64,000 bases of DNA from Acidobacteriota bacterium (lineage in GTDB: Bacteria; Acidobacteriota; UBA6911): the NCBI GenBank assembly GCA_012719455.1, contig JAAYAJ010000007.1, positions 20,502 through 84,501 of the forward strand, given 5' to 3'. The stretch's first letter is position 1; each line of letters begins with the position of its first letter. Of the stretch, positions 1-64,000 are shown piece after piece. Below the pieces are notes generated by a model. It was not told where the DNA came from. It worked only from the letters and a program-made list of their open reading frames with translations, and did not search any database. The translations under genes and the position numbers were made by a program.

Positions 1-504
1 GGCCTCGCCGGTCAGCGTGTTGCGCCTCAGGTTGACGTCGTAGAGGCGGATCGCCTGCGGAGCGTTTTGCAGGAACCTCCGGATCGTGCCGCGGGAGACC
101 GGGGAGCGCTGCGCCAGGCTGCCGAAGGATACGGCAACACAGCGCCCGGCCAGCTCCGCGAGCTCCGGCCGGTCCGGGATGTAATCCCAGGCCGCATCGG
201 GCTCGATCTGGTATCCGGGTTCGCCGTTGCGCAGGAAGACGGAAACGCGACCCGTCGGGTGACCGGGATCGCGCCCGACGTAACGGTCCGACATTCCACG
301 CCGCCGCAGGAAATCGACGATCCCCTCTCCCCTGCGATCGAAATTGACGCAGCTGACCGGCACCCCGGAGCCGATCCCGAGACGGTGGGCTAATTGATGC
401 GCGTGGACCGCAACGTTCAGTGGGGCGCCCCCCAGGGCCTCCGTTCCATCTTCGAAGACGTCGTAGAGAGCTTCCCCGATGCCGACGAAAATCAGCGGCT
501 TCAT
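1..504 (-). CDS. PfkB-family sugar kinase (fructokinase-like), C-terminus beyond window
   Basis: This gene is absent from the ORF track because it runs off the left edge. The minus strand is open from an ATG at 504 to base 1 (168 codons). The protein opens MKPLIFVGIGEALYDVFEDG and continues with LGGAPLNVAVHAHQLA, the N-terminal sugar-binding signature of PfkB carbohydrate kinases, followed by the expected GRVSVFL region. The ATP-binding DTxGAGD motif would lie outside the window. It starts 20 bases after the ceramidase-like gene and is last visible in the operon headed by sucrose phosphorylase. A fructokinase role, phosphorylating the fructose released by that enzyme, is therefore likely. No strong Shine-Dalgarno is visible, so translation may be coupled. 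The family is secure; the substrate is inferred from context. Confidence 0.8.
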   Translation of the reverse strand, partial: MKPLIFVGIGEALYDVFEDGTEALGGAPLNVAVHAHQLAHRLGIGSGVPVSCVNFDRRGEGIVDFLRRRGMSDRYVGRDPGHPTGRVSVFLRNGEPGYQIEPDAAWDYIPDRPELAELAGRCVAVSFGSLAQRSPVSRGTIRRFLQNAPQAIRLYDVNLRRNTLTGEA

Positions 505-524
505 GAGTACACCAGACGCGGCGC

Positions 525-1862
525 TCAGCGCATGCGTTTGACTTCGGCCAGCAGGTCCAGCAACCCGTTGACTATGGCGCTTTCCGCGTATCCGGGCCGG
601 CACCGCGACGACAACACCTCGAAAGTCTGGGTGCCGAAGGCCGCATCATTCGGAACATACCCGGAATTGCCGCTGCCGTTGGCCATCGACACGAAGATCG
701 CGCGGCCGACGGGCGACTCCTGCTTGAATCTCCGGGCGATCAGGCTGAAGATTTCCGCATTGGTCCCCGCGATCGCGATGTCGTCGATCATGAGGAGACT
801 CAGCCTGAGCTGGACGTCCGGTCCGTCTTTGTAGACCGCCTCGACCCCCGCGCGCCCCTGTCCGATCCGGTCCCTCCCGGGGAAGCTGATCATCTTCTGC
901 GCGGCGTATATCCCGCCGTCGGCCGACATCCGCGTCGTTTCGCGCATTACGCGCTTGACCTCCTCTCCCAGGAACTGGCCCATCGACAGGATCATCTGCT
1001 TTTGCTGCTCGAGCAGCTTCCTGACCGTGGGATCCTGCTTGTCGAGCCCTTGCCCCCCCGGCGGCATGGAGTTGCTGATATCCTGGCCGCGCCGGGCGTA
1101 ATCCCTGATCCGGATATCCCGCAGATCGAAGGTCTGCTGAAAGTAGATCGGGTTCTGGTCCCCCTGGGCCCCGGTGGAGAACAGCGCCACCAGCTTGTCA
1201 TCGAAGGAGTCCTCGATATACCGGGAGGCGGCGCCGGGAAAATCGCCGCTGACCATGTCGGTGTTGCCGGTGACGACCGCGTGGCAGGCGTAGTTGTAGT
1301 AGACCGCGATCGGCTCGCCGGCGGTGGTTTCGAACTTGATCACCGCCACGGTCTTGTCCGACGGACCCTCGTAGTTGGGGCCTTCCCACCACTTGTTGGT
1401 CTTGCGGTCGATGATGTTGCGGTTGACGTTGATGTAGGAAACACCCGTTCCGTAGCCGATGCGCGCGGGCTGGAGGTTTTCGCTGGCCGCCTTGACGGTC
1501 TCGAATATCTGGTCGGCCGATCCCGCAAAGGCGCTGTGCGTGTGCGTCGGGTTCATGACCAGGTTCCGGGCCGGGATGCCGAGCTCCCGCTCGATCCTCT
1601 GTGACACCGTCTTCCATGTCTGCTCTCCCACCATGCCTGTATCCACGGAAACCAGGGCGGCGCTGGTAACGCCGTTATTGATCACGATCGCCCGGGCGTA
1701 GATCCGGTCGAGAATCCCCTCGCTGTTTTTGGGCAACGTGGTGGGCGTGATGTCGATCTTTGCCGCCCCCGCCCGGAAGGAGTGCACCGGGGCCTCCGCC
1801 CGGGCGGCATACGGCAGGATGAGGGCCAGAAAAGTCATGAGGAGGATCCGTGCGGTAGTCAT
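525..1862 (-). CDS. Exported neutral/alkaline ceramidase-like protein
   Basis: The 445-residue protein has a Sec signal peptide (MTTARILLMTFLALILPYAARAEA) followed by an AAKIDITPT start typical of the neutral/alkaline non-lysosomal ceramidase N-terminal domain. The histidine-rich motif NPTHTHSAFAG near residue 105 and the later CHAVVTGNTDMVSGDFPG stretch match the zinc-site and catalytic region of that family. It is much shorter than true ceramidases (about 650-750 residues) and lacks their C-terminal Ig-like domain. An amide-bond hydrolase acting on some other substrate is thus as likely as a ceramidase. An AG-rich Shine-Dalgarno (GGGAGAA) precedes the ATG. It lies between the MFS gene and the PfkB kinase in a sugar operon, an unexpected place for a lipid amidase. 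Confidence 0.75.
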   Translation of the reverse strand: MTTARILLMTFLALILPYAARAEAPVHSFRAGAAKIDITPTTLPKNSEGILDRIYARAIVINNGVTSAALVSVDTGMVGEQTWKTVSQRIERELGIPARNLVMNPTHTHSAFAGSADQIFETVKAASENLQPARIGYGTGVSYINVNRNIIDRKTNKWWEGPNYEGPSDKTVAVIKFETTAGEPIAVYYNYACHAVVTGNTDMVSGDFPGAASRYIEDSFDDKLVALFSTGAQGDQNPIYFQQTFDLRDIRIRDYARRGQDISNSMPPGGQGLDKQDPTVRKLLEQQKQMILSMGQFLGEEVKRVMRETTRMSADGGIYAAQKMISFPGRDRIGQGRAGVEAVYKDGPDVQLRLSLLMIDDIAIAGTNAEIFSLIARRFKQESPVGRAIFVSMANGSGNSGYVPNDAAFGTQTFEVLSSRCRPGYAESAIVNGLLDLLAEVKRMR

Positions 1863-1907
1863 ATTGTTCTCCCGGCAATGACGCCCGTTCCCTGTTCCGA
1901 GCAGGGC

Positions 1908-3137
1908 CTAGGCGTCGTATTCGCTTGCATCCAGGGTGGCCAGGCGCCGGCGCGCCGGGTCATAGATCCAGTTGAACAGCAACCCGGCAAAGAGGAGGGC
2001 GGCGAAAACCGTCGCCAGGACAAAGCCGTACCGGGCATGGCCGAAAAGGTCGCTCACGCCTCCCATGGCCAGCGGCCCCACGGCGGCCGCCGTGCAGGTG
2101 AAGAAGAGGATGACGCCGGCCACGGCGCCATGCTCCGTCTTCGGAAAGCAGCTGATGCCTTTGGAATTGAGCGTCGGGTAGATCATGGACATGAAAAGGC
2201 CCGACAGGGGAAGCAGCCAGAGGGCATAGGACAGGCCGCCCGCGATGGAGCCGGCGAAACAGACCAGGATCGCCAGGCTGAAGAGGGCCATGACCGACGT
2301 CCAGCGGAAGCGCGCGAGGATCCACGCTCCCAGGAAACGGCCGAGGGCCCGCAGGGCGAAGAACAGGGAGGTGGCGTAAGCGGCCAGAAAAGTAAAGGAC
2401 CCCGAATAGCCTTCAAGGAACGTGGGCATCCAGACGTAGACGGCACACTCCGCCGCGACGTACAGGAAGATGAGAAGCGAAAAGCCCAGGGCATAGGGGT
2501 TTTTCATCATGCGCAGGGTGCGCCTGAAGTCGATCGGTTCCTCCGCGCTTCTCACGGTCTTCGGGTATTGCACCAGGGAGGCGGTCACGATCAACAGAAC
2601 GCAAATGGTCCCCGCGATCACGTAGAGCCATTTCCAGGAAAACCCGGTCGCGAGGAGCCGCGCCACGATGGCGGGGCCGATGATGGCGCCGACGCCGAAG
2701 AAGCCCTCGACCATGTTCATGGTGGCGGTATGTTCCGCCGTGGAACGCGAGATGTCTCCGACCAGGGCCAATGCTCCCGTCTTGAAGATCCCGATGGCCG
2801 CGCCGGAAATGACGAGCAACAGCAGGAAGAAGAGAAAGGAGTTCCCCACCGCGAACAGGTACGAGTTGAGCGCAAACAGGACGAGGCCGAGGATGATGGT
2901 CTTTTTGCGGCCCAGCTTGTCGGCAAGGTAGCCGAGAAAGATGGCGGCCAGCGCGATCGCAATCATGGGGGCATAGTGAAACGCCCCGGCGGCGGACATG
3001 CTCAGGCGGAATTCCTTGAGGATCACCGGGATGATGGTGCCGACGGAATCGGTGGTCATGGCGAACATCATGAACATCATGAACGTAAGCCACTTGATGG
3101 CCGTCAGGTGGCGATGGGGCGCAGCCTCTTGGTTCAT
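1908..3137 (-). CDS. MFS transporter, probably sugar uptake
   Basis: The 409-residue membrane protein has about twelve hydrophobic segments. The loop after the second one reads GYLADKLGRKKT, the canonical major facilitator motif A (G-x-L-a-D-r-x-G-r-k). It begins MNQEAAPHRHLTAIKWLTF with a good Shine-Dalgarno (AGGAGAA) nine bases upstream. It lies between sucrose phosphorylase (43-base gap) and the ceramidase-like gene on the same strand. It probably imports the disaccharide or glycoside that the phosphorylase cleaves in the cytoplasm. The substrate cannot be read from sequence, and drug or organic acid export remain possible. The family call is secure and the role is inferred from the operon. 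Confidence 0.8.
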   Translation of the reverse strand: MNQEAAPHRHLTAIKWLTFMMFMMFAMTTDSVGTIIPVILKEFRLSMSAAGAFHYAPMIAIALAAIFLGYLADKLGRKKTIILGLVLFALNSYLFAVGNSFLFFLLLLVISGAAIGIFKTGALALVGDISRSTAEHTATMNMVEGFFGVGAIIGPAIVARLLATGFSWKWLYVIAGTICVLLIVTASLVQYPKTVRSAEEPIDFRRTLRMMKNPYALGFSLLIFLYVAAECAVYVWMPTFLEGYSGSFTFLAAYATSLFFALRALGRFLGAWILARFRWTSVMALFSLAILVCFAGSIAGGLSYALWLLPLSGLFMSMIYPTLNSKGISCFPKTEHGAVAGVILFFTCTAAAVGPLAMGGVSDLFGHARYGFVLATVFAALLFAGLLFNWIYDPARRRLATLDASEYDA

Positions 3138-3180
3138 CGGCGTTTCTCCTGCCCAAGCCCGGATGCTTCGGGCCGGGGCA

Positions 3181-4638
3181 TTACATGAAAATTCCCTCCG
3201 CCGCCGGGCCCGTGCCGTTGATGACGGCGCTCGGACCGGACAGGTCCACGCGGAGAGCGATCCGGTGCTCCCGCAGTTCCCACTGCAACTCGATCAGGTG
3301 GTCCTCCGGGGTCATGACCCGGAACTGGCCGGCGAACGCGGGATGCGTGTTCCGGAGCCGTATCAGCTCCATCTGCTTTTGTACCATGGGGCGCCGGAGC
3401 GCGGCGTCGATTTCTGCGGCCGTGTAATAGTGGCGGTTGATGTCGCGCCCGACACCCGACCGGGCGAGGAGTTCCATGTCGTTGGATCCTCCCAGCAGGC
3501 CGACGTAATACACCTGGGGGATCCCGGGAGCGAAAAACTGGAGGGCACGGGCGATCAGGTAATCGGTTTCCCGCCCTCCCAGGGCATCCAGGAAGGTGCA
3601 GTTCACCTGGTACAGGTCCAGGTTGCTGGCCGCCGCGCCGGTCGCCCGTCGGCTCTGGCCCCGGCTGCGCCGGTGGATGGTTTCCACCAGCAGGTCGATC
3701 TCCTCCGGCGTCAGCAATCCTGGATTCCCGTCGGTGTCGGCGCCCACGTCGATCACCCCGATGCCGTCGTGGGTGTCCAGGACCGAAACCGCGTTGCGCG
3801 GACTGATGGACAGCCAGCGCGCCAGCGGACGCGCATCCCGGCGATAGAGCGCATGGAGCACCAGCGGCGGCAGGGCGAAGTCGTAGACCCGGTCGACCTG
3901 GCGGGCGATTTCGATCTGCTTCCGGTAATGACTGTGGACCTCCACCAGGACCTCGATCCCGAGGGAGCGGGCCTTCGAGGTCAACCCGGCGATGTATTCA
4001 AAGGTTTCGGGGATCATGAAACAGTTCGTGCCCGGCTTTTTGATCGCGTAGCCGACGGCGTCGAGCCGGATCATTTTGATGCCGGAGGCCTGGAACCTGC
4101 GGAGGATCGACTCCAGATAGGCTTCGGCCAGGGGGTGGCGGACATCGATGTCCACCTGCTCCGGGTTGAAGGTGGTCCACAACAGCTTCCTCTCCCCAGA
4201 CTGCAGCGTAACGGGGGTGAAGGGAAGGGAGGGGCGCGGCCGGTAGATGCCGAGGAGATCCGATTCTCGGGCGCCCTGCGGAAAGACCCGGTCGAAGGTG
4301 AGAAACATGTCCGCGTATTCCGAGCCCGTTCCCCGGCGCGAAAAGTCGAGGAATTGCGGGGATGACGAGGAAATATGGTTCACGATGAGGTCCGCAACGA
4401 GATCCACCGTGGAGCCCAGGGACTTCACGTCCGGCCAGGTTCCCAGGCGTGCGTCCACCTCGGTGTGGTCGATCGGGTCAAACCCCGCGTCCGCGCCGTC
4501 GATAGGGGTATAAAAGGGGAGAAGGTGGACTCCCCCGAACAGTCCCGCCAGTTCATTTTGCAGCAGGCGATGGAGTTCGCGAAACCCCCCGCCCGACAGG
4601 CGGTCTACGTAGGTGATGAGCTGGACCTGGTTCTTCAT
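3181..4638 (-). CDS. Sucrose phosphorylase (GH13 subfamily 18)
   Basis: The enzyme is expected to cleave sucrose with phosphate into glucose-1-phosphate and fructose in the cytoplasm. The 485-residue protein starts MKNQVQLITYVDRL and carries LPFYTPIDGADAGFDPIDH, diagnostic of the sucrose phosphorylase subfamily. Catalytic sites are visible: the nucleophile Asp in IRLDAVGY, the acid/base Glu in VLVEVHSHY and the transition-state Asp in LDTHDGIGVID. NLDLYQVN and GRDINRHYY also match the family. I use the ATG at 4638; the ORF track extends 25 codons further without family support. It heads the operon with a transporter and a PfkB kinase, which fits sucrose catabolism. Glucosylglycerate or glucosylglycerol phosphorylases share this fold and cannot be fully excluded. 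Confidence 0.87.
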   Translation of the reverse strand: MKNQVQLITYVDRLSGGGFRELHRLLQNELAGLFGGVHLLPFYTPIDGADAGFDPIDHTEVDARLGTWPDVKSLGSTVDLVADLIVNHISSSSPQFLDFSRRGTGSEYADMFLTFDRVFPQGARESDLLGIYRPRPSLPFTPVTLQSGERKLLWTTFNPEQVDIDVRHPLAEAYLESILRRFQASGIKMIRLDAVGYAIKKPGTNCFMIPETFEYIAGLTSKARSLGIEVLVEVHSHYRKQIEIARQVDRVYDFALPPLVLHALYRRDARPLARWLSISPRNAVSVLDTHDGIGVIDVGADTDGNPGLLTPEEIDLLVETIHRRSRGQSRRATGAAASNLDLYQVNCTFLDALGGRETDYLIARALQFFAPGIPQVYYVGLLGGSNDMELLARSGVGRDINRHYYTAAEIDAALRRPMVQKQMELIRLRNTHPAFAGQFRVMTPEDHLIELQWELREHRIALRVDLSGPSAVINGTGPAAEGIFM

Positions 4639-5142
4639 GAGGACTCGCTGAAATGATCCATGATTTGCTCCCCGGGGCGCGCCCGGATTGCGAAAGGACA
4701 AAGGCCTTCCCATGCGGGAAAACCATTCCTATAGGCTTCATCAATAGCAGCATGTTTTTACCGATGTCAATACTTATTAAAACGGTAATACAAACGGATT
4801 GACAGAAAACGGACTTTTGCAATAGCATGCCCGGCAAAGGGGCCGTTGTCGAGACGTCCGGATCTTCCTTGCGTCCAGGGGGAGCAACAGGGGGAGCAAA
4901 TTGACAAACCTCTCTCGGCGGCGTCGGCTTACGACTGACCGGATGGATCCGCGATGTCACCGGCAGTTGTCGCTCCGCCTGGAAAGCTGCGATTCTCAGC
5001 CTGGCGATCGGACTGGTTTCGCTCCTCCGGGTTTCCGCCCCTGTCCATTCTTGCAGCGGGAAGTCCCCGTCAAAATCGGCGGCGGCGTGAGGGGATTGCC
5101 CCCGACATTCGGGAGCCGAAGGAACCGCCGGGGAGATCGACC
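4639..5142. promoter_or_regulatory. Divergent intergenic region with candidate operator
   Basis: This 504-base region separates the divergent sucrose operon and esterase cluster. It holds no convincing gene. The AT-rich core contains TTACCG (4758-4763) and CGGTAA (4783-4788), an inverted repeat with a 19-base spacer. A minus-strand TTGACA (complement of 4765-4770) lies between the arms, and a plus-strand TTGACA (4799-4804) with a TAGCAT (4823-4828) 18 bases on lies just outside. The arrangement fits a repressor site controlling one or both promoters. The -10 elements are weak, so this is a proposal only. Confidence 0.35.
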
Positions 5143-6735
5143 ATGAAAATCAACACCATCACAATAGGGCGCGCTTTCGCGGCCGCCCTGATCCTGTTCT
5201 TGTCGAAGCCGGCCCTGGGGGGCGAGGCGGATGCGCGCGAGAAGTGTGCGTCGCTTTCGACCCTGTCCACTCCAACCTTCAGGGTGGATACGGCGGAATG
5301 GGTGGCGGCCGGTCGCCTGCCGGCGGGTCCCTTCGGAGAAACGGCGGAGGCCCCCTCCCATTGCCTGTTTCGCGTCGTGCTCGATCCGCGCGAATCGGGG
5401 ATGGAGGAGATGAGCTATGGCACCGGCATCGAGCTGCGAATGCCGCTTGACTGGAACGGGCGCATGCTGTTTCAGGGGGGAGGGGGCCTTGACGGCGTAC
5501 TGATCCCCGCATTCGGTTCGGTCTCGGGATTCCCGTCCGCGCTTGCAAGGGGTTTCGCGGTGGTCTCGACCGACGGCGGGCATAGGGGCCGCAACAACGT
5601 GGACGCCCGCTTCGCCGTCGACCAGCAGGCCAAGCTCGATTTCGCCTACCAGGCGGTGGCGCGGACCACGCGCGAGGCCAAAGCCCTCATCGGGCGATAC
5701 TACGGCCGCAAGCCGGAATATTCCTACTTCATGGGTTGTTCCACGGGCGGGCGCGAGGCGATGATGGCGGCACAGCGACTCCCGCTGGAATTCGACGGGG
5801 TGGTCGCCGGAAACCCCTCCTTCAACCTGACGCAGGTCGCCGTCAACCAGATCTGGAGTCTGCAGGCGGTTGCGCGGATTGCGCCCCGGGACGAGACAGG
5901 CAAGCCGCTGTTGTTCGAGGCCTTCACCGATGCCCAGCTGCAAGCCGTGGCCGCGGGCGTGCTCGGGCAATGCGACGCTCTTGACGGCCTCGCGGACGGC
6001 ATTATCCACGACTACCAGGCCTGCCGTTTCGATCCGGCCTCCCTGCGTTGCGGGACGGCACCCTGTCTTTCCACGCCGCAGATCGAGGCCCTGAAGGATA
6101 TCCACGGCGGGACGCGCAATTCGCGGGGCGAGTCTCTCTACGGGTCGACCCCGTACGACACGGGCATCGGCCTGCCGGCATGGAGGGCTATGCACCTGGG
6201 CACCAGGGACAACCCGCCCGCGAATGCATCCCTGGGCCGCGATACGCTCCGCCTTTTCTCCATGACGCCGGCCGACCCGGAGCTCGATCCGCTCCGTTTC
6301 GATTTCGACCGGGATATCGCCGCTACCGCCGAAACCGCGGCCATCAACGACGCCGTGGCCACCCTGCATACTTCCTTCGCGGGACACGGCGGAAAGATGA
6401 TCGTCTATCACGGGCTTTCCGACCAGGCGATGTGGGCCGGCGCCCTGACGCGCTGGTATGAGCGCCTGACGCCCCGCGACGGCCAGGGCCCGCAATCGTG
6501 GGCCCGCCTTTTTCTGGTTCCGGGCATGACACATTGCGGCGGCGGCCAGTCGACGGACCGGTTCGACATGCTCTCGGCGATCCAGGAATGGGTCGAGCAG
6601 GGACGGGCTCCGGACCGCGTGGTCGCCTCGGGAAAAGCCTTTCCCGGCGTGACCCGTCCGCTCTGTCCCTATCCGAAGGTGGCCCGGTTTGACGGCGGCG
6701 ACGAGGATGACGAGAAGAGCTTCTCCTGCCGCTGA
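5143..6735 (+). CDS. Exported tannase/feruloyl esterase family protein (first copy)
   Basis: The family hydrolyses esters of aromatic acids such as gallate and ferulate. I start at the ATG at 5143, preceded by GGGGAGAT and followed by a clear signal peptide (MKINTITIGRAFAAALILFL). The ORF track start 63 codons upstream has neither. The mature protein carries the nucleophile motif YFMGCSTGGREAMMAAQRLP and the following DGVVAGNPS block, typical of the tannase family. Downstream are VYHGLSDQAMW, which supplies the Asp, and LVPGMTHCGGG, which supplies the His. Many paired cysteines fit an exported, disulfide-bonded enzyme. At 530 residues it matches the family. It opens a plus-strand run of exported hydrolases. 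The exact ester is unknown. Confidence 0.85.
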   Translation: MKINTITIGRAFAAALILFLSKPALGGEADAREKCASLSTLSTPTFRVDTAEWVAAGRLPAGPFGETAEAPSHCLFRVVLDPRESGMEEMSYGTGIELRMPLDWNGRMLFQGGGGLDGVLIPAFGSVSGFPSALARGFAVVSTDGGHRGRNNVDARFAVDQQAKLDFAYQAVARTTREAKALIGRYYGRKPEYSYFMGCSTGGREAMMAAQRLPLEFDGVVAGNPSFNLTQVAVNQIWSLQAVARIAPRDETGKPLLFEAFTDAQLQAVAAGVLGQCDALDGLADGIIHDYQACRFDPASLRCGTAPCLSTPQIEALKDIHGGTRNSRGESLYGSTPYDTGIGLPAWRAMHLGTRDNPPANASLGRDTLRLFSMTPADPELDPLRFDFDRDIAATAETAAINDAVATLHTSFAGHGGKMIVYHGLSDQAMWAGALTRWYERLTPRDGQGPQSWARLFLVPGMTHCGGGQSTDRFDMLSAIQEWVEQGRAPDRVVASGKAFPGVTRPLCPYPKVARFDGGDEDDEKSFSCR

Positions 6736-6785
6736 AGGGCGTGCAGTTCATGACACAATCCGGGGAAAAACCGGGAGGAGGCCGA

Positions 6786-8483
6786 ATGATGGACAGGAAG
6801 TCGCAAAACGGCGGTGGACTCAATCGTCGGCAGGCCCTGCTGCTCACCGCTTCGGCGGGCGTGGCCGCGTGGGTGGGAACAGCCTGCGCCCCGGGCGGAG
6901 GCGCCAAAAGGGGCGCGTCCGGGTCTGCGGCGGCGAGCTGCAGTACTCCGCGGACGGCGGTCGCCCGCACGCAATACGGGAAGGTGCGCGGGTATGTCGA
7001 GGATGGAGTCCTGACCTTCAAGGGAGTTCCGTACGGCGCCGACACCGGGGGGGAGAACCGATGGCTTCCGGCCCGACCGCCCGCGCCGTGGGAGGGTGAA
7101 TACCCGGCCCTGACCTACGGCCCCAATTGTCCGCAGAACCTTCATGACTGGTCGAGCGAGCAGACGTTCCTTCAGCAGTGGACCGACGGCTGGCAGGGCG
7201 AGGACATGCTCAAGGTGAACGTGTGGACACCGGGCCTCGAGGGCAAACGCCCGGTGATGTTCTACATCCACGGCGGCGGCTACGCCTTCGGTTCGGCTTA
7301 CGAACTGGCCGCGCAGGACGGGGCGCAGATGGCTCGGCATCATGATGTCGTGTGCGTGACGGTCAATCACCGTCTCAACGTGCTCGGGTTCCTCGATGTC
7401 TCCTCGATTGGAGGTGCGGCGTATGCCGATTCGGCCAACGTCGGGATGACCGACCTGGTGGCCGCGCTCCGCTGGGTTCGGGACAACATCGCCCATTTCG
7501 GCGGCGATCCGGACTGCGTCATGATTTACGGCCAGTCGGGAGGGGGTTCCAAGGTGACGACGCTGCTGGGAATGCCCTCGGCGGCTGGACTGATCCATCG
7601 TGCTTCGGCGCAGTCGGGCGGCGGAGGGGATGCCCCCGGGGCCGAGCAGTCAGGGGAATACGCCCGGCGCGTCATCGCCGAACTCGGCGTCCGGGATATC
7701 GCCGAGCTGCAGAAGGTGGAATGGTCCCGGTTGAACCGGGTGGGGAGCGCCGTGGCGGCGGCGATGAACCCCCCCATGGGGGTGCATGGACCGATCGCGC
7801 CCCCGGGAACGGAGCAGCCGCGCGTAGGCTGGGGGCCGACGCTCGACGGCCGCGTCATCACGATGAAGTCGTTCTTCGAGGACGCCCCCGCGATATCCAG
7901 GGACATACCGATGTTGTTCGGCTCGGTGAGCGAAGAAGGGAACAGCATGCGTTCCAGGCCGACGGAGGACGAGTGGCGGGCCACCCTGACCCGAAGCTAC
8001 GGCGAAGCCAAGGCCACGGCGCTGATTGCGGCGATGAAGAAGGCGCACCCGGAGAAGAGCATCCGCACGCTGTCCTACATGTGCAACGGCAGCGGACTGA
8101 ACACCTTCAACATCTGCAACAACGCCATCCGCATGGCCGGCATGAAATATCGACAGAAGGGGGCGCCCGCGTTCCTTTGGTATTTCACCTGGCAGTCGCC
8201 GATGCTGGAAGACGCGGGCGCCTGGCACACGGCGGAACTCGCCTTCTGTTTCGATAACACGAAGCGGTGTGAACAGGGGACGGGGAACGGGCCGGAAGCG
8301 CAGGCGCTGGCAAGGAAAATGGCCACCGCCTGGGCCAATTTCGCGCGCACCGGCAACCCCAGCCAGCCGGGGCTCGCCTGGGAGGCCTTCGATCCGGTCC
8401 GCTGCCAGACGATGGTGTTTGACGATCACTGCCGGATGGTCGATGATCCGGAAGGGGAAGTGCGCAGGATCCTGCTGTCCTAA
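6786..8483 (+). CDS. Exported type-B carboxylesterase, probable lipoprotein
   Basis: This is an alpha/beta hydrolase of the type-B carboxylesterase family. The start MMDRKSQNGGG follows a strong GGGAGGAGG. The N-terminus carries paired arginines (LNRRQALLLTASAG) and ends in a possible lipobox (VGTAC), so a Tat-exported lipoprotein is likely. VFMYIHGGGYAFGS-type sequence forms the oxyanion hole. The nucleophile elbow is YGQSGGGSK rather than the commoner GESAGG, and the catalytic His lies in WHTAELAF. The Gln in place of Glu in the elbow is unremarkable. It lies 50 bases after the tannase-like gene, suggesting co-transcription. The substrate is unknown, but a small ester is likely. The gene is complete and unbroken. 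Confidence 0.85.
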   Translation: MMDRKSQNGGGLNRRQALLLTASAGVAAWVGTACAPGGGAKRGASGSAAASCSTPRTAVARTQYGKVRGYVEDGVLTFKGVPYGADTGGENRWLPARPPAPWEGEYPALTYGPNCPQNLHDWSSEQTFLQQWTDGWQGEDMLKVNVWTPGLEGKRPVMFYIHGGGYAFGSAYELAAQDGAQMARHHDVVCVTVNHRLNVLGFLDVSSIGGAAYADSANVGMTDLVAALRWVRDNIAHFGGDPDCVMIYGQSGGGSKVTTLLGMPSAAGLIHRASAQSGGGGDAPGAEQSGEYARRVIAELGVRDIAELQKVEWSRLNRVGSAVAAAMNPPMGVHGPIAPPGTEQPRVGWGPTLDGRVITMKSFFEDAPAISRDIPMLFGSVSEEGNSMRSRPTEDEWRATLTRSYGEAKATALIAAMKKAHPEKSIRTLSYMCNGSGLNTFNICNNAIRMAGMKYRQKGAPAFLWYFTWQSPMLEDAGAWHTAELAFCFDNTKRCEQGTGNGPEAQALARKMATAWANFARTGNPSQPGLAWEAFDPVRCQTMVFDDHCRMVDDPEGEVRRILLS

Positions 8484-8620
8484 AAACGGCAGGGGGCTTC
8501 GGCGGGGAGCGGGCGAAAACTGTCAATTGCGGGGAAAGGGGGCGGGCACGCTTTCCCGGGCCTCGGCTTCGAGCGACAATAGATTGTTTGTGGCAACGGC
8601 ATTAAAAAAGGAGAGATTCG

Positions 8621-9268
8621 ATGAGTTCCAAAAACGGCAAAAAGGATCAAACCCGCAGGGCATTTTTCAGTGACGTCACCGCTTCCGGTGCTTTGGCGGC
8701 GCTGGCCATGGCTCAAATGGTCTCATCGCCTGCGCAGGCGCAGGAGGCAAAGAAGCCCCAGAACAATCTGCGGATGCCGACCAACATTCCCCCATGGCCC
8801 AAGGGAACCACGGGCAACAAATACAGCCACCTGTTCTGCACCAGGCTGAAGGAGAAACCGCTGACGGACACCATCCTCACTCCGACGATCAGTTTTCGCG
8901 GCGCAAGCGACCTTCCCGGCGCCGGCATCAACATGGGATTCCGCTATTACGTCAAGCCGTACAAGATGGAACTGCAATCCCATCACCATGATGTCGACGA
9001 ATACCTCTTTTTCCTGGGCGGCCAGCTGCCTGATCTGACGGCCAATTTCGACGCGGAAATCGAGATCTTCCTGGGCCCGGAGTACGAAAGGCATATCATC
9101 ACCAAGCCCTGTATTCTCTTTATCCCCAAGGGGTTCGAGCACAATCCGATGGATATCAAGAGAGTGGGGAAGCCGCTGTTGTTCATGCCGCTGCACCTGG
9201 CCCCCTACTTCAACGGAGTCTACCAGACGGGATACATGCAGTTCATCGGCAATGAAAAGATCGATTGA
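8621..9268 (+). CDS. Tat-exported single-domain cupin protein
   Basis: The 215-residue protein begins with a Tat-type signal (DQTRRAFFSDVTASGALAALA) ending near the AQA cleavage site. The mature part holds both cupin motifs: SHHHDVDEYLFFLGG (metal ligands HxH and E) and FIPKGFEHNPMD (PxGxxH). It therefore likely binds a metal in the periplasm. The start has an AAGGAGAG ribosome site. Cupins of this sort include dioxygenases, isomerases and sugar-binding proteins, and I cannot choose between them. It sits between the carboxylesterase and the SGNH hydrolase, so a role in modifying released aromatic or sugar fragments is possible. About 137 bases without a gene precede it. Confidence 0.75.
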   Translation: MSSKNGKKDQTRRAFFSDVTASGALAALAMAQMVSSPAQAQEAKKPQNNLRMPTNIPPWPKGTTGNKYSHLFCTRLKEKPLTDTILTPTISFRGASDLPGAGINMGFRYYVKPYKMELQSHHHDVDEYLFFLGGQLPDLTANFDAEIEIFLGPEYERHIITKPCILFIPKGFEHNPMDIKRVGKPLLFMPLHLAPYFNGVYQTGYMQFIGNEKID

Positions 9269-9293
9269 AAAGCGGGTGCGCAAGGAGACAAAA

Positions 9294-10625
9294 ATGACCA
9301 GAACCAGATCCGTACCCTTGACCCTCGTCGCCCTCGTCGCGGCGCTGTTGCTTTCCGCCGCCTGCGCCCGGCCCCCGGGGGATGAGAAACACTGGGTGAG
9401 CGCATGGAGCACCGCCGTGCATGAGCCGCTGGCGTTCATGCCGCGCCAAGCCGTTCCCGTCCTGGAAAACCGGACGGTGCGCATGATCGTGCGCCCGACC
9501 ATTGCCGGTGAGCGCGTACGCATCCGGTTCTCCAACGCCTGCGGAAATCAACCCCTGGCCATCGGCGCCGCCCGGATCGCGCTGGTGTCCGAAGGCGACA
9601 GGATCGTTGCGGAGTCGGACCGGCCCCTGACCTTTTCCGGCAGGGGCTCGGTCCGTATCCCGCCGGGCGCTCCCATGCTGAGCGACCCGGTGGACCTGCA
9701 ATTTCAGGCCTTTGCGGAGATCGCGGTCAGCATCTTTCTCCCCGCCGCTGTTGACGATGTGACCTTTCACCTGGTGGGGCAGCAACCGACCTATATCTCG
9801 GAGCCGGGAGATTTCACGGCGGCGGCGGATATTCCGAACGCGACGACGAGGACATCCTGGTTCTTTCTTTCCGGACTGGAGGTCCATGCGCCGGGCCCGG
9901 TCGGGACGATCGTGGCCCTGGGAGATTCGATCACGGATGGTGTCGGCGCGGAACAGGAGCCTTACCAAAACTGGCCAGATCTCCTGGCCAACCGGCTGGC
10001 GGCGCAGCAATCCCTGCCCCCGTTGGCGGTGGTCAACACGGGGATCGGCGGCAATCGCGTTCTTCATGACGGCGCCGGCGTCAGCGCCCTCGCCCGCTTC
10101 GACAGGGATGTCCTGGCGCAACCCGGGGTATCCGGCGTCATACTGCTCGAGGGGATCAACGACATCGGCTGGCCGCGCATGAAGCTTCCCGCGGCTGCTC
10201 CGGGCGCTCCGGCGGCGCGCTCTGCGCCTGGCGAATCGCCATTCGCACGCCAGTTGGTCACGGCGCAGGATATCATCGCCGGGTACCGGCAGCTTATCGA
10301 TCGCGCCCACCAGCACGGAATCAGGGTATTCCTGGCGACCCTGCTCCCCTATGAAGGCGCCGACTACTACACCGAGGACGGCGAAGCGATCCGCACGGAG
10401 GTCAACGAATGGATCCGGACCGGCGCAGCGGCCGACGGGTACTTCGATTTCGACCGGGCGGTGCGCGACCCCGACAATCCAAGGCGTTTCCGTGACGGGT
10501 ATCACTCCGGCGACAACCTGCACCCGAGCGCGCGCGGCTACCAGGCGATGGCCGATGCCGTCGATCTCGCCCTGCTGCGGGGAATCGAGCCCGCGGTCGG
10601 GACGGGTGGAGAAACCGGAAAGTAG
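9294..10625 (+). CDS. SGNH/GDSL hydrolase lipoprotein
   Basis: The 443-residue protein starts MTRTRSVPLTLVALVAALLL with the lipobox LSAAC, so it is an outer-surface or periplasmic lipoprotein. The start at 9294 follows AAGGAGA; the track start 14 codons upstream would disrupt the signal. The four SGNH blocks are present in order: GDSITDG (Ser nucleophile), GIGGN (Gly), GINDIG (Asn) and DNLHPS (Asp-x-x-His). It should therefore be an active esterase or deacetylase. The stretch ahead of block I looks like the usual N-terminal jelly-roll region of bacterial SGNH esterases acting on sugars or polyphenol esters. It follows the cupin gene by 25 bases and is probably in the same transcript. Confidence 0.85.
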   Translation: MTRTRSVPLTLVALVAALLLSAACARPPGDEKHWVSAWSTAVHEPLAFMPRQAVPVLENRTVRMIVRPTIAGERVRIRFSNACGNQPLAIGAARIALVSEGDRIVAESDRPLTFSGRGSVRIPPGAPMLSDPVDLQFQAFAEIAVSIFLPAAVDDVTFHLVGQQPTYISEPGDFTAAADIPNATTRTSWFFLSGLEVHAPGPVGTIVALGDSITDGVGAEQEPYQNWPDLLANRLAAQQSLPPLAVVNTGIGGNRVLHDGAGVSALARFDRDVLAQPGVSGVILLEGINDIGWPRMKLPAAAPGAPAARSAPGESPFARQLVTAQDIIAGYRQLIDRAHQHGIRVFLATLLPYEGADYYTEDGEAIRTEVNEWIRTGAAADGYFDFDRAVRDPDNPRRFRDGYHSGDNLHPSARGYQAMADAVDLALLRGIEPAVGTGGETGK

Positions 10626-10633
10626 CCCCGCTC

Positions 10634-12124
10634 CTATGCCGGGAGCGACATGTCCGACGGCCCGATGATGCCGACTCCCATCCGCAGCATCTCTTCGCGG
10701 ATGGCCTTTTCGTAGGTGCCGGCGACCATCACGTGATGGCAACCCGCCAGCCGCTGCTGAAGCTGTTCGATATACTTGAACTTCACCGCGAGTTGATTGG
10801 AGCAGTATTTGCGCACCTGCGTGGAAGCCGGCGCATCGGCAACGGGAGGGTTCTCGATATCGCTGGCCCTGAACTGGGTTTTTCCCGGCCACAGGACGAA
10901 ACTTGCGAGGTCCTTGCTGAACAGTCCCAGGGTTACGTCGATTCCGACCGGGAATTGCACTTCCACGGTCGCCCCTTTTCCCATCCCGTGATAATCGCGG
11001 AGGTTGTGCGGCAGGGGCGGCGCGTCGCGCCCCTGCAAGCGTATCGGCGCGACGCAATGACGGAGAATGAGGGTCGACTTCCCGAAATCCACCTCGGACA
11101 CGTTACACTGGTAGGCCGGCTTGCGGCTGATTTCCTGTAAAACCATGGAGGTCAGCAGCGCGCACACGTCGGCCTCGCAAGGCGCCGTAATCCCTTCGTC
11201 CCGCAACCTGGTAAAGGCCACGCACGGAAGGGGGATCGGGGGTTTGCCGCTGAAGGAAAAGCTCAGGCAGTCGATCGAGATGGCCGACAGCCGTTCCTCT
11301 TGCACGAGGGAGCGCAGGAGGAGCGTCATTCGGGCCGCATCGAGAAGCGTCCGGTCGGAAGGTTCGATGACCCGGGTCGCTTCCTTTTTCCAGAGTTCCA
11401 TCTCCTTCCTGGCCGCGGCTTCGTCGACTTTTTCCAGCAACGGCATCAGGTCTTCGACCGGCCGGTAGCGAATCCGGAGTCCCGTTTTCCTGTAAACGTA
11501 ATCCGCGTTCAGGTGACCCATGGGCACGCTGGTCGAGTCGAAGGGCCTGCCGAAAATGAGAGCCTGCCGGCCGGCCAGGATCCGGGGGACCGCGAGAATC
11601 CTCAGCAGTTCGACGGCGTGCGCTTCCGAGTTCGCCAGGATGGCGTTGGCCCCCCTGGTCCGTATCGCGGCCACGATATCCGCATCCACCATGATCAGGT
11701 CGGGATTTACGGGAAGGAGGACGATGGGGATATCCAGGGCCCCCATGTGTACGGAGATATTGCCGATATTTCCGACGGCCGTTCTCACGGTCGGCCGGAT
11801 CAGGAGAAGATCGGGACTCTGTTCCTTCACGAGTCCGGCTATCTCCTGCGGCTTGCGCTGAAGACTCTCCTGGATCGGAATCACCTGGAATTCATATTCG
11901 CGGATAGCCCGGATCGCTTCGATAAGCTTTTCATGGTCGGCCAGCGAATCGCTTACGAAAAGCACCTTCCTGGTCTTCCCGGTATTTACCGGCCGCTCCG
12001 GAACCGGGGGGGGCGGGGCTGCCGCGCCCACCCCTGAAAGAGGCAAGAGTGTGCCGGCTAGGGTCGTTGCCATGATGAAATCACGGCGGCCTACGCGGCC
12101 CGTTTTCCGTTCATCGTTCTGCAT
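10634..12124 (-). CDS. Tat-signal protein with L-fucose/L-arabinose isomerase-like fold
   Basis: The 496-residue protein starts MQNDERKTGRVGRRDFIM after a GGGAGG site at about 12130. The twin arginine, the hydrophobic stretch ATTLAGTLLPLSG and the AAA cleavage region make a Tat signal. The body looks like the FucI/AraA isomerase group: an N-terminal Rossmann-like half (KVLFVSDSL, LLLIRPT) and a C-terminal part with CEADVCALLTSM and CHHVMVAGTY. These correspond loosely to the metal and substrate regions of L-fucose isomerase relatives. The exported location is odd for an isomerase, so the real activity may differ. It is convergent with the SGNH gene, 8 bases away, and divergent from the second tannase gene. 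The assignment is to fold only. Confidence 0.6.
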   Translation of the reverse strand: MQNDERKTGRVGRRDFIMATTLAGTLLPLSGVGAAAPPPPVPERPVNTGKTRKVLFVSDSLADHEKLIEAIRAIREYEFQVIPIQESLQRKPQEIAGLVKEQSPDLLLIRPTVRTAVGNIGNISVHMGALDIPIVLLPVNPDLIMVDADIVAAIRTRGANAILANSEAHAVELLRILAVPRILAGRQALIFGRPFDSTSVPMGHLNADYVYRKTGLRIRYRPVEDLMPLLEKVDEAAARKEMELWKKEATRVIEPSDRTLLDAARMTLLLRSLVQEERLSAISIDCLSFSFSGKPPIPLPCVAFTRLRDEGITAPCEADVCALLTSMVLQEISRKPAYQCNVSEVDFGKSTLILRHCVAPIRLQGRDAPPLPHNLRDYHGMGKGATVEVQFPVGIDVTLGLFSKDLASFVLWPGKTQFRASDIENPPVADAPASTQVRKYCSNQLAVKFKYIEQLQQRLAGCHHVMVAGTYEKAIREEMLRMGVGIIGPSDMSLPA

Positions 12125-12506
12125 CGGAACCTCCCGTTGCCGAAACCCGGTTCGGCAAAAATCATATAATGGCCTTCTTCCGCCCGGGCGAATGTCTTGC
12201 GGATCCACGGTGTCCGGGGCATTCGAGGCGGCATGACGATCCGGTTTCCTTCCCCAATTAGCGATTGCGCAAGGGTACGTTTCATACTATAAAGATTCGA
12301 CCGGACGAATGGAACAACTGTTTAACCCCTGGCTTTTTCGCGTCTCGTCCCGATACCGGAACGGCTCGTCCCGTCGAGTTCAGGGAAAGGGACGATGCAG
12401 GATGGCAATGACGGCGCATCATGGAAACGTGAGGAAACGTGAGCGGAGCATGGGCGCAGCGCGGGCGGAGCGCGGGCCCTCCCGGACAATGATAGGAGAA
12501 ACCCTG
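12125..12506. promoter_or_regulatory. Divergent intergenic region with 7-bp inverted repeat
   Basis: This 382-base spacer lies between the isomerase-like gene and the second tannase gene. An exact inverted repeat, TGCCGAA (12138-12144) and TTCGGCA (12151-12157) separated by ACCCGG, lies just upstream of the minus-strand ribosome site. It could be an operator or a leader hairpin. An AT-rich patch near 12280-12300 may contain the plus-strand promoter, though no convincing -35/-10 pair stands out. The ORF-track reading frames here show no family resemblance. Confidence 0.3.
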
Positions 12507-14294
12507 ATGTTGGAAAGAGGAAAGGTGGCGTGGTGGAGGTTGGTGGTCGCAATCGGGCTGCTGTTGCTTGCGGGCGCGGGCCCTGCGGCGGCGCAGACGG
12601 GTGTTCCCCCGGGCGGCGCCGAAAACAGGGAGATCGCGCAATCCGATTGCACGGCGGAGAAAATCGGCTCTTCCATCCCCGTATCCGCGATCGGCGAACC
12701 GGTATCCGGAGTAACCCTGGAGGCGCCGGTCTGGACGCCGGCCGCGGGCCCGGCGCCCGCCTATTGCACGGTAAACGGGAGCATGGCGCCGGTCTCCAGG
12801 GAACCGTCTTCCCGGCCCATCAATTTCCGGGTTGTGCTCCCGGCATCCTGGAGTCGCCGCGCCGTGCAATTGGGGGGCGGGGGCATGAACGGCATGATCC
12901 CCAATCTGCTGGGGGGCGCCAATATGGGGCCGGGGCCTTCACTGATCCAGCTTGGATTCGCCACTTACGGCAGCGATTCTGGGCACCAGACCGCCTTCAG
13001 GGGATTCAGCAAGTCCGGCCCGCCCGCGGGGCCGCCTCCCGCTGGCACGGGCGACGATTGGGCCCTCAACGATGAAGCCATCATGAACCTGGGGTACATG
13101 CAAATGAAGAAGACGCACGATGCCGCCCTGGTCATCATGGAAAGGCTTTATGGGGAAAAGCCGCGCTTCAATTACTACATGGGAAGTTCCCAGGGGGGCA
13201 GGGAAGCGCTCACCGTGGCGCAGCGGTATCCCGAGGATTATGACGGCATCGCCGCGAACGTTCCCATCGTGGGTCTTTCGACCCTGATGCTTGCGCCGGA
13301 ATTGATTCGCATCCAGGAAAAGCCCCTCGCCAACTGGGTGCCGCCGAGTAAAACAAACGCCATCCGCGGTGAGTTCATGCGCCAATGCGACGGCCTGGAT
13401 GGATTGACGGATGGAATCATCAACAATTACATCGCCTGCCGCGCGATCTTCGACCGCACGCAGGCACCCCGCACAAGCGATCCCTGGAAGGCCAAACGCT
13501 GCCCGAACAACACGGATCCCGATCCCGAGGACACCAGCGCGGACGCGTGCCTGACCGACGGACAGATTTCCACGCTCGAGGTCATCTACAGCCGCTACGC
13601 GTTTGCGACCCCCCTGGCCAACGGGGTGAAGACATTCGGCATGTGGGTGCCCAACACGGATCCCGCGGGCGGCGGATTGATAGAGCGCAACCGTTTCCGC
13701 GGGCAGGAAGGCGCGGCCGAAGATGCGCCCAACCATTTCCAGATGGGCGTTCTGGGCGTGACCGGGTTTTTGATGAAGGACCTGAAGGCCAACCCGCTCG
13801 ATTATGTCGAAGGGGGCAAGTGGGACGGCCGGCGGCGGGAACTCTCGCAGATTCTCGATTCCACCAATCCCGATTTGAGCGCGTTCCAAAAGCGCGGCGG
13901 GAAGATGATCGTCGCCATCGGAACCAACGACAACGTCGCCTCTCCCGGAGCGCAGCTGGATTACTTCGAATCGTTGATCGAGAAAATGGGACGGAAGAAG
14001 GTGGAGGAGTTTGCCCGCCTTTACGTGCTCCCGCAGACAGGCCATGGCTTGACCGGGACGAACTACACGATCGACGGGCAGGGGAAAGCGATCCCGGCAA
14101 AGCCCATTCCCAGCAGGTTTGACCGCTTCAATATGCTGGTGGAATGGGTCGAGAAGAATGTGCCGCCCCCGGTGCCCGCAATCGTGACGGCCGACGACAG
14201 GAGCCTGCCGATGTGCTCGTATCCCGCCTACCCCAAGTATATCGGGGGCCCGGTCGAGCGGGCGGAATCCTATCGATGCACCGACGGGAAATAG
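12507..14294 (+). CDS. Exported tannase/feruloyl esterase family protein (second copy)
   Basis: I start at the ATG at 12507 because AGGAGA lies eight bases upstream and a signal peptide follows (MLERGKVAWWRLVVAIGLLL, then AAAQTG). The 66 extra codons in the track lack a signal. Family motifs are YYMGSSQGGREALTVAQRYP (Ser nucleophile), DGIAANVPIVG, IVAIGTNDN (Asp) and VLPQTGHGLTG (His). At 595 residues it is longer than the first copy and has an extra cysteine-containing insert around residues 330-370. The Cys before the nucleophile Ser seen in copy one is a Ser here, so the disulfide pattern may differ. The DUF3237-like gene follows after 13 bases. The ester substrate is unknown. Confidence 0.85.
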   Translation: MLERGKVAWWRLVVAIGLLLLAGAGPAAAQTGVPPGGAENREIAQSDCTAEKIGSSIPVSAIGEPVSGVTLEAPVWTPAAGPAPAYCTVNGSMAPVSREPSSRPINFRVVLPASWSRRAVQLGGGGMNGMIPNLLGGANMGPGPSLIQLGFATYGSDSGHQTAFRGFSKSGPPAGPPPAGTGDDWALNDEAIMNLGYMQMKKTHDAALVIMERLYGEKPRFNYYMGSSQGGREALTVAQRYPEDYDGIAANVPIVGLSTLMLAPELIRIQEKPLANWVPPSKTNAIRGEFMRQCDGLDGLTDGIINNYIACRAIFDRTQAPRTSDPWKAKRCPNNTDPDPEDTSADACLTDGQISTLEVIYSRYAFATPLANGVKTFGMWVPNTDPAGGGLIERNRFRGQEGAAEDAPNHFQMGVLGVTGFLMKDLKANPLDYVEGGKWDGRRRELSQILDSTNPDLSAFQKRGGKMIVAIGTNDNVASPGAQLDYFESLIEKMGRKKVEEFARLYVLPQTGHGLTGTNYTIDGQGKAIPAKPIPSRFDRFNMLVEWVEKNVPPPVPAIVTADDRSLPMCSYPAYPKYIGGPVERAESYRCTDGK

Positions 14295-14307
14295 AAGGGG
14301 AGGCACC

Positions 14308-15378
14308 ATGAAAGGCAAACGTTGGGTCGTAATTGCGGCGGTGGTGCTGGCATGCGCGGGCACGCTGCAACGGGTCCACCCGCAGCCCCCGGAAAAGGGG
14401 GGCCGGGGAGCCGCTTACGGGGGCGCCGGGAAGGTTCTGCTGCCGCACGAATCGTGGCCCTGCGCGATGCCCGGGGGCATTCCCGTTCCGGAACGCGGGG
14501 TTCCGGTCTTCGAGGCGGTCATGAAGCTCGACCAGGTCCACGATCTGGGCAAGACGCCCTACGGCTACCGCACGGCATACGTGGCCGGGGAAGGCACGGT
14601 CACGGGGGACAAAATCAAGGGCTCCGTCATGCCGGGGGGGCTCGATTTCCAGTTGCATTTCGCAAACGGCGCCATGGAGATCGAGCAGATCTTCGTGTTG
14701 CGGACGGACGACGGGAAATACATCTGCATGCGGAGCCCCGGCACGGCCGCGGATAGGGATGACGTCAGGATGGTGCCCGATTTCGAAGCCCCGACGGCGG
14801 GCGCCTATGCCTGGCTCAACGAGGGGAAATATGCGGGCAGGCGCATCCTCGATCCTGCCGCCGGGACCTTGAAGATCAGCGTTTTCGACGTGAGCTCCCT
14901 GGTTGCGGCCGCAAACGCCAACGACGGGATTCGGGTGACCAAGCCGGCGGATGTCAGGAAGCAGGCGTGGGATTACCGAAAGGCCGCGCCGGGGGAACAG
15001 CAGGGGGACGTGCTGATCACCGAAAACGTGTTGCTGGGCGGCAGCCAGTCGGTAGGTGCGACCAAAATGGGCAACCGGAACATCATTCCCATAACCGGAG
15101 GAACCTTCACCGGGAAGCTCACGGGGAAGATCCTGCCGGGCGGCGCCGATTACCAGAACCTGGCGAAACCGCCGACGATCGATGCGCGCTATCTCTGGCA
15201 GACGGACGATGGTGAGGTGATCATCGTGCGTAACGGAGGCTCTTTCGGATCGCTGGTGCCGACCTTCGAGGTCCGGTCGGACAGCAAGTATGCCTGGTTG
15301 AATGACGGAATGTACCTGAGCTCCAATCCCGGCATGGGTGTGGGCGGTGTGTCGCTCACCTTTTACGAGAGCAGGTAG
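14308..15378 (+). CDS. Exported protein with two DUF3237-like domains
   Basis: The 356-residue protein has a signal peptide (MKGKRWVVIAAVVLACAGT). It contains two related units. The first (about residues 75-195) has GTVTGDKIKGSVMPGGLDF and LRTDDGKYICMRSPG. The second (about 235-356) has GGTFTGKLTGKILPGGADY and WQTDDGEVIIVRNGG. Both match the DUF3237 pattern of a GG-T-x-G turn, a PGGAD loop and a (R/Q)TDDG-x-x-(I/V) strand, so this looks like an internal duplication. DUF3237 has no established biochemical function. It starts 13 bases after the second tannase and shares its direction, suggesting a joint role on the same substrate. Confidence 0.7.
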   Translation: MKGKRWVVIAAVVLACAGTLQRVHPQPPEKGGRGAAYGGAGKVLLPHESWPCAMPGGIPVPERGVPVFEAVMKLDQVHDLGKTPYGYRTAYVAGEGTVTGDKIKGSVMPGGLDFQLHFANGAMEIEQIFVLRTDDGKYICMRSPGTAADRDDVRMVPDFEAPTAGAYAWLNEGKYAGRRILDPAAGTLKISVFDVSSLVAAANANDGIRVTKPADVRKQAWDYRKAAPGEQQGDVLITENVLLGGSQSVGATKMGNRNIIPITGGTFTGKLTGKILPGGADYQNLAKPPTIDARYLWQTDDGEVIIVRNGGSFGSLVPTFEVRSDSKYAWLNDGMYLSSNPGMGVGGVSLTFYESR

Positions 15379-15432
15379 CGGCAGGACGGATCCCGGTATA
15401 GGGTCGCGGGGGCGGGCGTTGGAAGCGACGAC

Positions 15433-16782
15433 TTGGTAAAGTACGCGGACCGGCTCGGAAGCGCGCCGCTCACATCGTTGCTGGTACGGTTGAGCCTCCC
15501 CGGGATGGCATCGATGGTGGCCACGAGCGTGTACAACATCGTGGACACCTTCTGGGTTGCCCGGCTGGGACATGAGGCCATCGCCGCGCTCACCATCGTC
15601 TTCCCGTACCAGATACTGACCATCGCCGTCGGCATCGGCACCGGGGTCGGGATGAGCGCGCTGGTATCGCGGCGCTTCGGGGAACGCAACGGCGAAGCCG
15701 CCAACCGGATCGCCGGGCAGGTTTTCTTCCTGGGCCTCTTCTGGGGCCTGCTGTTCGCGCTCGTCGCCCGGTTCGGCGCCGGCCGCATCATCGCCTCCTT
15801 CGGCGCCACCCCCGACATCACCGATTTCGCCGCCGACTACCTGGTGATCACCGCCTGCGGCGCGCCCCTGTTCATTTTTTCCATGCTCGCAAGCCAGTTG
15901 ATCCGCGGCTCCGGTGATGCCCTCAAGCCGATGGTCATCATCGGCGTCGCCAGCGCGCTCAATATCGTGTTCGACCCCCTGTTGATCTTCGGCATCGGCC
16001 CGTTCCCGGAACTGGGAATCCGGGGAGCGGCCCTGGCGACCGTCATGGCGCAGTTGTGCGGCGCCGTCCTGGCGCTCTTCTATCTCATGGGGGGGCGCAC
16101 CGCCTACCGGATCCGTCCGGCATTCGTCCTGCCGGACTGGGGACAGATCCGCGAGATCTACCGCATCGGCACCCCGGCTTCGGTCCAGGAAATGACGGAG
16201 AGTTTCGCTTTTGTCATCTTCAACCGGATGTTGTCGGGCTACGGCTCGGTGGCGATAGCGGCCGCGGGGTTGACCCTGCGGGTGGCGGATTTGATGTTCA
16301 TGCCCATCATCGGAGTGTCGCACGCGCTGCTGCCGGTGGTGGGCTACAACCTGGGGGCCGGGAACCACGCCCGGCTCTGGCGGGCGGTCAAACTCTGCTC
16401 GCTCGGCCTGGTGCTGCTGCTGGGGGGATGCACCCTGTTGGTCGAGATCTTCGCACCGCAGATCGTCGCCCTGTTCAGCCGCGACCCCGAGGTTGTTTCG
16501 GGCACGGTTCCGGCCATGCGCATCATGCTCTCCACCCTGGTCTTCATCGGACCCGGGGTGATGGCGGTGGCGACCTTCCAGGGGCTCGGCAGGGGAGGGA
16601 CGGCATTCTTCCTGTCGCTGGCGCGCCAGTTCCTGCTCTTCGTTCCCCTGGTCCTGCTGCTGCGGCGCCTGTTCGGACTGACGGGGGTATGGCTGGCCTT
16701 GCCGGCGGCGGATGTTCTAAGCCTGGTGCTCTCCCTGTCGTTCCTCCTCAGGGAACGCGGCCGGCTTGCGGGGGGGCGCTGA
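15433..16782 (+). CDS. MATE family efflux transporter
   Basis: The 449-residue protein has about twelve membrane segments and the MATE N-terminal signature (LSLPGMASMVATSVYNIVDT, FWVARLGHEAIAALTIVFP). The best start is a TTG at 15433, preceded by GGAAG; no ATG occurs in frame before the first helix. MATE pumps use sodium or proton gradients to expel cationic or phenolic compounds. Its place at the end of the esterase/DUF3237 run fits export of toxic phenolics released by the hydrolases, though this is inferred. The protein is complete, and loop RFGERNGEAANR matches the usual cytoplasmic loop. Confidence 0.85.
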   Translation: MVKYADRLGSAPLTSLLVRLSLPGMASMVATSVYNIVDTFWVARLGHEAIAALTIVFPYQILTIAVGIGTGVGMSALVSRRFGERNGEAANRIAGQVFFLGLFWGLLFALVARFGAGRIIASFGATPDITDFAADYLVITACGAPLFIFSMLASQLIRGSGDALKPMVIIGVASALNIVFDPLLIFGIGPFPELGIRGAALATVMAQLCGAVLALFYLMGGRTAYRIRPAFVLPDWGQIREIYRIGTPASVQEMTESFAFVIFNRMLSGYGSVAIAAAGLTLRVADLMFMPIIGVSHALLPVVGYNLGAGNHARLWRAVKLCSLGLVLLLGGCTLLVEIFAPQIVALFSRDPEVVSGTVPAMRIMLSTLVFIGPGVMAVATFQGLGRGGTAFFLSLARQFLLFVPLVLLLRRLFGLTGVWLALPAADVLSLVLSLSFLLRERGRLAGGR

Positions 16783-17088
16783 CCAGTTTGCCCGGTCCCC
16801 GCCGTCATCCATTTCCTCCGCTGAGCCGCTCCCTTCCCTCGGGCATAATTCGTTGCACCGCAGGGCGCTTCCATCTAGAATGGTGTCGAAACGCGGGGTT
16901 CCGATCCGGATAGTAAGGAAAGGCGGTCTTCACCCTCGACGTGAGCCTGCCGGGATGCCCTGCGCCAAGATCCTGATTTCGCCCCACGCCACGCCGGGTG
17001 GTCGATTACACCGTGACCCCCGACCGGGGTTCTCAAGGCGCTGGGAAAGATCTGAAACAAAGACGGCAACAGAAAAGGAGAGAAAAAG
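16783..17088. other. Intergenic region, no gene seen
   Basis: This 306-base stretch lies between the MATE gene and the NTF2-like gene. Short open frames exist but have no recognisable product and no ribosome site. AAAAGGAGAG near the right end is the ribosome site of the next gene. No confident promoter, terminator or hairpin with a U-tract is visible. Confidence 0.5.
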
Positions 17089-18096
17089 ATGATGCGGAGG
17101 CTACAGCTGGTCCTGACAATGGTTCTGATTTCAGGATTATCCTGGGCGGCGGCGCAGCCGGCCGCGGCGCCGGCCTCGAAGCCGGCGTGCGACCGCGCTT
17201 GTCTTGAAAGATTCATCGACCGATACTTGGACGCCATGGAAGCGGACAAGCCGTCGCTCGATCTGTTCGCCCGCGACTGCCGCTTTACGGAAAACGGTGT
17301 GCAGCTCCCGCTCGGCGGCGAAGGGCTCTGGGTGAACATGTCGGGGAAGGGGAACTACCGTTTCTACGTTCCGGACATCGAGACGCAGCAGGTGGCCTTC
17401 ATCGGCACCGTGCGCGAGGGCAAGGACTTGGTCGCCGTGGCCGTCCGGCTGAAGATCGTTGCGGAACGTATCACCGAGGCCGAACAGCTGGTGATCCGCC
17501 CGGAGGCGGCCGGCGCGGGCGTGTCGGGGGTTCCCTCTTTTCCCGACACCGGGGAGAGCGTCGAAAAGCTGGGTTCGCCGCACCCGGTCTACCTGGAGGT
17601 GATTCCCGAAGCGGAGCGTCCCTCGCGCGAGGAGATGATCAAGACCGCCAACTACTACTTCACGGGGATGCAGAAGAACGACGGCAAGGGGTACTATCCC
17701 TTCACCGACGATTGCCACCGGATCGAAAACGGGCTGCCCGCTACCAACGCACCGCTCAAGCCGGGGGAGACCCGGCCCGACCCGAAAACGGCCAAGAGCT
17801 ATTCGGCCGCCTGGGGCTGCCGCGAACAGTTCGAGTCGGGGCTGCTCAACTTTGTTTCCCGCATCCGAGACCGCCGATTCGTGGCGGTGGACCGGGAGCG
17901 CGGGATCGTCTTCGCCTTCGGCTTTTTCGACCACCACCACATCAACTGGACCTGGCAGTTGGCCGAGCTGTTCAAGATCGAGAAGGGACAGATCAGGCGC
18001 ATCGAGGCCGTGTTCCACCGCTCCCCCTACGGGATGAACTCGGGGTGGAGCACCTATGAACAGGGGATCTCGGACGCACTGCAGATCGTGTATTGA
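17089..18096 (+). CDS. Exported protein with two NTF2/SnoaL-like halves
   Basis: The 335-residue protein has a signal peptide (MMRRLQLVLTMVLISGLSWA) and an AAGGAGAG ribosome site. Two regions share a pattern: residues about 40-75 (FIDRYLDAMEADKP then DCRFTENGVQL) and about 185-225 (ANYYFTGMQKND then DCHRIENGLPA). The helix followed by D-C-x-x-x-E-N-G is like the start of SnoaL/NTF2-like cone domains. This suggests two such domains in tandem, each about 140 residues. Such folds serve as small-molecule isomerases, dehydratases or binding proteins. The active residues are not assignable. It precedes the dienelactone hydrolase by 58 bases and probably forms an operon with it. Confidence 0.55.
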   Translation: MMRRLQLVLTMVLISGLSWAAAQPAAAPASKPACDRACLERFIDRYLDAMEADKPSLDLFARDCRFTENGVQLPLGGEGLWVNMSGKGNYRFYVPDIETQQVAFIGTVREGKDLVAVAVRLKIVAERITEAEQLVIRPEAAGAGVSGVPSFPDTGESVEKLGSPHPVYLEVIPEAERPSREEMIKTANYYFTGMQKNDGKGYYPFTDDCHRIENGLPATNAPLKPGETRPDPKTAKSYSAAWGCREQFESGLLNFVSRIRDRRFVAVDRERGIVFAFGFFDHHHINWTWQLAELFKIEKGQIRRIEAVFHRSPYGMNSGWSTYEQGISDALQIVY

Positions 18097-18154
18097 CACC
18101 TCGACGGCGCTCCGGCTCCGCCGGGCTGTCTCCATTCACTCGGGGGAGGGAAGC

Positions 18155-18988
18155 ATGGAAGAGAGAGGGAATTCGATTCTGCCGGACCGGAGGGAATTCC
18201 TGCACCACTGCATGATGCTGGCCGGGGCGGGGGTCGCCGGGTGCATGGTTCTAACGGGCACGGGGCCGGAAGCGCGCGGGGGGGAGTATAGCGTCGCCCC
18301 TTCCGACCCGCGGCTGGAAACGGAGCGGGTGCGCTACCCCGCGGGGGAGGGGGAAATGGAGGCCTATCTGGCCCGGCCCAAGGGGGATGGGAAGTTCCCC
18401 GCCGTCATCGTCATCCACGAGATCTTCGGCCTGAACGCCCATATCGAGGATGTGGCGCGGCGGATGGCGCTCGAGGGGTTTTTCGTGATCGCGCCCGACG
18501 CGCTCACGGCCTCGGGGGGGACTGCGGCCAACTCCCAGGACATCATGTCGAAGATGATGAAGCTGGACCAGGCGGAGACCGTGCGGAATTTCACCGCCGC
18601 GGTGCGCTATCTTAAAACCCACCCGAAGACCACGGGGAGCGTGGGCTGCACCGGTTTCTGCTGGGGTGGGGCCATGACCAACCAGGTGGCGGTCAACGCC
18701 CCCGATCTTGCGGCCGCCGTCCCCTACTACGGCACCGTTCCCGCCGCCGAAGACGTGCCGAAGATCAAGGCAGCCATGCTCTGCCATTTCGCCGACAACG
18801 ACGAGCGGATCAACGCCGGGATCCCCGGGTTCGAAGCGGCGGTCAAAAAGGCCGGGATCGACTGCCGGATCCACCTCTACGAGGGGACGGAGCACGGCTT
18901 CAACAACGATACCGGCGCCCGCTACCACAAGGAGGCCGCGGCCCTGGCCTGGAAGCGGACGGTCGACTTTTTCAGGGAGAAGCTCTGA
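18155..18988 (+). CDS. Exported dienelactone hydrolase family protein
   Basis: I start at the ATG at 18155 after GGGGGAGGGAA; the track start overlaps the previous gene. The N-terminus (DRREFLHHCMMLAGAGVAGC) is Tat-like with a possible lipobox, so the protein is exported. The catalytic domain carries HEIFGLNAHIEDVARR, the Cys nucleophile in TGFCWGGAMT, the Asp in HFADNDERI and the His in GTEHGFNND. The triad is complete. Dienelactone hydrolases cleave lactone or ester bonds in aromatic breakdown, and the Cys nucleophile favours lactones. It ends at 18988, immediately abutting the convergent anSME-like gene: the two stop codons form TGATCA. Confidence 0.85.
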   Translation: MEERGNSILPDRREFLHHCMMLAGAGVAGCMVLTGTGPEARGGEYSVAPSDPRLETERVRYPAGEGEMEAYLARPKGDGKFPAVIVIHEIFGLNAHIEDVARRMALEGFFVIAPDALTASGGTAANSQDIMSKMMKLDQAETVRNFTAAVRYLKTHPKTTGSVGCTGFCWGGAMTNQVAVNAPDLAAAVPYYGTVPAAEDVPKIKAAMLCHFADNDERINAGIPGFEAAVKKAGIDCRIHLYEGTEHGFNNDTGARYHKEAAALAWKRTVDFFREKL

Positions 18989-20077
18989 TCAGGCAAGCAG
19001 GGTGAGAGCGTCCACGAACGGTCGGCAGTGGGTGAAAAAGCGCCGGTGGCCGGCGCAGAGGGCGTCCGGTCCCGGGCCCCCGCCGGGCGGGCCGATGCGG
19101 TTCTTGGGGCAGCCGCCGCCGCACATGTCAAGCACCGGGCAGCGGCGGCACTCCGTGGGCAGCGTCTCCGTCTTGGCCCGGCCGAAGCGCCGCTGCCGCT
19201 TGCCGCTGATCAGCTCTCCGAGCGGGGTCTCGAGGATGTTCCCCAGCCGGCAATCGGGGCGGACGAAGTGGTCGCAGCTGTAGACGTCGCCGCCCGCATC
19301 GATGACGGGCACGTTACATTCCGGGCGCAGGACGCAAAGGGTGTGTCCGAGCCCGAAGGCCACGCGCGCCGCCTCCTCGAAGAGTTGCACCCGGACGCGG
19401 CCGATGTCTCGCTCGAGCCAGCGGTCGAAGACAACGGAGAGGAACTCCCCCCACTCTTCAGCCTGGACGCTGCGGTCGCTCACCCCGCCTGCCGGCACCG
19501 GCTCCACCAGGGGCAAAAAGGTAAGAGCGCCGAACCCCGCGTCCACAAAAAAATCGTAGACCTCCACGGGAAAACGGGCGTTGCCCGAATGGATGACGGC
19601 CAGGGCCTCGACCGGGACCCCGTGGCGTTTCAGGCGCTCGTGCGCGGCCAAGACCAGGGCGTGGGTGCCGCCGCCGCCGGGAGCGACGCGGAAAAGATCG
19701 TGAAAGCGCGCGGGCCCGTCCAGGCTGAGGCCGACGCGGAACCCTTCGTGGGCCAGGAAGCTGCACCACGCTTCATCCAGGAGCAGGCCGTTGGTCTGGA
19801 TGCCGTTTTGGACCTGCAGGCCCGGGGGACAGTGCTTCCTTTGGAGCGCCACGATCCGGCGGAAGCCGTCCAGGCCGTACAGGGTGGGTTCGCCGCCGTG
19901 CCAGGCAAAGGGGATCACCGGGCCCGGGGCGCAGTCGATCTGCTGCCGGATGGCCGCTTCGAGCACCTCCTCGCGCATCCGGGCGCCGGCGGCGTGGGGG
20001 AGGGCGTAGCAATAGGCGCAATCGAGGTTGCACCAGGTCCCCACCGGCCTGGTAAACACCTGGTATTCCAATGGCAT
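18989..20077 (-). CDS. Radical SAM/SPASM protein, anaerobic sulfatase-maturase-like
   Basis: The 362-residue protein has the radical-SAM cluster site C16-x3-C20-x2-C23 (TWCNLDCAYCY), the SAM-binding FAWHGGEPTL, and NGIQTNGLLLDEAW. Its C-terminal SPASM region (CNVPVIDAGGDVYSCDHF, then CRRCPVLDMCGGGCPKNR) matches anaerobic sulfatase-maturating enzymes, which oxidise a Cys or Ser to formylglycine. No sulfatase is encoded in the window. It begins 14 bases after the glycyl-radical activase and is the third gene of that operon, an unusual partner. It may instead modify a peptide tied to the glycyl-radical pathway. The family is sure; the target is unknown. Confidence 0.8.
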   Translation of the reverse strand: MPLEYQVFTRPVGTWCNLDCAYCYALPHAAGARMREEVLEAAIRQQIDCAPGPVIPFAWHGGEPTLYGLDGFRRIVALQRKHCPPGLQVQNGIQTNGLLLDEAWCSFLAHEGFRVGLSLDGPARFHDLFRVAPGGGGTHALVLAAHERLKRHGVPVEALAVIHSGNARFPVEVYDFFVDAGFGALTFLPLVEPVPAGGVSDRSVQAEEWGEFLSVVFDRWLERDIGRVRVQLFEEAARVAFGLGHTLCVLRPECNVPVIDAGGDVYSCDHFVRPDCRLGNILETPLGELISGKRQRRFGRAKTETLPTECRRCPVLDMCGGGCPKNRIGPPGGGPGPDALCAGHRRFFTHCRPFVDALTLLA

Positions 20078-20091
20078 GGCCGTTCCCGGTT

Positions 20092-21048
20092 TCAGTGGAG
20101 GGTGGCGTCCAGACCCAGGCTTTTCAGCAGGGCGACGAGCTCGTGCATGCGGGCCTCGGAAGGGGGAACGGCCTCGAGCACCTTCCCCCGGTTTTCGATC
20201 CGCTGGTACTTGACGACTCCGAGGTTGTGGTAGGGGAGGAGCTGCACCATCTCGACCGCCGCACCGAGCGAGAGGCAGAAAACGCCGATCTCCCGGATGG
20301 CGGCGTCGGAGTCGTTGAATTCGGGAATGACCGGCACCCGGATCTGTATCTTCCCCCCGCCCGCGGCTATCAGCCGGGCGTTGTCCAGGATCCGCTCGTT
20401 CGACACCCCGGTCGCCGCCCGGTGGAGCGCCCCGTCCATCTGCTTGATGTCGTAGAGAAAGAGGTCGGTATGGGCAAGCGCGCCCTGCACGACATCCGCG
20501 GGCACGTGCCCGGTGGTGTCCAGGGCGGTGTGTATCCCCGCCTCCTTCAGTTTTTCAAGGAAGGGGAGGACGAATTTGGGCTGGCACAGGGGCTCCCCGC
20601 CCGAGACCGTGACGCCGCCGCCCGAATTCTCGTAGAACGGCCGGTCCCTGAGGACGCGCGCAAGGAGATCATCGAGAGTGTAGTCTGTTCCGCAGATCTC
20701 GAGCGCCTTCGGGTAGCAGCCGCGGGCGCATGCGCCGCAGACGTCGCAGGAGGAACGGTCGATCCGGACCAGGCGGATCTCCTCCCCGGTGCCGGGCCGT
20801 TGGACCCGTTCACCTGGGGAGAGGGCCCCGCGGGGGCAGAGCGGGAGGCAACGGCCGCAGGTATCGATCCCGATGCAGCGCGCGGCCAGCCAGCTGAGCT
20901 GCGGGGCGAACGATTGCGATTCGGGGCTGTGGCACCAGGGGCAGGTGAGGGGACACCCTTTGAAAAAAACGGTGGTGCGGATTCCCGGGCCGTCCTGGAT
21001 CGAAAAGCCCTGGATGTCGTAGACCTTCCCTGTAAGCTCCTTTGCCAT
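20092..21048 (-). CDS. Glycyl-radical enzyme activating enzyme
   Basis: The 318-residue radical SAM enzyme has C32-x3-C36-x2-C39 (GCPLTCPWCH), then a ferredoxin-like insert with two four-cysteine sets (CIGIDTCGRCLPLC and CDVCGACARGC), then GGGVTVSGGEPLCQP. This layout is that of activases for glycyl-radical dehydratases, lyases and decarboxylases, which use S-adenosylmethionine to abstract hydrogen from the glycine of their partner. The start is three bases after the stop of the glycyl-radical enzyme, so translation is probably coupled. It is oxygen-sensitive and so implies anaerobic use. The activity is secure and its partner is clear from position. Confidence 0.93.
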   Translation of the reverse strand: MAKELTGKVYDIQGFSIQDGPGIRTTVFFKGCPLTCPWCHSPESQSFAPQLSWLAARCIGIDTCGRCLPLCPRGALSPGERVQRPGTGEEIRLVRIDRSSCDVCGACARGCYPKALEICGTDYTLDDLLARVLRDRPFYENSGGGVTVSGGEPLCQPKFVLPFLEKLKEAGIHTALDTTGHVPADVVQGALAHTDLFLYDIKQMDGALHRAATGVSNERILDNARLIAAGGGKIQIRVPVIPEFNDSDAAIREIGVFCLSLGAAVEMVQLLPYHNLGVVKYQRIENRGKVLEAVPPSEARMHELVALLKSLGLDATLH

Positions 21049-21051
21049 TGG

Positions 21052-23469
21052 CTAGAGATTGAGCTCGGTGCGCCGGATGATGTCCTCCTGGCTGGCCCGG
21101 TAGAGTTCGACGAAATAGGCGCTGAAGCCCGCGATCCGCACCACCAGGTCGCGGTAGTCTTCCGGCACCTCCTGCGCGCGGCGCAGGGTGTCGGCGCTGA
21201 CGATGTTGAACTGCATCTCCATCCCCCCCAGGTCGAAATAGGTCCGGATCAGGGCGATGAGCTTCTCCTTGCCGCTTTCACTCGCCAGCGCGGTGGGGTG
21301 GAAGCGCATGTTGAGCAACGTTCCGTTCGAGAACTTCTTCTGGTCGATGACCGACACCGACCGGAGCGTGGCCGTCGGTCCCGAGCGGTCCATCTGCTGC
21401 ACGGGCGAGATGCCGTCCGAAAGCGGGGTCCCCGCCTTGCGCCCGTCGGGGGAGGCGGCCGTCGACATGCCGAACAGGACGTGAGCGGTGACGGGGAAGA
21501 GGCCGGCGGCCCAGCGGCCGCGCGGGCCGGTGGCGGCGTTGACCGCGTCGCCGTACACGTCCGTGGCCCAGCGGGCGAAGCAGTCGACGTCGGGGTTGTC
21601 GTTGCCGTAATGGGGCGCCTCGTTGAGGATTCTCTGGCGCAGCTCCTCGTGCCCCTCCCAGTCGGCCATGATGGCGTCGTAGAGCTCCCGGGCGGAGACG
21701 CTCCGCTCTTCGTAGACGAGGTGCTTGACCACGGCCAGGCTGTCGGCGATGTTGCCGATGGCTATGGCGGCGTTGCCGGTGGAGTTGTACCGGGCGCCCC
21801 CCTTCATCACGTCCCGGCCCGATTCCATGCAACCGTCGACGGTGGCTGACAGGAGCGGGAGCTGCATATGTTCCGAGGCGACCATCTCCCAGGTGTTGAC
21901 CAGGCTGATGTGCCAGCCGACGAAGTACTCGATCTGTTGTCGGACCGCGTCGAGAACCTCGTCGAACGTCTCCATCTCGTACAGGTAGCCGGTCGGGAGT
22001 CCCACCCGCCCCCCGCGGCTGCCGTCGGGCGCCGGCATCGGGTTATGCCCGTCGTTGATGGCGAGGAGGAAGGCGTTCAGGAGGTTGAAGAACGATTCGG
22101 TCCCGTTGCCGCCGGGACACGCCCACTCGTCGCCGCATCCCTGCGGCTCCACGCACCCGATCAGGCAGTAGTTGCGCGCGCTCTCGAGCGGGAGCCCGCG
22201 CGCCATGAGGGCGGGGATGATGACGTCGTCGTTTTGGAACGTCGGCACCCCTCCGGCGATGCGCGTCGTCTCGATGGCGGCGTCCCAGAGTTCGGGCGGC
22301 GTCCCCTTGTGGATCCGGAGCGACTGCGGCGGGTCGTGAAGCAGCAAGCGCCCGGAGGACTGCAGCATCATGAAGGTCACCGGGTTGGTCGCGTCCCGGC
22401 CGTCCCGGGTGACCCCTCCGAGCGTCATCAGCTGCCCGCTGGTGTAGCCCGGGCCTGAGAGCGTCGCGAAATAGGGCCAAATTTTGTTCATTTCCGCGAC
22501 CTTAAGATAAAAAAGATCAAGTAATTCTTGAGCTCTTTCGGGCGTGATCCGGCCAGCGGCGAGGTCGGCCTCGTAAAACGGCGCGAGGTACTGGTCCACC
22601 CGCCCGAAACTGATGCCGTGTTGTTGCGCGTCGAGACAGAGGCCGATCTGGTAGAGGAACATGCACTGGATGGCGTCGTGAAACGACCGGCACGGATTGG
22701 CCATGATCCAACCGAGTGAATCGGCCATTTCCAGGAGCTCGGCTTTGCGCGCCGGGTCCGTTTCAAGCGCCGCCTGGCGCGCGCATTCCTCCGCGTAGCG
22801 GCGCGAGAGGATGATCATTCCCTCCGACACGATGGTGACGGCGCGGTAAAAGTTGTAGCGCTCGGCCCCGTTGCCGTACATCCGCCCTTCGAGTTCGCTC
22901 ATCTTCTCTTCCGCTTCGGCCCGGATGGCTCCGAAGCCGCGGTGGAGGGCGGTTTCGAAGTTAGCGACGAAATGGCCGGTCGGCGAGGTGCAGGTGCCCG
23001 TGGTCCCGAAATAAGTCACGCCGCTTCCGGCTGCGCCGAAGTAGCCCAGGGGGATGTATTCGTCCACCTTGGCGCTCAGGCTCTCCTTGCGCCAGTAATC
23101 GCCGGTCTCGAGCAGGTAGCGGGTGTCCTCGTCGGAGATGTCGTAGGGGTCGGTGTCCCGCTTGGGGATGGTGCCGGCGGCCAGTTCGTCGAGAAACCAG
23201 CCGAAGGAGATCTCCGGGTAGAGGGCGCAGGCGCGGTAGCGCGTGGCCTGCCACCCGACAATCACCTCGTTGGGGTTGACGAGCACCGGGAGGCGCTCGC
23301 AAATATTGAGGAAGTTCTTGGCCCGTTTCAGGATCCCCTGCAGCTGCGGGTTTTCACGGTAATAATCGGTGACGATCCGGTAGCGGGCGGTGCAGATGCT
23401 GGGCTTCGCCGTGCGGTATTTTTCACGGATGGCGGCGACGCGGTCGGTGACAGGGCTCAACACGTACAT
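21052..23469 (-). CDS. Glycyl-radical enzyme of the C-x-E (dehydratase/lyase/decarboxylase) type
   Basis: The 805-residue protein carries the C-terminal glycyl-radical loop RIAGFSAYF with the radical Gly at about residue 781, followed by a conserved Q-x-x-I-I-R-R-T tail. The active-site loop reads GCVEPQ with C439 and E441. This Cys-x-Glu pattern is found in glycerol and propanediol dehydratases, choline and isethionate lyases, hydroxyproline dehydratase and arylacetate decarboxylases, but not in pyruvate formate-lyase, which has Cys-Cys. The substrate is not assignable by eye. It has a strong GGGAGG ribosome site and heads an operon with its activase and an anSME-like protein. No microcompartment shell gene is present. 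Confidence 0.9.
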   Translation of the reverse strand: MYVLSPVTDRVAAIREKYRTAKPSICTARYRIVTDYYRENPQLQGILKRAKNFLNICERLPVLVNPNEVIVGWQATRYRACALYPEISFGWFLDELAAGTIPKRDTDPYDISDEDTRYLLETGDYWRKESLSAKVDEYIPLGYFGAAGSGVTYFGTTGTCTSPTGHFVANFETALHRGFGAIRAEAEEKMSELEGRMYGNGAERYNFYRAVTIVSEGMIILSRRYAEECARQAALETDPARKAELLEMADSLGWIMANPCRSFHDAIQCMFLYQIGLCLDAQQHGISFGRVDQYLAPFYEADLAAGRITPERAQELLDLFYLKVAEMNKIWPYFATLSGPGYTSGQLMTLGGVTRDGRDATNPVTFMMLQSSGRLLLHDPPQSLRIHKGTPPELWDAAIETTRIAGGVPTFQNDDVIIPALMARGLPLESARNYCLIGCVEPQGCGDEWACPGGNGTESFFNLLNAFLLAINDGHNPMPAPDGSRGGRVGLPTGYLYEMETFDEVLDAVRQQIEYFVGWHISLVNTWEMVASEHMQLPLLSATVDGCMESGRDVMKGGARYNSTGNAAIAIGNIADSLAVVKHLVYEERSVSARELYDAIMADWEGHEELRQRILNEAPHYGNDNPDVDCFARWATDVYGDAVNAATGPRGRWAAGLFPVTAHVLFGMSTAASPDGRKAGTPLSDGISPVQQMDRSGPTATLRSVSVIDQKKFSNGTLLNMRFHPTALASESGKEKLIALIRTYFDLGGMEMQFNIVSADTLRRAQEVPEDYRDLVVRIAGFSAYFVELYRASQEDIIRRTELNL

Positions 23470-23694
23470 AATATTCCTCCCGGGGCTTGAGGGCCTAAAA
23501 TGTCATTCTACCGGGAAACACCCCCGTCCGACAATGAATTAACCCGGGGCAGGGTGGAAGCGACGCTATGCGCCCGGCCTGAACTGCTGGTGCAATCAGG
23601 CTGAGGGGTCGAAGATACGACCAGGTGCTCTCGCGGGATCGTCCGCAGGGAAAACGCCCCGCGTCATGGAAAATCCGCGGCAATCGCGGCGTTT

Positions 23695-26169
23695 TTAAAT
23701 CTTCCCAAGGGCTTTCAATGCCCGCATCGGAGTCAGCGGATAATCCAGCGCCCATTTGCCGGTGGCGTTGAAGAACGCTCCGGCCGTGATTCCGGACATG
23801 GATGCCGCGGACGCTTCGCCGATGCCGCAGGCGCCGTACGATGAATATCCGAGGTGGCTCTCATTGAGGAAGCATTTCACTTCCGGGTAATCATTCATCG
23901 TGCCGATGTGGTAGCCGATGTTGTCGAAGTTCAGGCCGACGCCGGTTTTCGGGCAGTAGACCTTTTCTTCCGTAGCGCTTCTTCCCAAGCCCATGATCGC
24001 GCCACCGTACTGCTGGGCTTCCGCGCCGCGGCGGTTGAAGAGATGACCGACATCGTTGACGCAGACCACGTTCGTGACCGTTATTTCTCCGGTCTCGGTG
24101 TCGACTTCAACTTCGATGAAATGAGCCTGCCGGCTCATGACGTACATATTGGGATGCGGTTTGCCGTTCAGCGTCAACCCACTGATATTCGGGGCCGTGG
24201 GATGGATGATCGCGGGATCCTGGCCCCAGAATGCCCCGGCAACCTCCTTTACACTTTTCCTGTTGGAGGGATCGGCTTTTTCGAAAACAAATCCATCGCG
24301 GACATCCAGTTCTTCTATTGTCTTGCCGGGGAACATGGGCTGTGGTGTCCCCATTGTCCGCATCATCATGCCCATCGGGCGAGGCTTCACGGCATAGCTG
24401 AGGATTTTGTCTTTAAGCTGCCGTGCGGCGAGAATCAGTTGCGGAGTGCTCTGGCAGATTCCCATGGCGCCGCCCGGGACCCAGAAATGGTACGCGCCGG
24501 CATCGGAGCGCTGCACGTGGACCACGGTATCCTCATAGCGCAGCCCGGCTTCCGCGGCGACCGCTTTGCGGAAGGAGGATTCCGTGTCCATGCCGAAATC
24601 GGCCCGCTCCCCGATGATGTGAACCTGGCCTTCGCGCAAAATCAGGCAGCCGAACTGCCGGCCGGGCATCCATCCCCATTCATTGATGTGAACGAAACCC
24701 AATCCATGCATTCTGCCATTCGGCAGTTTGAGCGCTCCCGGGGCATGCCATTTGTTATCCCAGTCGATCGCCTTTTTGCCCAGTTCGAGCACTTCTTTCA
24801 AGCTGTGCCGTTGCGGGAAGCCATTCTCCTTCTGGTAGGCCGTGACCCAGTCCCAGTCGTGTCCCCTGCATCCGTCGTTCTTCAGGGCGACTTCCGTCGG
24901 ATCCAGGCCAAGTTCGGCTGCGACTTTATCGAACATCACGTTGTGCGGCACGCAGCTATGTGCGCCGTGCCTGAAGCAGATGTGATGTCCCGTATTGATC
25001 AAGGCCCACTCCTGCGTGTTCCGTATGTTGGCGATGGAGGTGGACTCGTACGTTTTGTCTACGTGCAATTCTCCGAATGGACCAATCACGTGCCAGTCGC
25101 AGGCCGTGATCGTGCCGTCTTTTTTTGCGCCGATTTTACATCTATAAACCGCCGTGTCGTCGCCGTTCGCGTAAAAATTGCTTTCGTCGAACAGCACTTT
25201 TACCGGCCGGTCCTTGACTCTCCGGGCCAGGATCGCCGCCATGCGTATGAAGGCCGCCGAGTATGCCAGCCAGGCGAAGCCACCGTACCAGGCGCCCTGA
25301 AAGGGTCTGGTCACCGTGATCTTGTTGTATTCGCAGATCGGCGGGATCGGCTGCGTTCTGTCCGTGGGCGGCACTTTCGCCTCGAGAGTCGAAGGGGACA
25401 TGCCGAGCGCGAGGTTGTTCAAAGAGATCGAAGGAGCGATGGCGCTGGCCAGGATCGGCTGCATATGACACGTGTGGTGCGGCCAGATATCGAGACAGTC
25501 GCCCCTCCACTGCACGACGCAAGCCATGGCTTCAACACCGGCGACGGTGTTGGTGGCCCGTGTCATCGTGTACTCCATGATTTTATCCGCTTCGGCGAAG
25601 CCTTTCTGAACGTTCCCGATTTCGGTCGTCCGCGTCACGACGGTGTTAGGCGGTGTTGCCTTCTCATTCAGGCGCAGGACTTCGGGCATAATCGCGGGGG
25701 CGGTCGGTTTCAGCGATTCTTCCATGTCCAGAATAAAAGGCAGTTCTTCCCATTTGATCTCAATCAGCCGGAGCGCCCGGTCACACAGCTCCTCGCTGTC
25801 GGCGACCACGGCAACGCCCATGGGGTGCTGATAAAAATCGCTGGTCTTGGGGAGCGTGAGGATATTGTACTGGCTCGCGCAGTAGCCCCCTGTGGCATTT
25901 TCGAGAGCGATGTCGGGGTCGTCAAATCGCAGGATGTCACGGACTCCCGTAAGCTTTTCCGCCTTGCTCGTGTCCATGCCTACGATTCTGGCGTGGGAAT
26001 AGGGGGAAGTCAGGACCTTGGCGTACAGCATGCCGGGAAGGTGCAGGTCCCTTGTGTACATTGCCTGGCCGGACACCTTGTCATGGCCGTCATGTTTCGG
26101 CGAGCTGTATTCGACCGGTGTAAAACCCTCGGGGATTCTCCATGTCCAGGGCCTGTAATCTTCCGCCAT
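23695..26169 (-). CDS. Solitary molybdenum hydroxylase (xanthine dehydrogenase family) large subunit
   Basis: The 824-residue protein belongs to the molybdopterin-binding large subunits of the xanthine dehydrogenase/aldehyde oxidase family. SGQAMYTRDLHLPGMLYAKV opens the first domain, VPGGAMGICQSTPQL lies in the cofactor region, and GIGEASAASM near the C-terminus holds the essential active-site Glu (about E785). These enzymes hydroxylate heterocycles or aldehydes, or reduce hydroxybenzoyl-CoA. The usual small [2Fe-2S] and FAD subunits are missing on both sides, and the protein has no Fe-S domain of its own. Partners must lie elsewhere, or an alternative electron donor is used. The ribosome site is AAGGAGGA. 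It lies 225 bases upstream of the glycyl-radical operon on the same strand. Confidence 0.85.
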   Translation of the reverse strand: MAEDYRPWTWRIPEGFTPVEYSSPKHDGHDKVSGQAMYTRDLHLPGMLYAKVLTSPYSHARIVGMDTSKAEKLTGVRDILRFDDPDIALENATGGYCASQYNILTLPKTSDFYQHPMGVAVVADSEELCDRALRLIEIKWEELPFILDMEESLKPTAPAIMPEVLRLNEKATPPNTVVTRTTEIGNVQKGFAEADKIMEYTMTRATNTVAGVEAMACVVQWRGDCLDIWPHHTCHMQPILASAIAPSISLNNLALGMSPSTLEAKVPPTDRTQPIPPICEYNKITVTRPFQGAWYGGFAWLAYSAAFIRMAAILARRVKDRPVKVLFDESNFYANGDDTAVYRCKIGAKKDGTITACDWHVIGPFGELHVDKTYESTSIANIRNTQEWALINTGHHICFRHGAHSCVPHNVMFDKVAAELGLDPTEVALKNDGCRGHDWDWVTAYQKENGFPQRHSLKEVLELGKKAIDWDNKWHAPGALKLPNGRMHGLGFVHINEWGWMPGRQFGCLILREGQVHIIGERADFGMDTESSFRKAVAAEAGLRYEDTVVHVQRSDAGAYHFWVPGGAMGICQSTPQLILAARQLKDKILSYAVKPRPMGMMMRTMGTPQPMFPGKTIEELDVRDGFVFEKADPSNRKSVKEVAGAFWGQDPAIIHPTAPNISGLTLNGKPHPNMYVMSRQAHFIEVEVDTETGEITVTNVVCVNDVGHLFNRRGAEAQQYGGAIMGLGRSATEEKVYCPKTGVGLNFDNIGYHIGTMNDYPEVKCFLNESHLGYSSYGACGIGEASAASMSGITAGAFFNATGKWALDYPLTPMRALKALGKI

Positions 26170-26206
26170 TTCGTTCCTCCTTGTGGAACCGCCAATCTTC
26201 TACTAC

Positions 26207-26228
26207 TCCGGTAGTTCGGTTCCGGTAG
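26207..26228. repeat. Direct repeat TCCGGTAG upstream of molybdenum hydroxylase
   Basis: TCCGGTAG occurs at 26207-26214 and 26221-26228, a 14-base period. The pair lies about 40 bases upstream of the molybdenum hydroxylase start, in a 264-base AT-richer spacer. It may be a regulator binding site. Two short copies alone are weak evidence. Confidence 0.3.
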
Positions 26229-26433
26229 ATTCTATCTCAGGATTCCGATTTGTCATCCCAATTTTTCAGGTGCAGTCGCGGTTATTTCATGGTGTACCCG
26301 GACATTCCCATTCAAGTTATGGGTTTCCCGGTTGAAGCAGGCAATGGAAATGTCGAAGGATGGTCGGAATGGATAGCCTTTACTTCTATGATATCCATGA
26401 GGCTGTCATCCGGCGTGAGGCGGCCCCTTCGAT

Positions 26434-28659
26434 TTATATAATCTCTTTCTGGTATTGCGAGTTGACAAACAGGATGGTGCCGGCTTCATCATAACCACCG
26501 AGGACGACCTCCCCGTTCTGCCTCAGCGCTTCGGGCCTGAAACCGGTCATTACCATGGCGGCGGTGGCCGACTTTTCATTGATGAGATTCTTGACGGAGC
26601 TCTCATGGATGATCTCGATGATTTCCACATTCTTTTCGGTTATCGGAAGTCGGCCCGCAGTGATCAGCGCCTCCAGTTCCCGCCGTGTCTCTTCAAACTG
26701 GCCGGGCTTGCAAGTGCTGAAGACCTTGATGAATGATTTCTTCCAGTCAGGGTGTCCCAAGACGATAAAGCTCAGCAGTATCAGCAGGCTGGCGTTTTCA
26801 GGCTCGTTGAAATCGATCCATACGTGAATGCCCCTGCTGCAGACTATCTCCCTCGAGGCTGAGGCAAGGAGGCACATGTCGAAGTTGCCTGCCTTGATGA
26901 GACGTATGTTGTCAATGATCTCGGGCAGGTTCTCGGGATTCTCCTTGTCGTATTCAAAGACAACCATGTTGTTTTCCATGCCGGAGATTCCCGGCACCTG
27001 TATGGCCTGGACGATTGCCGAGGTGTACGAGGGGGATATGATGGTGTCGACATAGACGTGGTTATGCGAGGTCTCGTACAATTCGATCAGTTTAGCCAGC
27101 TCCTCCGTTGCCTGCTGGCTCGTGGTCCGGGAATAGTATCCGTCGATCCGGTGCAGGTAGGTGCCGAAGCCATAGCTGTATGAGAGCCAGTTCAGAAGCC
27201 GGAAAGCCCTTTCCCGCTTGAAGGAGTCCTTCGAGATGCAGATCACCCCGGGCCGCCATTCCTTTTCCTTTTGCCTGCTCCCGCTCTTTTGCAGGTAAAC
27301 CTGCAGCTTCCGGCTGATCTGGAAGAGGGTGTTGGCAAAGAGCGATTCCAGGCCTGCCCGGTCGCCATGGTAATGGTTTATGCATGAATAGATTATTACG
27401 ATGAGCAGGGAAGCGGCCAGGGCATACGGTGTATTGATCTTGAACATCACGATGACCGCAATCACAAAGCCCATCAGTGACAGGTACCATTTTGACCTGA
27501 ACGACGGCCGGTATGAGGGGGACGAGCCGAAGTGGTTGAGAAATGATATCAGGCAGAGTGAACCGTAGGATACGAGGAAGAACATCGATATTATTTCAGC
27601 CACCGCGTTGACGTTGCCCAACGCCACAAACACGGACGCGAGCAGCAATGTCACCAGGGTGGCGTTCGCCGGTTCCCCGTCATGGCTTCTTGATTCTGCG
27701 AGCCACGTGTTGAGTCTGGTCGAGGGAAACGAGGTGTCTTTTGCCAGAGCCTGCAGGGTTCTGGGAGCAACCATGAGCGAGCCGAGGGCCGAGGTGAGGG
27801 TTGAGGCCGCCAGGCCCAAGGGAATAATAACGGCTCCCCCAATGGCTATCTTCCCCATGATCAGTTGGTCACTAAGCAGCTCTTCCGGCGAGGCCGAGAC
27901 GGCCAGTTTCCAGATCAAAAGGATGTAAACCACCATGCCTGTCAGTGTCGCCAGGATTGTGCCGAGAGGGATGGACCTGGCGGGATTCTTCAGGTCACCT
28001 GACAAACCCACACCGGCGGTAACTCCGGTGAAAGCGGGGAAGCAGATGGCAAACACCATGAAGAAATCGCCCATGTTGCGCATATCCCACAGCGGCAGTT
28101 GACTGGTTGCCAGGCTCCCTTCGGTGGGTTTGCCGAGAAAGAACAACAGGAGGCTGACAAACAGGATGGCATTCACGGCATAGAGCATCTTCACACCGGT
28201 AGCGGATCCCTTCCTCAGTATCATCATCCCGAGAACCACGATTGCCGGCAGGCTTATCACCTGTCGGGGCAGGATAATTGAGAATTGCCGTGTAACGAAG
28301 TTGAACAGGAATTCGAATGACTCGGCGAAGGCTATGATGTAAAAGGCCACGCTGATTGCCTGTGACAGGTAAAGTGCAATGCCTATTGTGGCGCCGATGT
28401 TCAGACCGAATGACCTGGATATGATGAAGTATTCTCCCCCTCCTTCAACCCTCTTGTTGGTGGCCAGTTCCGAGATTGCCAGGGCGGTGGGGATGGTTAC
28501 GGCGTGCCCCATGATAATCAGCAGCAGGGTTCCGCAGAATCCCAGCGTCCCCACCGCAAAGCCGAAGCGGAGGAACACTATGGCTCCGATTATGGTTGAA
28601 ATGGCCGTAAAGTAGACGGGAGCCGTTCCGAATCCGGACTTTTTTTCGGTTGCTTTCAT
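26434..28659 (-). CDS. SLC12-type (cation-chloride cotransporter-like) APC transporter
   Basis: The 741-residue protein starts MKATEKKSGFGTAPVYFTA. The first helix reads ISTIIGAIVFLRFGFAVG, close to the unwound first helix of SLC12 cotransporters, and EGGGEYFIISRSFG matches their loop before helix three. Twelve membrane segments fill the first 460 residues. The remaining 280 residues are soluble and resemble the SLC12 C-terminal domain. Bacterial relatives are known, but transported ions are mostly undefined; amino acids are the alternative. Its base composition is intermediate between the flanks, suggesting it belongs to the left part of the acquired island. No partner gene is evident. Confidence 0.75.
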   Translation of the reverse strand: MKATEKKSGFGTAPVYFTAISTIIGAIVFLRFGFAVGTLGFCGTLLLIIMGHAVTIPTALAISELATNKRVEGGGEYFIISRSFGLNIGATIGIALYLSQAISVAFYIIAFAESFEFLFNFVTRQFSIILPRQVISLPAIVVLGMMILRKGSATGVKMLYAVNAILFVSLLLFFLGKPTEGSLATSQLPLWDMRNMGDFFMVFAICFPAFTGVTAGVGLSGDLKNPARSIPLGTILATLTGMVVYILLIWKLAVSASPEELLSDQLIMGKIAIGGAVIIPLGLAASTLTSALGSLMVAPRTLQALAKDTSFPSTRLNTWLAESRSHDGEPANATLVTLLLASVFVALGNVNAVAEIISMFFLVSYGSLCLISFLNHFGSSPSYRPSFRSKWYLSLMGFVIAVIVMFKINTPYALAASLLIVIIYSCINHYHGDRAGLESLFANTLFQISRKLQVYLQKSGSRQKEKEWRPGVICISKDSFKRERAFRLLNWLSYSYGFGTYLHRIDGYYSRTTSQQATEELAKLIELYETSHNHVYVDTIISPSYTSAIVQAIQVPGISGMENNMVVFEYDKENPENLPEIIDNIRLIKAGNFDMCLLASASREIVCSRGIHVWIDFNEPENASLLILLSFIVLGHPDWKKSFIKVFSTCKPGQFEETRRELEALITAGRLPITEKNVEIIEIIHESSVKNLINEKSATAAMVMTGFRPEALRQNGEVVLGGYDEAGTILFVNSQYQKEII

Positions 28660-28880
28660 CAGGGGTGCAACCTTCTTTCCGTAAATTCAAACAGGATCTG
28701 ACCGGGGTCGCCAAATCCGTTTTCCCGGTCTTTGAACGACGAATTCAAAAGAAAGGAAACCGGAGCGGCCTACCGATCCGAATGTAACGCAGCAGCCGGC
28801 GCGGTGCAACCGCTTAATGAATCCGGAATGTGTTGGGGGAAGCCGTGCGAATCATGCTCGAGGAGGCCACGGGATTGGTT

Positions 28881-30737
28881 TTAAAACGGATAAATAATCG
28901 GCAACGCCAAAATCATCACTACCAGGAAAAACAACTGCAAAGGCAGGCCTACTTTCACGTAATCCATAAAGTTGTATTTCCCCGCTGACATTACCATAGC
29001 GTTTGGCGGAGTGGCAAACGGACTGGCAAAACACATGCTGGCAGCAACCGCCACCCCGATAAGGAAAGGATACGGACTCACATTCATCGACAAAGCGGCC
29101 TGCAACGCAATGGGCGCAAATAAAATAGCGGTGGCGGTATTGCTGATGAACATGGTAAGCGTAGAGGCGGCCATCATGATTCCGGCAAGAACGGCGCCGG
29201 GTCCGTACGAACCCACTAGGTCAACAATACCGTTGGTGACAAACGCCGAAGTGCCGGTTTTCTCCATGGCGGTTGCCAACGGCATCATTCCGGCGAAAAG
29301 AACAACGCTCTCCCAATTAATGGTGCGATAGGCGTCCCGAACAGTTCTGAAACAACCGCCCAAAACCATTAAAACAGCCGCTGACAGAACGGCGATTACC
29401 GGGGGGAGCCAGTTGAACACCATCGCCAGCACCATCAATGTCAAAACAACGGCGGCATAAGGCGCTTTGTGATCGAGGGTGATTTTGGAGGCTTCGGTTT
29501 GAGGCTGCCCGATAACAACAACTTCATTTTCAAGACGACTGAGACGGTCGATATCTTCCCACGTTCCCTGCACCAACAACATATCGCCCGCCTGCATTTT
29601 CACATCTTTTACATCTTGGATGATGTAGTGGTCTTTACGTTGAATACTTAAAATGTTTACATTGTAATTACTGCGAAATTGTGAGTCTTTTACAATACGG
29701 TTGTGAAAGCGGCTGTTTTGCAGAATAACCACTTCCGCCATTCCAATCTCATCGAATTTGAATTTCCCCTTGAACTTGGGACGTTCAATGTCTTCGTCGA
29801 CCTCGTTGTCGACAAAGGCAAGCTTGTTTTCTTCAACGAAACGAAGCACGTTTTCATATTCGCCGACGACATACAAGACATCGCTCTCGGCCAGCATAGT
29901 GCCCGCTTCCGGAAGCACGGTACGAAACGAGCGGCTCAAGGGAGAAAGGGAACGAACATGAATCTCGCTGATGATCAAAGAATAGCGTTTAGTAATATCA
30001 ATGTTGGAAAGGTTTTCGCCAATAATGGGCGACTCTTTTTGAACTATAATTCTATATAAATTGTCAATGAGGCGGTAGTCGGACGCCAATTGTTCGGGCG
30101 ATTTAACGGTTGTTTTTCCATCGACCTGGTCCCGCTTGTCTTTCTTGTCAAGTATCTTTGTCAGGGGCCAAAGCAACAAGACTCCGAAAACCAACAAAAT
30201 CAACCCGACGGGCAAGGTGGTAAAAAATTGCAGGCCTTCGAATCCCGCTCCAAGCAACGTATCGTGCATAATGAGCGTTGGCGGAGTGCCGATCAGCGTC
30301 ATCATGCCTCCGATACTACTGGCGTAAGCCATCGGCATCAGCAGTCTGCTCGCGCTGGTATTGGATTTTACAGCCATGCTCGCCACAATCGGCATAAGCA
30401 ACGCCACCGTTCCGGTGTTGCTCAAAAACGTACCGATAAAAGCGGTTACAAGCATAACCAGCAGGAACAGTTTATAACTGCTGTTTCCCGCAAGCTTTAA
30501 CAGTCGATTGCTTACAGTGCCGGCAAGTCCGGTTTGCGATATCGCTCCACCCACGACAAAGAGAGCGGCGATCATAATTACGACGGCGTTGGAAAAACCT
30601 GCCAATGCCTCGGAGGGTGTCAGCACACCTGTCAGCACCAACGCCAACAGCGAACAAAGCGCCACAATATCCGAGCGGATTTTACCCCAAACAAGCAGTG
30701 CGGCGGTTGCGAGCAGAACAATTAATGTTGCAGTCAT
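28881..30737 (-). CDS. SLC13/DASS-type permease with two TrkA-C (RCK_C) domains
   Basis: The 618-residue permease has hydrophobic halves (about residues 1-195 and 420-618) with the SNTGTVALLMPIV and SNTATAILFAPIA repeats that form the substrate and sodium sites of the divalent-anion symporter family. Between them, about residues 210-410, lie two TrkA-C domains (SPIIGENLSNIDI and NSRFHNRIVKDS begin them). Such proteins import dicarboxylates, sulfate or other anions. The gene is AT-rich compared with its surroundings. It starts 21 bases after the GNAT-nitrilase gene, so the two probably share a transcript. The transported substrate is not determinable by eye. Confidence 0.83.
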   Translation of the reverse strand: MTATLIVLLATAALLVWGKIRSDIVALCSLLALVLTGVLTPSEALAGFSNAVVIMIAALFVVGGAISQTGLAGTVSNRLLKLAGNSSYKLFLLVMLVTAFIGTFLSNTGTVALLMPIVASMAVKSNTSASRLLMPMAYASSIGGMMTLIGTPPTLIMHDTLLGAGFEGLQFFTTLPVGLILLVFGVLLLWPLTKILDKKDKRDQVDGKTTVKSPEQLASDYRLIDNLYRIIVQKESPIIGENLSNIDITKRYSLIISEIHVRSLSPLSRSFRTVLPEAGTMLAESDVLYVVGEYENVLRFVEENKLAFVDNEVDEDIERPKFKGKFKFDEIGMAEVVILQNSRFHNRIVKDSQFRSNYNVNILSIQRKDHYIIQDVKDVKMQAGDMLLVQGTWEDIDRLSRLENEVVVIGQPQTEASKITLDHKAPYAAVVLTLMVLAMVFNWLPPVIAVLSAAVLMVLGGCFRTVRDAYRTINWESVVLFAGMMPLATAMEKTGTSAFVTNGIVDLVGSYGPGAVLAGIMMAASTLTMFISNTATAILFAPIALQAALSMNVSPYPFLIGVAVAASMCFASPFATPPNAMVMSAGKYNFMDYVKVGLPLQLFFLVVMILALPIIYPF

Positions 30738-30758
30738 AAAAAGAGGAAGATGAACAAA

Positions 30759-32312
30759 TTACGCGACAATAGCTTTTTGTGCGTTTTTGACCTTGTTCAA
30801 AACAAATAAATCTTTTCGCCTGTCTTTCAGGTTTCTTACACTGCCGAATTGATGTAGTTCTCTTAACAGGTCAATATCCACGTCGGCTATAAGTATCATT
30901 TCCGTGTTGGGCGTAGCTTCCGCTTTTATGCCACTGGTAGGGAAAGCAAAATCACAGGGAGTGAAAACCACCGACTGGGCAAATTGTATGTCCATATTGT
31001 GGACATTTGGCAAATTGCCGACGCTGCCGGCAATGGCGACGTAGCATTCGTTTTCCACCGCTCTTGCTTGTGCACAATTCCTGACTCTTGAATACCCGTT
31101 CTGGGTATCCGTCAGGAAGGGGACGAATAAGATATCCATCCCTTCATCGGCAAGCAATCTGCTCAGCTCGGGAAATTCAGAGTCATAACAAATAAGAACT
31201 CCCACCTTGCCGCAATCGGTGTCAAAAACCTTTAATTCATTGCCGCCCTGCAAACCCCAAACCTTTGCCTCGTCGGGGGTAACATGCAGCTTTTCATATC
31301 TTTCTACGGTACCGTCCCTTTTACACAGATAACCCACATTATAGAGTTTGCCCTCTCTTACTTCGGGCATACTGCCCGTAATAATATTGATATTGTAAGA
31401 TATGGAAAAATTCGAGAACTCCTGAACGATATCGGCGGTATATTTTGCCAACTCCCTTATGGCTTCCGCTTCACTTAAATGATTGTCCTTTGCCATTAAT
31501 GGCGCATTGAAAAACTCCGGGAAAAGTGCGAAATCCGAACGATAGCCCGACACGGCGTCAATGAAATACTCGGCTTGCTGTAACAGGGAATCAAGGTCCT
31601 TGTAAGGTCTCATCTGCCATTGTATTAAACCCAACCTTACAATTCTTTTCTTGGTCTCCGCCTTTTTGACTGGCTTTTCATAATAAATATTGCGCCATTC
31701 CAGGAGAACGGCAAACTCGTTGGAAGCCTCGTCGCCTTCCAGGTATCCTTTCAGTATCCGCGTGGGATGAAAATCGTTGGATACCTGAAAATTGAGAACG
31801 GGATCCTCTATTTCTTTCCGCCTTACCTTCGCTATGTATTCCCTGGGGCTTAACTTGTCGGAATATGATTTGTAATTGGGAATCCTGCCGCCGAAAGCGA
31901 TTCCTCTTAAATTCAGTTTCTCGCAAAGATCTTTCCTGTAATCGTATAACCTTCTTCCCAGCCTGAGCCCCCTGTATTCAGGCGCGACAAAAACATCTAT
32001 GCCGTATAAGACATCCCCATTTGGATTGTGGGTTGCAAAAGTATGATTGGCCGTAACTTCCCTGTAGGTATGGTTGCCGTCAAACTTGTCGTAATCAACG
32101 ATAATGGCAAAGGCGCAAGCCGCTATATGGCCGTTGATTTTTATAACGACCTGGCCTTCTGGAAATTTATCATGCAATGTGCGTAGTTGATGTTCCCTCC
32201 AATACATTTGCGGCATGGAAGGGTAGGCGGATTGCATTACTTCCTTTATTTCCAAATAATCTTCCAGTTGGAGAAACTGTAATTCTATTTTATCCGTTTC
32301 AATGAATTTCAT
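30759..32312 (-). CDS. GNAT acetyltransferase-nitrilase superfamily fusion
   Basis: I start at ATG 32312 (MKFIETDKIELQFLQLEDY); the track's extra 233 codons are GC-rich spacer and part of the next gene read in reverse. Residues 1-210 form a GNAT-type acetyltransferase with the acyl-CoA loop EYRGLRLGRRLYDYR. Residues 220-517 form a carbon-nitrogen hydrolase with the triad Glu in LFPEFFN, Lys in YEKLHVTPDE and Cys in LICYDSEFPE. All three catalytic residues are kept. Such fusions are known in several phyla and are usually annotated as amidohydrolases; substrates are unknown. Codon use is strongly AT-rich and no Shine-Dalgarno is seen, in contrast to neighbouring genes, so transfer from a low-GC donor is likely. 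Confidence 0.85.
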   Translation of the reverse strand: MKFIETDKIELQFLQLEDYLEIKEVMQSAYPSMPQMYWREHQLRTLHDKFPEGQVVIKINGHIAACAFAIIVDYDKFDGNHTYREVTANHTFATHNPNGDVLYGIDVFVAPEYRGLRLGRRLYDYRKDLCEKLNLRGIAFGGRIPNYKSYSDKLSPREYIAKVRRKEIEDPVLNFQVSNDFHPTRILKGYLEGDEASNEFAVLLEWRNIYYEKPVKKAETKKRIVRLGLIQWQMRPYKDLDSLLQQAEYFIDAVSGYRSDFALFPEFFNAPLMAKDNHLSEAEAIRELAKYTADIVQEFSNFSISYNINIITGSMPEVREGKLYNVGYLCKRDGTVERYEKLHVTPDEAKVWGLQGGNELKVFDTDCGKVGVLICYDSEFPELSRLLADEGMDILFVPFLTDTQNGYSRVRNCAQARAVENECYVAIAGSVGNLPNVHNMDIQFAQSVVFTPCDFAFPTSGIKAEATPNTEMILIADVDIDLLRELHQFGSVRNLKDRRKDLFVLNKVKNAQKAIVA

Positions 32313-32462
32313 GGTTAATTTCAAATTAATAGGTTGTGAGAAAATTCTTTCTTTGTTTTCGCAATAAAAAGTTTTCGGGCGGAACATAAATATAACAAAC
32401 TTAACGAGATCTTCCAAAGATATTTTTGATTGATGTTTATCACGATGCACACGGGATGATAA

Positions 32463-32481
32463 AGCAGCCTGACAGGCTGCT
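32463..32481. repeat. Perfect hairpin at the right edge of the AT-rich island
   Basis: AGCAGCCTGACAGGCTGCT forms a 7-bp perfect stem with a TGACA loop. It lies exactly where AT-rich sequence gives way to GC-rich sequence. There is no U-tract on either side, so a classic terminator is not supported. It may be a remnant terminator or a marker of the junction. Confidence 0.4.
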
Positions 32482-32579
32482 CGAGGAGGCGGGCCCTCTT
32501 TCCGGGGCGGCAACCACCTGCTCCTTGCAATCGGCATCGGCCAGGCGGTACCCTTCCTTTCTTGCGGAGGCGGGAAGGA

Positions 32580-33797
32580 ATGGACGGGCGGAGCGGGCAG
32601 GGGGGCAGGGATGCAGGCAGGACGCCGCTGCTCGGCAGGAATTTCGTGCTCGCCTCGCTCGCCTATTTCTTCGTCTTCATGGCCGGCGCCGTATTCTACC
32701 TCTTTCCGCTCCACCTCGAGCACTTCGGGGCGTCCAAGGCGCGCGTGGGCCTCATCATGGGGATCCACAGCGTCACCGCCATCATGGTGCGCCCCCTGTT
32801 CGGCCGGCTGCTGGACGAAAAGGGGGGGCGGGCGGTGGCGCTCGGGGGCGTGCTGCTGATGATGCTGTCGATCCCCGGCTTCTACCTGATTGCAAGCGCG
32901 GGATGGCCGGTGCTCCTGCTGCGGGCGCTGAACGGGATTGGCTGGGGGGTGGCGACCACCGCCATCATGGGCATCAGCTCCGAATGCTCCCCCCCGGAGC
33001 GGATGGCGCATTCACTCGGCATCCTCGGCTCGGCCGGGATCGTGGCGGGGGCGGCCGGGCCGGCCCTGGCGGAGGACCTGGTGCGGCGTTTCGACTTCGA
33101 TGCCGTGTTCACCGCGAGCCTTGTCATGCTCGCCGCCACCGCGCTGTGCGTGCACGCTGTGCGTGCCCCTCGGCCCGAGAGCGCGCCGACAAGGGCGCAG
33201 CGGTTCCGGCTGCCGATCGGTCCCTCGCTGGCGGTGCTCCTTGTCATCGCCGCCATGCCGGTGGCCCACGGGGCGGTCCGGGGCTCGGTCGTCAACTTCA
33301 TTGCGCTGTACGCGTCAAGCGCGGGACTGGGCCGGATCGGCCCCTTCTTCATCGCCTTCTCGCTGGCGGCCATCATCACCCGGCTGGGGATCGGGGACAT
33401 TTCGGACCGCTACGGGCGCAAGCGGGTGATCCTCCCCTCGGCGCTCCTGATCGGTCTCAACATGTTCTGGATCGCCTCGGTCCACTCCTACGGCGCTTTC
33501 ATCGTCAGCGGCTTCGTCGCGGGTTTCGGGCAGGGGTTGATCTTCCCCGCGCTCAGCACTTACGTGATCGACTTCATGGGGAGGGAAAACAAGGGCTTCG
33601 CCCTCGGCCTGTACCTTTCGCTGTTCGATGTCGGCATGGGGCTCGGCTCTCCGCTCTTCGGATGGGTGTCGGACTTCGCCGGTTACCGGCCGATGTACAT
33701 GGCGGCGGGGAGTCTGATCCTGGTCCTGACGGTCGTTTTTCACCTGAAGGCCCCCAGGATACAGCTTCCCGCGCAACAACCGGGGAAGGGAACATGA
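32580..33797 (+). CDS. MFS transporter
   Basis: The 405-residue membrane protein starts at ATG 32580, eight bases after GGAGG; the track's TTG start lacks such a site. About twelve hydrophobic segments are visible. The loop GRLLDEKGGRAVALGG after helix two and DRYGRKRVILPS in the second half match major facilitator motif A. It resembles general drug or metabolite efflux members. No regulator or enzyme lies directly beside it that would reveal the substrate. GC content returns to the high level of the main chromosome here. It is 106 bases upstream of the AI-2E-type permease. Confidence 0.8.
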   Translation: MDGRSGQGGRDAGRTPLLGRNFVLASLAYFFVFMAGAVFYLFPLHLEHFGASKARVGLIMGIHSVTAIMVRPLFGRLLDEKGGRAVALGGVLLMMLSIPGFYLIASAGWPVLLLRALNGIGWGVATTAIMGISSECSPPERMAHSLGILGSAGIVAGAAGPALAEDLVRRFDFDAVFTASLVMLAATALCVHAVRAPRPESAPTRAQRFRLPIGPSLAVLLVIAAMPVAHGAVRGSVVNFIALYASSAGLGRIGPFFIAFSLAAIITRLGIGDISDRYGRKRVILPSALLIGLNMFWIASVHSYGAFIVSGFVAGFGQGLIFPALSTYVIDFMGRENKGFALGLYLSLFDVGMGLGSPLFGWVSDFAGYRPMYMAAGSLILVLTVVFHLKAPRIQLPAQQPGKGT

Positions 33798-33836
33798 TTC
33801 TCCGTTTCCATCAAAAAGCGGTTTAGGTACACTGGC

Positions 33837-33883
33837 GGTGCCGTCTCCGCACCCCTGACCAAACGGGGGTTGGGCACGGCACC
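33837..33883 (+). promoter_or_regulatory. Nested inverted repeat in the leader of the AI-2E-type gene
   Basis: GGTGCCGT (33837-33844) pairs exactly with ACGGCACC (33876-33883), and within the loop ACCCC can pair with GGGGT. The structure ends about 20 bases before the next start codon. It may be a structured leader RNA or a U-less terminator of the MFS gene. It does not match any riboswitch consensus I know. Confidence 0.35.
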
Positions 33884-33903
33884 AACCAACGGATGGAGGT
33901 TTC

Positions 33904-34941
33904 ATGGCTGATGAGCCGAAGAAGGGGGGCGTGATCTACAAGGGCATCGTCCTGCTCGCCTCCCTGGTGATCGTCATCGCCGGCCTGAAAGCCGCGCGCA
34001 TGATCGTAGTGCCGGTGATGCTCAGTCTCTTCGTCGCCATCACGCTCTCTCCCCTGGTGTCCTGGCTGACCCGCCGCCGGATCCCCAGGCCCTTGGCCAT
34101 CCTGCTGGTGCTGGGCGTCATCCTGGTCCTGGGCGCCGGCACGGGGATCGTGGCCGCCGGGGCCTTCGAAACCATGACCCGGAGGCTCCCGTTTTACGCA
34201 GAGCGCCTGACGATCGAGATGGCGGCCCTGATTCACTGGGCACAGGGGCTGGGGATCGATATGCCCGAAAAGGGGATCCTCGGCCTGATCAATCCGGGGG
34301 CGGCGCTTTCGATCGCTGCTGACCTCCTCAGGGAATTCGGGGCCGCCCTGGCCAGCACGTTCCTGATCCTGCTCTTCGCAATGCTGATGCTGCTGGAGGC
34401 TTCCGAACTCCCCGGCAGGATCCACCGGGCCTACGCGATGGAAGAGAACCGTTTCGCGTGGTTCGAAGCTTTTACGGCCAACCTCTACCGCTACCTGGTC
34501 ATCAAGACCATCTTCAGCCTCGCCACGGGGATCGGCGCCGGCGCCTGGCTCTGGTTTCTCGGTGTCGATTTTCCGGTTCTTTGGGGGCTGCTGACTTTTC
34601 TGCTCAATTACGCCCCCACTATCGGAACGATCATGGCGGCGATCCCGGTCGTGCTGTTGGCTTTGATCCAGCTCGGGTGGGGGAGCGCGCTGCTGGTCGT
34701 GCTCGGCTACCTGGCCCTCAAGCTCCTGCTGGGGACCATACTGGAACCCCGCTTCCTGGGACAGGAGCTGGGCATGCCCATGCTTCTGGTCTTTTTGTCG
34801 ATGCTCTTCTGGGGCTGGGTCCTGGGCTATATGGGTATTTTCCTGGCGATCCCGCTTACCATGACCGTCATCATCGCGCTCAAGAGCCATCCGGACACGG
34901 AGCGCATCGCCGTATTCCTGGGTCCGCGGGAGCGGGCGTGA
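33904..34941 (+). CDS. AI-2E family transporter
   Basis: The 345-residue membrane protein has the topology of the AI-2 exporter-like family: helices at about 12-45 and 60-85 (SLFVAITLSPLVSWLTRRRI), a soluble stretch, then a cluster of C-terminal helices with NYAPTIGTIMAAIPVVLLAL and the ending LGYMGIFLAIPLTMTVII. The family exports autoinducer-2 in a few bacteria and acts as a sodium/proton antiporter in others, so the name is not proof of signalling. GGAGGT lies ahead of the ATG. It converges on the SDR gene, with nine bases between the stop codons. Nothing nearby suggests quorum sensing. Confidence 0.83.
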   Translation: MADEPKKGGVIYKGIVLLASLVIVIAGLKAARMIVVPVMLSLFVAITLSPLVSWLTRRRIPRPLAILLVLGVILVLGAGTGIVAAGAFETMTRRLPFYAERLTIEMAALIHWAQGLGIDMPEKGILGLINPGAALSIAADLLREFGAALASTFLILLFAMLMLLEASELPGRIHRAYAMEENRFAWFEAFTANLYRYLVIKTIFSLATGIGAGAWLWFLGVDFPVLWGLLTFLLNYAPTIGTIMAAIPVVLLALIQLGWGSALLVVLGYLALKLLLGTILEPRFLGQELGMPMLLVFLSMLFWGWVLGYMGIFLAIPLTMTVIIALKSHPDTERIAVFLGPRERA

Positions 34942-34950
34942 CGCTCCGAG

Positions 34951-35781
34951 CTAATCCGCGGCGCCCAGGCCCCAGCCGCCGTCCACGACGATTTCCTGCC
35001 CGGTGATGTAGTCCGAGGCGCGCGAGACCAGAAACAGCGCCAGCCCGTACAGGTCGCTCGGGAATCCCACCCGGTGCATGGGAATCATGCGCGCGACCGC
35101 CTCCTGTTCCACGGGATCCTGGGAATGCCCCCCGCCGATGTTGGTCACGATGTAGCCCGGCGCGACGGCGTTGACGGTGATGTTGAAGGCCGCCAGTTCC
35201 AGGGCGACCGTGCGCATGAACTGTGCGGCTCCCGCCTTGGCCGCCATGTAGGCCGCCCCGATGGCGGGTTCAACGCGGGTGCTCGCCAGCGAGGTGGTAA
35301 TGACGATGCGGCCCGACTTCCGGGGCTTCATGTGGCGGGCCGCGGCGCGCACGGTGGCGAAGATGCCGTTGAGGTTGATTTCGACCACCCGGTTCCAGCG
35401 TTCGTCTGTGTAGTTTTCGAGCGCCCCTTCGACGAGGCGGGGTCGTTCGGACCCGGCCCAGGCGCCGACGAAGCCCGGACCGGGGTCGATCCCGGCGTTG
35501 GCGAACACGGCGTCGAGCCGGCCGTAGCGCTCCGTCGCCTCGGCCACCGCGGCGTCCAGGGCGCCGTGATTGGTGACATCCACTAGGCGGCCCTGAACAT
35601 CGAATCCCTCGCGGCCGAGGCGGGCGGTTTCGGCCTCCAGCCGGTCGCCGTCCACGTCAAGGAGCGTCACGCGCGCGCCGGCGGCGGCCAGGGCCTCGGC
35701 ATAGCCGAGCCCGATGCCGCTGGCTCCCCCGGTGATGACGGCGCCGTAACCTTTGACGTCGAACAGATCGGAAATCTTCAT
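34951..35781 (-). CDS. Short-chain dehydrogenase/reductase
   Basis: The 276-residue protein starts MKISDLFDVKGYG; the longer track start runs into the tRNA and is rejected. The NAD(P)-binding motif ITGGASGIGLG, the structural FANAGID and the catalytic AYMAAKAGA (Tyr-x3-Lys) with the Ser in ITTSLAS are all present. The Asp in TLLDVDGDR after strand two favours NAD over NADP. The ending DYITGQEIVVDGGWG is typical of classical SDRs such as gluconate or 3-oxoacyl reductases. The substrate is unknown. A terminator hairpin and the tRNA-Asp gene lie just upstream on the same strand. Confidence 0.87.
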   Translation of the reverse strand: MKISDLFDVKGYGAVITGGASGIGLGYAEALAAAGARVTLLDVDGDRLEAETARLGREGFDVQGRLVDVTNHGALDAAVAEATERYGRLDAVFANAGIDPGPGFVGAWAGSERPRLVEGALENYTDERWNRVVEINLNGIFATVRAAARHMKPRKSGRIVITTSLASTRVEPAIGAAYMAAKAGAAQFMRTVALELAAFNITVNAVAPGYIVTNIGGGHSQDPVEQEAVARMIPMHRVGFPSDLYGLALFLVSRASDYITGQEIVVDGGWGLGAAD

Positions 35782-35805
35782 GTTCGCTCCTCGCGCCGGT
35801 GAGCC

Positions 35806-35835
35806 AATAAAAAAGGGAGGCCCGCCGGCCTCCCT
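35806..35835 (-). terminator. Rho-independent terminator after tRNA-Asp
   Basis: On the minus strand GGGAGGCC-GGCG-GGCCTCCC forms an 8-bp perfect stem with a four-base loop, directly followed by TTTTTTATT. It lies about 28 bases past the tRNA 3' end and ahead of the SDR gene, so it should end the tRNA transcript. Confidence 0.85.
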
Positions 35836-35863
35836 GCCACGTTTTCTTTCCCTGCCCTCGAAA

Positions 35864-35940
<77 letters not shown>

Positions 35941-36247
35941 ACCTGATCAAAGGCGCCGAATAATAACGCATTCCCGGGGACCAATGCAAGCGGGTTTCGC
36001 GAAAAACGCGCGGAAGCATCGTTGGTGAGCGCCCGCGCATGCATGGAGCCGAGGAAATCTCCGCGCCGGGGTGGGGTCGGAACCTGGAGGGAATATGATT
36101 TAAATGCTTGATGGATAAGTCGTTTGTTGTTAAAATGCCTTTGGATTGAACTTTACCGGCTTCAACACCAGGCGGACCGTATGTGGTTGCGGCGCCTGAT
36201 CGAGTATCGACTATTGAATGGAATTGCACAGTGGAGAGGCTAAAAAT
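35941..36247 (+). promoter_or_regulatory. Upstream region of the OmpA/PKD gene with a sigma-70-like promoter
   Basis: This 307-base region between the tRNA and the OmpA-type gene has no gene of its own. A good promoter is visible on the plus strand: TTGATG (36108-36113), 17 bases, then TAAAAT (36131-36136). It would give a leader of about 105 bases before the ATG at 36248. The surrounding sequence is markedly AT-rich. A GGAGAGG ribosome site lies just ahead of the gene. Confidence 0.6.
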
Positions 36248-38380
36248 ATGAACAAAAGGTGCATGCGCGTAGCAGCGGCAAGCATAGTATTGTTACTATT
36301 CTCACTTTCCGGTTTCGCGCAGGATACAGCAACGAGCAGGATGAAGGCCGCCAGCCTTGACGGCACCACGGGTCTTTTCAAGACCTGGGACGCCGAAAAC
36401 CTGCGGAAGGGCGAAGCCAATTTCACCTTCGGCTACGATCAGCTCAACCGTGACCCGGGACAACTCACGGTCGGTCGGGCGGTGGTCGGGGCGGCTGTGG
36501 GTGTAATGGACCGGTTTGAATTTTTCGGGTCCTGGGAAGCCTACCGGCGTATCGAGGCCGACAATATCCGATACAACCGCCCGGTCGGCTTGCAACTGTT
36601 CCCCTCCCAGAACCCGGCCAACCAAGCCTACGCCAGCCAGGTGGCCCCCTTCATTAATGTGGACGAGGCGAGCGGGCGCGGCGACGTGCACCTGGGCTTC
36701 AAACTGGGCCTGTTATCGGAGCGCCGGGGGAACCCGGTAAGCATCGCGTTTACGGGCTTCGGGACGATCCCCGGCCACCGCGAAGCCGGTGGGTTGCTCG
36801 ATGGCCTGTCCTCGGGCGCCTACCAGGGCGGGTTCGCCATGCTGCTGTCCAAGACAGCGTCGGGCCTGGTTCGCTTCCACGCCAACGTCGGCACCAACAT
36901 GTACGATGACGCCAAGGTGTCCAATGCCGACTACCAGCACGAGTTCCTCTACCGTTTCGGCGCGGAATTCCCGTTGACCCGGCCGTACCGCGTGATCGCG
37001 GAACTGGACGGGCGGAACTACTACGGGAGGGAAACGACCCCCGGCTGGAACCCGAACCAGAATCCGGTCGACCTCATCGTTGGAATGCGTTTCTATCCCA
37101 GGGACTGGATCGCGCTCGGCGCTGGATACCAGGCTTCCATCAACCACGTGACCCGCAACGCTGCGCTGGGCGTGGAGCCCGCGAGTTCGCACGGCTTCGT
37201 CGTTCAGGGCGCCGTGGGCCTGCGTAAGAACGATCCCCCCACAGTCAACTGTGCGGTGGCGAAAAACACCATCCTCCAGGATGAGACCACCACGATCCGG
37301 GCCAACGCGAGCGATCCCGACGGCGACCAGCTGACCTACTCCTGGACGACCACGGGCGGCAAGGTGACCGGAAGCGGGGAGACGGCGACGTTTGACGCCA
37401 CCGGGCTGGCCCCGGGCAAGTACACGGTGACGGCCACCGTGCGCGACAAGAAGCACGAGGCTTCCTGCTCGAGCGAGATCACCGTGCTCAAGAAAAACGT
37501 CGGACCCCAGGTTACCATGGAGCCCACGTCCTTCAGCATCCTCCCGGGCGAGAGCGCCAACCTGCGCTGCATGGCGACCGACGCGAACAATGACGCGTTG
37601 ACCTACAGCTGGACCGTCAACGGGCAGAAACTGGCCGCGGAAGGGCCGCAGATCACCTTCGGTTCCGAAGGGAGACAGCCGGGATCCTACGACGTCGTCT
37701 GCACCGTCAGCGACGGACAGGAGACTGCTTCCGCCTCCGCCAAGGGGACCATCCGGGAAAAGCCGAATCAACCCCCGGTGATCGAATGCCAGACCACGAC
37801 GGTCGATGTGGCCTCCGGGCAGTCGGTTCAGCTCTCCTCCAAGGCGAGCGATCCCGATGGCGACCGGCTGACCTACAGCTGGTCCGGTCCCGGGAACGCC
37901 GTCAGCGGTAAGGACAACACCGCCACATTCAACGCCGCCGGCGTCAGGGCGGGAAGCTACATCGTTTCCGTCGGAGTCGACGACGGGCGCGGTGGGAAGG
38001 CCTCCTGCAGCATGACGGTCAACGTCTCGGAACGGATCAGCGTGACCCGGGACAACTGCGGATTCTTCAGCCCGCGCGGCACCCGCGTGGACAACTGCGC
38101 CAAGGCCATCCTCGACGACCTGGCCGTGCGCATGAAGAACGATCCGAAGCTGCGCGCGAACATCATCGGGTATACCGATGGTTCCAGCTACGAGAAGCGG
38201 AAGAAGGGACTCGGCGAGGCGCGGGCGCGCGCAATGGCCGACTACCTTGGTACGCAGGGGGTCGAAGCCTCCCGGTTGACCCTCACCGACGGTGAGGACA
38301 ACAACCCGGTGGGCGACAACGCCACGGAGGCCGGCCGCAAGCTGAACCGCCGTGTGGAGATCGAACTCTCCGTACGTTAA
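36248..38380 (+). CDS. OmpA-family outer-membrane protein with three PKD/Ig-like repeats
   Basis: The start at 36248 gives a signal peptide (MNKRCMRVAAASIVLLLFSL, cleaved near GFAQ). The 710-residue protein has three parts. Residues about 30-330 resemble an outer-membrane beta barrel with alternating residues and many aromatic strand ends. Residues about 335-590 hold three PKD-like repeats (DPDGDQLTYSW, DANNDALTYSW, DPDGDRLTYSW). The C-terminus is an OmpA peptidoglycan-binding domain (GYTDGSSYEKR, LNRRVEIEL). It probably links the outer membrane to peptidoglycan. It is abundant-type, with a good promoter, and followed by a GC-rich hairpin. Confidence 0.85.
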   Translation: MNKRCMRVAAASIVLLLFSLSGFAQDTATSRMKAASLDGTTGLFKTWDAENLRKGEANFTFGYDQLNRDPGQLTVGRAVVGAAVGVMDRFEFFGSWEAYRRIEADNIRYNRPVGLQLFPSQNPANQAYASQVAPFINVDEASGRGDVHLGFKLGLLSERRGNPVSIAFTGFGTIPGHREAGGLLDGLSSGAYQGGFAMLLSKTASGLVRFHANVGTNMYDDAKVSNADYQHEFLYRFGAEFPLTRPYRVIAELDGRNYYGRETTPGWNPNQNPVDLIVGMRFYPRDWIALGAGYQASINHVTRNAALGVEPASSHGFVVQGAVGLRKNDPPTVNCAVAKNTILQDETTTIRANASDPDGDQLTYSWTTTGGKVTGSGETATFDATGLAPGKYTVTATVRDKKHEASCSSEITVLKKNVGPQVTMEPTSFSILPGESANLRCMATDANNDALTYSWTVNGQKLAAEGPQITFGSEGRQPGSYDVVCTVSDGQETASASAKGTIREKPNQPPVIECQTTTVDVASGQSVQLSSKASDPDGDRLTYSWSGPGNAVSGKDNTATFNAAGVRAGSYIVSVGVDDGRGGKASCSMTVNVSERISVTRDNCGFFSPRGTRVDNCAKAILDDLAVRMKNDPKLRANIIGYTDGSSYEKRKKGLGEARARAMADYLGTQGVEASRLTLTDGEDNNPVGDNATEAGRKLNRRVEIELSVR

Positions 38381-38399
38381 TCCCATAAGTCCACTGCAA

Positions 38400-38433
38400 A
38401 ACCGGGGGGCGGCACCAACGCCGCCCCCCGGTT
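38400..38433. terminator. Strong GC-rich hairpin after the OmpA/PKD gene, no U-tract
   Basis: AACCGGGGGGCGGC and GCCGCCCCCCGGTT form a 14-bp perfect stem with loop ACCAAC, 20 bases after the stop codon. There is no run of T on the plus strand, so it is either a U-less terminator or an mRNA-stabilising 3' structure. Confidence 0.6.
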
Positions 38434-38450
38434 CCAATCCCACACTTCTG

Positions 38451-38456
38451 TTATAC
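38451..38456 (+). promoter_or_regulatory. Candidate -10 element giving a leaderless transcript
   Basis: TTATAC sits nine bases before the ATG at 38465. If used, transcription would start at or within a few bases of the start codon. No Shine-Dalgarno and no clear -35 box are seen, as the terminator stem fills that position. This is an inference only. Confidence 0.35.
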
Positions 38457-38464
38457 TCCTGTTC

Positions 38465-40396
38465 ATGAGCGGTAAAATTTCCAGGGTTGTTTTCTGTGTC
38501 CTCATCCTGCTGGGCACGGGCGGCGCCGGCGCAGTCGACCGGGCGGAAACGCCCCGGTTCGAGCGGATCGGCCCCTTCGGAGGCGACGTGCGCTCGCTGC
38601 TTGTCGACCCGGGGGAGAGTCGTATCGCCTATCTCGGCACGAGCAACGGCAAGATCTTCAAGTCTTCCGACCATGGCGGTACGTGGAAAGCGCTCTATCC
38701 GGGGATCGGCAACAGCTCCTACGTCATTGATACCCTGATCGCCCATCCGACGGAGCGAGGAAGGGTATATGCGGGAGCCTGGGATCTCCATTCCGACGGC
38801 GGGGGGCTGTTCATGAGCCGGGATCACGGCCAAAGCTGGCACGCCGTGGGGCTCCCCTCCGGCGCCGCCGCCGTGAGGGGGATGGACATCTGCCGCACTC
38901 GTCCCGAACACATGATCCTGGCCACCCTGGACGGCGTGTTCGTCAGCCGGGACGGCGGGACGGGCTGGAGACGGGTCGGGGGAAATAGCCTCAGGAAGGC
39001 GGAATCAGTCGCCATCGACCCTTATAATCCCGATCTCCTCTACGTGGGGACCTGGCGGCTGAGTTACCTCTCCACCGATGCGGGCGCAAGCTGGAAAAGG
39101 GTCGAGGCGGGAATGCCGCTCGATTCCGACGTCTTCTCCATCGCCATCAGCGGGCATGACCCTAAGATCGTCTATTCCAGCGCCTGCAGCGGGGTCTACC
39201 GCTCCGATAACCGGGCGGGGTCATGGACACGGCTGAAGGTGCTCCCTGATCGGTTCACGATCAGGGCCCTGGTCGTTTACCCCGACCCGGTCAACCCGTC
39301 CAGGGTCTACACCGGCACCACCGAAGGGTTGTACGTAAGCAACAACGAAGGGCGCACATGGCGCCCCCTTACGGACAAGGGGGTTACCGTCAACGCCATC
39401 CAGGTCGATCCCGTCCGTCCCGAACGAATCCTGATCGGTACGGAATACCAGGGAGTGCTCCGGAGCGAGGACGGCGGCCGGAACTGGGTGGAGTCCAACG
39501 CGGGATTCATCCACAAGCAGATCTCCTGGATCCTGCCCGACCCCAGCCACGAAGGGCGCTTTGCCATGGGGGTTCATTCGGGAAGTGGCGGGTGGTACGC
39601 GTACGAGGAGAGCGGTTCCCGGTGGAGCCATTCTCAGATCGAACCCGGGATGAGAATTCTCTCCTTCCTGATCCTGCCCCGGAACCGGGGAACACTCGTC
39701 GGCACCCCCCAGGGGATTTACCATCAGGCGCCCGGAGCGCGGGGCTGGGTCAAGCTCCAGGGATCTATCGGCAAACGCACCATCTACAGCCTGGCCGCGG
39801 ATCCCGCCAGTGCCATTCTCTATGCCGGAACCGATCAGGGCATCTACCGCGCCCCCCTGGACACTCTCAATTTCCGTATGCCGCCAGCCTACCGGTTCAG
39901 CCCGAAGGCCTGGAGCCTCGTCGCCCCGGAGACGCAGCCGGGAACGGTCTACGCCGGAACCAGCCTCGGCCTGCTCCGTTCCGAGGACCGGGGGACCACC
40001 TGGAAGGTGATTTCCATGCACGGGTTGCCCGAACGGGTCACCATCGAGAACCTCGCCCTGTCGCCCGACGGCGGGAAGCACATGTTTGCCGGGACCGCGG
40101 CGGGCCTTTTCGAATCGAGCGACGGCGGGTTTTACTGGCGGCGGGCAGGCGACGGCAGCCTGGGCATGAGCATTTCCTCCGTCGCCTTCCTCGACGCCGA
40201 CGGGAAACAGGTCCTGGCCGCGGACAAGACCGCCGGGGGCGTGTATTACTCGCGGGATGCTGGGGAGAACTGGGAGCGCATCTTTTCGCCGGAATTTGAA
40301 TCCCCCATCTATTGCCTGACCCCCGATCCACGCCACCCTGGGCGCGTTTACCTGGGAACGCGCTGGGAAGGAGTCTACCGCCTTTCACTCCCCTAG
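38465..40396 (+). CDS. Exported BNR/Asp-box repeat (sortilin-like propeller) protein
   Basis: The 643-residue protein has a signal peptide (MSGKISRVVFCVLILLGTGG) and many Asp-box motifs of the S-x-D-x-G-x-T-W kind: SSDHGGTWK, STDAGASWK, SNNEGRTWR, SEDGGRNW, SEDRGTTWK, SRDAGENW. Each lies about 45-60 residues apart, alternating with AYLGTSNG or VYAGT strands. This makes a beta propeller of perhaps ten blades, like sortilin or VPS10 and photosystem II assembly factor relatives. Such proteins bind ligands rather than catalyse. It is followed after 14 bases by an M16-like protein, probably co-transcribed. The ligand is unknown. Confidence 0.8.
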   Translation: MSGKISRVVFCVLILLGTGGAGAVDRAETPRFERIGPFGGDVRSLLVDPGESRIAYLGTSNGKIFKSSDHGGTWKALYPGIGNSSYVIDTLIAHPTERGRVYAGAWDLHSDGGGLFMSRDHGQSWHAVGLPSGAAAVRGMDICRTRPEHMILATLDGVFVSRDGGTGWRRVGGNSLRKAESVAIDPYNPDLLYVGTWRLSYLSTDAGASWKRVEAGMPLDSDVFSIAISGHDPKIVYSSACSGVYRSDNRAGSWTRLKVLPDRFTIRALVVYPDPVNPSRVYTGTTEGLYVSNNEGRTWRPLTDKGVTVNAIQVDPVRPERILIGTEYQGVLRSEDGGRNWVESNAGFIHKQISWILPDPSHEGRFAMGVHSGSGGWYAYEESGSRWSHSQIEPGMRILSFLILPRNRGTLVGTPQGIYHQAPGARGWVKLQGSIGKRTIYSLAADPASAILYAGTDQGIYRAPLDTLNFRMPPAYRFSPKAWSLVAPETQPGTVYAGTSLGLLRSEDRGTTWKVISMHGLPERVTIENLALSPDGGKHMFAGTAAGLFESSDGGFYWRRAGDGSLGMSISSVAFLDADGKQVLAADKTAGGVYYSRDAGENWERIFSPEFESPIYCLTPDPRHPGRVYLGTRWEGVYRLSLP

Positions 40397-40410
40397 GAGG
40401 CCGGCCGGTC

Positions 40411-43137
40411 ATGAAAGGAATCCGATACGGGATTGCGATCGCAGCCATCGGATTTCTGCTGGTCCCGCTTGGACTGCCGCAGTCGAGGCGCAGCAGCCGG
40501 CGTGCGGCACCGGAGCCCCGTGCCCCTTTCCTGCTCGAGTCCATTTCGTACGAGGAGGCGGCGCCGGGGACGCGGGTGGTGCTGAAAAACGGGATGACGG
40601 TCCTGGTCCACGAAACCCGGACCGCGCAGCTGATTTCGGCGCAGGCCTACGTGGCGCGCGTCGGCGCCCTGGCCGATGACGACGCCTTGGCGGAACTGGT
40701 CGGGGCGCTGGTGTGTCGCGGGGGGACGCCGGGGAGAGCGGGGACCTTCCGGCAGCGGGTCCAGGCCCTGGGCGGCGTTTTCTCCCGGCGCACCGACCCG
40801 GAACATAACCTCCTGGAAATCACCGCCCCCGCGGAACGCTGGAGCCAGGTACTGCGACTACAAGCTGAAGCGCTGCAACGCCCCTCCTTCGATCCGGAGG
40901 TGGTGCAAAGCGAATCCCTTCTCCTTGCCGCAGAGGCGCGGGCACGGCTGGCTCCCCCGGAGGCAGCCGCGCGAGCGGCCCTTTTCGAGGAAGGATCGGG
41001 CCGACAGGCACCGTGGCGCGACGGGAAACCGGGTGACCCGGACAAAGCGCGGGCGGCCTTTACCGCGGCCTACACCCCTGCGGCCATGACCCTGGTGGTT
41101 GCCGGGGACATCCGTTCGAGCGATATCCTCAATGAAATTGTCCGTCTTTACGACATGGCCCCGGGACGGGCGATCAGAACGCCCGGTCGTCCGGCGGGGA
41201 AGCGGCCGGGTTTCCGCTATCGCTCTCTTAGGTGGGAGGGCCCACCGGCGAAGATCGTGTTCGGTTTCCGGACGCCGCCGGAGGGGGGGGGAGATTTCGC
41301 CGCCACGGAGGTTCTGGCGGCCCTGCTGGGGGGAGGGCGCAGTTCGTTGCTCGCGGTTGGTTGGGGGGAGCGCGAAGGGCTGCTGCTGAACACCCGCGCC
41401 ATGGTTGCACCCAATCAGGGCATGCTGCTTCTGGAGGCGGAAACGGACGAGGCGGACGTCGATCGCGCTGAACTGGCGGTCATGACCGAAATCGAGCGGA
41501 TCAAGGAAAGGGATCCCGAACGGGCGGAGATGGAGCGCGCGCTCGGCTGGCTGGAAGGGGCCTACTGGCGGGCGTTCGAGACGGTCGGCGGCCGGGCCGC
41601 ACTGCTTGCCCGCTGCGAGTTTTCCGGGAATTGGAAAAGGATGCGGTCCTATCCATCCGAGTGGCGCCGGGTCAAGGCGGGCGAGGTACGGCAGGCAGCC
41701 GCCCGTCACCTGCGCCTGGACAATGCCATCCTGGTGGAGTGTCTTCCGGAATCCTCCGAGCGGCGGCCGGTCACGGCCGCCGTGGTGAGAAAGACGCTGG
41801 AGGGGTTGCTGCCGGAGGCGGTGGCGGAAGCCGGTCGGAGGGGGGAGAAGGAAGTGGTCTATGCCGTAACCCTCCCGGAGGGCGGGGGGAGGTTCGAGCC
41901 GAGCGAAGTCCAATACCCACTGCGCACGGCTTCGATCCTGCGCGGCCCCGACCTGTATATCCAGGAGGACCATTCTACCCCCGTTATCGACCTGGGGCTG
42001 TTCTTCCCGGGGGGGAGAGGGACGGAAACGTCCACGAACGCCGGGATCACGGCCCTGATGCTGGAGACGATGATCCCCCCCGCCGTGCTGCGCCAGGTGG
42101 AAATCCTGGGGGGGGCGGTCGAGAGCGTGGCGGGGGATGATTTTTTCGGCTTTTTTCTCTCCGTCCCTTCCGCCAATTTCGCGGCCGCCTTCGAGCCGCT
42201 TTCGCGGGCGATCCGCAACCCTGGGTTTGTTCCGGAGACGGTCGAATGGGGAAAGCGTGTGCGGTCGGCCGAAATCGCACGGCGGAAGGACTCCCGGGAG
42301 GCCCGGACACGGGGGATTGAGGGAGTTCTTTTTCCCGATTCCCTCCACGCTCCGACCATGGACGAGGAGGCCTCGGCCCTCCCCGCGTTGACGGCCGAGG
42401 CGCTCGAACTTTGGCACCGGGAGACGGTGCGCGGACATAAGCCGATCGTAGCCGCCGTCGGGGACATGACCGGGACCGCCCTGGCCGCCCACTTCGTGAA
42501 GGATTTCAGCGGCTCCCGCATGCGGGAGGTCGGGCGCCGGGGGGAATTCGCCAAGCCCCGTGAAAAAGGGATCGCGCTCGAGGCGCGCTCGGCTCGGCCC
42601 GGGACGATGCTCCTGGTCGGGTACCCGGCGCCCCCCGAAGAAGACGAGGACCTCTACGCGCTCCGTGTGCTCGAGGGATACCTGGGGGGGATGGGGAGGC
42701 TCGGGCAGGAGCTGCGGGACCGCCTTGGGATAGCCTGGCATGCCGATTTCATCTTCCGGCCGCGCCTGCCGGGCGGGAGTGCGGTCGCCTTCGCCCTCAT
42801 GGGAGACGGGGATGGGGAGGCGGCGCGTGCGGCGATGCAGGCGGAACTGGACGCCGCCGGGCGGCGCCCGCCGGGTGCGCACGATTTGCGGGCCGCCGAG
42901 GCGGCGGCCGTGGGGATGCACCGCATCCGCCGGCAGGAGCGACGCGACAGGATAATGGAGATGGTGCGACACTTCATGGCCGGGAAGGGGATGGACGAGT
43001 ACCGGGAGTTTGAACGGAACCTCCAAGGAGTGACCGAGGAGGATTTCGCAGCGGCGGCGGCGCGGATCCTCCGTCCGGAAAAGGGGGTCGTGCTGAAGAT
43101 CCGGGGGGCCTCGGGCCCGCAGGGGGCGCGAAGATGA
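40411..43137 (+). CDS. M16-family peptidase homologue lacking the zinc motif
   Basis: The start at 40411, with CTAGGAGG upstream, gives an exported protein of 908 residues (MKGIRYGIAIAAIGFLLVPL). Two M16 halves are recognisable: VLKNGMTVLVHETRTAQLIS near residue 57, and EDHSTPVIDLGLFFPGGRGT in the second half. The zinc motif HxxEH should lie where the sequence reads DALAELVGALVCRGGT; here H, E and H are replaced by E95, G98 and A99. The equivalent place in the second half also lacks it. It is therefore probably a non-catalytic M16 protein, like the regulatory subunits that pair with active M16 proteins, or a chaperone. No active partner is in the window. Confidence 0.75.
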   Translation: MKGIRYGIAIAAIGFLLVPLGLPQSRRSSRRAAPEPRAPFLLESISYEEAAPGTRVVLKNGMTVLVHETRTAQLISAQAYVARVGALADDDALAELVGALVCRGGTPGRAGTFRQRVQALGGVFSRRTDPEHNLLEITAPAERWSQVLRLQAEALQRPSFDPEVVQSESLLLAAEARARLAPPEAAARAALFEEGSGRQAPWRDGKPGDPDKARAAFTAAYTPAAMTLVVAGDIRSSDILNEIVRLYDMAPGRAIRTPGRPAGKRPGFRYRSLRWEGPPAKIVFGFRTPPEGGGDFAATEVLAALLGGGRSSLLAVGWGEREGLLLNTRAMVAPNQGMLLLEAETDEADVDRAELAVMTEIERIKERDPERAEMERALGWLEGAYWRAFETVGGRAALLARCEFSGNWKRMRSYPSEWRRVKAGEVRQAAARHLRLDNAILVECLPESSERRPVTAAVVRKTLEGLLPEAVAEAGRRGEKEVVYAVTLPEGGGRFEPSEVQYPLRTASILRGPDLYIQEDHSTPVIDLGLFFPGGRGTETSTNAGITALMLETMIPPAVLRQVEILGGAVESVAGDDFFGFFLSVPSANFAAAFEPLSRAIRNPGFVPETVEWGKRVRSAEIARRKDSREARTRGIEGVLFPDSLHAPTMDEEASALPALTAEALELWHRETVRGHKPIVAAVGDMTGTALAAHFVKDFSGSRMREVGRRGEFAKPREKGIALEARSARPGTMLLVGYPAPPEEDEDLYALRVLEGYLGGMGRLGQELRDRLGIAWHADFIFRPRLPGGSAVAFALMGDGDGEAARAAMQAELDAAGRRPPGAHDLRAAEAAAVGMHRIRRQERRDRIMEMVRHFMAGKGMDEYREFERNLQGVTEEDFAAAAARILRPEKGVVLKIRGASGPQGARR

Positions 43138-43291
43138 CAAAGGCGCCGGGGTCCCGGACGGGGCGCCGCAGCCGCGCGGCGAAGGCAGGGCTGGTCCTGG
43201 GGGAGGAATGGCTTGACGCCGCTGCGGTGTGCGCACTACTCTGGGTTTCGACATCTGCGGCTTCAGCCGCCATAAAACAAAGGGGTGCCTC

Positions 43292-44374
43292 ATGTCCATC
43301 GCCGACCGGAAGGAGGCCGCATCCGGCCCCGATCCGCAATCCATGATCACGCTGGTGGAAGCATTTCCGGATCACATCGCCGCATCCGCCCGGACTACGG
43401 CGGGTATCGACCTGCCATCGGCCGCGCGGCCCGAGGCGGTGATCGTCAGCGGGCTCGGTGGATCGGCCATCGCCGGCGACCTTGCGCTGGCCATCGCCGG
43501 CGCACAACTGGAGACTCCTATCCTGGTCAGCCGCGATTACACCCTCCCCGCATGGGTCGGCCCCCGCACCGCGGTAGTAGCCTGCAGTTATTCGGGAAAT
43601 ACCGAGGAAACGCTCAGCGCCTACGCCCAGGCCCGCCGGGCCGGGGCCCGCATCCTGTGTATCAGCTCGGGAGGGGAACTCTCCCGGCGCGCCCGGGCCG
43701 ACGGCTTCCCCCTGCTTCCGCTCCCCGGGGGATTCCCCCCGCGGGCCGCGCTGGGGCATGCGCTGATGACCCTGCTGGGGGCGCTCGAGGCGCTGCGGGT
43801 GATTCCGGCCCAGGGGGGGACGGTGGGGGAAACAGTGGAGATCCTGGAGAGAGTTAGGGACGAGTGCGGGGCCGGGGCGCCAGCGGAGACGAATCCAGCC
43901 CGGGCCCTGGCCCGCTCGCTCCACGGAAAGATCACGGCCGTCTACGGCTCGAGCGGCGTCATGGGCGCCTGCGCCTATCGCTGGCGTTCCCAGATCGAGG
44001 AGAATGCCAAGAATCTGGCGTTCCACCACCTGCTCCCGGAGATGAACCACAATGAACTGGTTGGGTGGCGTTTCCCCGAGACCGGGCTCAGGGGAATCGG
44101 AGTGGTCTTGCTGCGGGACCGCGGGGACCACCCGCAGGTGCAGCGGCGTTTCGAACTGACGCGCGGGGTCATCGCGCCCGCGGCGGGGAGTGTCGACGAG
44201 GTGTGGAGCCGCGGGGAGTCTCTCCTCTGCCGAGTCCTCTCGACCCTCTACCTGGGGGATTTCGTGAGCCTCTACCTGGCCTACCTGAACCGCGTCGATC
44301 CCACCCCCGTCAGCGTGATCGAGGACTTCAAGCGGGCGCTCGCGGGCGCCCGGGGCGCCTCGGCGGAGGAGTAG
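43292..44374 (+). CDS. Bifunctional phosphoglucose/phosphomannose isomerase
   Basis: The 360-residue protein starts MSIADRKEAASGPDPQ at 43292 after AAAGGGGT. It has the two SIS domains of the archaeal/bacterial PGI/PMI family: SGLGGSAIAGDLALAI and CSYSGNTEETLSAYAQA in the first, VYGSSGVMGACAYRW and PEMNHNELVGW in the second. The Glu and His of ENAKNLAFHH and NHNELVGW match the catalytic region. It interconverts glucose-6-phosphate, fructose-6-phosphate and mannose-6-phosphate. This could link to glucose-1-phosphate made by the sucrose phosphorylase at the left of the window, though the two are far apart. Next comes the TonB-C gene, eight bases on. Confidence 0.87.
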   Translation: MSIADRKEAASGPDPQSMITLVEAFPDHIAASARTTAGIDLPSAARPEAVIVSGLGGSAIAGDLALAIAGAQLETPILVSRDYTLPAWVGPRTAVVACSYSGNTEETLSAYAQARRAGARILCISSGGELSRRARADGFPLLPLPGGFPPRAALGHALMTLLGALEALRVIPAQGGTVGETVEILERVRDECGAGAPAETNPARALARSLHGKITAVYGSSGVMGACAYRWRSQIEENAKNLAFHHLLPEMNHNELVGWRFPETGLRGIGVVLLRDRGDHPQVQRRFELTRGVIAPAAGSVDEVWSRGESLLCRVLSTLYLGDFVSLYLAYLNRVDPTPVSVIEDFKRALAGARGASAEE

Positions 44375-44382
44375 CGGAGCTT

Positions 44383-45285
44383 ATGGAAAAGCTGTCGGGA
44401 AGAGGGTGGATGACATTGGTGGTCTCCCTCTGCATGGCCGGGTTCGCCCTCGCAGCGGCGGCACCCACGCCGAGCCGGACCTTCGCCTACGTGGATGCCG
44501 ACACCCTCATCACGGCCGAGGTGGCGGGAGAACGTTCCTTCGTGGTCAATGTCATCAACCTGTCGGAATTCGTCATCGTCGTTCAGCCGAGCGAGTTCAT
44601 CTACCGCGCGGGATCGGGCGCCTTTTACATCGGCCAGGTCTACGAATCGGATCCGGTCGACCCCGGCGGGGAAGGCGAATGCTTCACCGCGTCTTTTCTG
44701 CTCCAGGGGCACAGCTATGTCGGGCTGACCGTCATCGGGGCTTTCCGCGAGCTGGACTCCATCAGCGAACTGAGCGTGCGAGTCGGCTCGCGACGGTACT
44801 TCCTCCAACCCCTGGCGCAGAGCGCTTTCGATCAACTGGCGCTGCAGATCGGCGAGCTCGACCTCGAGAGCGTCGATCCGGGGGGGATGCTCGGAAAAGC
44901 CGGGATCCGTTTCATGGGGCGCCTGGAGCGTACGGACGGCACCCCGGCGTGGGACCGCGACTGGGAGGGGCTCTTGACGGAGGACGGGACCAACCCGCCC
45001 AAGATCATCGCGCGGCCGGAGATCCCTCCCACGACCCAGGCGCGCAAGGCGAAGACCTGGGGGAAGGTGAAACTCTCCGGCGTCATCACCAAAAACGGGG
45101 GGATCCAGGGGCTGAAGGTGGTGAGAGGCCTGGGACGGGGCCTGGACGAGCGGGCTCTGGAGGGGGTGAAGAACAGCTGGGTCTTCCTCCCGGCGACGAA
45201 GAACGGGGAAGTGGTCGAGACGATGATCGGCATCGAGGTGGAGTTCAGGGATCCTGAAAGGGAGAGAAAGGCGCCGGCGGAATGA
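44383..45285 (+). CDS. Exported protein with C-terminal TonB-C-like domain
   Basis: The 300-residue protein starts at ATG 44383 (MEKLSGRGWMTLVVSLCMAG), with an N-terminal signal or anchor. The middle part (about residues 30-190) is not recognised. The last 80 residues (WGKVKLSGVITKNGGIQGLKV, then LDERALEGVKNSWVFLPA) match the TonB C-terminal fold with its typical LDxxAxxAVxxW-F-P pattern. It lacks the long Pro-rich linker of true TonB. ExbB/ExbD are absent. It is more likely a TonB-C domain protein of unknown periplasmic role. The downstream holC-like gene overlaps its stop codon by four bases (ATGA). Confidence 0.65.
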   Translation: MEKLSGRGWMTLVVSLCMAGFALAAAAPTPSRTFAYVDADTLITAEVAGERSFVVNVINLSEFVIVVQPSEFIYRAGSGAFYIGQVYESDPVDPGGEGECFTASFLLQGHSYVGLTVIGAFRELDSISELSVRVGSRRYFLQPLAQSAFDQLALQIGELDLESVDPGGMLGKAGIRFMGRLERTDGTPAWDRDWEGLLTEDGTNPPKIIARPEIPPTTQARKAKTWGKVKLSGVITKNGGIQGLKVVRGLGRGLDERALEGVKNSWVFLPATKNGEVVETMIGIEVEFRDPERERKAPAE

Positions 45286-45707
45286 GTTCCTGCATTTTTC
45301 ACGACACCGGCGCGGCACGGCGCGACCTCCGGATCTTCGAAATCGTTGAGAGCGCCCTGGCCCGGCGGGAGCGCGTGCTGATCTACGCGGACGGCGAGGA
45401 GCGGGCGCAGGATATCGACCGCATGCTCTGGGTACTCAAGCAGGAATCATTCCTGCCCCACCGGGTAGTGAGGGAAGGGGATAGGGACACCGATACACCG
45501 GTGGCGATCGTGACGGGCGAGCGCAATCCGGGGCAGGCGGACATTCTCGTGGCCGACGGCCACTGTGCCCTGGATTTCGCGGTTCGGTTCCGGGTCATTC
45601 ATGAATTCGTGACCCGCAGCTCACCGCAGATGCACCAAGCCTGCCGGGAACGCTACCGTGCGTACCGTTCCCGGCAGGTCGCGCTGCAGCATGTCAGGGA
45701 GGATTGA
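45282..45707 (+). CDS. holC: DNA polymerase III chi subunit (HolC)
   Basis: The 141-residue protein matches the HolC fold: IFEIVESALARRERVLIYADG, then AQDIDRMLWVLKQESFLPH, as in chi subunits (acidic E/D after YC/YA, LW, SF-PH). Chi binds SSB and, with psi, links the clamp loader to it. The length is typical (about 140-150). The start codon overlaps the stop of the TonB-C gene by four bases, suggesting translational coupling, although the two roles seem unrelated. The family call rests on these motifs only and no psi gene is present. Confidence 0.75.
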   Translation: MSSCIFHDTGAARRDLRIFEIVESALARRERVLIYADGEERAQDIDRMLWVLKQESFLPHRVVREGDRDTDTPVAIVTGERNPGQADILVADGHCALDFAVRFRVIHEFVTRSSPQMHQACRERYRAYRSRQVALQHVRED

Positions 45708-45711
45708 ACCA

Positions 45712-46692
45712 TCAGCGCCGGATGCGGAAACGGGAATTGCGCTTAGGCGAGGCGCTTGCCTGCGGCGCATATCCCAGTCCGATGGCGTCCAGGTAGCGCC
45801 CCGCCCGGCCCGTGAACCCAACCACCCGGTTTCCGCCCGGCACCTCGATCCGGAATGACTGGCGTCCGCCGCTTCCCCCGTAGGAGGGGAACGAACGGCG
45901 GTTGGTATGGATGACGATGGAATCGACGTAGTCACCCACCCTGCCGGAAATACCCGTGACGAATTCGTCCTCGGCCAGTTCGAGCACATTCAGTTTCCCG
46001 CCGCCGCCGCCGTAGACCGGTCCTTCGTAGAGCGAGCCCCCGGGCAGGGCGTAGACGGCCTGGATGGAGTCGACGTATCGTTGCGCCCGGATGCGGATCT
46101 GCGCGATGCGCGCACCCTGGGGGATCTGCCGGTCGGCAAACTCCGATCCCCCCGTCCCCCCGGCCGTCTTCGTGAACGCCAGGGGGGCCGTCATCCGCGG
46201 GACGTGGGCCAGTCCCACCGCGTCCAGGTAGCGCCCCGCCCGGCCGGTGAAACCTATCGCCTGGTTGTCGGCGGGGACCTCGACCCGGTAATCCCGCTTC
46301 CCGCCCGATCCTCCCAGCAGGGGCGAGGTCCGCTTGCTGGTTTGGATCTGGATGGAGTCGATGTAGTCCCCGTAGCGCCCGGAGAGGGCCAGGATGGCCT
46401 CATCGGAATCAAGGCGGAACACGCTCAGGGTACCCCCTGAGCCACCGTGGCGCGGACCAGCCACCACCCGCCCGTCCGGCAGCGCGTACTGCATCTGGAC
46501 GGCGTCGATGTACCTCCCGCTGTACACGTGCACCTCCAGGACCCGGGCTCCCTGCGGGACGTCGAGGTCGGAAAACGGTGTGCCGCCGCTGCCGCCGGCC
46601 GTCGCCGTAACCCCCACGGTCTGGGCCCGGGCCGGGAGGATGAGCAGCGCCGCCGCAAGCACCATCACGATCAAACCGAGCATTTTACGCAT
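45712..46692 (-). CDS. Exported protein with two tandem jacalin-like lectin domains
   Basis: The 326-residue protein has a signal peptide (MRKMLGLIVMVLAAALLILP, then ARAQ). Two repeats of about 145 residues follow. Each has GG(S/T)GG near its start, a Y-(I/V)-D-(A/S)-(I/V)-Q strand (RYIDAVQMQYALPDGR; RYVDSIQAVYALPGGS), GRYGDYIDSIQI or GRVGDYVDSIVI, and GFTGRAGRYLDAIGL. These are hallmarks of the jacalin beta-prism, which binds sugars through GG and D loops. The GRAGRYLDAIG ends look intact. It probably binds a carbohydrate outside the cytoplasmic membrane. It converges on holC, four bases away. The ligand is unknown. Confidence 0.8.
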   Translation of the reverse strand: MRKMLGLIVMVLAAALLILPARAQTVGVTATAGGSGGTPFSDLDVPQGARVLEVHVYSGRYIDAVQMQYALPDGRVVAGPRHGGSGGTLSVFRLDSDEAILALSGRYGDYIDSIQIQTSKRTSPLLGGSGGKRDYRVEVPADNQAIGFTGRAGRYLDAVGLAHVPRMTAPLAFTKTAGGTGGSEFADRQIPQGARIAQIRIRAQRYVDSIQAVYALPGGSLYEGPVYGGGGGKLNVLELAEDEFVTGISGRVGDYVDSIVIHTNRRSFPSYGGSGGRQSFRIEVPGGNRVVGFTGRAGRYLDAIGLGYAPQASASPKRNSRFRIRR

Positions 46693-46809
46693 GATCCCTC
46701 CTCTTTTCCGGCAGCCGGTGAACCGGACCCGCCGCAGGCTCCGACCAAATCATAAGTCATCCAATCGGTGCGATGAAGCTCAAAAAGGACCCGGATCGGA
46801 CCCGGAGCC

Positions 46810-49800
46810 CTACCCGATCCTGGCGTGGTACTCCTGCAGCGAAAGGACCGCCCCCTCCTTGCGCGCGTGGGCCGCGATTCCCCGGGCCGCAGCCCGCGCC
46901 GCCGCCATGGTGGTGACGTAGGGGACCTTGTAGCGGATGGCGGTTTTGCGGATATAGGAATCGTCGTCGCTGCTCTGCTTACCCACGGGGGTGTTGACCA
47001 CCAGTTGGATCTCTCCGTTCTTGATGGCGTCGACGATGTTGGGCCGCCCGGAGCGGAGCTTGAGGATCCTTTCGCACTTGACCCCGTGCCCGGAAAGGAA
47101 CTGCTGGGTCCCCTCCGTAGCCAGGAGCCGGAATCCCAGGCGACTGAACTCCTGGGCCACGGTCAGGGCCTCGTTCTTGTCCGGGTCGGAGACAGACAGG
47201 AGTACCGCCCCTGTGCTGGGCAGCAACTGCTGTGCCGCTTCCTGCGCCTTGTGAAAGGCGAGCTCAAAGGAATCGGCCATCCCGAGTACCTCCCCCGTGG
47301 AGCGCATCTCGGGCCCCAGCACCGGGTCCACCTCGGGGAACATGTTGAAGGGGAAGACCGCCTCCTTGACGCCGAAGTGGGGAATGTGGCGGCGCTCGAG
47401 CGCCAGGTCGGCCATGCTCCGGCCCATCATGATCTGCGTGGCCGCCCGCACCATCTGGATGTTACACACCTTCGACACCAGCGGCACCGTGCGCGAGGCC
47501 CGGGGGTTGGCTTCCAAGATGTAGACGGTGCCGTCGGCGATCGCATACTGGATGTTGATCAGGCCGAGGACCTTGAGTTCGATGGCGAGGCGCCGGGTGT
47601 ATTCCTCGATAGTCTTCTGGTGCTGTTCGGAAATGCTCACCGGGGGAATCACGCAGGCGGAGTCCCCCGAATGAATGCCGGCCAGCTCGATATGTTCCAT
47701 GATGGCGGGGATGAAGGCGTCGACACCGTCCGAGATGGCGTCGGCCTCCACCTCCAGGGCGTTTTCGAGGAACTTGTCGATCAGGATCGGCATGTCGGGC
47801 CAGACCTCCACCGCCTTGGAAACGTAGAGGGTTAGGTCCTCCTCGTCGTGGACCACCTCCATGCCTCTCCCACCCAGGACATAGGAGGGACGGACCATGA
47901 GCGGATACCTGATCTCCGCGGCTATGGAGAGCGCCTCGCGCAGGTTGCGCGCCATTCCGGACGCCGGGTGGGGAATCCCCAGCCTCTTCACGATCTTGCG
48001 GAAGCGGTCACGGTCTTCGGCCAGGTCGATGGTATCCGGCGTGGTGCCCAGGATCCGCACCCCGGCCTGCTCGAGCGCCCGGCAGATATTGAGCGGTGTC
48101 TGGCCGCCGAACTGGATGATGACCCCCTCAGGCTTTTCCTTGTGATAGATGCTGAGCACGTCCTCGACCGTCAGTGGCTCGAAATAGAGCTTGTCGGAGG
48201 TGTCGTAATCGGTGGAGACCGTTTCGGGGTTGCAGTTGACCATGATGGTCTCGAAACCCATCTCCTTCAGGGCCAGCGCGGCGTGCACGCAGCAGTAGTC
48301 GAACTCGATCCCCTGGCCGATGCGGTTGGGCCCCCCGCCGAGCACCATCACCTTCCTGCGGTCGCTGGTGGGAACCCGGTCGGGCCCGTTGTAGGTGGAG
48401 TAGTAGTAGGCCGCGTTGTCCACCCCGGAGACGGGGACCGCATCCCAGGACTGGCCTAGCCCCAGCGCGAGCCGGCGCTCGCGGATCGCCTCCTCGGTAA
48501 CACCGGTGAGGCGTGCCAGATAGCCGTCGGCGAAGCCGTCCTTCTTGGCCTGTAAGAGGAGGGCGTCGGGGAATTCCTTTCCGCGGCAGGCCCGGATCCG
48601 CTCCTCCAGCTCCACCAGTTCCTTCATCTGCTCGATGAACCACGGCTTGATACGGGTGCGCTCATGGAGCCGGGCTACCTCGGCCCCCTTGCGCAGCGCC
48701 TCGTACATGATGAACTGCCTCTCGCTGGACGCATGCCAGAGCATGGCCATGAGTTCCTCCAGCGATTTTTCGTGGAAATCGCGGGCAAAGCCCAGGCCCA
48801 GCCGGCCCGTTTCGAGGGAACGGATCGCCTTCTGCAGCGCCTCCTTGTAGTTCTTCCCGATGCTCATGACCTCGCCCACGGCCCGCATCTGGGTGCCCAG
48901 CCGGTTCTGGGCCCCGCGGAATTTCTCGAACGCCCACCGGGCGAACTTGACGACCACGTAGTCACCCCCGGGGGTGTACTTGTCCAGGGTGCCCGCGCGC
49001 CAGTAGGGGATTTCGTCCAGGGTCAGCCCCCCGGCCAGCAGCGCCGAAACGTAAGCGATGGGAAACCCCGTCGCCTTGGAAGCCAGGGCCGAGGAACGAG
49101 AGGTGCGCGGGTTGATTTCAATCACGACGACACGGCCGCTCCGGGGGTCGTGGGCGAACTGCACGTTCGTCCCCCCGATGACGCCGATGGCGTCAACGAT
49201 GGCGTAGGCATATTCCTGGAGTTTCCGCTGCAGTTCGGGCGCGATGGTCAGCATCGGCGCCGAGCAGAACGAGTCCCCGGTATGGACCCCCATGGCATCG
49301 ATATTTTCGATGAAGCAGACGGTGATCTTCTGCCCCTTGCTGTCGCGGACCACCTCGAGCTCCAGTTCCTCCCAGCCCTCCACCGACTCCTCGATGAGCA
49401 CCTGCCCCACGAGGCTGGCAGCCAGCCCCCGGTTTACCACCAGGCGGAACTCCTCCAGGTTATAGACCAGGCCGCCGCCGGTCCCCCCCATGGTGTAGGC
49501 GGGACGGATCACGCAGGGGAGGCCGATGCGCTCGAGGATGCGCTCCGCCTCCTCGAGGCTCAGGGCGATTTCGCTGCGCGGCATCTCGATGCCGAGGCTC
49601 GCCATCGTACGCTTGAAAGCGTCCCGGTCCTCCCCCCGCTCGATGGCTTCGGCCGGGACGCCGATGATCCGGACACCGTATTTTTCCAGCACCCCCTCCA
49701 ATGCCAGCTGCGAGGAGAGGTTGAGACCCGTCTGCCCCCCGAGGTTGGGGAGCAGGGCGTCGGGGCGTTCCCGCTTGATGATCCGGGTCAGCGATTTTAC

Positions 49801-50010
49801 ATTCAGCGGTTCGATGTAGGTTTTGTCGGCCATGCCCGGGTCGGTCATGATCGTGGCCGGGTTGGAATTGACAAGCACGATCTCGTAGCCCAGTTTGCGC
49901 AGCGCTTTGCAGGCCTGTGTCCCGGAATAGTCGAATTCGCACGCCTGACCGATGACGATGGGCCCGGATCCGATGATGAGGATTTTGCTGATATCCGTGC
50001 GTTTTGGCAT
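46810..50010 (-). CDS. carB: Carbamoyl-phosphate synthase large subunit
   Basis: The 1066-residue protein matches CarB in length and domain order. It begins MPKRTDISKILIIGSGPIVIGQACEFDYSG and holds two ATP-grasp halves (ALPNLGGQTGLNL; VIIQFGGQTPLNI; EINPRTSRSSALASKATG; EANPRASRTVPLVSK). A C-terminal MGS-like regulatory domain follows (FRLLATEGTQQFL, LVVNTPVGKQSSDDD). It makes carbamoyl phosphate for arginine and pyrimidines together with CarA, which is not in the window. The ribosome site AAGGAGC precedes the ATG. It lies downstream of hemD with a 60-base gap and may be read through from it. Confidence 0.97.
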   Translation of the reverse strand: MPKRTDISKILIIGSGPIVIGQACEFDYSGTQACKALRKLGYEIVLVNSNPATIMTDPGMADKTYIEPLNVKSLTRIIKRERPDALLPNLGGQTGLNLSSQLALEGVLEKYGVRIIGVPAEAIERGEDRDAFKRTMASLGIEMPRSEIALSLEEAERILERIGLPCVIRPAYTMGGTGGGLVYNLEEFRLVVNRGLAASLVGQVLIEESVEGWEELELEVVRDSKGQKITVCFIENIDAMGVHTGDSFCSAPMLTIAPELQRKLQEYAYAIVDAIGVIGGTNVQFAHDPRSGRVVVIEINPRTSRSSALASKATGFPIAYVSALLAGGLTLDEIPYWRAGTLDKYTPGGDYVVVKFARWAFEKFRGAQNRLGTQMRAVGEVMSIGKNYKEALQKAIRSLETGRLGLGFARDFHEKSLEELMAMLWHASSERQFIMYEALRKGAEVARLHERTRIKPWFIEQMKELVELEERIRACRGKEFPDALLLQAKKDGFADGYLARLTGVTEEAIRERRLALGLGQSWDAVPVSGVDNAAYYYSTYNGPDRVPTSDRRKVMVLGGGPNRIGQGIEFDYCCVHAALALKEMGFETIMVNCNPETVSTDYDTSDKLYFEPLTVEDVLSIYHKEKPEGVIIQFGGQTPLNICRALEQAGVRILGTTPDTIDLAEDRDRFRKIVKRLGIPHPASGMARNLREALSIAAEIRYPLMVRPSYVLGGRGMEVVHDEEDLTLYVSKAVEVWPDMPILIDKFLENALEVEADAISDGVDAFIPAIMEHIELAGIHSGDSACVIPPVSISEQHQKTIEEYTRRLAIELKVLGLINIQYAIADGTVYILEANPRASRTVPLVSKVCNIQMVRAATQIMMGRSMADLALERRHIPHFGVKEAVFPFNMFPEVDPVLGPEMRSTGEVLGMADSFELAFHKAQEAAQQLLPSTGAVLLSVSDPDKNEALTVAQEFSRLGFRLLATEGTQQFLSGHGVKCERILKLRSGRPNIVDAIKNGEIQLVVNTPVGKQSSDDDSYIRKTAIRYKVPYVTTMAAARAAARGIAAHARKEGAVLSLQEYHARIG

Positions 50011-50070
50011 GAAAGCTCCTTGCTTGATCGTTCGCCGCCTGCCCGGCGCCGGCTTTGCATTCTCCGGTTT

Positions 50071-50892
50071 TCAGGGGGGATCGGTGGCCGCAATGCGGGC
50101 GAAATAGCTCCCGATCGTTTCGACCAGGGACTGCACCGTGCTCTTGGCGGGAATGATTTCCGCGCTTTTTCCGTGCGCTTCCGCCTCTTTCCCCGTTACG
50201 GGGCCGATCACGGCGACGCGCGCTTCACACAACAACTTCCGCCCCTCGTCCTGCCCGAGAGTTTCTATCATATTCCGGATGGTGGACGCACTAGTGAAAA
50301 CGAGCAGGTCGGGCCTTTTTTCCCGCACCCGGTCGAGGATGGCCGCCGGGACGGCGCCGCGCTCCGTCCGGTAGCACGGCACCACGTCGACCCGTGCGCC
50401 GGCGCGCGCAAGCGCCTCGGGGAGAAATTCGCGCGCGTGCTCCGCGCGGGGGAGCAGGATCCGTTTTCCCCGCAGCCCCGGCGCCCCCCCGCAGCGCCGG
50501 ACCAGGGCCTCGAACACCCCCTCCGCCACGAACTCTTCCGGCACCAGGTCAGGCGGGAAGCCGGCGGCGGCCGCCGCGGCCGCCGTCCCGGGGCCGATGG
50601 CGCACACGCGCGGCAGGCGGTCGGGGGGCCGGATACCCGGAAGTTCCCGCGCGCGGCGGACGAAGAAGGCGACGCCGTTGGCGCTGGTGAAGACAATCCA
50701 GTCGTAATCGCCGAGGGCCCGGATGGCCGCGTCGAGCGCTGCGGGGTCCGACACCGGGTGCGCCTCGATCACGGGAAAGGGGAGCACCTCGGCCCCGAGG
50801 GCCTCCAGGCCCGATTGCAATGGTTCCAGGGTCCGGGCGCCGGCGGCGACCAGGAGGGTCCTCCCCTTGAGCGGGTCTCCGGTAACGATCAC
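50071..50892 (-). CDS. hemD: Uroporphyrinogen-III synthase
   Basis: The best start is GTG 50892 after AACGGAGAATCC; the track's longer start reads through hemC in another frame. The 273-residue protein has the HemD two-domain pattern: TLLVAAGARTLEPLQSGLEALGA, DYDWIVFTSANGV, KRILLPRAEHAREFLPEAL, PDLLVFTSASTIRNM and VAVIGPVTGKEAEAHG. These stretches are typical of this poorly conserved enzyme, which closes and inverts ring D of hydroxymethylbilane. It follows hemC by 22 bases on the same strand. An alanine run (AAAAAAAGF) sits at about residue 100. Position supports the name strongly. Confidence 0.88.
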   Translation of the reverse strand: MIVTGDPLKGRTLLVAAGARTLEPLQSGLEALGAEVLPFPVIEAHPVSDPAALDAAIRALGDYDWIVFTSANGVAFFVRRARELPGIRPPDRLPRVCAIGPGTAAAAAAAGFPPDLVPEEFVAEGVFEALVRRCGGAPGLRGKRILLPRAEHAREFLPEALARAGARVDVVPCYRTERGAVPAAILDRVREKRPDLLVFTSASTIRNMIETLGQDEGRKLLCEARVAVIGPVTGKEAEAHGKSAEIIPAKSTVQSLVETIGSYFARIAATDPP

Positions 50893-50914
50893 TGCGGATT
50901 CTCCGTTTGAGTAC

Positions 50915-51829
50915 TCATGCGCGGAATTCCTCGAGAATTTCCCCCGCGCCGCGCGCCAGAAGCTTCCGGGCAAGGAGAGCGATCCCCTCCACGTCCGTGG
51001 CGCCGGTCGTCGACACCCGGTCGCGTACCATTCGGCGGCCGTCGGGCGACGCCACCAGCCCGTCGATCTCCAGTCCACCGGGGACCGGGCGGGCATAGGC
51101 TGCGATCGGGACGTTGCATCCGCCCCCCATCCGCTCGAGGAATGCGCGTTCCGCGGCCACGGCCCGGGCGGTGTCCGGGTGGTGGACGGCGGCCGCATAG
51201 CGGGCGACCCGGATGTCCCCCTCCCGGGTTTCCAGCGCCAGGGCCCCTTGGCCCGGCGCCGGCATCATCTGCCCGAAGTCGAACAGCAGGCTGATGCGTG
51301 CGGCCATCCCGAGGCGGCGCAGGCCGGCGGCGGCCAGCATCACCGCGTCGCACCCTCCCGCCTCCATCTTCCCGATCCGGGTTTCGATGTTGCCGCGCAT
51401 GTCCACGATCTCCAGGTCAGGTCGGAGCGCCAGCAACTGGGCCTGCCGACGAAAGCTCCCGGTACCGATGCGCGCCCCGCGCGGCAGGAGGTCGAGTTGG
51501 ACCGGTCCCCGGGCGATGAGGGCGTCGCGGGGGTCTTCGCGTTCCGGGACGGCTGCAATGGCACACCCGTCCGCGATCAGGGTCGGCACGTCCTTCAAGC
51601 TGTGAACCGCGAGATCGATCTCTCCGCGGAGCAGGGCGTGTTCGAGTTCCTTGACGAACACCCCGGCGGAGGGGACGGAGCGCAGCGACGTAGTCTTGTC
51701 CCGGTCGGCCGAAGTCCCGATGATGTCCACCCGGATTTCGGTTCCAGGAAAGCGCGCGAGGATGCGGTCCCGGACCCACGCGGTCTGGGCCAGAGCGAGG
51801 CGGCTGCCGCGCGTGCCGATGACGATCAT
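50915..51829 (-). CDS. hemC: Hydroxymethylbilane synthase (porphobilinogen deaminase)
   Basis: The 304-residue protein begins MIVIGTRGSRLALAQTAWVR, the classic HemC start, and has VHSLKDVPT, GTGSFRRQAQLLALRPDLE, RGNIETRIGKMEAG and AAGLRRLGMA. The cofactor-binding Cys lies in MGGGCNVPIAAYA. It joins four porphobilinogens into hydroxymethylbilane. The start overlaps the stop of hemA by four bases (ATGA), indicating coupled translation. Its length and motifs are normal. Confidence 0.97.
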   Translation of the reverse strand: MIVIGTRGSRLALAQTAWVRDRILARFPGTEIRVDIIGTSADRDKTTSLRSVPSAGVFVKELEHALLRGEIDLAVHSLKDVPTLIADGCAIAAVPEREDPRDALIARGPVQLDLLPRGARIGTGSFRRQAQLLALRPDLEIVDMRGNIETRIGKMEAGGCDAVMLAAAGLRRLGMAARISLLFDFGQMMPAPGQGALALETREGDIRVARYAAAVHHPDTARAVAAERAFLERMGGGCNVPIAAYARPVPGGLEIDGLVASPDGRRMVRDRVSTTGATDVEGIALLARKLLARGAGEILEEFRA

Positions 51830-53103
51830 GATTTGCCCTTTCTCGGCTGCAGCAGCTGCTGCAGCAGCTCTGCCAGAGTCGTTTCGTTCCGGGAGCCGGC
51901 TCCGTGGCGCAGCTCCTCGAGCAGGGGGTGGGTGATCTTGGCCGCCACGCGCGCCATCATCGATTCCAGTTCGCGCAACTGCCGGGCGTCCCGGGTCCCC
52001 GCTTTTTTCATAAAGCGCTCGAGTTCAGAACGGCAGATCTCTTCGATCCGTCCCTTGACCGCGCGCACCACCGGGACCGCCTCGAGGGAGCGGACCCTGC
52101 CGGCGAAAGCGCGCACCTCCTGATCCACGATCTTTTCCGCTTCGGCCGCCGCCCGGAGCCGCTCGCCGAAATTGGCCTCCACGACGCTCGACAGGTCGTC
52201 GATGTCGTAGCAGAAAACGTTTTCGATTCCACCCACGCCGGGATCGACGTTGCGGGGGACCGAGATGTCGATGAAAACCAGCGGGCAATGCCCGCGCCGC
52301 CGCATCGCTTCCCCGACCATCGCGGCGTCGATGAGGATATCGGGCGCACCGGTGGAAGTGATGACGATATCGGCGGTCGTGATAAGGTCGCCTAGGAGGG
52401 AAAAGTCGCCGGCGATGCCGTCGAAGCGCTCGGCGAGCCTGCGCGCCGCCTCCACGCTGCGGTTGACGACCGAGATGCCGCCGACACCCGATTCCCGCAG
52501 GTGGCGCACGGCGGTTTCCCCCATCTTTCCGGCGCCCACCACGAGGATGCGGCGCCCGGAGAGATCGCCGAAAACCTTCCGGGCCAGTTCAACCGCTGCG
52601 CTGCTCGACGAAACCGGGTACTCCCCGATACTGGTCTCGCTCCTGACCCGCTTGGCGGTCCTGAAAGCCGACTGCAGCAGGGCGTTGAGGAAGGGCCCCA
52701 CCGAGCGGGCGTTCACGGCGGTCCCGTAGCATGATTTCACCTGGCCCAGGATTTGAGGTTCCCCCAGGATCATGGAGTCGAGGGAACTGGCGACCCGGAA
52801 GACATGGCGGACGGCGGAATCGTCCTCGTGGAGGTAGAGGAGGGGGTGCAGTTCGGCGGGCGGAATCCCGCTCGAAGCGCTCAGCCAGGCCTTGAGGGCC
52901 TCGGCCCCGGAGTGCGCCGCCGCAACGTGGGCGAAGATCTCGACGCGGTTGCAGGTGGAGAGGATCATCGCCTCCGCGACTCCGGGGATGCGCCCGAGCT
53001 CGCGCGCCCCCTGCACCAGCCCCGCGGAATCGAAGGCGGCCCGTTGCCTGGCATCGAGCGGCGCGGTTCGATGATTGAGTCCCACGACGACGAGATTGCT
53101 CAT
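51826..53103 (-). CDS. hemA: Glutamyl-tRNA reductase
   Basis: I choose ATG 53103 (MSNLVVVGLNHRTAPLD), the normal HemA start; the GTG four codons upstream is less likely. The catalytic Cys is in MILSTCNRVEIF. NADPH-binding RRILVVGAGKMGETAVRHL and TSTGAPDILI follow, then the C-terminal helical dimer region. It reduces glutamyl-tRNA(Glu) to glutamate-1-semialdehyde, the first step of C5 haem synthesis. At 425 residues it is typical. It lies 57 bases after ccsA and overlaps hemC. It is the likely feedback point for haem, although no heme-responsive leader is evident. Confidence 0.97.
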   Translation of the reverse strand: MSNLVVVGLNHRTAPLDARQRAAFDSAGLVQGARELGRIPGVAEAMILSTCNRVEIFAHVAAAHSGAEALKAWLSASSGIPPAELHPLLYLHEDDSAVRHVFRVASSLDSMILGEPQILGQVKSCYGTAVNARSVGPFLNALLQSAFRTAKRVRSETSIGEYPVSSSSAAVELARKVFGDLSGRRILVVGAGKMGETAVRHLRESGVGGISVVNRSVEAARRLAERFDGIAGDFSLLGDLITTADIVITSTGAPDILIDAAMVGEAMRRRGHCPLVFIDISVPRNVDPGVGGIENVFCYDIDDLSSVVEANFGERLRAAAEAEKIVDQEVRAFAGRVRSLEAVPVVRAVKGRIEEICRSELERFMKKAGTRDARQLRELESMMARVAAKITHPLLEELRHGAGSRNETTLAELLQQLLQPRKGKS

Positions 53104-53160
53104 GCCCGAATGCACCCGTTAGCACGGCGCCCGACCCGGCCGGGGGCCGGTCCGGGCCGA

Positions 53161-53958
53161 TCACAGAAAGGCATGCAGCCCCCAATTGACACCGAAGGTG
53201 ACCAGGACCGACGCGAAACCAAGGATGCTGATATAAGCCGCCCGCTTCGCGCGCCAACTGCCCGAAAGCCGATAGTGTATCAGAAACAGGTAAATGCACC
53301 AGCTGATCAGCGTGGCAGTCTCCTTGGGGTCCCAGTTCCAGAAACGCCCCCAGACCTGCTCAGCCCAGATCGCACCCGAAACGATGGTAAGGCTCATGGC
53401 GGCGAAACCGAGGTAAAGGAAGCGGCCCGATATCCGGTCGCACAGCTGCAAGGGGGGAAGGCGGAAATAGAGAAAACGGAAATGCTTTCCCTTAAGTTTT
53501 TTTTCCTGTATGAGATAGAAGGCCGCGAACAGGAACGTCAAAAAAAACGCCGCATAGGCCAGGAACGCAACGCCCGCGTGGAAATAGACCCAGCCGCTTT
53601 GCAGCGGCAGCGGGATGATATGGTGCTCCTCCCACACCACCTGGGACACGATGGTCAGGCCGGATATCAGGGGTAGAGTGAAGGCCCCGAGGGCGTTGAT
53701 CCGGTAGCGGCTTGCGAGCATGAAGGTTAAAGTGATGCACCAGGCGAAGAAAGAGAGTGACTCCGGCAGGTTGGTGATGGGGAAATGGCGGCGCGTGAAT
53801 CCGATCCAGAGCAGGAACAGGGTGTGGAACAGGAATGCGGAGGCCACCATGCCGAGCGCCAGGCGCATGAAAATGGGACGCTTTTGGTAGAACCCGAAGA
53901 GGGAATGGAGCAGGCCTATCAGGTACAGCGCCGCCGCAAGAGTCAGAGTCCAGATCAT
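53161..53958 (-). CDS. ccsA: Cytochrome c assembly protein (CcsA/HemX-type)
   Basis: The 265-residue protein has about eight membrane helices and the tryptophan-rich haem-handling motif VWGRFWNWDPKETATLI, matching the WWD region of CcsA/CcmC/CcmF proteins. Periplasm-side His residues are placed in FHAGVAFLAY and at the end in VNWGLHAFL. It resembles the HemX/CcsA proteins that sit in hemAXCD operons, where they either export haem for cytochrome c maturation or tune HemA levels. No CcsB/ResB partner is present here. The gene heads the haem operon and is preceded by a good promoter. CcsA versus HemX is not resolvable by eye. Confidence 0.83.
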   Translation of the reverse strand: MIWTLTLAAALYLIGLLHSLFGFYQKRPIFMRLALGMVASAFLFHTLFLLWIGFTRRHFPITNLPESLSFFAWCITLTFMLASRYRINALGAFTLPLISGLTIVSQVVWEEHHIIPLPLQSGWVYFHAGVAFLAYAAFFLTFLFAAFYLIQEKKLKGKHFRFLYFRLPPLQLCDRISGRFLYLGFAAMSLTIVSGAIWAEQVWGRFWNWDPKETATLISWCIYLFLIHYRLSGSWRAKRAAYISILGFASVLVTFGVNWGLHAFL

Positions 53959-53980
53959 GATAGTTGCCTAAGAAGTGCAA

Positions 53981-54009
53981 ATTCTATCATTTACAATGCG
54001 TCCCCTCAA
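53981..54009 (-). promoter_or_regulatory. Candidate sigma-70 promoter of the ccsA-hemACD operon
   Basis: On the minus strand TTGAGG is followed after exactly 17 bases by TAGAAT. The predicted transcript would start about 16 bases before the ccsA ATG. The ribosome site in that leader is weak (TTAGG). Confidence 0.55.
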
Positions 54010-54126
54010 GGCCCTTCCGGTCCTGTGTGCGCGCGGCCCGGAGGGATGTTAATTGATGGCCGCCGGGCGTCGGTGTGTTATATTGACGGGTTATTGTCTC
54101 TTGAGTTCGGGGGAGCGGGATCGAAG

Positions 54127-54822
54127 GTGGATTTTCTGACCAGGCTGGACATCGGCGTCATCGCCATACAGATAGCCGTTTTGCTCTTCTCGTTAAGCCT
54201 GCACGAGGCGGCGCACGCCTGGACGGCTTCCCGGTGGGGGGACCATACCGCCCGCAGCCTCGGAAGGGTGACGCTCAACCCCCGGGCCCACATCGACCCG
54301 GTCGGCACGCTCCTCTTTCCGCTCCTGATGTTCGCAGCCCGGCTCCCCATCATCGGCTGGGCGCGGCCGGTCCCATTCGACCCCACGCGGCTGAGGGATC
54401 CCGGGCGGGCCCAGGTGTACATCTCGCTGGCGGGTCCCGCCTCGAACCTGGCTGCCGCCGGAGCGGCTTTTGCGCTGCTGGCGCTGCTGAACCTGACTCT
54501 TGCCGGCTCCCGGGAGCCGATCTTTTTCCTGGCCGCCACGATGCGGCTCCCGGGCGAGGCGTCGGTCCTCGGCCTGGTGGCGGGCGTCCTGTTCCACCTG
54601 GTGGTCATCAACCTGGCCCTGGCGGTTTTCAACCTGATCCCCATCCCCCCCCTGGACGGCCACTGGATTCTCTACGCGCTGCTGCCGGCGGGAGCGGGCG
54701 CGGCGCTCCGGCGCTTCGGTTCCTACGGGTTCCTCCTCCTGTATTTGATGATGTTCCTGGGCATGTTTCGGTTTATCTTTATTCCCATCGACTGGATGCG
54801 GCGTTTGCTGCTGGCGATGTAG
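54127..54822 (+). CDS. Site-2-protease-like M50 family metallopeptidase
   Basis: The 231-residue membrane protein most likely starts at GTG 54127 (VDFLTRLDIG) after GGGAGCGGG; the track's ATG lies deep in the ccsA shadow. Helix one carries SLHEAAHAW, the zinc-binding HExxH. Helix four carries NLIPIPPLDGHWIL, the N-x-x-P-x-P-P-L-D-G that supplies the third ligand. It is a small member of the YwhC-type group without PDZ domain, of mostly unknown substrate. The scpA gene follows by 57 bases, a frequent pairing in bacteria. Confidence 0.85.
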   Translation: MDFLTRLDIGVIAIQIAVLLFSLSLHEAAHAWTASRWGDHTARSLGRVTLNPRAHIDPVGTLLFPLLMFAARLPIIGWARPVPFDPTRLRDPGRAQVYISLAGPASNLAAAGAAFALLALLNLTLAGSREPIFFLAATMRLPGEASVLGLVAGVLFHLVVINLALAVFNLIPIPPLDGHWILYALLPAGAGAALRRFGSYGFLLLYLMMFLGMFRFIFIPIDWMRRLLLAM

Positions 54823-54879
54823 GAGACTTTTCTCGTCAGGCGGTTTGTCTTCGGCCCGGAGGGGCCGCATCGGGACCTT

Positions 54880-55647
54880 ATGCAAAGCGGCGAAGATCTG
54901 AATCAGGATTTCCGGCCCGAGACGGAAGCGGGCGGCCTCACCATCCGCCTGGATGTCTTCCAGGGACCGCTCGATCTGCTCCTCCACCTGATCAAGCGGG
55001 AAGAGGTGGACATATGGAACATCCCGATCGCGCGCATCACCGAGCAGTACCTGGAATACCTCGAGATCATGAAGGAGCTCAACATCAACGTCGCCGCGGA
55101 ATGGCTGGTGATGGCGTCGACGTTGATCTTCATCAAGTCGCGGATGCTGCTCCCGCGGGAACCGGCCCCGGAGAACGCGGAGGAGACCGAGGACGACCCA
55201 AGGACTGAACTGGTCTACCAGCTGCTCGAACACCAGAAGTTCAAAAACGCCGCGGAGATGCTTTTTACCCGGGAGGAGGTGGAAAACGCCGTCTGGAACC
55301 GCCCTCCCGACGAGGTGCTCGAGGACGGGGGCGACGTCATCGCGGTTACGCTGTTTGACCTGCTGCGCGCGTTCCAGGAGGTGGTCCGCCGGTTCGAATC
55401 GCAGCGGGTGATGGAGGTGGCCCAGGAGGAAGTGACGATCGAGCAGAAGATCGAGGATATCCGGAAGTGCTTCCTGGTCCATGACCAACTCCAGTTCTCC
55501 TCCTTTTTCACCGCGGCGAGCTCCAAGCGCTACATCATCGTGACCTTCCTCGCCCTGCTCGAACTGGTGCGCCTGCGCGAAATCTGGCTGTTCCAGCAAC
55601 AGGTGTTCGAGGAGATTCAAGTTTCCAGAATAAAGGAAAGTGCCTGA
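54880..55647 (+). CDS. scpA: Segregation and condensation protein A
   Basis: The 255-residue protein has the ScpA kleisin signature at its start (IRLDVFQGPLDLLLHLIKRE), then VDIWNIPIARITEQYL and NVAAEWLVMASTLIFIKSRMLLP. The C-terminal winged helix (VTFLALLELVRLREIWLFQQ) binds the SMC head. ScpA links SMC and ScpB to compact the chromosome. scpB follows after four bases, so the genes are probably coupled. The length is normal. Confidence 0.95.
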   Translation: MQSGEDLNQDFRPETEAGGLTIRLDVFQGPLDLLLHLIKREEVDIWNIPIARITEQYLEYLEIMKELNINVAAEWLVMASTLIFIKSRMLLPREPAPENAEETEDDPRTELVYQLLEHQKFKNAAEMLFTREEVENAVWNRPPDEVLEDGGDVIAVTLFDLLRAFQEVVRRFESQRVMEVAQEEVTIEQKIEDIRKCFLVHDQLQFSSFFTAASSKRYIIVTFLALLELVRLREIWLFQQQVFEEIQVSRIKESA

Positions 55648-55651
55648 TCCC

Positions 55652-56191
55652 ATGGAAAGCAACGAAATGCAGGCGGTCATGGAAGCCATTATTTACGTGG
55701 CCGAGGAACCGGTGAAGGCGGAACAGTTCCAGGAGGTTTTCCCCGAAGAGAGCCCAGAGGCGATCCGCCGGGCGCTTGCGGAGCTGCTCGAGAGCTTCAA
55801 CGCTCGGCCGGGGGGGATGTGGATCCGGGAAGTAGCCGGCGGCTACCGCATGACGACGCGGCCGGAGCATCACGAGCAGATCCGAGCCTACCTCAAGACC
55901 CGCCCGGGAGCGAAACTTTCGATGGCCGCCCTGGAAACCCTGGCCGTCATCGCCTACAAGCAGCCGGTCACCCTGGCGGAGATCCTTGCCATCCGCGGGA
56001 AGAAATCGAGCAGCTCCCTGCAGACGCTGCTCGAGCGGAAACTGGTGTGCATCCTGGGGCGCAAGGAGGTGGTGGGGCGTCCGATTCTCTACGGGACTTC
56101 AAGGGAGTTTCTCATTCATTTCGGCCTGAACAGCCTCGCCGACCTCCCCACGCTCGAGGAGTTCGCCCAGATGGCGGGAGACCAGCTGTAA
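55652..56191 (+). CDS. scpB: Segregation and condensation protein B
   Basis: I choose ATG 55652 (MESNEMQAVMEAIIYVAEEPV); the GTG four codons upstream overlaps the scpA stop. The 179-residue protein has the two winged-helix domains of ScpB: AIIYVAEEPVKAEQF, then MAALETLAVIAYKQPVTLAEI and RKEVVGRPILYGTSREFL, the typical ending. It dimerises and binds ScpA. rluB follows after three bases, forming scpA-scpB-rluB, a common bacterial arrangement. Confidence 0.95.
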   Translation: MESNEMQAVMEAIIYVAEEPVKAEQFQEVFPEESPEAIRRALAELLESFNARPGGMWIREVAGGYRMTTRPEHHEQIRAYLKTRPGAKLSMAALETLAVIAYKQPVTLAEILAIRGKKSSSSLQTLLERKLVCILGRKEVVGRPILYGTSREFLIHFGLNSLADLPTLEEFAQMAGDQL

Positions 56192-56194
56192 ACC

Positions 56195-56962
56195 ATGGAA
56201 CGATTGCAGAAGCTGATCGCACAGGCCGGGCTCGCATCGCGGCGCCAGGCGGAGGAGTGGATCCGCCAGGGGCGGGTGAGTGTCAACGGGCGCATCGTCA
56301 CCGAACTCGGGGAGAAGGCGGACCCGGAGCGCGATTATGTCAAGGTGGACGGCCGCCTGATCCGATCCTCGAAACGGAAGGTCTATATCCTCCTCAACAA
56401 GCCGCGGCAGGTGATCTGCTCCGCAGCCGACCCCGAGGGACGCGTCAAGGTGACCGACCTGGTTGGAGCCGTGGGGAGGGTCTTTCCGGTCGGGCGCCTG
56501 GACTACAATACCGAAGGTCTGATCCTGCTGACCAACGACGGGGAGTTCTCCCGCATCGTCGCCTCGGCCGGGGGCCCGCTTGCCAAGGTCTACCACGCCA
56601 AGGTACGCGGCACCCCCTCCCCGGAGGCGATCGAGCGGCTGCGGCGCGGCATCCGGATTCCGGGCGGGGTCCGGCTGTCCCCCTGCCGGATCGTGCCGCT
56701 CAAGCCGGGGCCCAACAGTTGGTACGAGGTCACCCTGACCGAGGGAAGGAACCGGCAGATCCGTAACATGTTCGATTCCGTGGGGCATCCGGTGATGAAG
56801 CTCCGGCGGGTACGGATAGGATTTTTGACTGACCGCGGCCTCGAACCGGGGCAGCACCGGCGCCTGAGCCCCGAGGAAGTCGAGCGGGTCTTTGCGGCCG
56901 CCCGCGGCCGGCGGGGAAAGGGCGGCTCCTGGAATCGGAGCGCCGCTTCGGATAAGCTGTGA
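56195..56962 (+). CDS. rluB: Ribosomal large subunit pseudouridine synthase (RluB/RsuA type)
   Basis: The 255-residue protein begins MERLQKLIAQAGLASRRQAEEWIRQGRVSVNG, an S4 RNA-binding domain, then the catalytic motif VGRLDYNTEGLILLTND with the Asp nucleophile. Next come YHAKVRGTPSPEA and EGRNRQIRNMFDSVGHPV. It modifies a uridine in 23S (RluB-like) or 16S (RsuA-like) rRNA; the position after scpB favours RluB. The C-terminal tail is basic and low complexity. It is the last gene before ribE, with 15 bases between. Confidence 0.92.
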   Translation: MERLQKLIAQAGLASRRQAEEWIRQGRVSVNGRIVTELGEKADPERDYVKVDGRLIRSSKRKVYILLNKPRQVICSAADPEGRVKVTDLVGAVGRVFPVGRLDYNTEGLILLTNDGEFSRIVASAGGPLAKVYHAKVRGTPSPEAIERLRRGIRIPGGVRLSPCRIVPLKPGPNSWYEVTLTEGRNRQIRNMFDSVGHPVMKLRRVRIGFLTDRGLEPGQHRRLSPEEVERVFAAARGRRGKGGSWNRSAASDKL

Positions 56963-56977
56963 GAAGCGGGAGGGAGC

Positions 56978-57631
56978 GTGTTTACAGGAATCGTTGAAGA
57001 AGTGGGCGGCATCCTGGAGTTGAGGATCGGGTCGGAAGGGGCCGAGATGGCGGTGGGGTGTCCCCGCCTCGCCCCCTCCCTCCGGATCGGCGATTCGGTT
57101 GCCGTCAACGGCGTCTGCCTTACGGCCACCCGGGTCGGGGCGGACCGGTTTACCTGCGACATCTCCGCGGAAACGCTGCGGAGGAGCACGTTCAGCCGTG
57201 CGCGCACGGGAACACGGGTCAACCTCGAGCGGGCGCTCGAGGCTGGGGGGCGCCTGGGGGGCCATTTCGTGCAGGGACACGTCGACGACATCGGCCGGTT
57301 TCTGGCCCGCACCCCTTCCGGGCCGGGATTCGAGATGTCCTTCCACTACCCGGTCGAACTGGAGCGTTACCTGGTGACCAAGGGATCGATCGCCGTCGAC
57401 GGGATCAGCCTGACAATTTCCGGGCTGCGGACAGGGGAGTTCGCAGTCTCCGTCATTCCCCATACCCTCAGTGAGACCACCCTCGGCGGCCTGGCCCCGG
57501 GGGACCCGGTCAACCTCGAGGTCGATATCCTGGGCAAGTATTTCGAGCGCTACTTCCAGTTGGGGCTGCTCGAGAACCCGAAGGCTGAATCCGGAATCAC
57601 GCTGGACTATCTGAAGGACCAGGGGTTCTGA
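56978..57631 (+). CDS. ribE: Riboflavin synthase, alpha subunit
   Basis: The 217-residue protein starts with GTG (MFTGIVEEVGG) after GGGAGC. It shows the two lumazine-binding repeats: MFTGIVE, SVAVNGVCLT, GGHFVQGHVDDIGR and KGSIAVDGISLT. It converts two lumazine molecules into riboflavin and a pyrimidine. The conserved start and repeats are intact. It is 2 bases upstream of an unknown exported protein. A RibBA-like gene lies 1.5 kb away with plsC between. No FMN riboswitch is seen upstream. Confidence 0.95.
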   Translation: MFTGIVEEVGGILELRIGSEGAEMAVGCPRLAPSLRIGDSVAVNGVCLTATRVGADRFTCDISAETLRRSTFSRARTGTRVNLERALEAGGRLGGHFVQGHVDDIGRFLARTPSGPGFEMSFHYPVELERYLVTKGSIAVDGISLTISGLRTGEFAVSVIPHTLSETTLGGLAPGDPVNLEVDILGKYFERYFQLGLLENPKAESGITLDYLKDQGF

Positions 57632-57632
57632 C

Positions 57633-58310
57633 ATGACGCTGCTTCCGGTCCGCATCGGCATTGCCTGCGCGGTTCTTGCCGTCCTGGCCGCGGCGGCCGA
57701 AGGGGAAACGCCCGTGCGCCCCGGCCGGGATTCGGTCCCGGCGGCGGCGGCCCCCATGCGCCTTGGCCAGGATTCGGTCCTGGTATGGAAAACGCGGACG
57801 CCCGTGCAGGAGACCACCTTCGTGGCCCGCATCGCGCGCTTCGCGCCCGACCGCTTCCTGGAATGGGAGGACGGCAATTCCCAGGGGACCGTCTTTCTGC
57901 CTGAAAAGGAGATCCTCGGAGCCAAAGGGTATGAAAGCTCCTCCCTTTTCCGGGCCGGGATGGACCGGAGGGCGAGCCAGGCGACCACGCTGTGGCTGAG
58001 CCGGAAGATCTTCCGCGAGCTGAAAGAGCGGCGGGCGGCCCGGTGCGTGCTCGACGGGGTTTCCACCCGCTTCCGCCTCGTCGGCGAGGGGGAGATGGAG
58101 GTGGAAGTGAACGGCGCCCCGGTCCGAATGCGGGTGGCGAAAGTCGAGGACGGGCGGGGGGGGGAACGGTGGTTTCTCGACGACGAGGACAACCCGCTGC
58201 TGGTACGCTACACGATCCGCAGCTTCGAGCAGAAACTGACGGGAGTCACCACCGACCGGCCGAACACCCTGCGGTGGATCAAGGGGAAGAAACTGAGTGA
58301 AGGGCCCTAA
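57633..58310 (+). CDS. Exported protein of unknown function
   Basis: The 225-residue protein has a signal peptide (MTLLPVRIGIACAVLAVLAA, ending near AEGE). The rest is mostly beta-like, with VWKTRTPVQETTFVARIARF, FLEWEDGNSQGTVFLPEKEI and RYTIRSFEQKLTGVTT. I do not recognise a family. It begins one base after the ribE stop, suggesting coupling, and its stop overlaps the convergent plsC gene by four bases. The pattern of short strands suggests a small beta domain, perhaps a lipid-binding or periplasmic chaperone type, but this is a guess. No catalytic motif is visible. Confidence 0.6.
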   Translation: MTLLPVRIGIACAVLAVLAAAAEGETPVRPGRDSVPAAAAPMRLGQDSVLVWKTRTPVQETTFVARIARFAPDRFLEWEDGNSQGTVFLPEKEILGAKGYESSSLFRAGMDRRASQATTLWLSRKIFRELKERRAARCVLDGVSTRFRLVGEGEMEVEVNGAPVRMRVAKVEDGRGGERWFLDDEDNPLLVRYTIRSFEQKLTGVTTDRPNTLRWIKGKKLSEGP

Positions 58311-59044
58311 CCATCCGCCGGGAGCGCCGAGGCAATCGCCCGGCGCGTTTCCGCGATCAGGGCGTCCCGGTCTTCCAGCCCCAGATGGGCGGTTTCGATC
58401 GGATCGTGGATGACGACGCGGACCTCGCCCGGGCGCACCCCGTACCGGCCCGGGGGAAGGATGGACGAGCTCCCGAGGATCGTGACCGGAACGATGGGGG
58501 CGCCGGCCTTGATCGCCATGACGAACACCCCTTTTTTGAACGGACCGAGCCGGCCGTCGCGGCTCCGGGTCCCCTCCGGGAAGGCCAGGAAGGGCTTGCC
58601 GGCCGCCAGACGACGCACCCCCTCGTCGATCCCGGCGTGCGCCTGTTTCGGGTTACGCCGTTCGATGGGGACGAAGCCCGCACGCTCGAGGACCAGGGAC
58701 AGCACGGGCAGGCGCATCATCTCCCGCTTGATCAGGGCCGCCCAGTTGAGCGGGAGCGCGTGAAGCAACACCGGGCCGTCGATGTTCCCCTGGTGGTTGG
58801 AGAGAAAGACGCAGGTACGCGCCGAGGGGATATTCTCTCTCCCCGTCACCCGGACCCGGATGCCGCAGATCCAGCCCCCGGTGCGGATGCAGGCGCGCGC
58901 AAGCGAGTAGAGCAGGGAATCGCTGCGGGTAACGAGACTCCAGGCGATGGCGGGGGGCGCCAGTACCAGGATGAAGAGGCCGGTAAAGAGATAGAGCAGG
59001 GTCGCACGGATCATTTGCAGTGTCCCAAGGCCGGGGTTTTCCAT
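58307..59044 (-). CDS. plsC: 1-acyl-sn-glycerol-3-phosphate acyltransferase
   Basis: The 245-residue protein carries the acyltransferase motifs in order: VFLSNHQGNIDGPVLL (H-x4-D), then the FVPIERRNP region, FPEGTRSRDGRLGPFKKG and PIVPVTILGS. It transfers an acyl chain to lysophosphatidic acid at the membrane. One N-terminal helix (IRATLLYLFTGLFILVLAP) anchors it. The start may be ATG 59044 or 59014 (MIRATLLYLF); neither has a strong ribosome site. It is convergent with the unknown gene on the left and divergent from the RibBA-like gene. Confidence 0.9.
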   Translation of the reverse strand: MENPGLGTLQMIRATLLYLFTGLFILVLAPPAIAWSLVTRSDSLLYSLARACIRTGGWICGIRVRVTGRENIPSARTCVFLSNHQGNIDGPVLLHALPLNWAALIKREMMRLPVLSLVLERAGFVPIERRNPKQAHAGIDEGVRRLAAGKPFLAFPEGTRSRDGRLGPFKKGVFVMAIKAGAPIVPVTILGSSSILPPGRYGVRPGEVRVVIHDPIETAHLGLEDRDALIAETRRAIASALPADG

Positions 59045-59150
59045 TCAAGCGGGGCCGGGAGCGCGAAAAACCGAAGGTTCCCCCGCACTTTTATATGACT
59101 CCGGCCAGGGCAACGGATACAATAACATTTTTTCATTGCAGAGGTGAATA

Positions 59151-60275
59151 TTGGGATTCAGCAGTGTCGAAGAGGCGATAGAGGATATCCGCGAAGGGCG
59201 CATGGTCATCATAGTCGACGATGAGGACCGTGAAAACGAGGGCGATCTGACCATCGCGGCCTCCATGGTGACCCCTGAAGCGATCAATTTCATGGCCCGC
59301 TACGGCCGCGGCCTGATCTGCCTGGCCATGACGGGGGAGCGCCTGGACCAGTTGCAGATCCCGATGATGGTGGGGGAAAACACCAGCCGCTTCGGGACCG
59401 CCTTCACCGTCTCCATCGAGGCCCGGTGCGGCGTCACCACGGGGATATCGGCGGCGGACCGCGCCCGGACCATCCTCACGGCCGTCGACCCCGCGAGCGG
59501 GCCGGGTGACCTGGCGCGCCCCGGGCATGTCTTCCCCCTCCGGGCCCGGTCTGGGGGAGTGCTTATGCGCGCGGGGCAGACGGAAGCGTCGGTGGACCTG
59601 GCCCGGCTGGCCGGCCTCTACCCTGCCGCGGTGATATGCGAAGTCATGAGCGAAGACGGCACCATGGCCCGCGTCCCCGAACTGAGTGAATTCTCCGGGC
59701 GCCACCAGGTCCGGATGGTCACCGTCGCCGACATCATCGCCTACCGGCTCCGGACCGAGACCTTCGTCAAGGCCGTCACCGAGGCGGCGTTCCCGACCGA
59801 ATTTGGCGAGTTCAGGATCGTCGTCTTCGAGAACCTCCTCGACGGGGATCACCACATCGCAATCGTCAAGGGGGAGATCCGCCCGGATATTCCCGTGATG
59901 GTGCGCGTGCATTCGCAGTCGACCGTGGCCGACGTCTTCGGCTCGCTGCGCAGCGGGACGCAGAGCGTACTGCGGGACGCGCTGCGCGTCATCAACGAAT
60001 CGGGGAGCGGGATCCTGGTCTACTTGCGCCAGGAAGAAAAGGGGGACGCCCTGGTCGAGGAGATCCGTTCCTACGCCCAGGAAAACGGGGAGGGGAAGCG
60101 GTCGCCGGACAAGCCGCGGGCCAACTCGAGCGACGACCTGCGTATCTACGGGATTGGGGCCCAGATTTTACGCACGCTGGGCGCCGGACGGATCCGCCTG
60201 CTCACCAACCACCCCAAGAAAATCGTCGGCCTGCAGGGATACGGGTTGACGGTGTTGGAACAGGTCCACCTCTAG
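59151..60275 (+). CDS. ribBA: RibBA homologue with altered residues in both active sites
   Basis: The 374-residue protein starts at TTG 59151 after GAGGTGAATA. Residues 1-200 are DHBP synthase-like ([34 protein letters not shown]), but the conserved GHTEA is GQTEA (Q143), replacing a known metal-binding His. Residues about 205-374 are GTP cyclohydrolase II-like ([18 protein letters not shown] is intact). However, the zinc cysteines are absent: VHSECxTGD reads VHSQSTVAD, and the C-x-C of GSLRCDC reads GSLRSGT (S268, T270). QEGRGIGL reads QEEKGDAL, so a catalytic Arg is lost. The frame is open throughout, so the gene is maintained. It may be a paralogue or a scaffold. Confidence 0.85.
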
Positions 60276-61960
60276 GTGCCCAGCTTGGCCGCCTGCTCGG
60301 CGATGATGGGGTCCTCGATCTTGTGAAAGAGAATCTCCCGGGGACCGAGCGGCTGGCCGTCGGCAAGGGTCCGGCCGCCGATCCCGCCCCACGGTTCTCC
60401 CACGAGCGACGCGGGGCGTCCCAGCATGAGGCGTAGTTTTTCGGCCGATTGGGGCATGAACGGCTCCATCAGGGCCGACAGCGCCAGCTGGAGCTGCAGC
60501 GTCGTATTCAGGATGGTGGCGCACCGCTCCCGGTCCTTCTTGAGTTCAGCCCAGGGCGCCGCGTCGTTGAAATACTTGTTCCCCGCGCGCGCCAAGTCCA
60601 TGAGCTCGGTGACGGCGCGCCGCACCTGGAATTGGTCCAGGGCCGCGCCGATCGCGGCGGGGGCGCGCCCCACGGCGTCAAGGAGCTCCCGGTCGGCGGG
60701 CTGGAGAGTCCCGGCGGGGGGAACCCGGGCTTCGAAGTGCTTTTCGATAAAGGACAGGCAGCGGTTGACCAGGTTTCCCAGCACGTCGGCCAGGTCGCCG
60801 TTGTTGCGCGCCTGGAAATCCTTCCAGGTGAAGTCGGCGTCCTTGTTCTCCGGCGCGTTGACTTCGAAGTAGTAGCGCAGCGGATCCGGGGGGAACACTT
60901 CCAGGTAATCGTCCACCCAGATGGCCCAGTTGCGGCTGGTCGAGATCTTCCGCCCTTCGATGTTCAGGAATTCGTTGGCCGGGATCTGGGCGGGGAGGAC
61001 GTAATCCCCGTGGGCCATCAGCGCGGCGGGCCAGACGATGGCGTGGAACACGATGTTGTCCTTCCCGATGAAATGCACCAGGCGCGTCGCGGGATCCATC
61101 CAGTAATCGCGCCAGCGCTCCGGCTGTCCCTGCTTTTCGGCCCACTCCACCGAGGAGGAAATGTACCCGATGGGGGCGTCGAACCAGACGTAGAGCACCT
61201 TGCCCTCGGCCCCGGGCAGCGGGACCGGGACGCCCCAGTCAATGTCGCGGGTGATGGGCCGGTCGGTCAGCCCCTCCTTGAACCACCCGGAACAGAACTC
61301 CCGCACGTTGCTTTTCCATTCGGGCTTGGACGCCTGCCACCGTTCGAGGCTTTCCTGGAAGCGGGAGAGGGCGAAATACCAGTGCCGGGTGGAGCGTAAC
61401 TCCGGGGAAGCGCCGCACACCTTGCACTTCGGGGCGATCAACAGCTCCGGCTCGAGCCAGCGCCCGCAAGCTTCGCACTGGTCCCCGCGGGCCCCGGCCT
61501 CGTGGCAGAGCGGGCATTCCCCCTCGATGTACCGGTCGGGGAGAAAGCGGCGGCAGGGGGCGCAGTAGAACTGGCGCACCATCTCCTCCCGGATAAACCC
61601 CTTGCGGTGCAGGTTGAGGAAAAACTCCTGCGAGATCCGGTGATGCAGGGGAAGGGAAGTCCGGGAGTAATTGTCGAAGTGGATCGCCATGCGCCGGAAG
61701 CTGTCCGCCATGACGGCGTGGTAGCGGTCGACGATCTCCTGCGGGGTCACCCCTTCCCGGTCGGCCCGGATGGTGATGGGAACCCCGTGCTCGTCCGAGC
61801 CGCAGATGAACAGCACGTCCGCCCCCTTCTGCCGCTGGTAGCGCACGTAGACATCGGCCGGGATGTAGGCTCCGGCAAGATGCCCCAGGTGCAGGGGGCC
61901 GTTGGCGTAGGGTAGGGCCGCGGTTACAAGTATCTTTTCTCCGGTAGCGTCCACGCTCAT
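60272..61960 (-). CDS. metG: Methionyl-tRNA synthetase
   Basis: The 562-residue protein starts [30 protein letters not shown] with the HIGH-type motif. A zinc-binding region follows ([34 protein letters not shown]) and the KMSKS-type loop reads [10 protein letters not shown]. The anticodon-binding helical domain forms the C-terminus. It lacks the C-terminal dimerisation (tRNA-binding) domain of longer MetRS forms. It charges tRNA-Met. The stop overlaps the convergent RibBA-like gene by four bases, and the NUDIX gene upstream overlaps its start by four bases (ATGA). Confidence 0.96.
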
Positions 61961-62541
61961 TCCTTTCCGACAGGGGTTTTCCGGGCCCCGCGCGGGGCCG
62001 CCTCGATCCCGAGGTAGTCCTCGAGGGCATCGCGGGTGGAGGGGAAGGCCAGCCTTTCCCAGGGGATGTCATCCGGCCCGAAGCGTCGGACCTCCAGGCT
62101 TTCGGGGGTCGGGGAGGGCTCCCCCCCGACGACGGTGGCCCGGTACACGACCATGACGACGGCGCTTTCCGGGTAGGAGTAGATGCCGAGCAACCCGTCC
62201 AGCCTGATATCCAGCCGGGTTTCCTCCCGGGCCTCACGCACCGCGGCGGCCGGCACCGTTTCCCCGAGGTCCACGTAGCCGCCGGGAAAGGTCCAGAGCC
62301 CATGCGCCGGTTCGATGTTGCGGCGCAGCAGCCAGATGTCCGAGCCCTGCCGCGGCACCGCCGCCGCTACCACCTTGGGGTTCATGTAAAAAATGAAGCC
62401 GCACGCCGGGCACACCTTGCGCAGCCGCTGCTCCACGTCCACCCGCCGGTCTTCCAGGCCGTGGGCGCAACGGGGGCAGTAGCGGGCCCACCCCGACCCG
62501 TGCGGGTGCTGCAGCCGCTGGTGATCTGTACCGTCCGCCAT
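61957..62541 (-). CDS. NUDIX hydrolase with N-terminal zinc ribbon
   Basis: The 194-residue protein has a zinc ribbon near its start (YCPRCAHGLED, then VCPACGFIFYMNPK). The NUDIX box GGYVDLGETVPAAAVREAREETRL follows, with the Glu residues of REAREE intact but Arg in place of the final Gly. It resembles ADP-ribose or NADH pyrophosphatases, including the NudC-like zinc ribbon. It removes nucleoside diphosphate-type compounds in the cytoplasm. It overlaps metG by four bases and so is probably its co-transcribed upstream partner. The substrate is unclear. Confidence 0.87.
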   Translation of the reverse strand: MADGTDHQRLQHPHGSGWARYCPRCAHGLEDRRVDVEQRLRKVCPACGFIFYMNPKVVAAAVPRQGSDIWLLRRNIEPAHGLWTFPGGYVDLGETVPAAAVREAREETRLDIRLDGLLGIYSYPESAVVMVVYRATVVGGEPSPTPESLEVRRFGPDDIPWERLAFPSTRDALEDYLGIEAAPRGARKTPVGKE

Positions 62542-62597
62542 ACGCTAGCTTCCGAAGCAGTATCATAGCAGCCGGAGCCGGCCCGGGCCAGAGATCC

Positions 62598-63605
62598 TTA
62601 CAGTCCCCTGGCCGTATACCCTTTGCGCGTGTGGACCTTGAGTTTCAGGGGCTTCCCCTTGGAATCCTTCATGTCGGTCTCGACCTTCACCTCGATTTTG
62701 CGGAATTTGCCGTCGCGGGCCGGGTTGCTGGAAACGTAGCCGATGCTGTACTGGCTCCGGAGCAGCCGCGAGATGTTGTTGAAAATGGCGGGGAGTTCGG
62801 TGCTGAAGCGCGGGAAGTACGCCTGCCCCCCCGTCAGCTCGGCGAACGACTTCAGGCGGTTGTCACCCATGAGGAATTCCAGGTTCTGGGACTGGCTGAT
62901 CCACCCGCGGGCATCGGCGTAGGCCCGGTACCATTGGCCGAGCCCGATGGCATAGATGGAGGCGTTGGCCTGGCGGCATTTTTTCAGTGCGTCGTCGTAA
63001 GTGCGGCGGCTGAAGGTATCGAGCCCGGTGCTGATCAGAACGACGGCCACCTTCCCCTCGGTCTCCTCCGTGCGGTCCAGGACATCGATGACGGCGTCGG
63101 AAAGGTTGCTCTCGTCCCAGGCGGTGTAGGTGAACTGCCGGATGGCGTCATGGACCTTTTGCGGGTCCTGGGTGAAATCGCTGACGATGGTGGTGTGCAT
63201 GTCATACCCCACGACGGCGACCCAGTCCTTGGGACGCAGGCTGCGGGTAAAGTAATACATGGCGTCCCAGACCTCGTCGAGGAAGTAGTTGACCTTCTTG
63301 CTGTACTCCACCAGGAGCACGACCGTGACGTTGGCATCCACCGGGGAGAAATTGAGGATCTCCTGCTTGACCTTGTCCTCGTAAATGGTAAAGTTTTCCG
63401 GTTTCAGGCCCGTGAGGACGTTCCCCTTGGTGTCGGTGACCAGCACCTGCAGCGTCACCAGGTCCACGGCCACCGAGATGGCGGTTTTGCCGCGGGGCGC
63501 GTCGTCTTCTTCCGGCGCGGCCGGAGCGCCTGGGGAGTGACACAGCATGTACAGGATCAGCGCCAGCGCCAGCGACCCCTTGATTGCTCCCATTCGGTAT
63601 GTCAT
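62598..63605 (-). CDS. Acidobacterial-type VWFA-domain exported protein
   Basis: The 335-residue protein has a signal peptide (MTYRMGAIKGSLALALILYM) and the pattern of acidobacterial VWFA-related proteins: VTLQVLVTDTKGNVLTGLKPENFTIYED, then a VWFA domain from about residue 105. The MIDAS motif DxSxS reads EYSKK, so its Asp is Glu and the second Ser is Lys, which may weaken metal binding. LISTGLDTFSRRTYDDAL lies later. The C-terminal region ends in a strand-rich segment (IEVKVETDMKD). The role is unknown, perhaps in adhesion or envelope. It is upstream of a NUDIX gene and divergent from the LysW-like gene. Confidence 0.78.
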   Translation of the reverse strand: MTYRMGAIKGSLALALILYMLCHSPGAPAAPEEDDAPRGKTAISVAVDLVTLQVLVTDTKGNVLTGLKPENFTIYEDKVKQEILNFSPVDANVTVVLLVEYSKKVNYFLDEVWDAMYYFTRSLRPKDWVAVVGYDMHTTIVSDFTQDPQKVHDAIRQFTYTAWDESNLSDAVIDVLDRTEETEGKVAVVLISTGLDTFSRRTYDDALKKCRQANASIYAIGLGQWYRAYADARGWISQSQNLEFLMGDNRLKSFAELTGGQAYFPRFSTELPAIFNNISRLLRSQYSIGYVSSNPARDGKFRKIEVKVETDMKDSKGKPLKLKVHTRKGYTARGL

Positions 63606-63711
63606 CGCTCACTCCACGAGTAGGAAAGGTGTGGGAAACATTCTTGACGCTTCCCCCGGTAAAATGGTAGCACAAGGATGATTGCGGGCAAACGCGTCGA
63701 AGACAATTGAA

Positions 63712-63740
63712 TTGACCTTGATATATGGCGGTGCTAATAA
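63712..63740 (+). promoter_or_regulatory. Candidate promoter of the LysW-like gene
   Basis: TTGACC (63712-63717) is followed after 17 bases by TAATAA (63735-63740), close to the sigma-70 consensus. The start codon lies about 65 bases downstream, preceded by GGAGG. Confidence 0.6.
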
Positions 63741-63805
63741 TCTCCGGGTTGAGCCGTCAGCGGGTCTTCCCGGTCTCCCGGAATGCTTGAATTTGGAGGT
63801 ACACT

Positions 63806-64000
63806 GTGAGCTACTGCCCGGAATGCGAAACCGTGATCGAAGAGGACATTGAAGAAGTGGGTGAAATCCTCACCTGCCCCGAATGCGGGGTGGAACTCGA
63901 GGTGATTTCCCTCGATCCCCTGGAATTCGATCTCGCCCCGATCGACGACGAGGACGACGACTGGGACGACGACGAAGGGTATGACGACGAGGACGACGAC
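63806..64000 (+). CDS. lysW: LysW-like zinc-finger carrier-type protein, 3' end beyond window
   Basis: This gene is not in the ORF track. GTG 63806 follows GGAGG by seven bases. The open frame reaches the window edge (65 codons, no stop seen). Residues 1-40 read SYCPECETVIEEDIEEVGEI, then LTCPECGVELEVISLDPLEF, matching LysW: two CPEC-type knuckles, an acidic middle and EVISLDPL. LysW carries amino-adipate or glutamate on its C-terminal Glu (ending EDWGE) in lysine or arginine synthesis. Here DDDWDDDEGYDDEDDD follows, so the acidic tail is longer than usual, and the modified Glu cannot be identified in this window. The gene symbol is by resemblance only. Confidence 0.65.
   Translation, partial: MSYCPECETVIEEDIEEVGEILTCPECGVELEVISLDPLEFDLAPIDDEDDDWDDDEGYDDEDDD

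Follow-up and report, generated by a model that had tools for sequence, protein, structure and literature searches.

A LysW-derived protein with a zinc ribbon and a long acidic tail was encoded at the end of the 64,000-nucleotide Acidobacteriota sequence analysed here (the window), and by its sequence and genomic context this protein is not an amino-group carrier. Comparison with its relatives somewhat favours a reading in which the zinc ribbon has lost the carrier function and, in this genome, most likely serves LarE, whose gene lay directly downstream, as a small accessory protein. The features of the region were as follows.

63806..64000, plus strand: LysW-like zinc-ribbon protein with an acidic tail; 65 aa inside the window and about 5 aa more on contig C94, which belongs to the same genome (G000).
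63795..63799, plus strand: Shine-Dalgarno-like GGAGG, read from the sequence, 6 bases before the GTG start.
63806..63940, plus strand: LysW-type globular zinc ribbon (CXXC-X16-CXXC, EVISLDP), from PF21344, the phmmer match to 3wwl and the fold matches.
63941..64000, plus strand: acidic tail, IDDEDDDWDDDEGYDDEDDD in the window, from the sequence; the same kind of tail was present in the family relatives read.
62598..63605, minus strand: divergent gene for a VWA-domain protein (PF00092, 1.2e-7; synteny).

The ORF (window positions 63806–64000, plus strand) began with a GTG start codon and contained, in order, CPEC-X16-CPECG, GVELEVISLDPLEFDLAP, and an Asp-rich stretch that reached the last base of the window. 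After EVISLDPL it read DDEDDDWDDDEGYDDEDDD, and Asp and Glu made up 84% of tail residues 47–65. The Pfam model of the LysW globular domain, PF21344, matched the ORF with 50 bits (cut-off 27, E 2.3e-13). The LysW equivalog model TIGR01206 and the model NF041070 scored 48.3 and 35.3 bits on the 65 residues in the window, below their cut-offs of 53.2 and 75, respectively. A phmmer search with the window protein gave T. thermophilus LysW (3wwl) with an E value of 1e-9, and also T. kodakarensis 5k2m. The AlphaFold model was of modest quality, with a mean pLDDT of 71 (80–87 in the zinc-ribbon blocks and 52–67 in the tail), and all five of its best PDB matches in Foldseek were LysW chains. By sequence and predicted structure, the protein belongs to the LysW fold family. 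Its four cysteines were conserved, and its sequence held no extra free cysteine.

No stop codon was reached inside the window, since the contig ends where the window does: the window corresponds to positions 20502–84501 of contig C57, which is 84,501 bases long, and the gene was cut by the assembly. The first bases of contig C94 of this genome, when it is read from its end along the minus strand, are GACGACGAGGACGACGAC, and they repeat the last 18 bp of the window exactly. On this contig the tail ran on as DDEDDDDEEDY and a stop codon, so that the protein ended in EEDY; the EDWGE-like end that the original prediction had named as evidence against itself was not found there. The joined protein was about 70 residues long; the exact number of Asp codons where the two contigs join is uncertain. 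The order of tail, stop codon and larE, together with the sequence between them, matched that of the congeners G004 and G006. Contigs of two other genomes (G009 and G181) likewise broke in or at the acidic LysW-like gene. Each of the 11 family relatives with an ORF read as far as the stop codon had a tail of the same kind, and therefore the tail is not a product of chance. Tail length and end residue differed greatly among the acidic LysW-like proteins, and the Asp/Glu-rich tail is probably disordered. The LysW-like protein with zinc knuckles and EVISLDPL and the unusually long acidic tail, both described from the window sequence in the original prediction, were thus borne out.

In LysW and ArgW, the amino group is attached to the C-terminal Glu of an EDWGE motif, which LysX or ArgX reads through a GSWGR motif (PMC10433800). 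Replacement of this terminal Glu by Ala abolished the function of Natrinema ArgW (PMC10433800). The window protein, read to its end on contig C94, had no C-terminal EDWGE/Q with a terminal Glu or Gln. A LysX/ArgX ligase was searched for in its own genome, which is 97% complete, and no match was obtained above the cut-off of 275.6; the best match, with 27.6 bits, lay in a frame of 1,086 aa that is presumed from its length to be CarB. The genome contained a single LysW-like gene, the second match being noise at an E value of 1.77. A LysA-like gene scored 290 bits, slightly below the cut-off of 298, and fits the DAP route to lysine without proving it. Four related genomes (G008, G007, G001 and G009; loci L116–L119) carried RimK-type ATP-grasp ligases with 156–184 bits against the LysX model, below the cut-off, with no LysW-like gene nearby.

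Across a survey of 297 Acidobacteriota genomes, the Pfam LysW domain was found in 119 and LysX above the cut-off in 34. The C-terminus was read for 96 LysW-like proteins from this survey and from close relatives. Fifteen ended in EDWGE or EDWGQ, every one of them in a genome with LysX, and the other 81 ended otherwise and occurred in LysX-less genomes or as second paralogues. Seven of these 81 were in survey genomes with LysX, each of which had a separate LysW-domain match beside LysX. One genome of the window's own family (G014), outside the 297-genome draw, encoded, apart from the acidic protein, a LysW at another site that ended in VEEDWGE and was followed by a LysX with GSWGR. This LysX was ruled out as an exception to the rule, as its own EDWGE LysW lay directly upstream of it. 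A canonical copy next to LysX coexisted with the acidic form in eight genomes in all (G014, G017, G075, G095, G135, G188, G228 and G263). Relatives of the window's family ended in Phe, Tyr, Asn, Arg, Ile, Val or Asp, and in one case Glu. In two genomes of family f45 (G098 and G235; loci L214 and L236), a second LysW-like protein of 51 aa, ending in LADEDEE or AVDEEEG, was encoded away from larE, in addition to the larE-adjacent copy. Most of the LysW loci from other phyla that were examined encoded proteins ending in EDWG(E/Q), and a LarE match was found among them only in Halorubrum (L110), more than 6 kb away.

The EEDY end, the missing LysX and the real LysW that coexists elsewhere together argue that the acidic protein is not an amino-group carrier. 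A genuine LysW/ArgW carrier whose tail is extended and which receives its load from a ligase not yet recognised would agree with the LysW fold and signature, and also with the ...DWDE, DWEE or WNE ends, terminal Glu included, of some larE-adjacent homologues outside the window's family. However, the terminal Glu of overlapping gene pairs is explained by the overlap itself, since an acidic codon that precedes the TGA stop of an ATGA overlap has to end in A and can only be GAA. With the end residues of the protein and its family, the LysX-less genome, the eight genomes with a canonical copy and the loss of function in the Natrinema mutant also against it, this explanation is very improbable. The original prediction had suspected a function other than that of a normal carrier, such as a binding protein, and the EEDY end and the missing LysX support this suspicion. 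It had also named the absence of LysX as a sign against itself; LysX was indeed absent, and this absence supports a different function instead of refuting it. Neither the larE neighbour nor the paralogue family across the phylum was visible in the sequence available to it.

In the window genome, the larE start codon (ATG) lay 96 bp past the stop codon of the acidic gene on contig C94. The encoded LarE, of 278 aa, matched TIGR00268 with 289.6 bits (cut-off 150) and contained SGGVDS, Cys96 and Cys99 (CFFC) and a third cysteine, Cys176. A CXXC-C set of this kind is shared by most LarE homologues, and in the T. maritima enzyme it coordinates a [4Fe-4S] cluster (PMC9283937); by analogy, the LarE of the window genome is predicted to be of the [4Fe-4S] type. 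The genome also encoded LarB (280 bits) and LarC (206 bits), on contigs other than that of larE. A LarA homologue scored 294 bits, below the model cut-off of 460, and the T. maritima control was also below this cut-off.

The gene larE lay directly downstream of the acidic gene, on the same strand, in the window genome and five relatives (G002 and G004–G007), and a HAD-type gene was inserted between the two in G008, G011, G012, G014 and G017. This hydrolase gene (PF13419; loci L134, L127, L124 and L131) was seen in some genomes of family f1 and in f4, and it had no match in the window genome. Further direct pairs, with the acidic gene upstream of larE, were identified by coordinate comparison in G050, G087, G098, G118, G135, G143, G167, G188, G228, G235, G242, G249, G256, G270 and G277. 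The same-strand pair thus occurred in nine families (f1, f4, f24, f32, f40, f45, f51, f63 and f75), and it was retained while the outer neighbours changed between lineages. Eight genomes (G050, G118, G143, G235, G242, G249, G270 and G277) had a 4-bp ATGA or GTGA stop/start overlap, and G098 had a 1-bp overlap (TGATG). Such overlaps are a usual sign of translational coupling.

The two genes were apart in families f18, f29, f39, f19, f71 and f36 and in the genomes G001 and G019. Many sampled genomes with LarE lacked the acidic protein, and six genomes with the acidic protein (G105, G148, G165, G207, G240 and G289) gave no LarE match at an E value of 1e-40; therefore neither requires the other everywhere. 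The link to larE was strong in part of the range of the acidic protein and not universal, and the accessory role for LarE that its sequence context suggests probably applies to part of that range. No natural fusion of a LysW-like domain to LarE was found in 20 larE loci.

The partner proposed for the acidic protein, LarE, is the ATP-dependent sulfur transferase of nickel-pincer-nucleotide synthesis. By analogy with LysW, which docks on LysX, LysZ and LysY, the zinc ribbon would dock on LarE, and the acidic tail would shield the basic substrate cleft of LarE or help to bring sulfur, iron or another metal there. Partnership in an operon is not proof of physical partnership, and we infer the binding to LarE and the role. 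A stronger and less probable form of the proposal is that a LysW-derived acidic zinc ribbon, translated in coupling with LarE, works with the [4Fe-4S] LarE as a fourth, hitherto unrecognised component of nickel-pincer-nucleotide synthesis in Acidobacteriota and would either deliver sulfur or metal or control substrate access.

In the main rival to an accessory role, the acidic zinc ribbon serves many partners in a general way, as a regulator or chaperone might, and is found beside larE by inherited gene order only. Its occurrence in the six genomes that gave no LarE match agrees with this, as do the rhomboid, VWA or PilZ-response-regulator genes that adjoin it in other lineages and the conservation of wider gene order, such as the block of PilZ response regulator, LysW-like protein, LarE and TMEM260-like protein. 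However, the larE neighbour was kept in nine families with differing outer neighbours, with the overlap in eight genomes, and the neighbouring VWA and PilZ genes, being divergent, are not co-transcribed, so that this rival is rather unlikely. A narrower version of the LarE proposal is a sulfur relay, in which the zinc-ligand cysteines would take persulfide sulfur from a cysteine desulfurase and pass it to [4Fe-4S] LarE. SufU in Fe-S assembly is the model for this analogy, and there is, to our knowledge, no settled route by which sulfur reaches [4Fe-4S] LarE in cells. The four conserved cysteines of the acidic protein would suit such a relay, as would the LarE beside it, which has the same CXXC-C set as T. 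maritima LarE; the latter enzyme turns over catalytically with sulfur from IscS (PMC9283937). The relay is nonetheless improbable, given an acidic protein with no free extra cysteine and the many sampled LarE genomes that lack it. An accessory role for LarE in a broader sense is the reading retained here.

The divergent VWA gene was kept beside the acidic gene in families f1, f4 and f6; at loci L123, L124, L127 and L131 it was likewise divergent, and several relatives had more VWA pairs downstream. A divergent PilZ-domain response regulator adjoined the LysW-like gene in families f51, f36, f32, f63 and f40 (L208, L211, L216, L221, L232 and L233). In family f18 (L198, L199, L200, L227, L230, L231, L235 and L139), the acidic gene had a rhomboid-family gene nearby on the other strand; in most cases a CarboxypepD_reg-like gene lay downstream and was co-directional. 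The plasmid search gave no match.

When compared with the LysW/ArgW carriers (TIGR01206, NF041070 and PF21344), the window protein shared the zinc-ribbon globular domain, the four cysteines, ELEVISLDPL and the overall acidity, whereas it differed in the long acidic tail, the lack of EDWGE and LysX, and the TIGR01206 score below the cut-off. Natural-product pathways of Streptomyces use LysW-type proteins as carriers, which shows that recruitment has gone beyond lysine synthesis. Those carriers use a ligase and a terminal Glu, both of which are missing for the window protein. The locus resembled the LarE sulfur insertase system (LarB, LarC and LarE) in the acidic gene directly before larE and in the presence of larB and larC in the genome, but larE was paired with a LysW-like gene and larB and larC lay on other contigs. 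We know of no LysW-like component in the known Lar systems.

By sequence, the acidic form constitutes a widespread acidobacterial family of LysW-derived paralogues in which EDWGE is replaced by an Asp/Glu-rich tail. The LysW tree, built on 47 columns, was poorly resolved; the free tree separated the f1/f4 group from the remaining acidic proteins, and the canonical carriers as one clade were not rejected by the AU test (p-AU 0.49). Two origins of the acidic form are not claimed, as this p value leaves a single carrier clade possible. A small text search of the literature that combined LysW or LarE with acidic tails, with zinc ribbons or with Acidobacteria returned no such protein, which does not imply absence from the literature; as far as this search goes, LysW-derived proteins that have a different role and are linked to larE are apparently undescribed.

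Most sampled Acidobacteriota genomes with a PF21344 match had no LysX. Annotation by domain only would name such proteins LysW and would imply an aminoadipate lysine pathway that does not exist there. The family is a case of a covalent carrier protein turned to something else without its ligase, and, if the link to larE is functional, it would add a testable accessory factor to the synthesis of the nickel-pincer cofactor.
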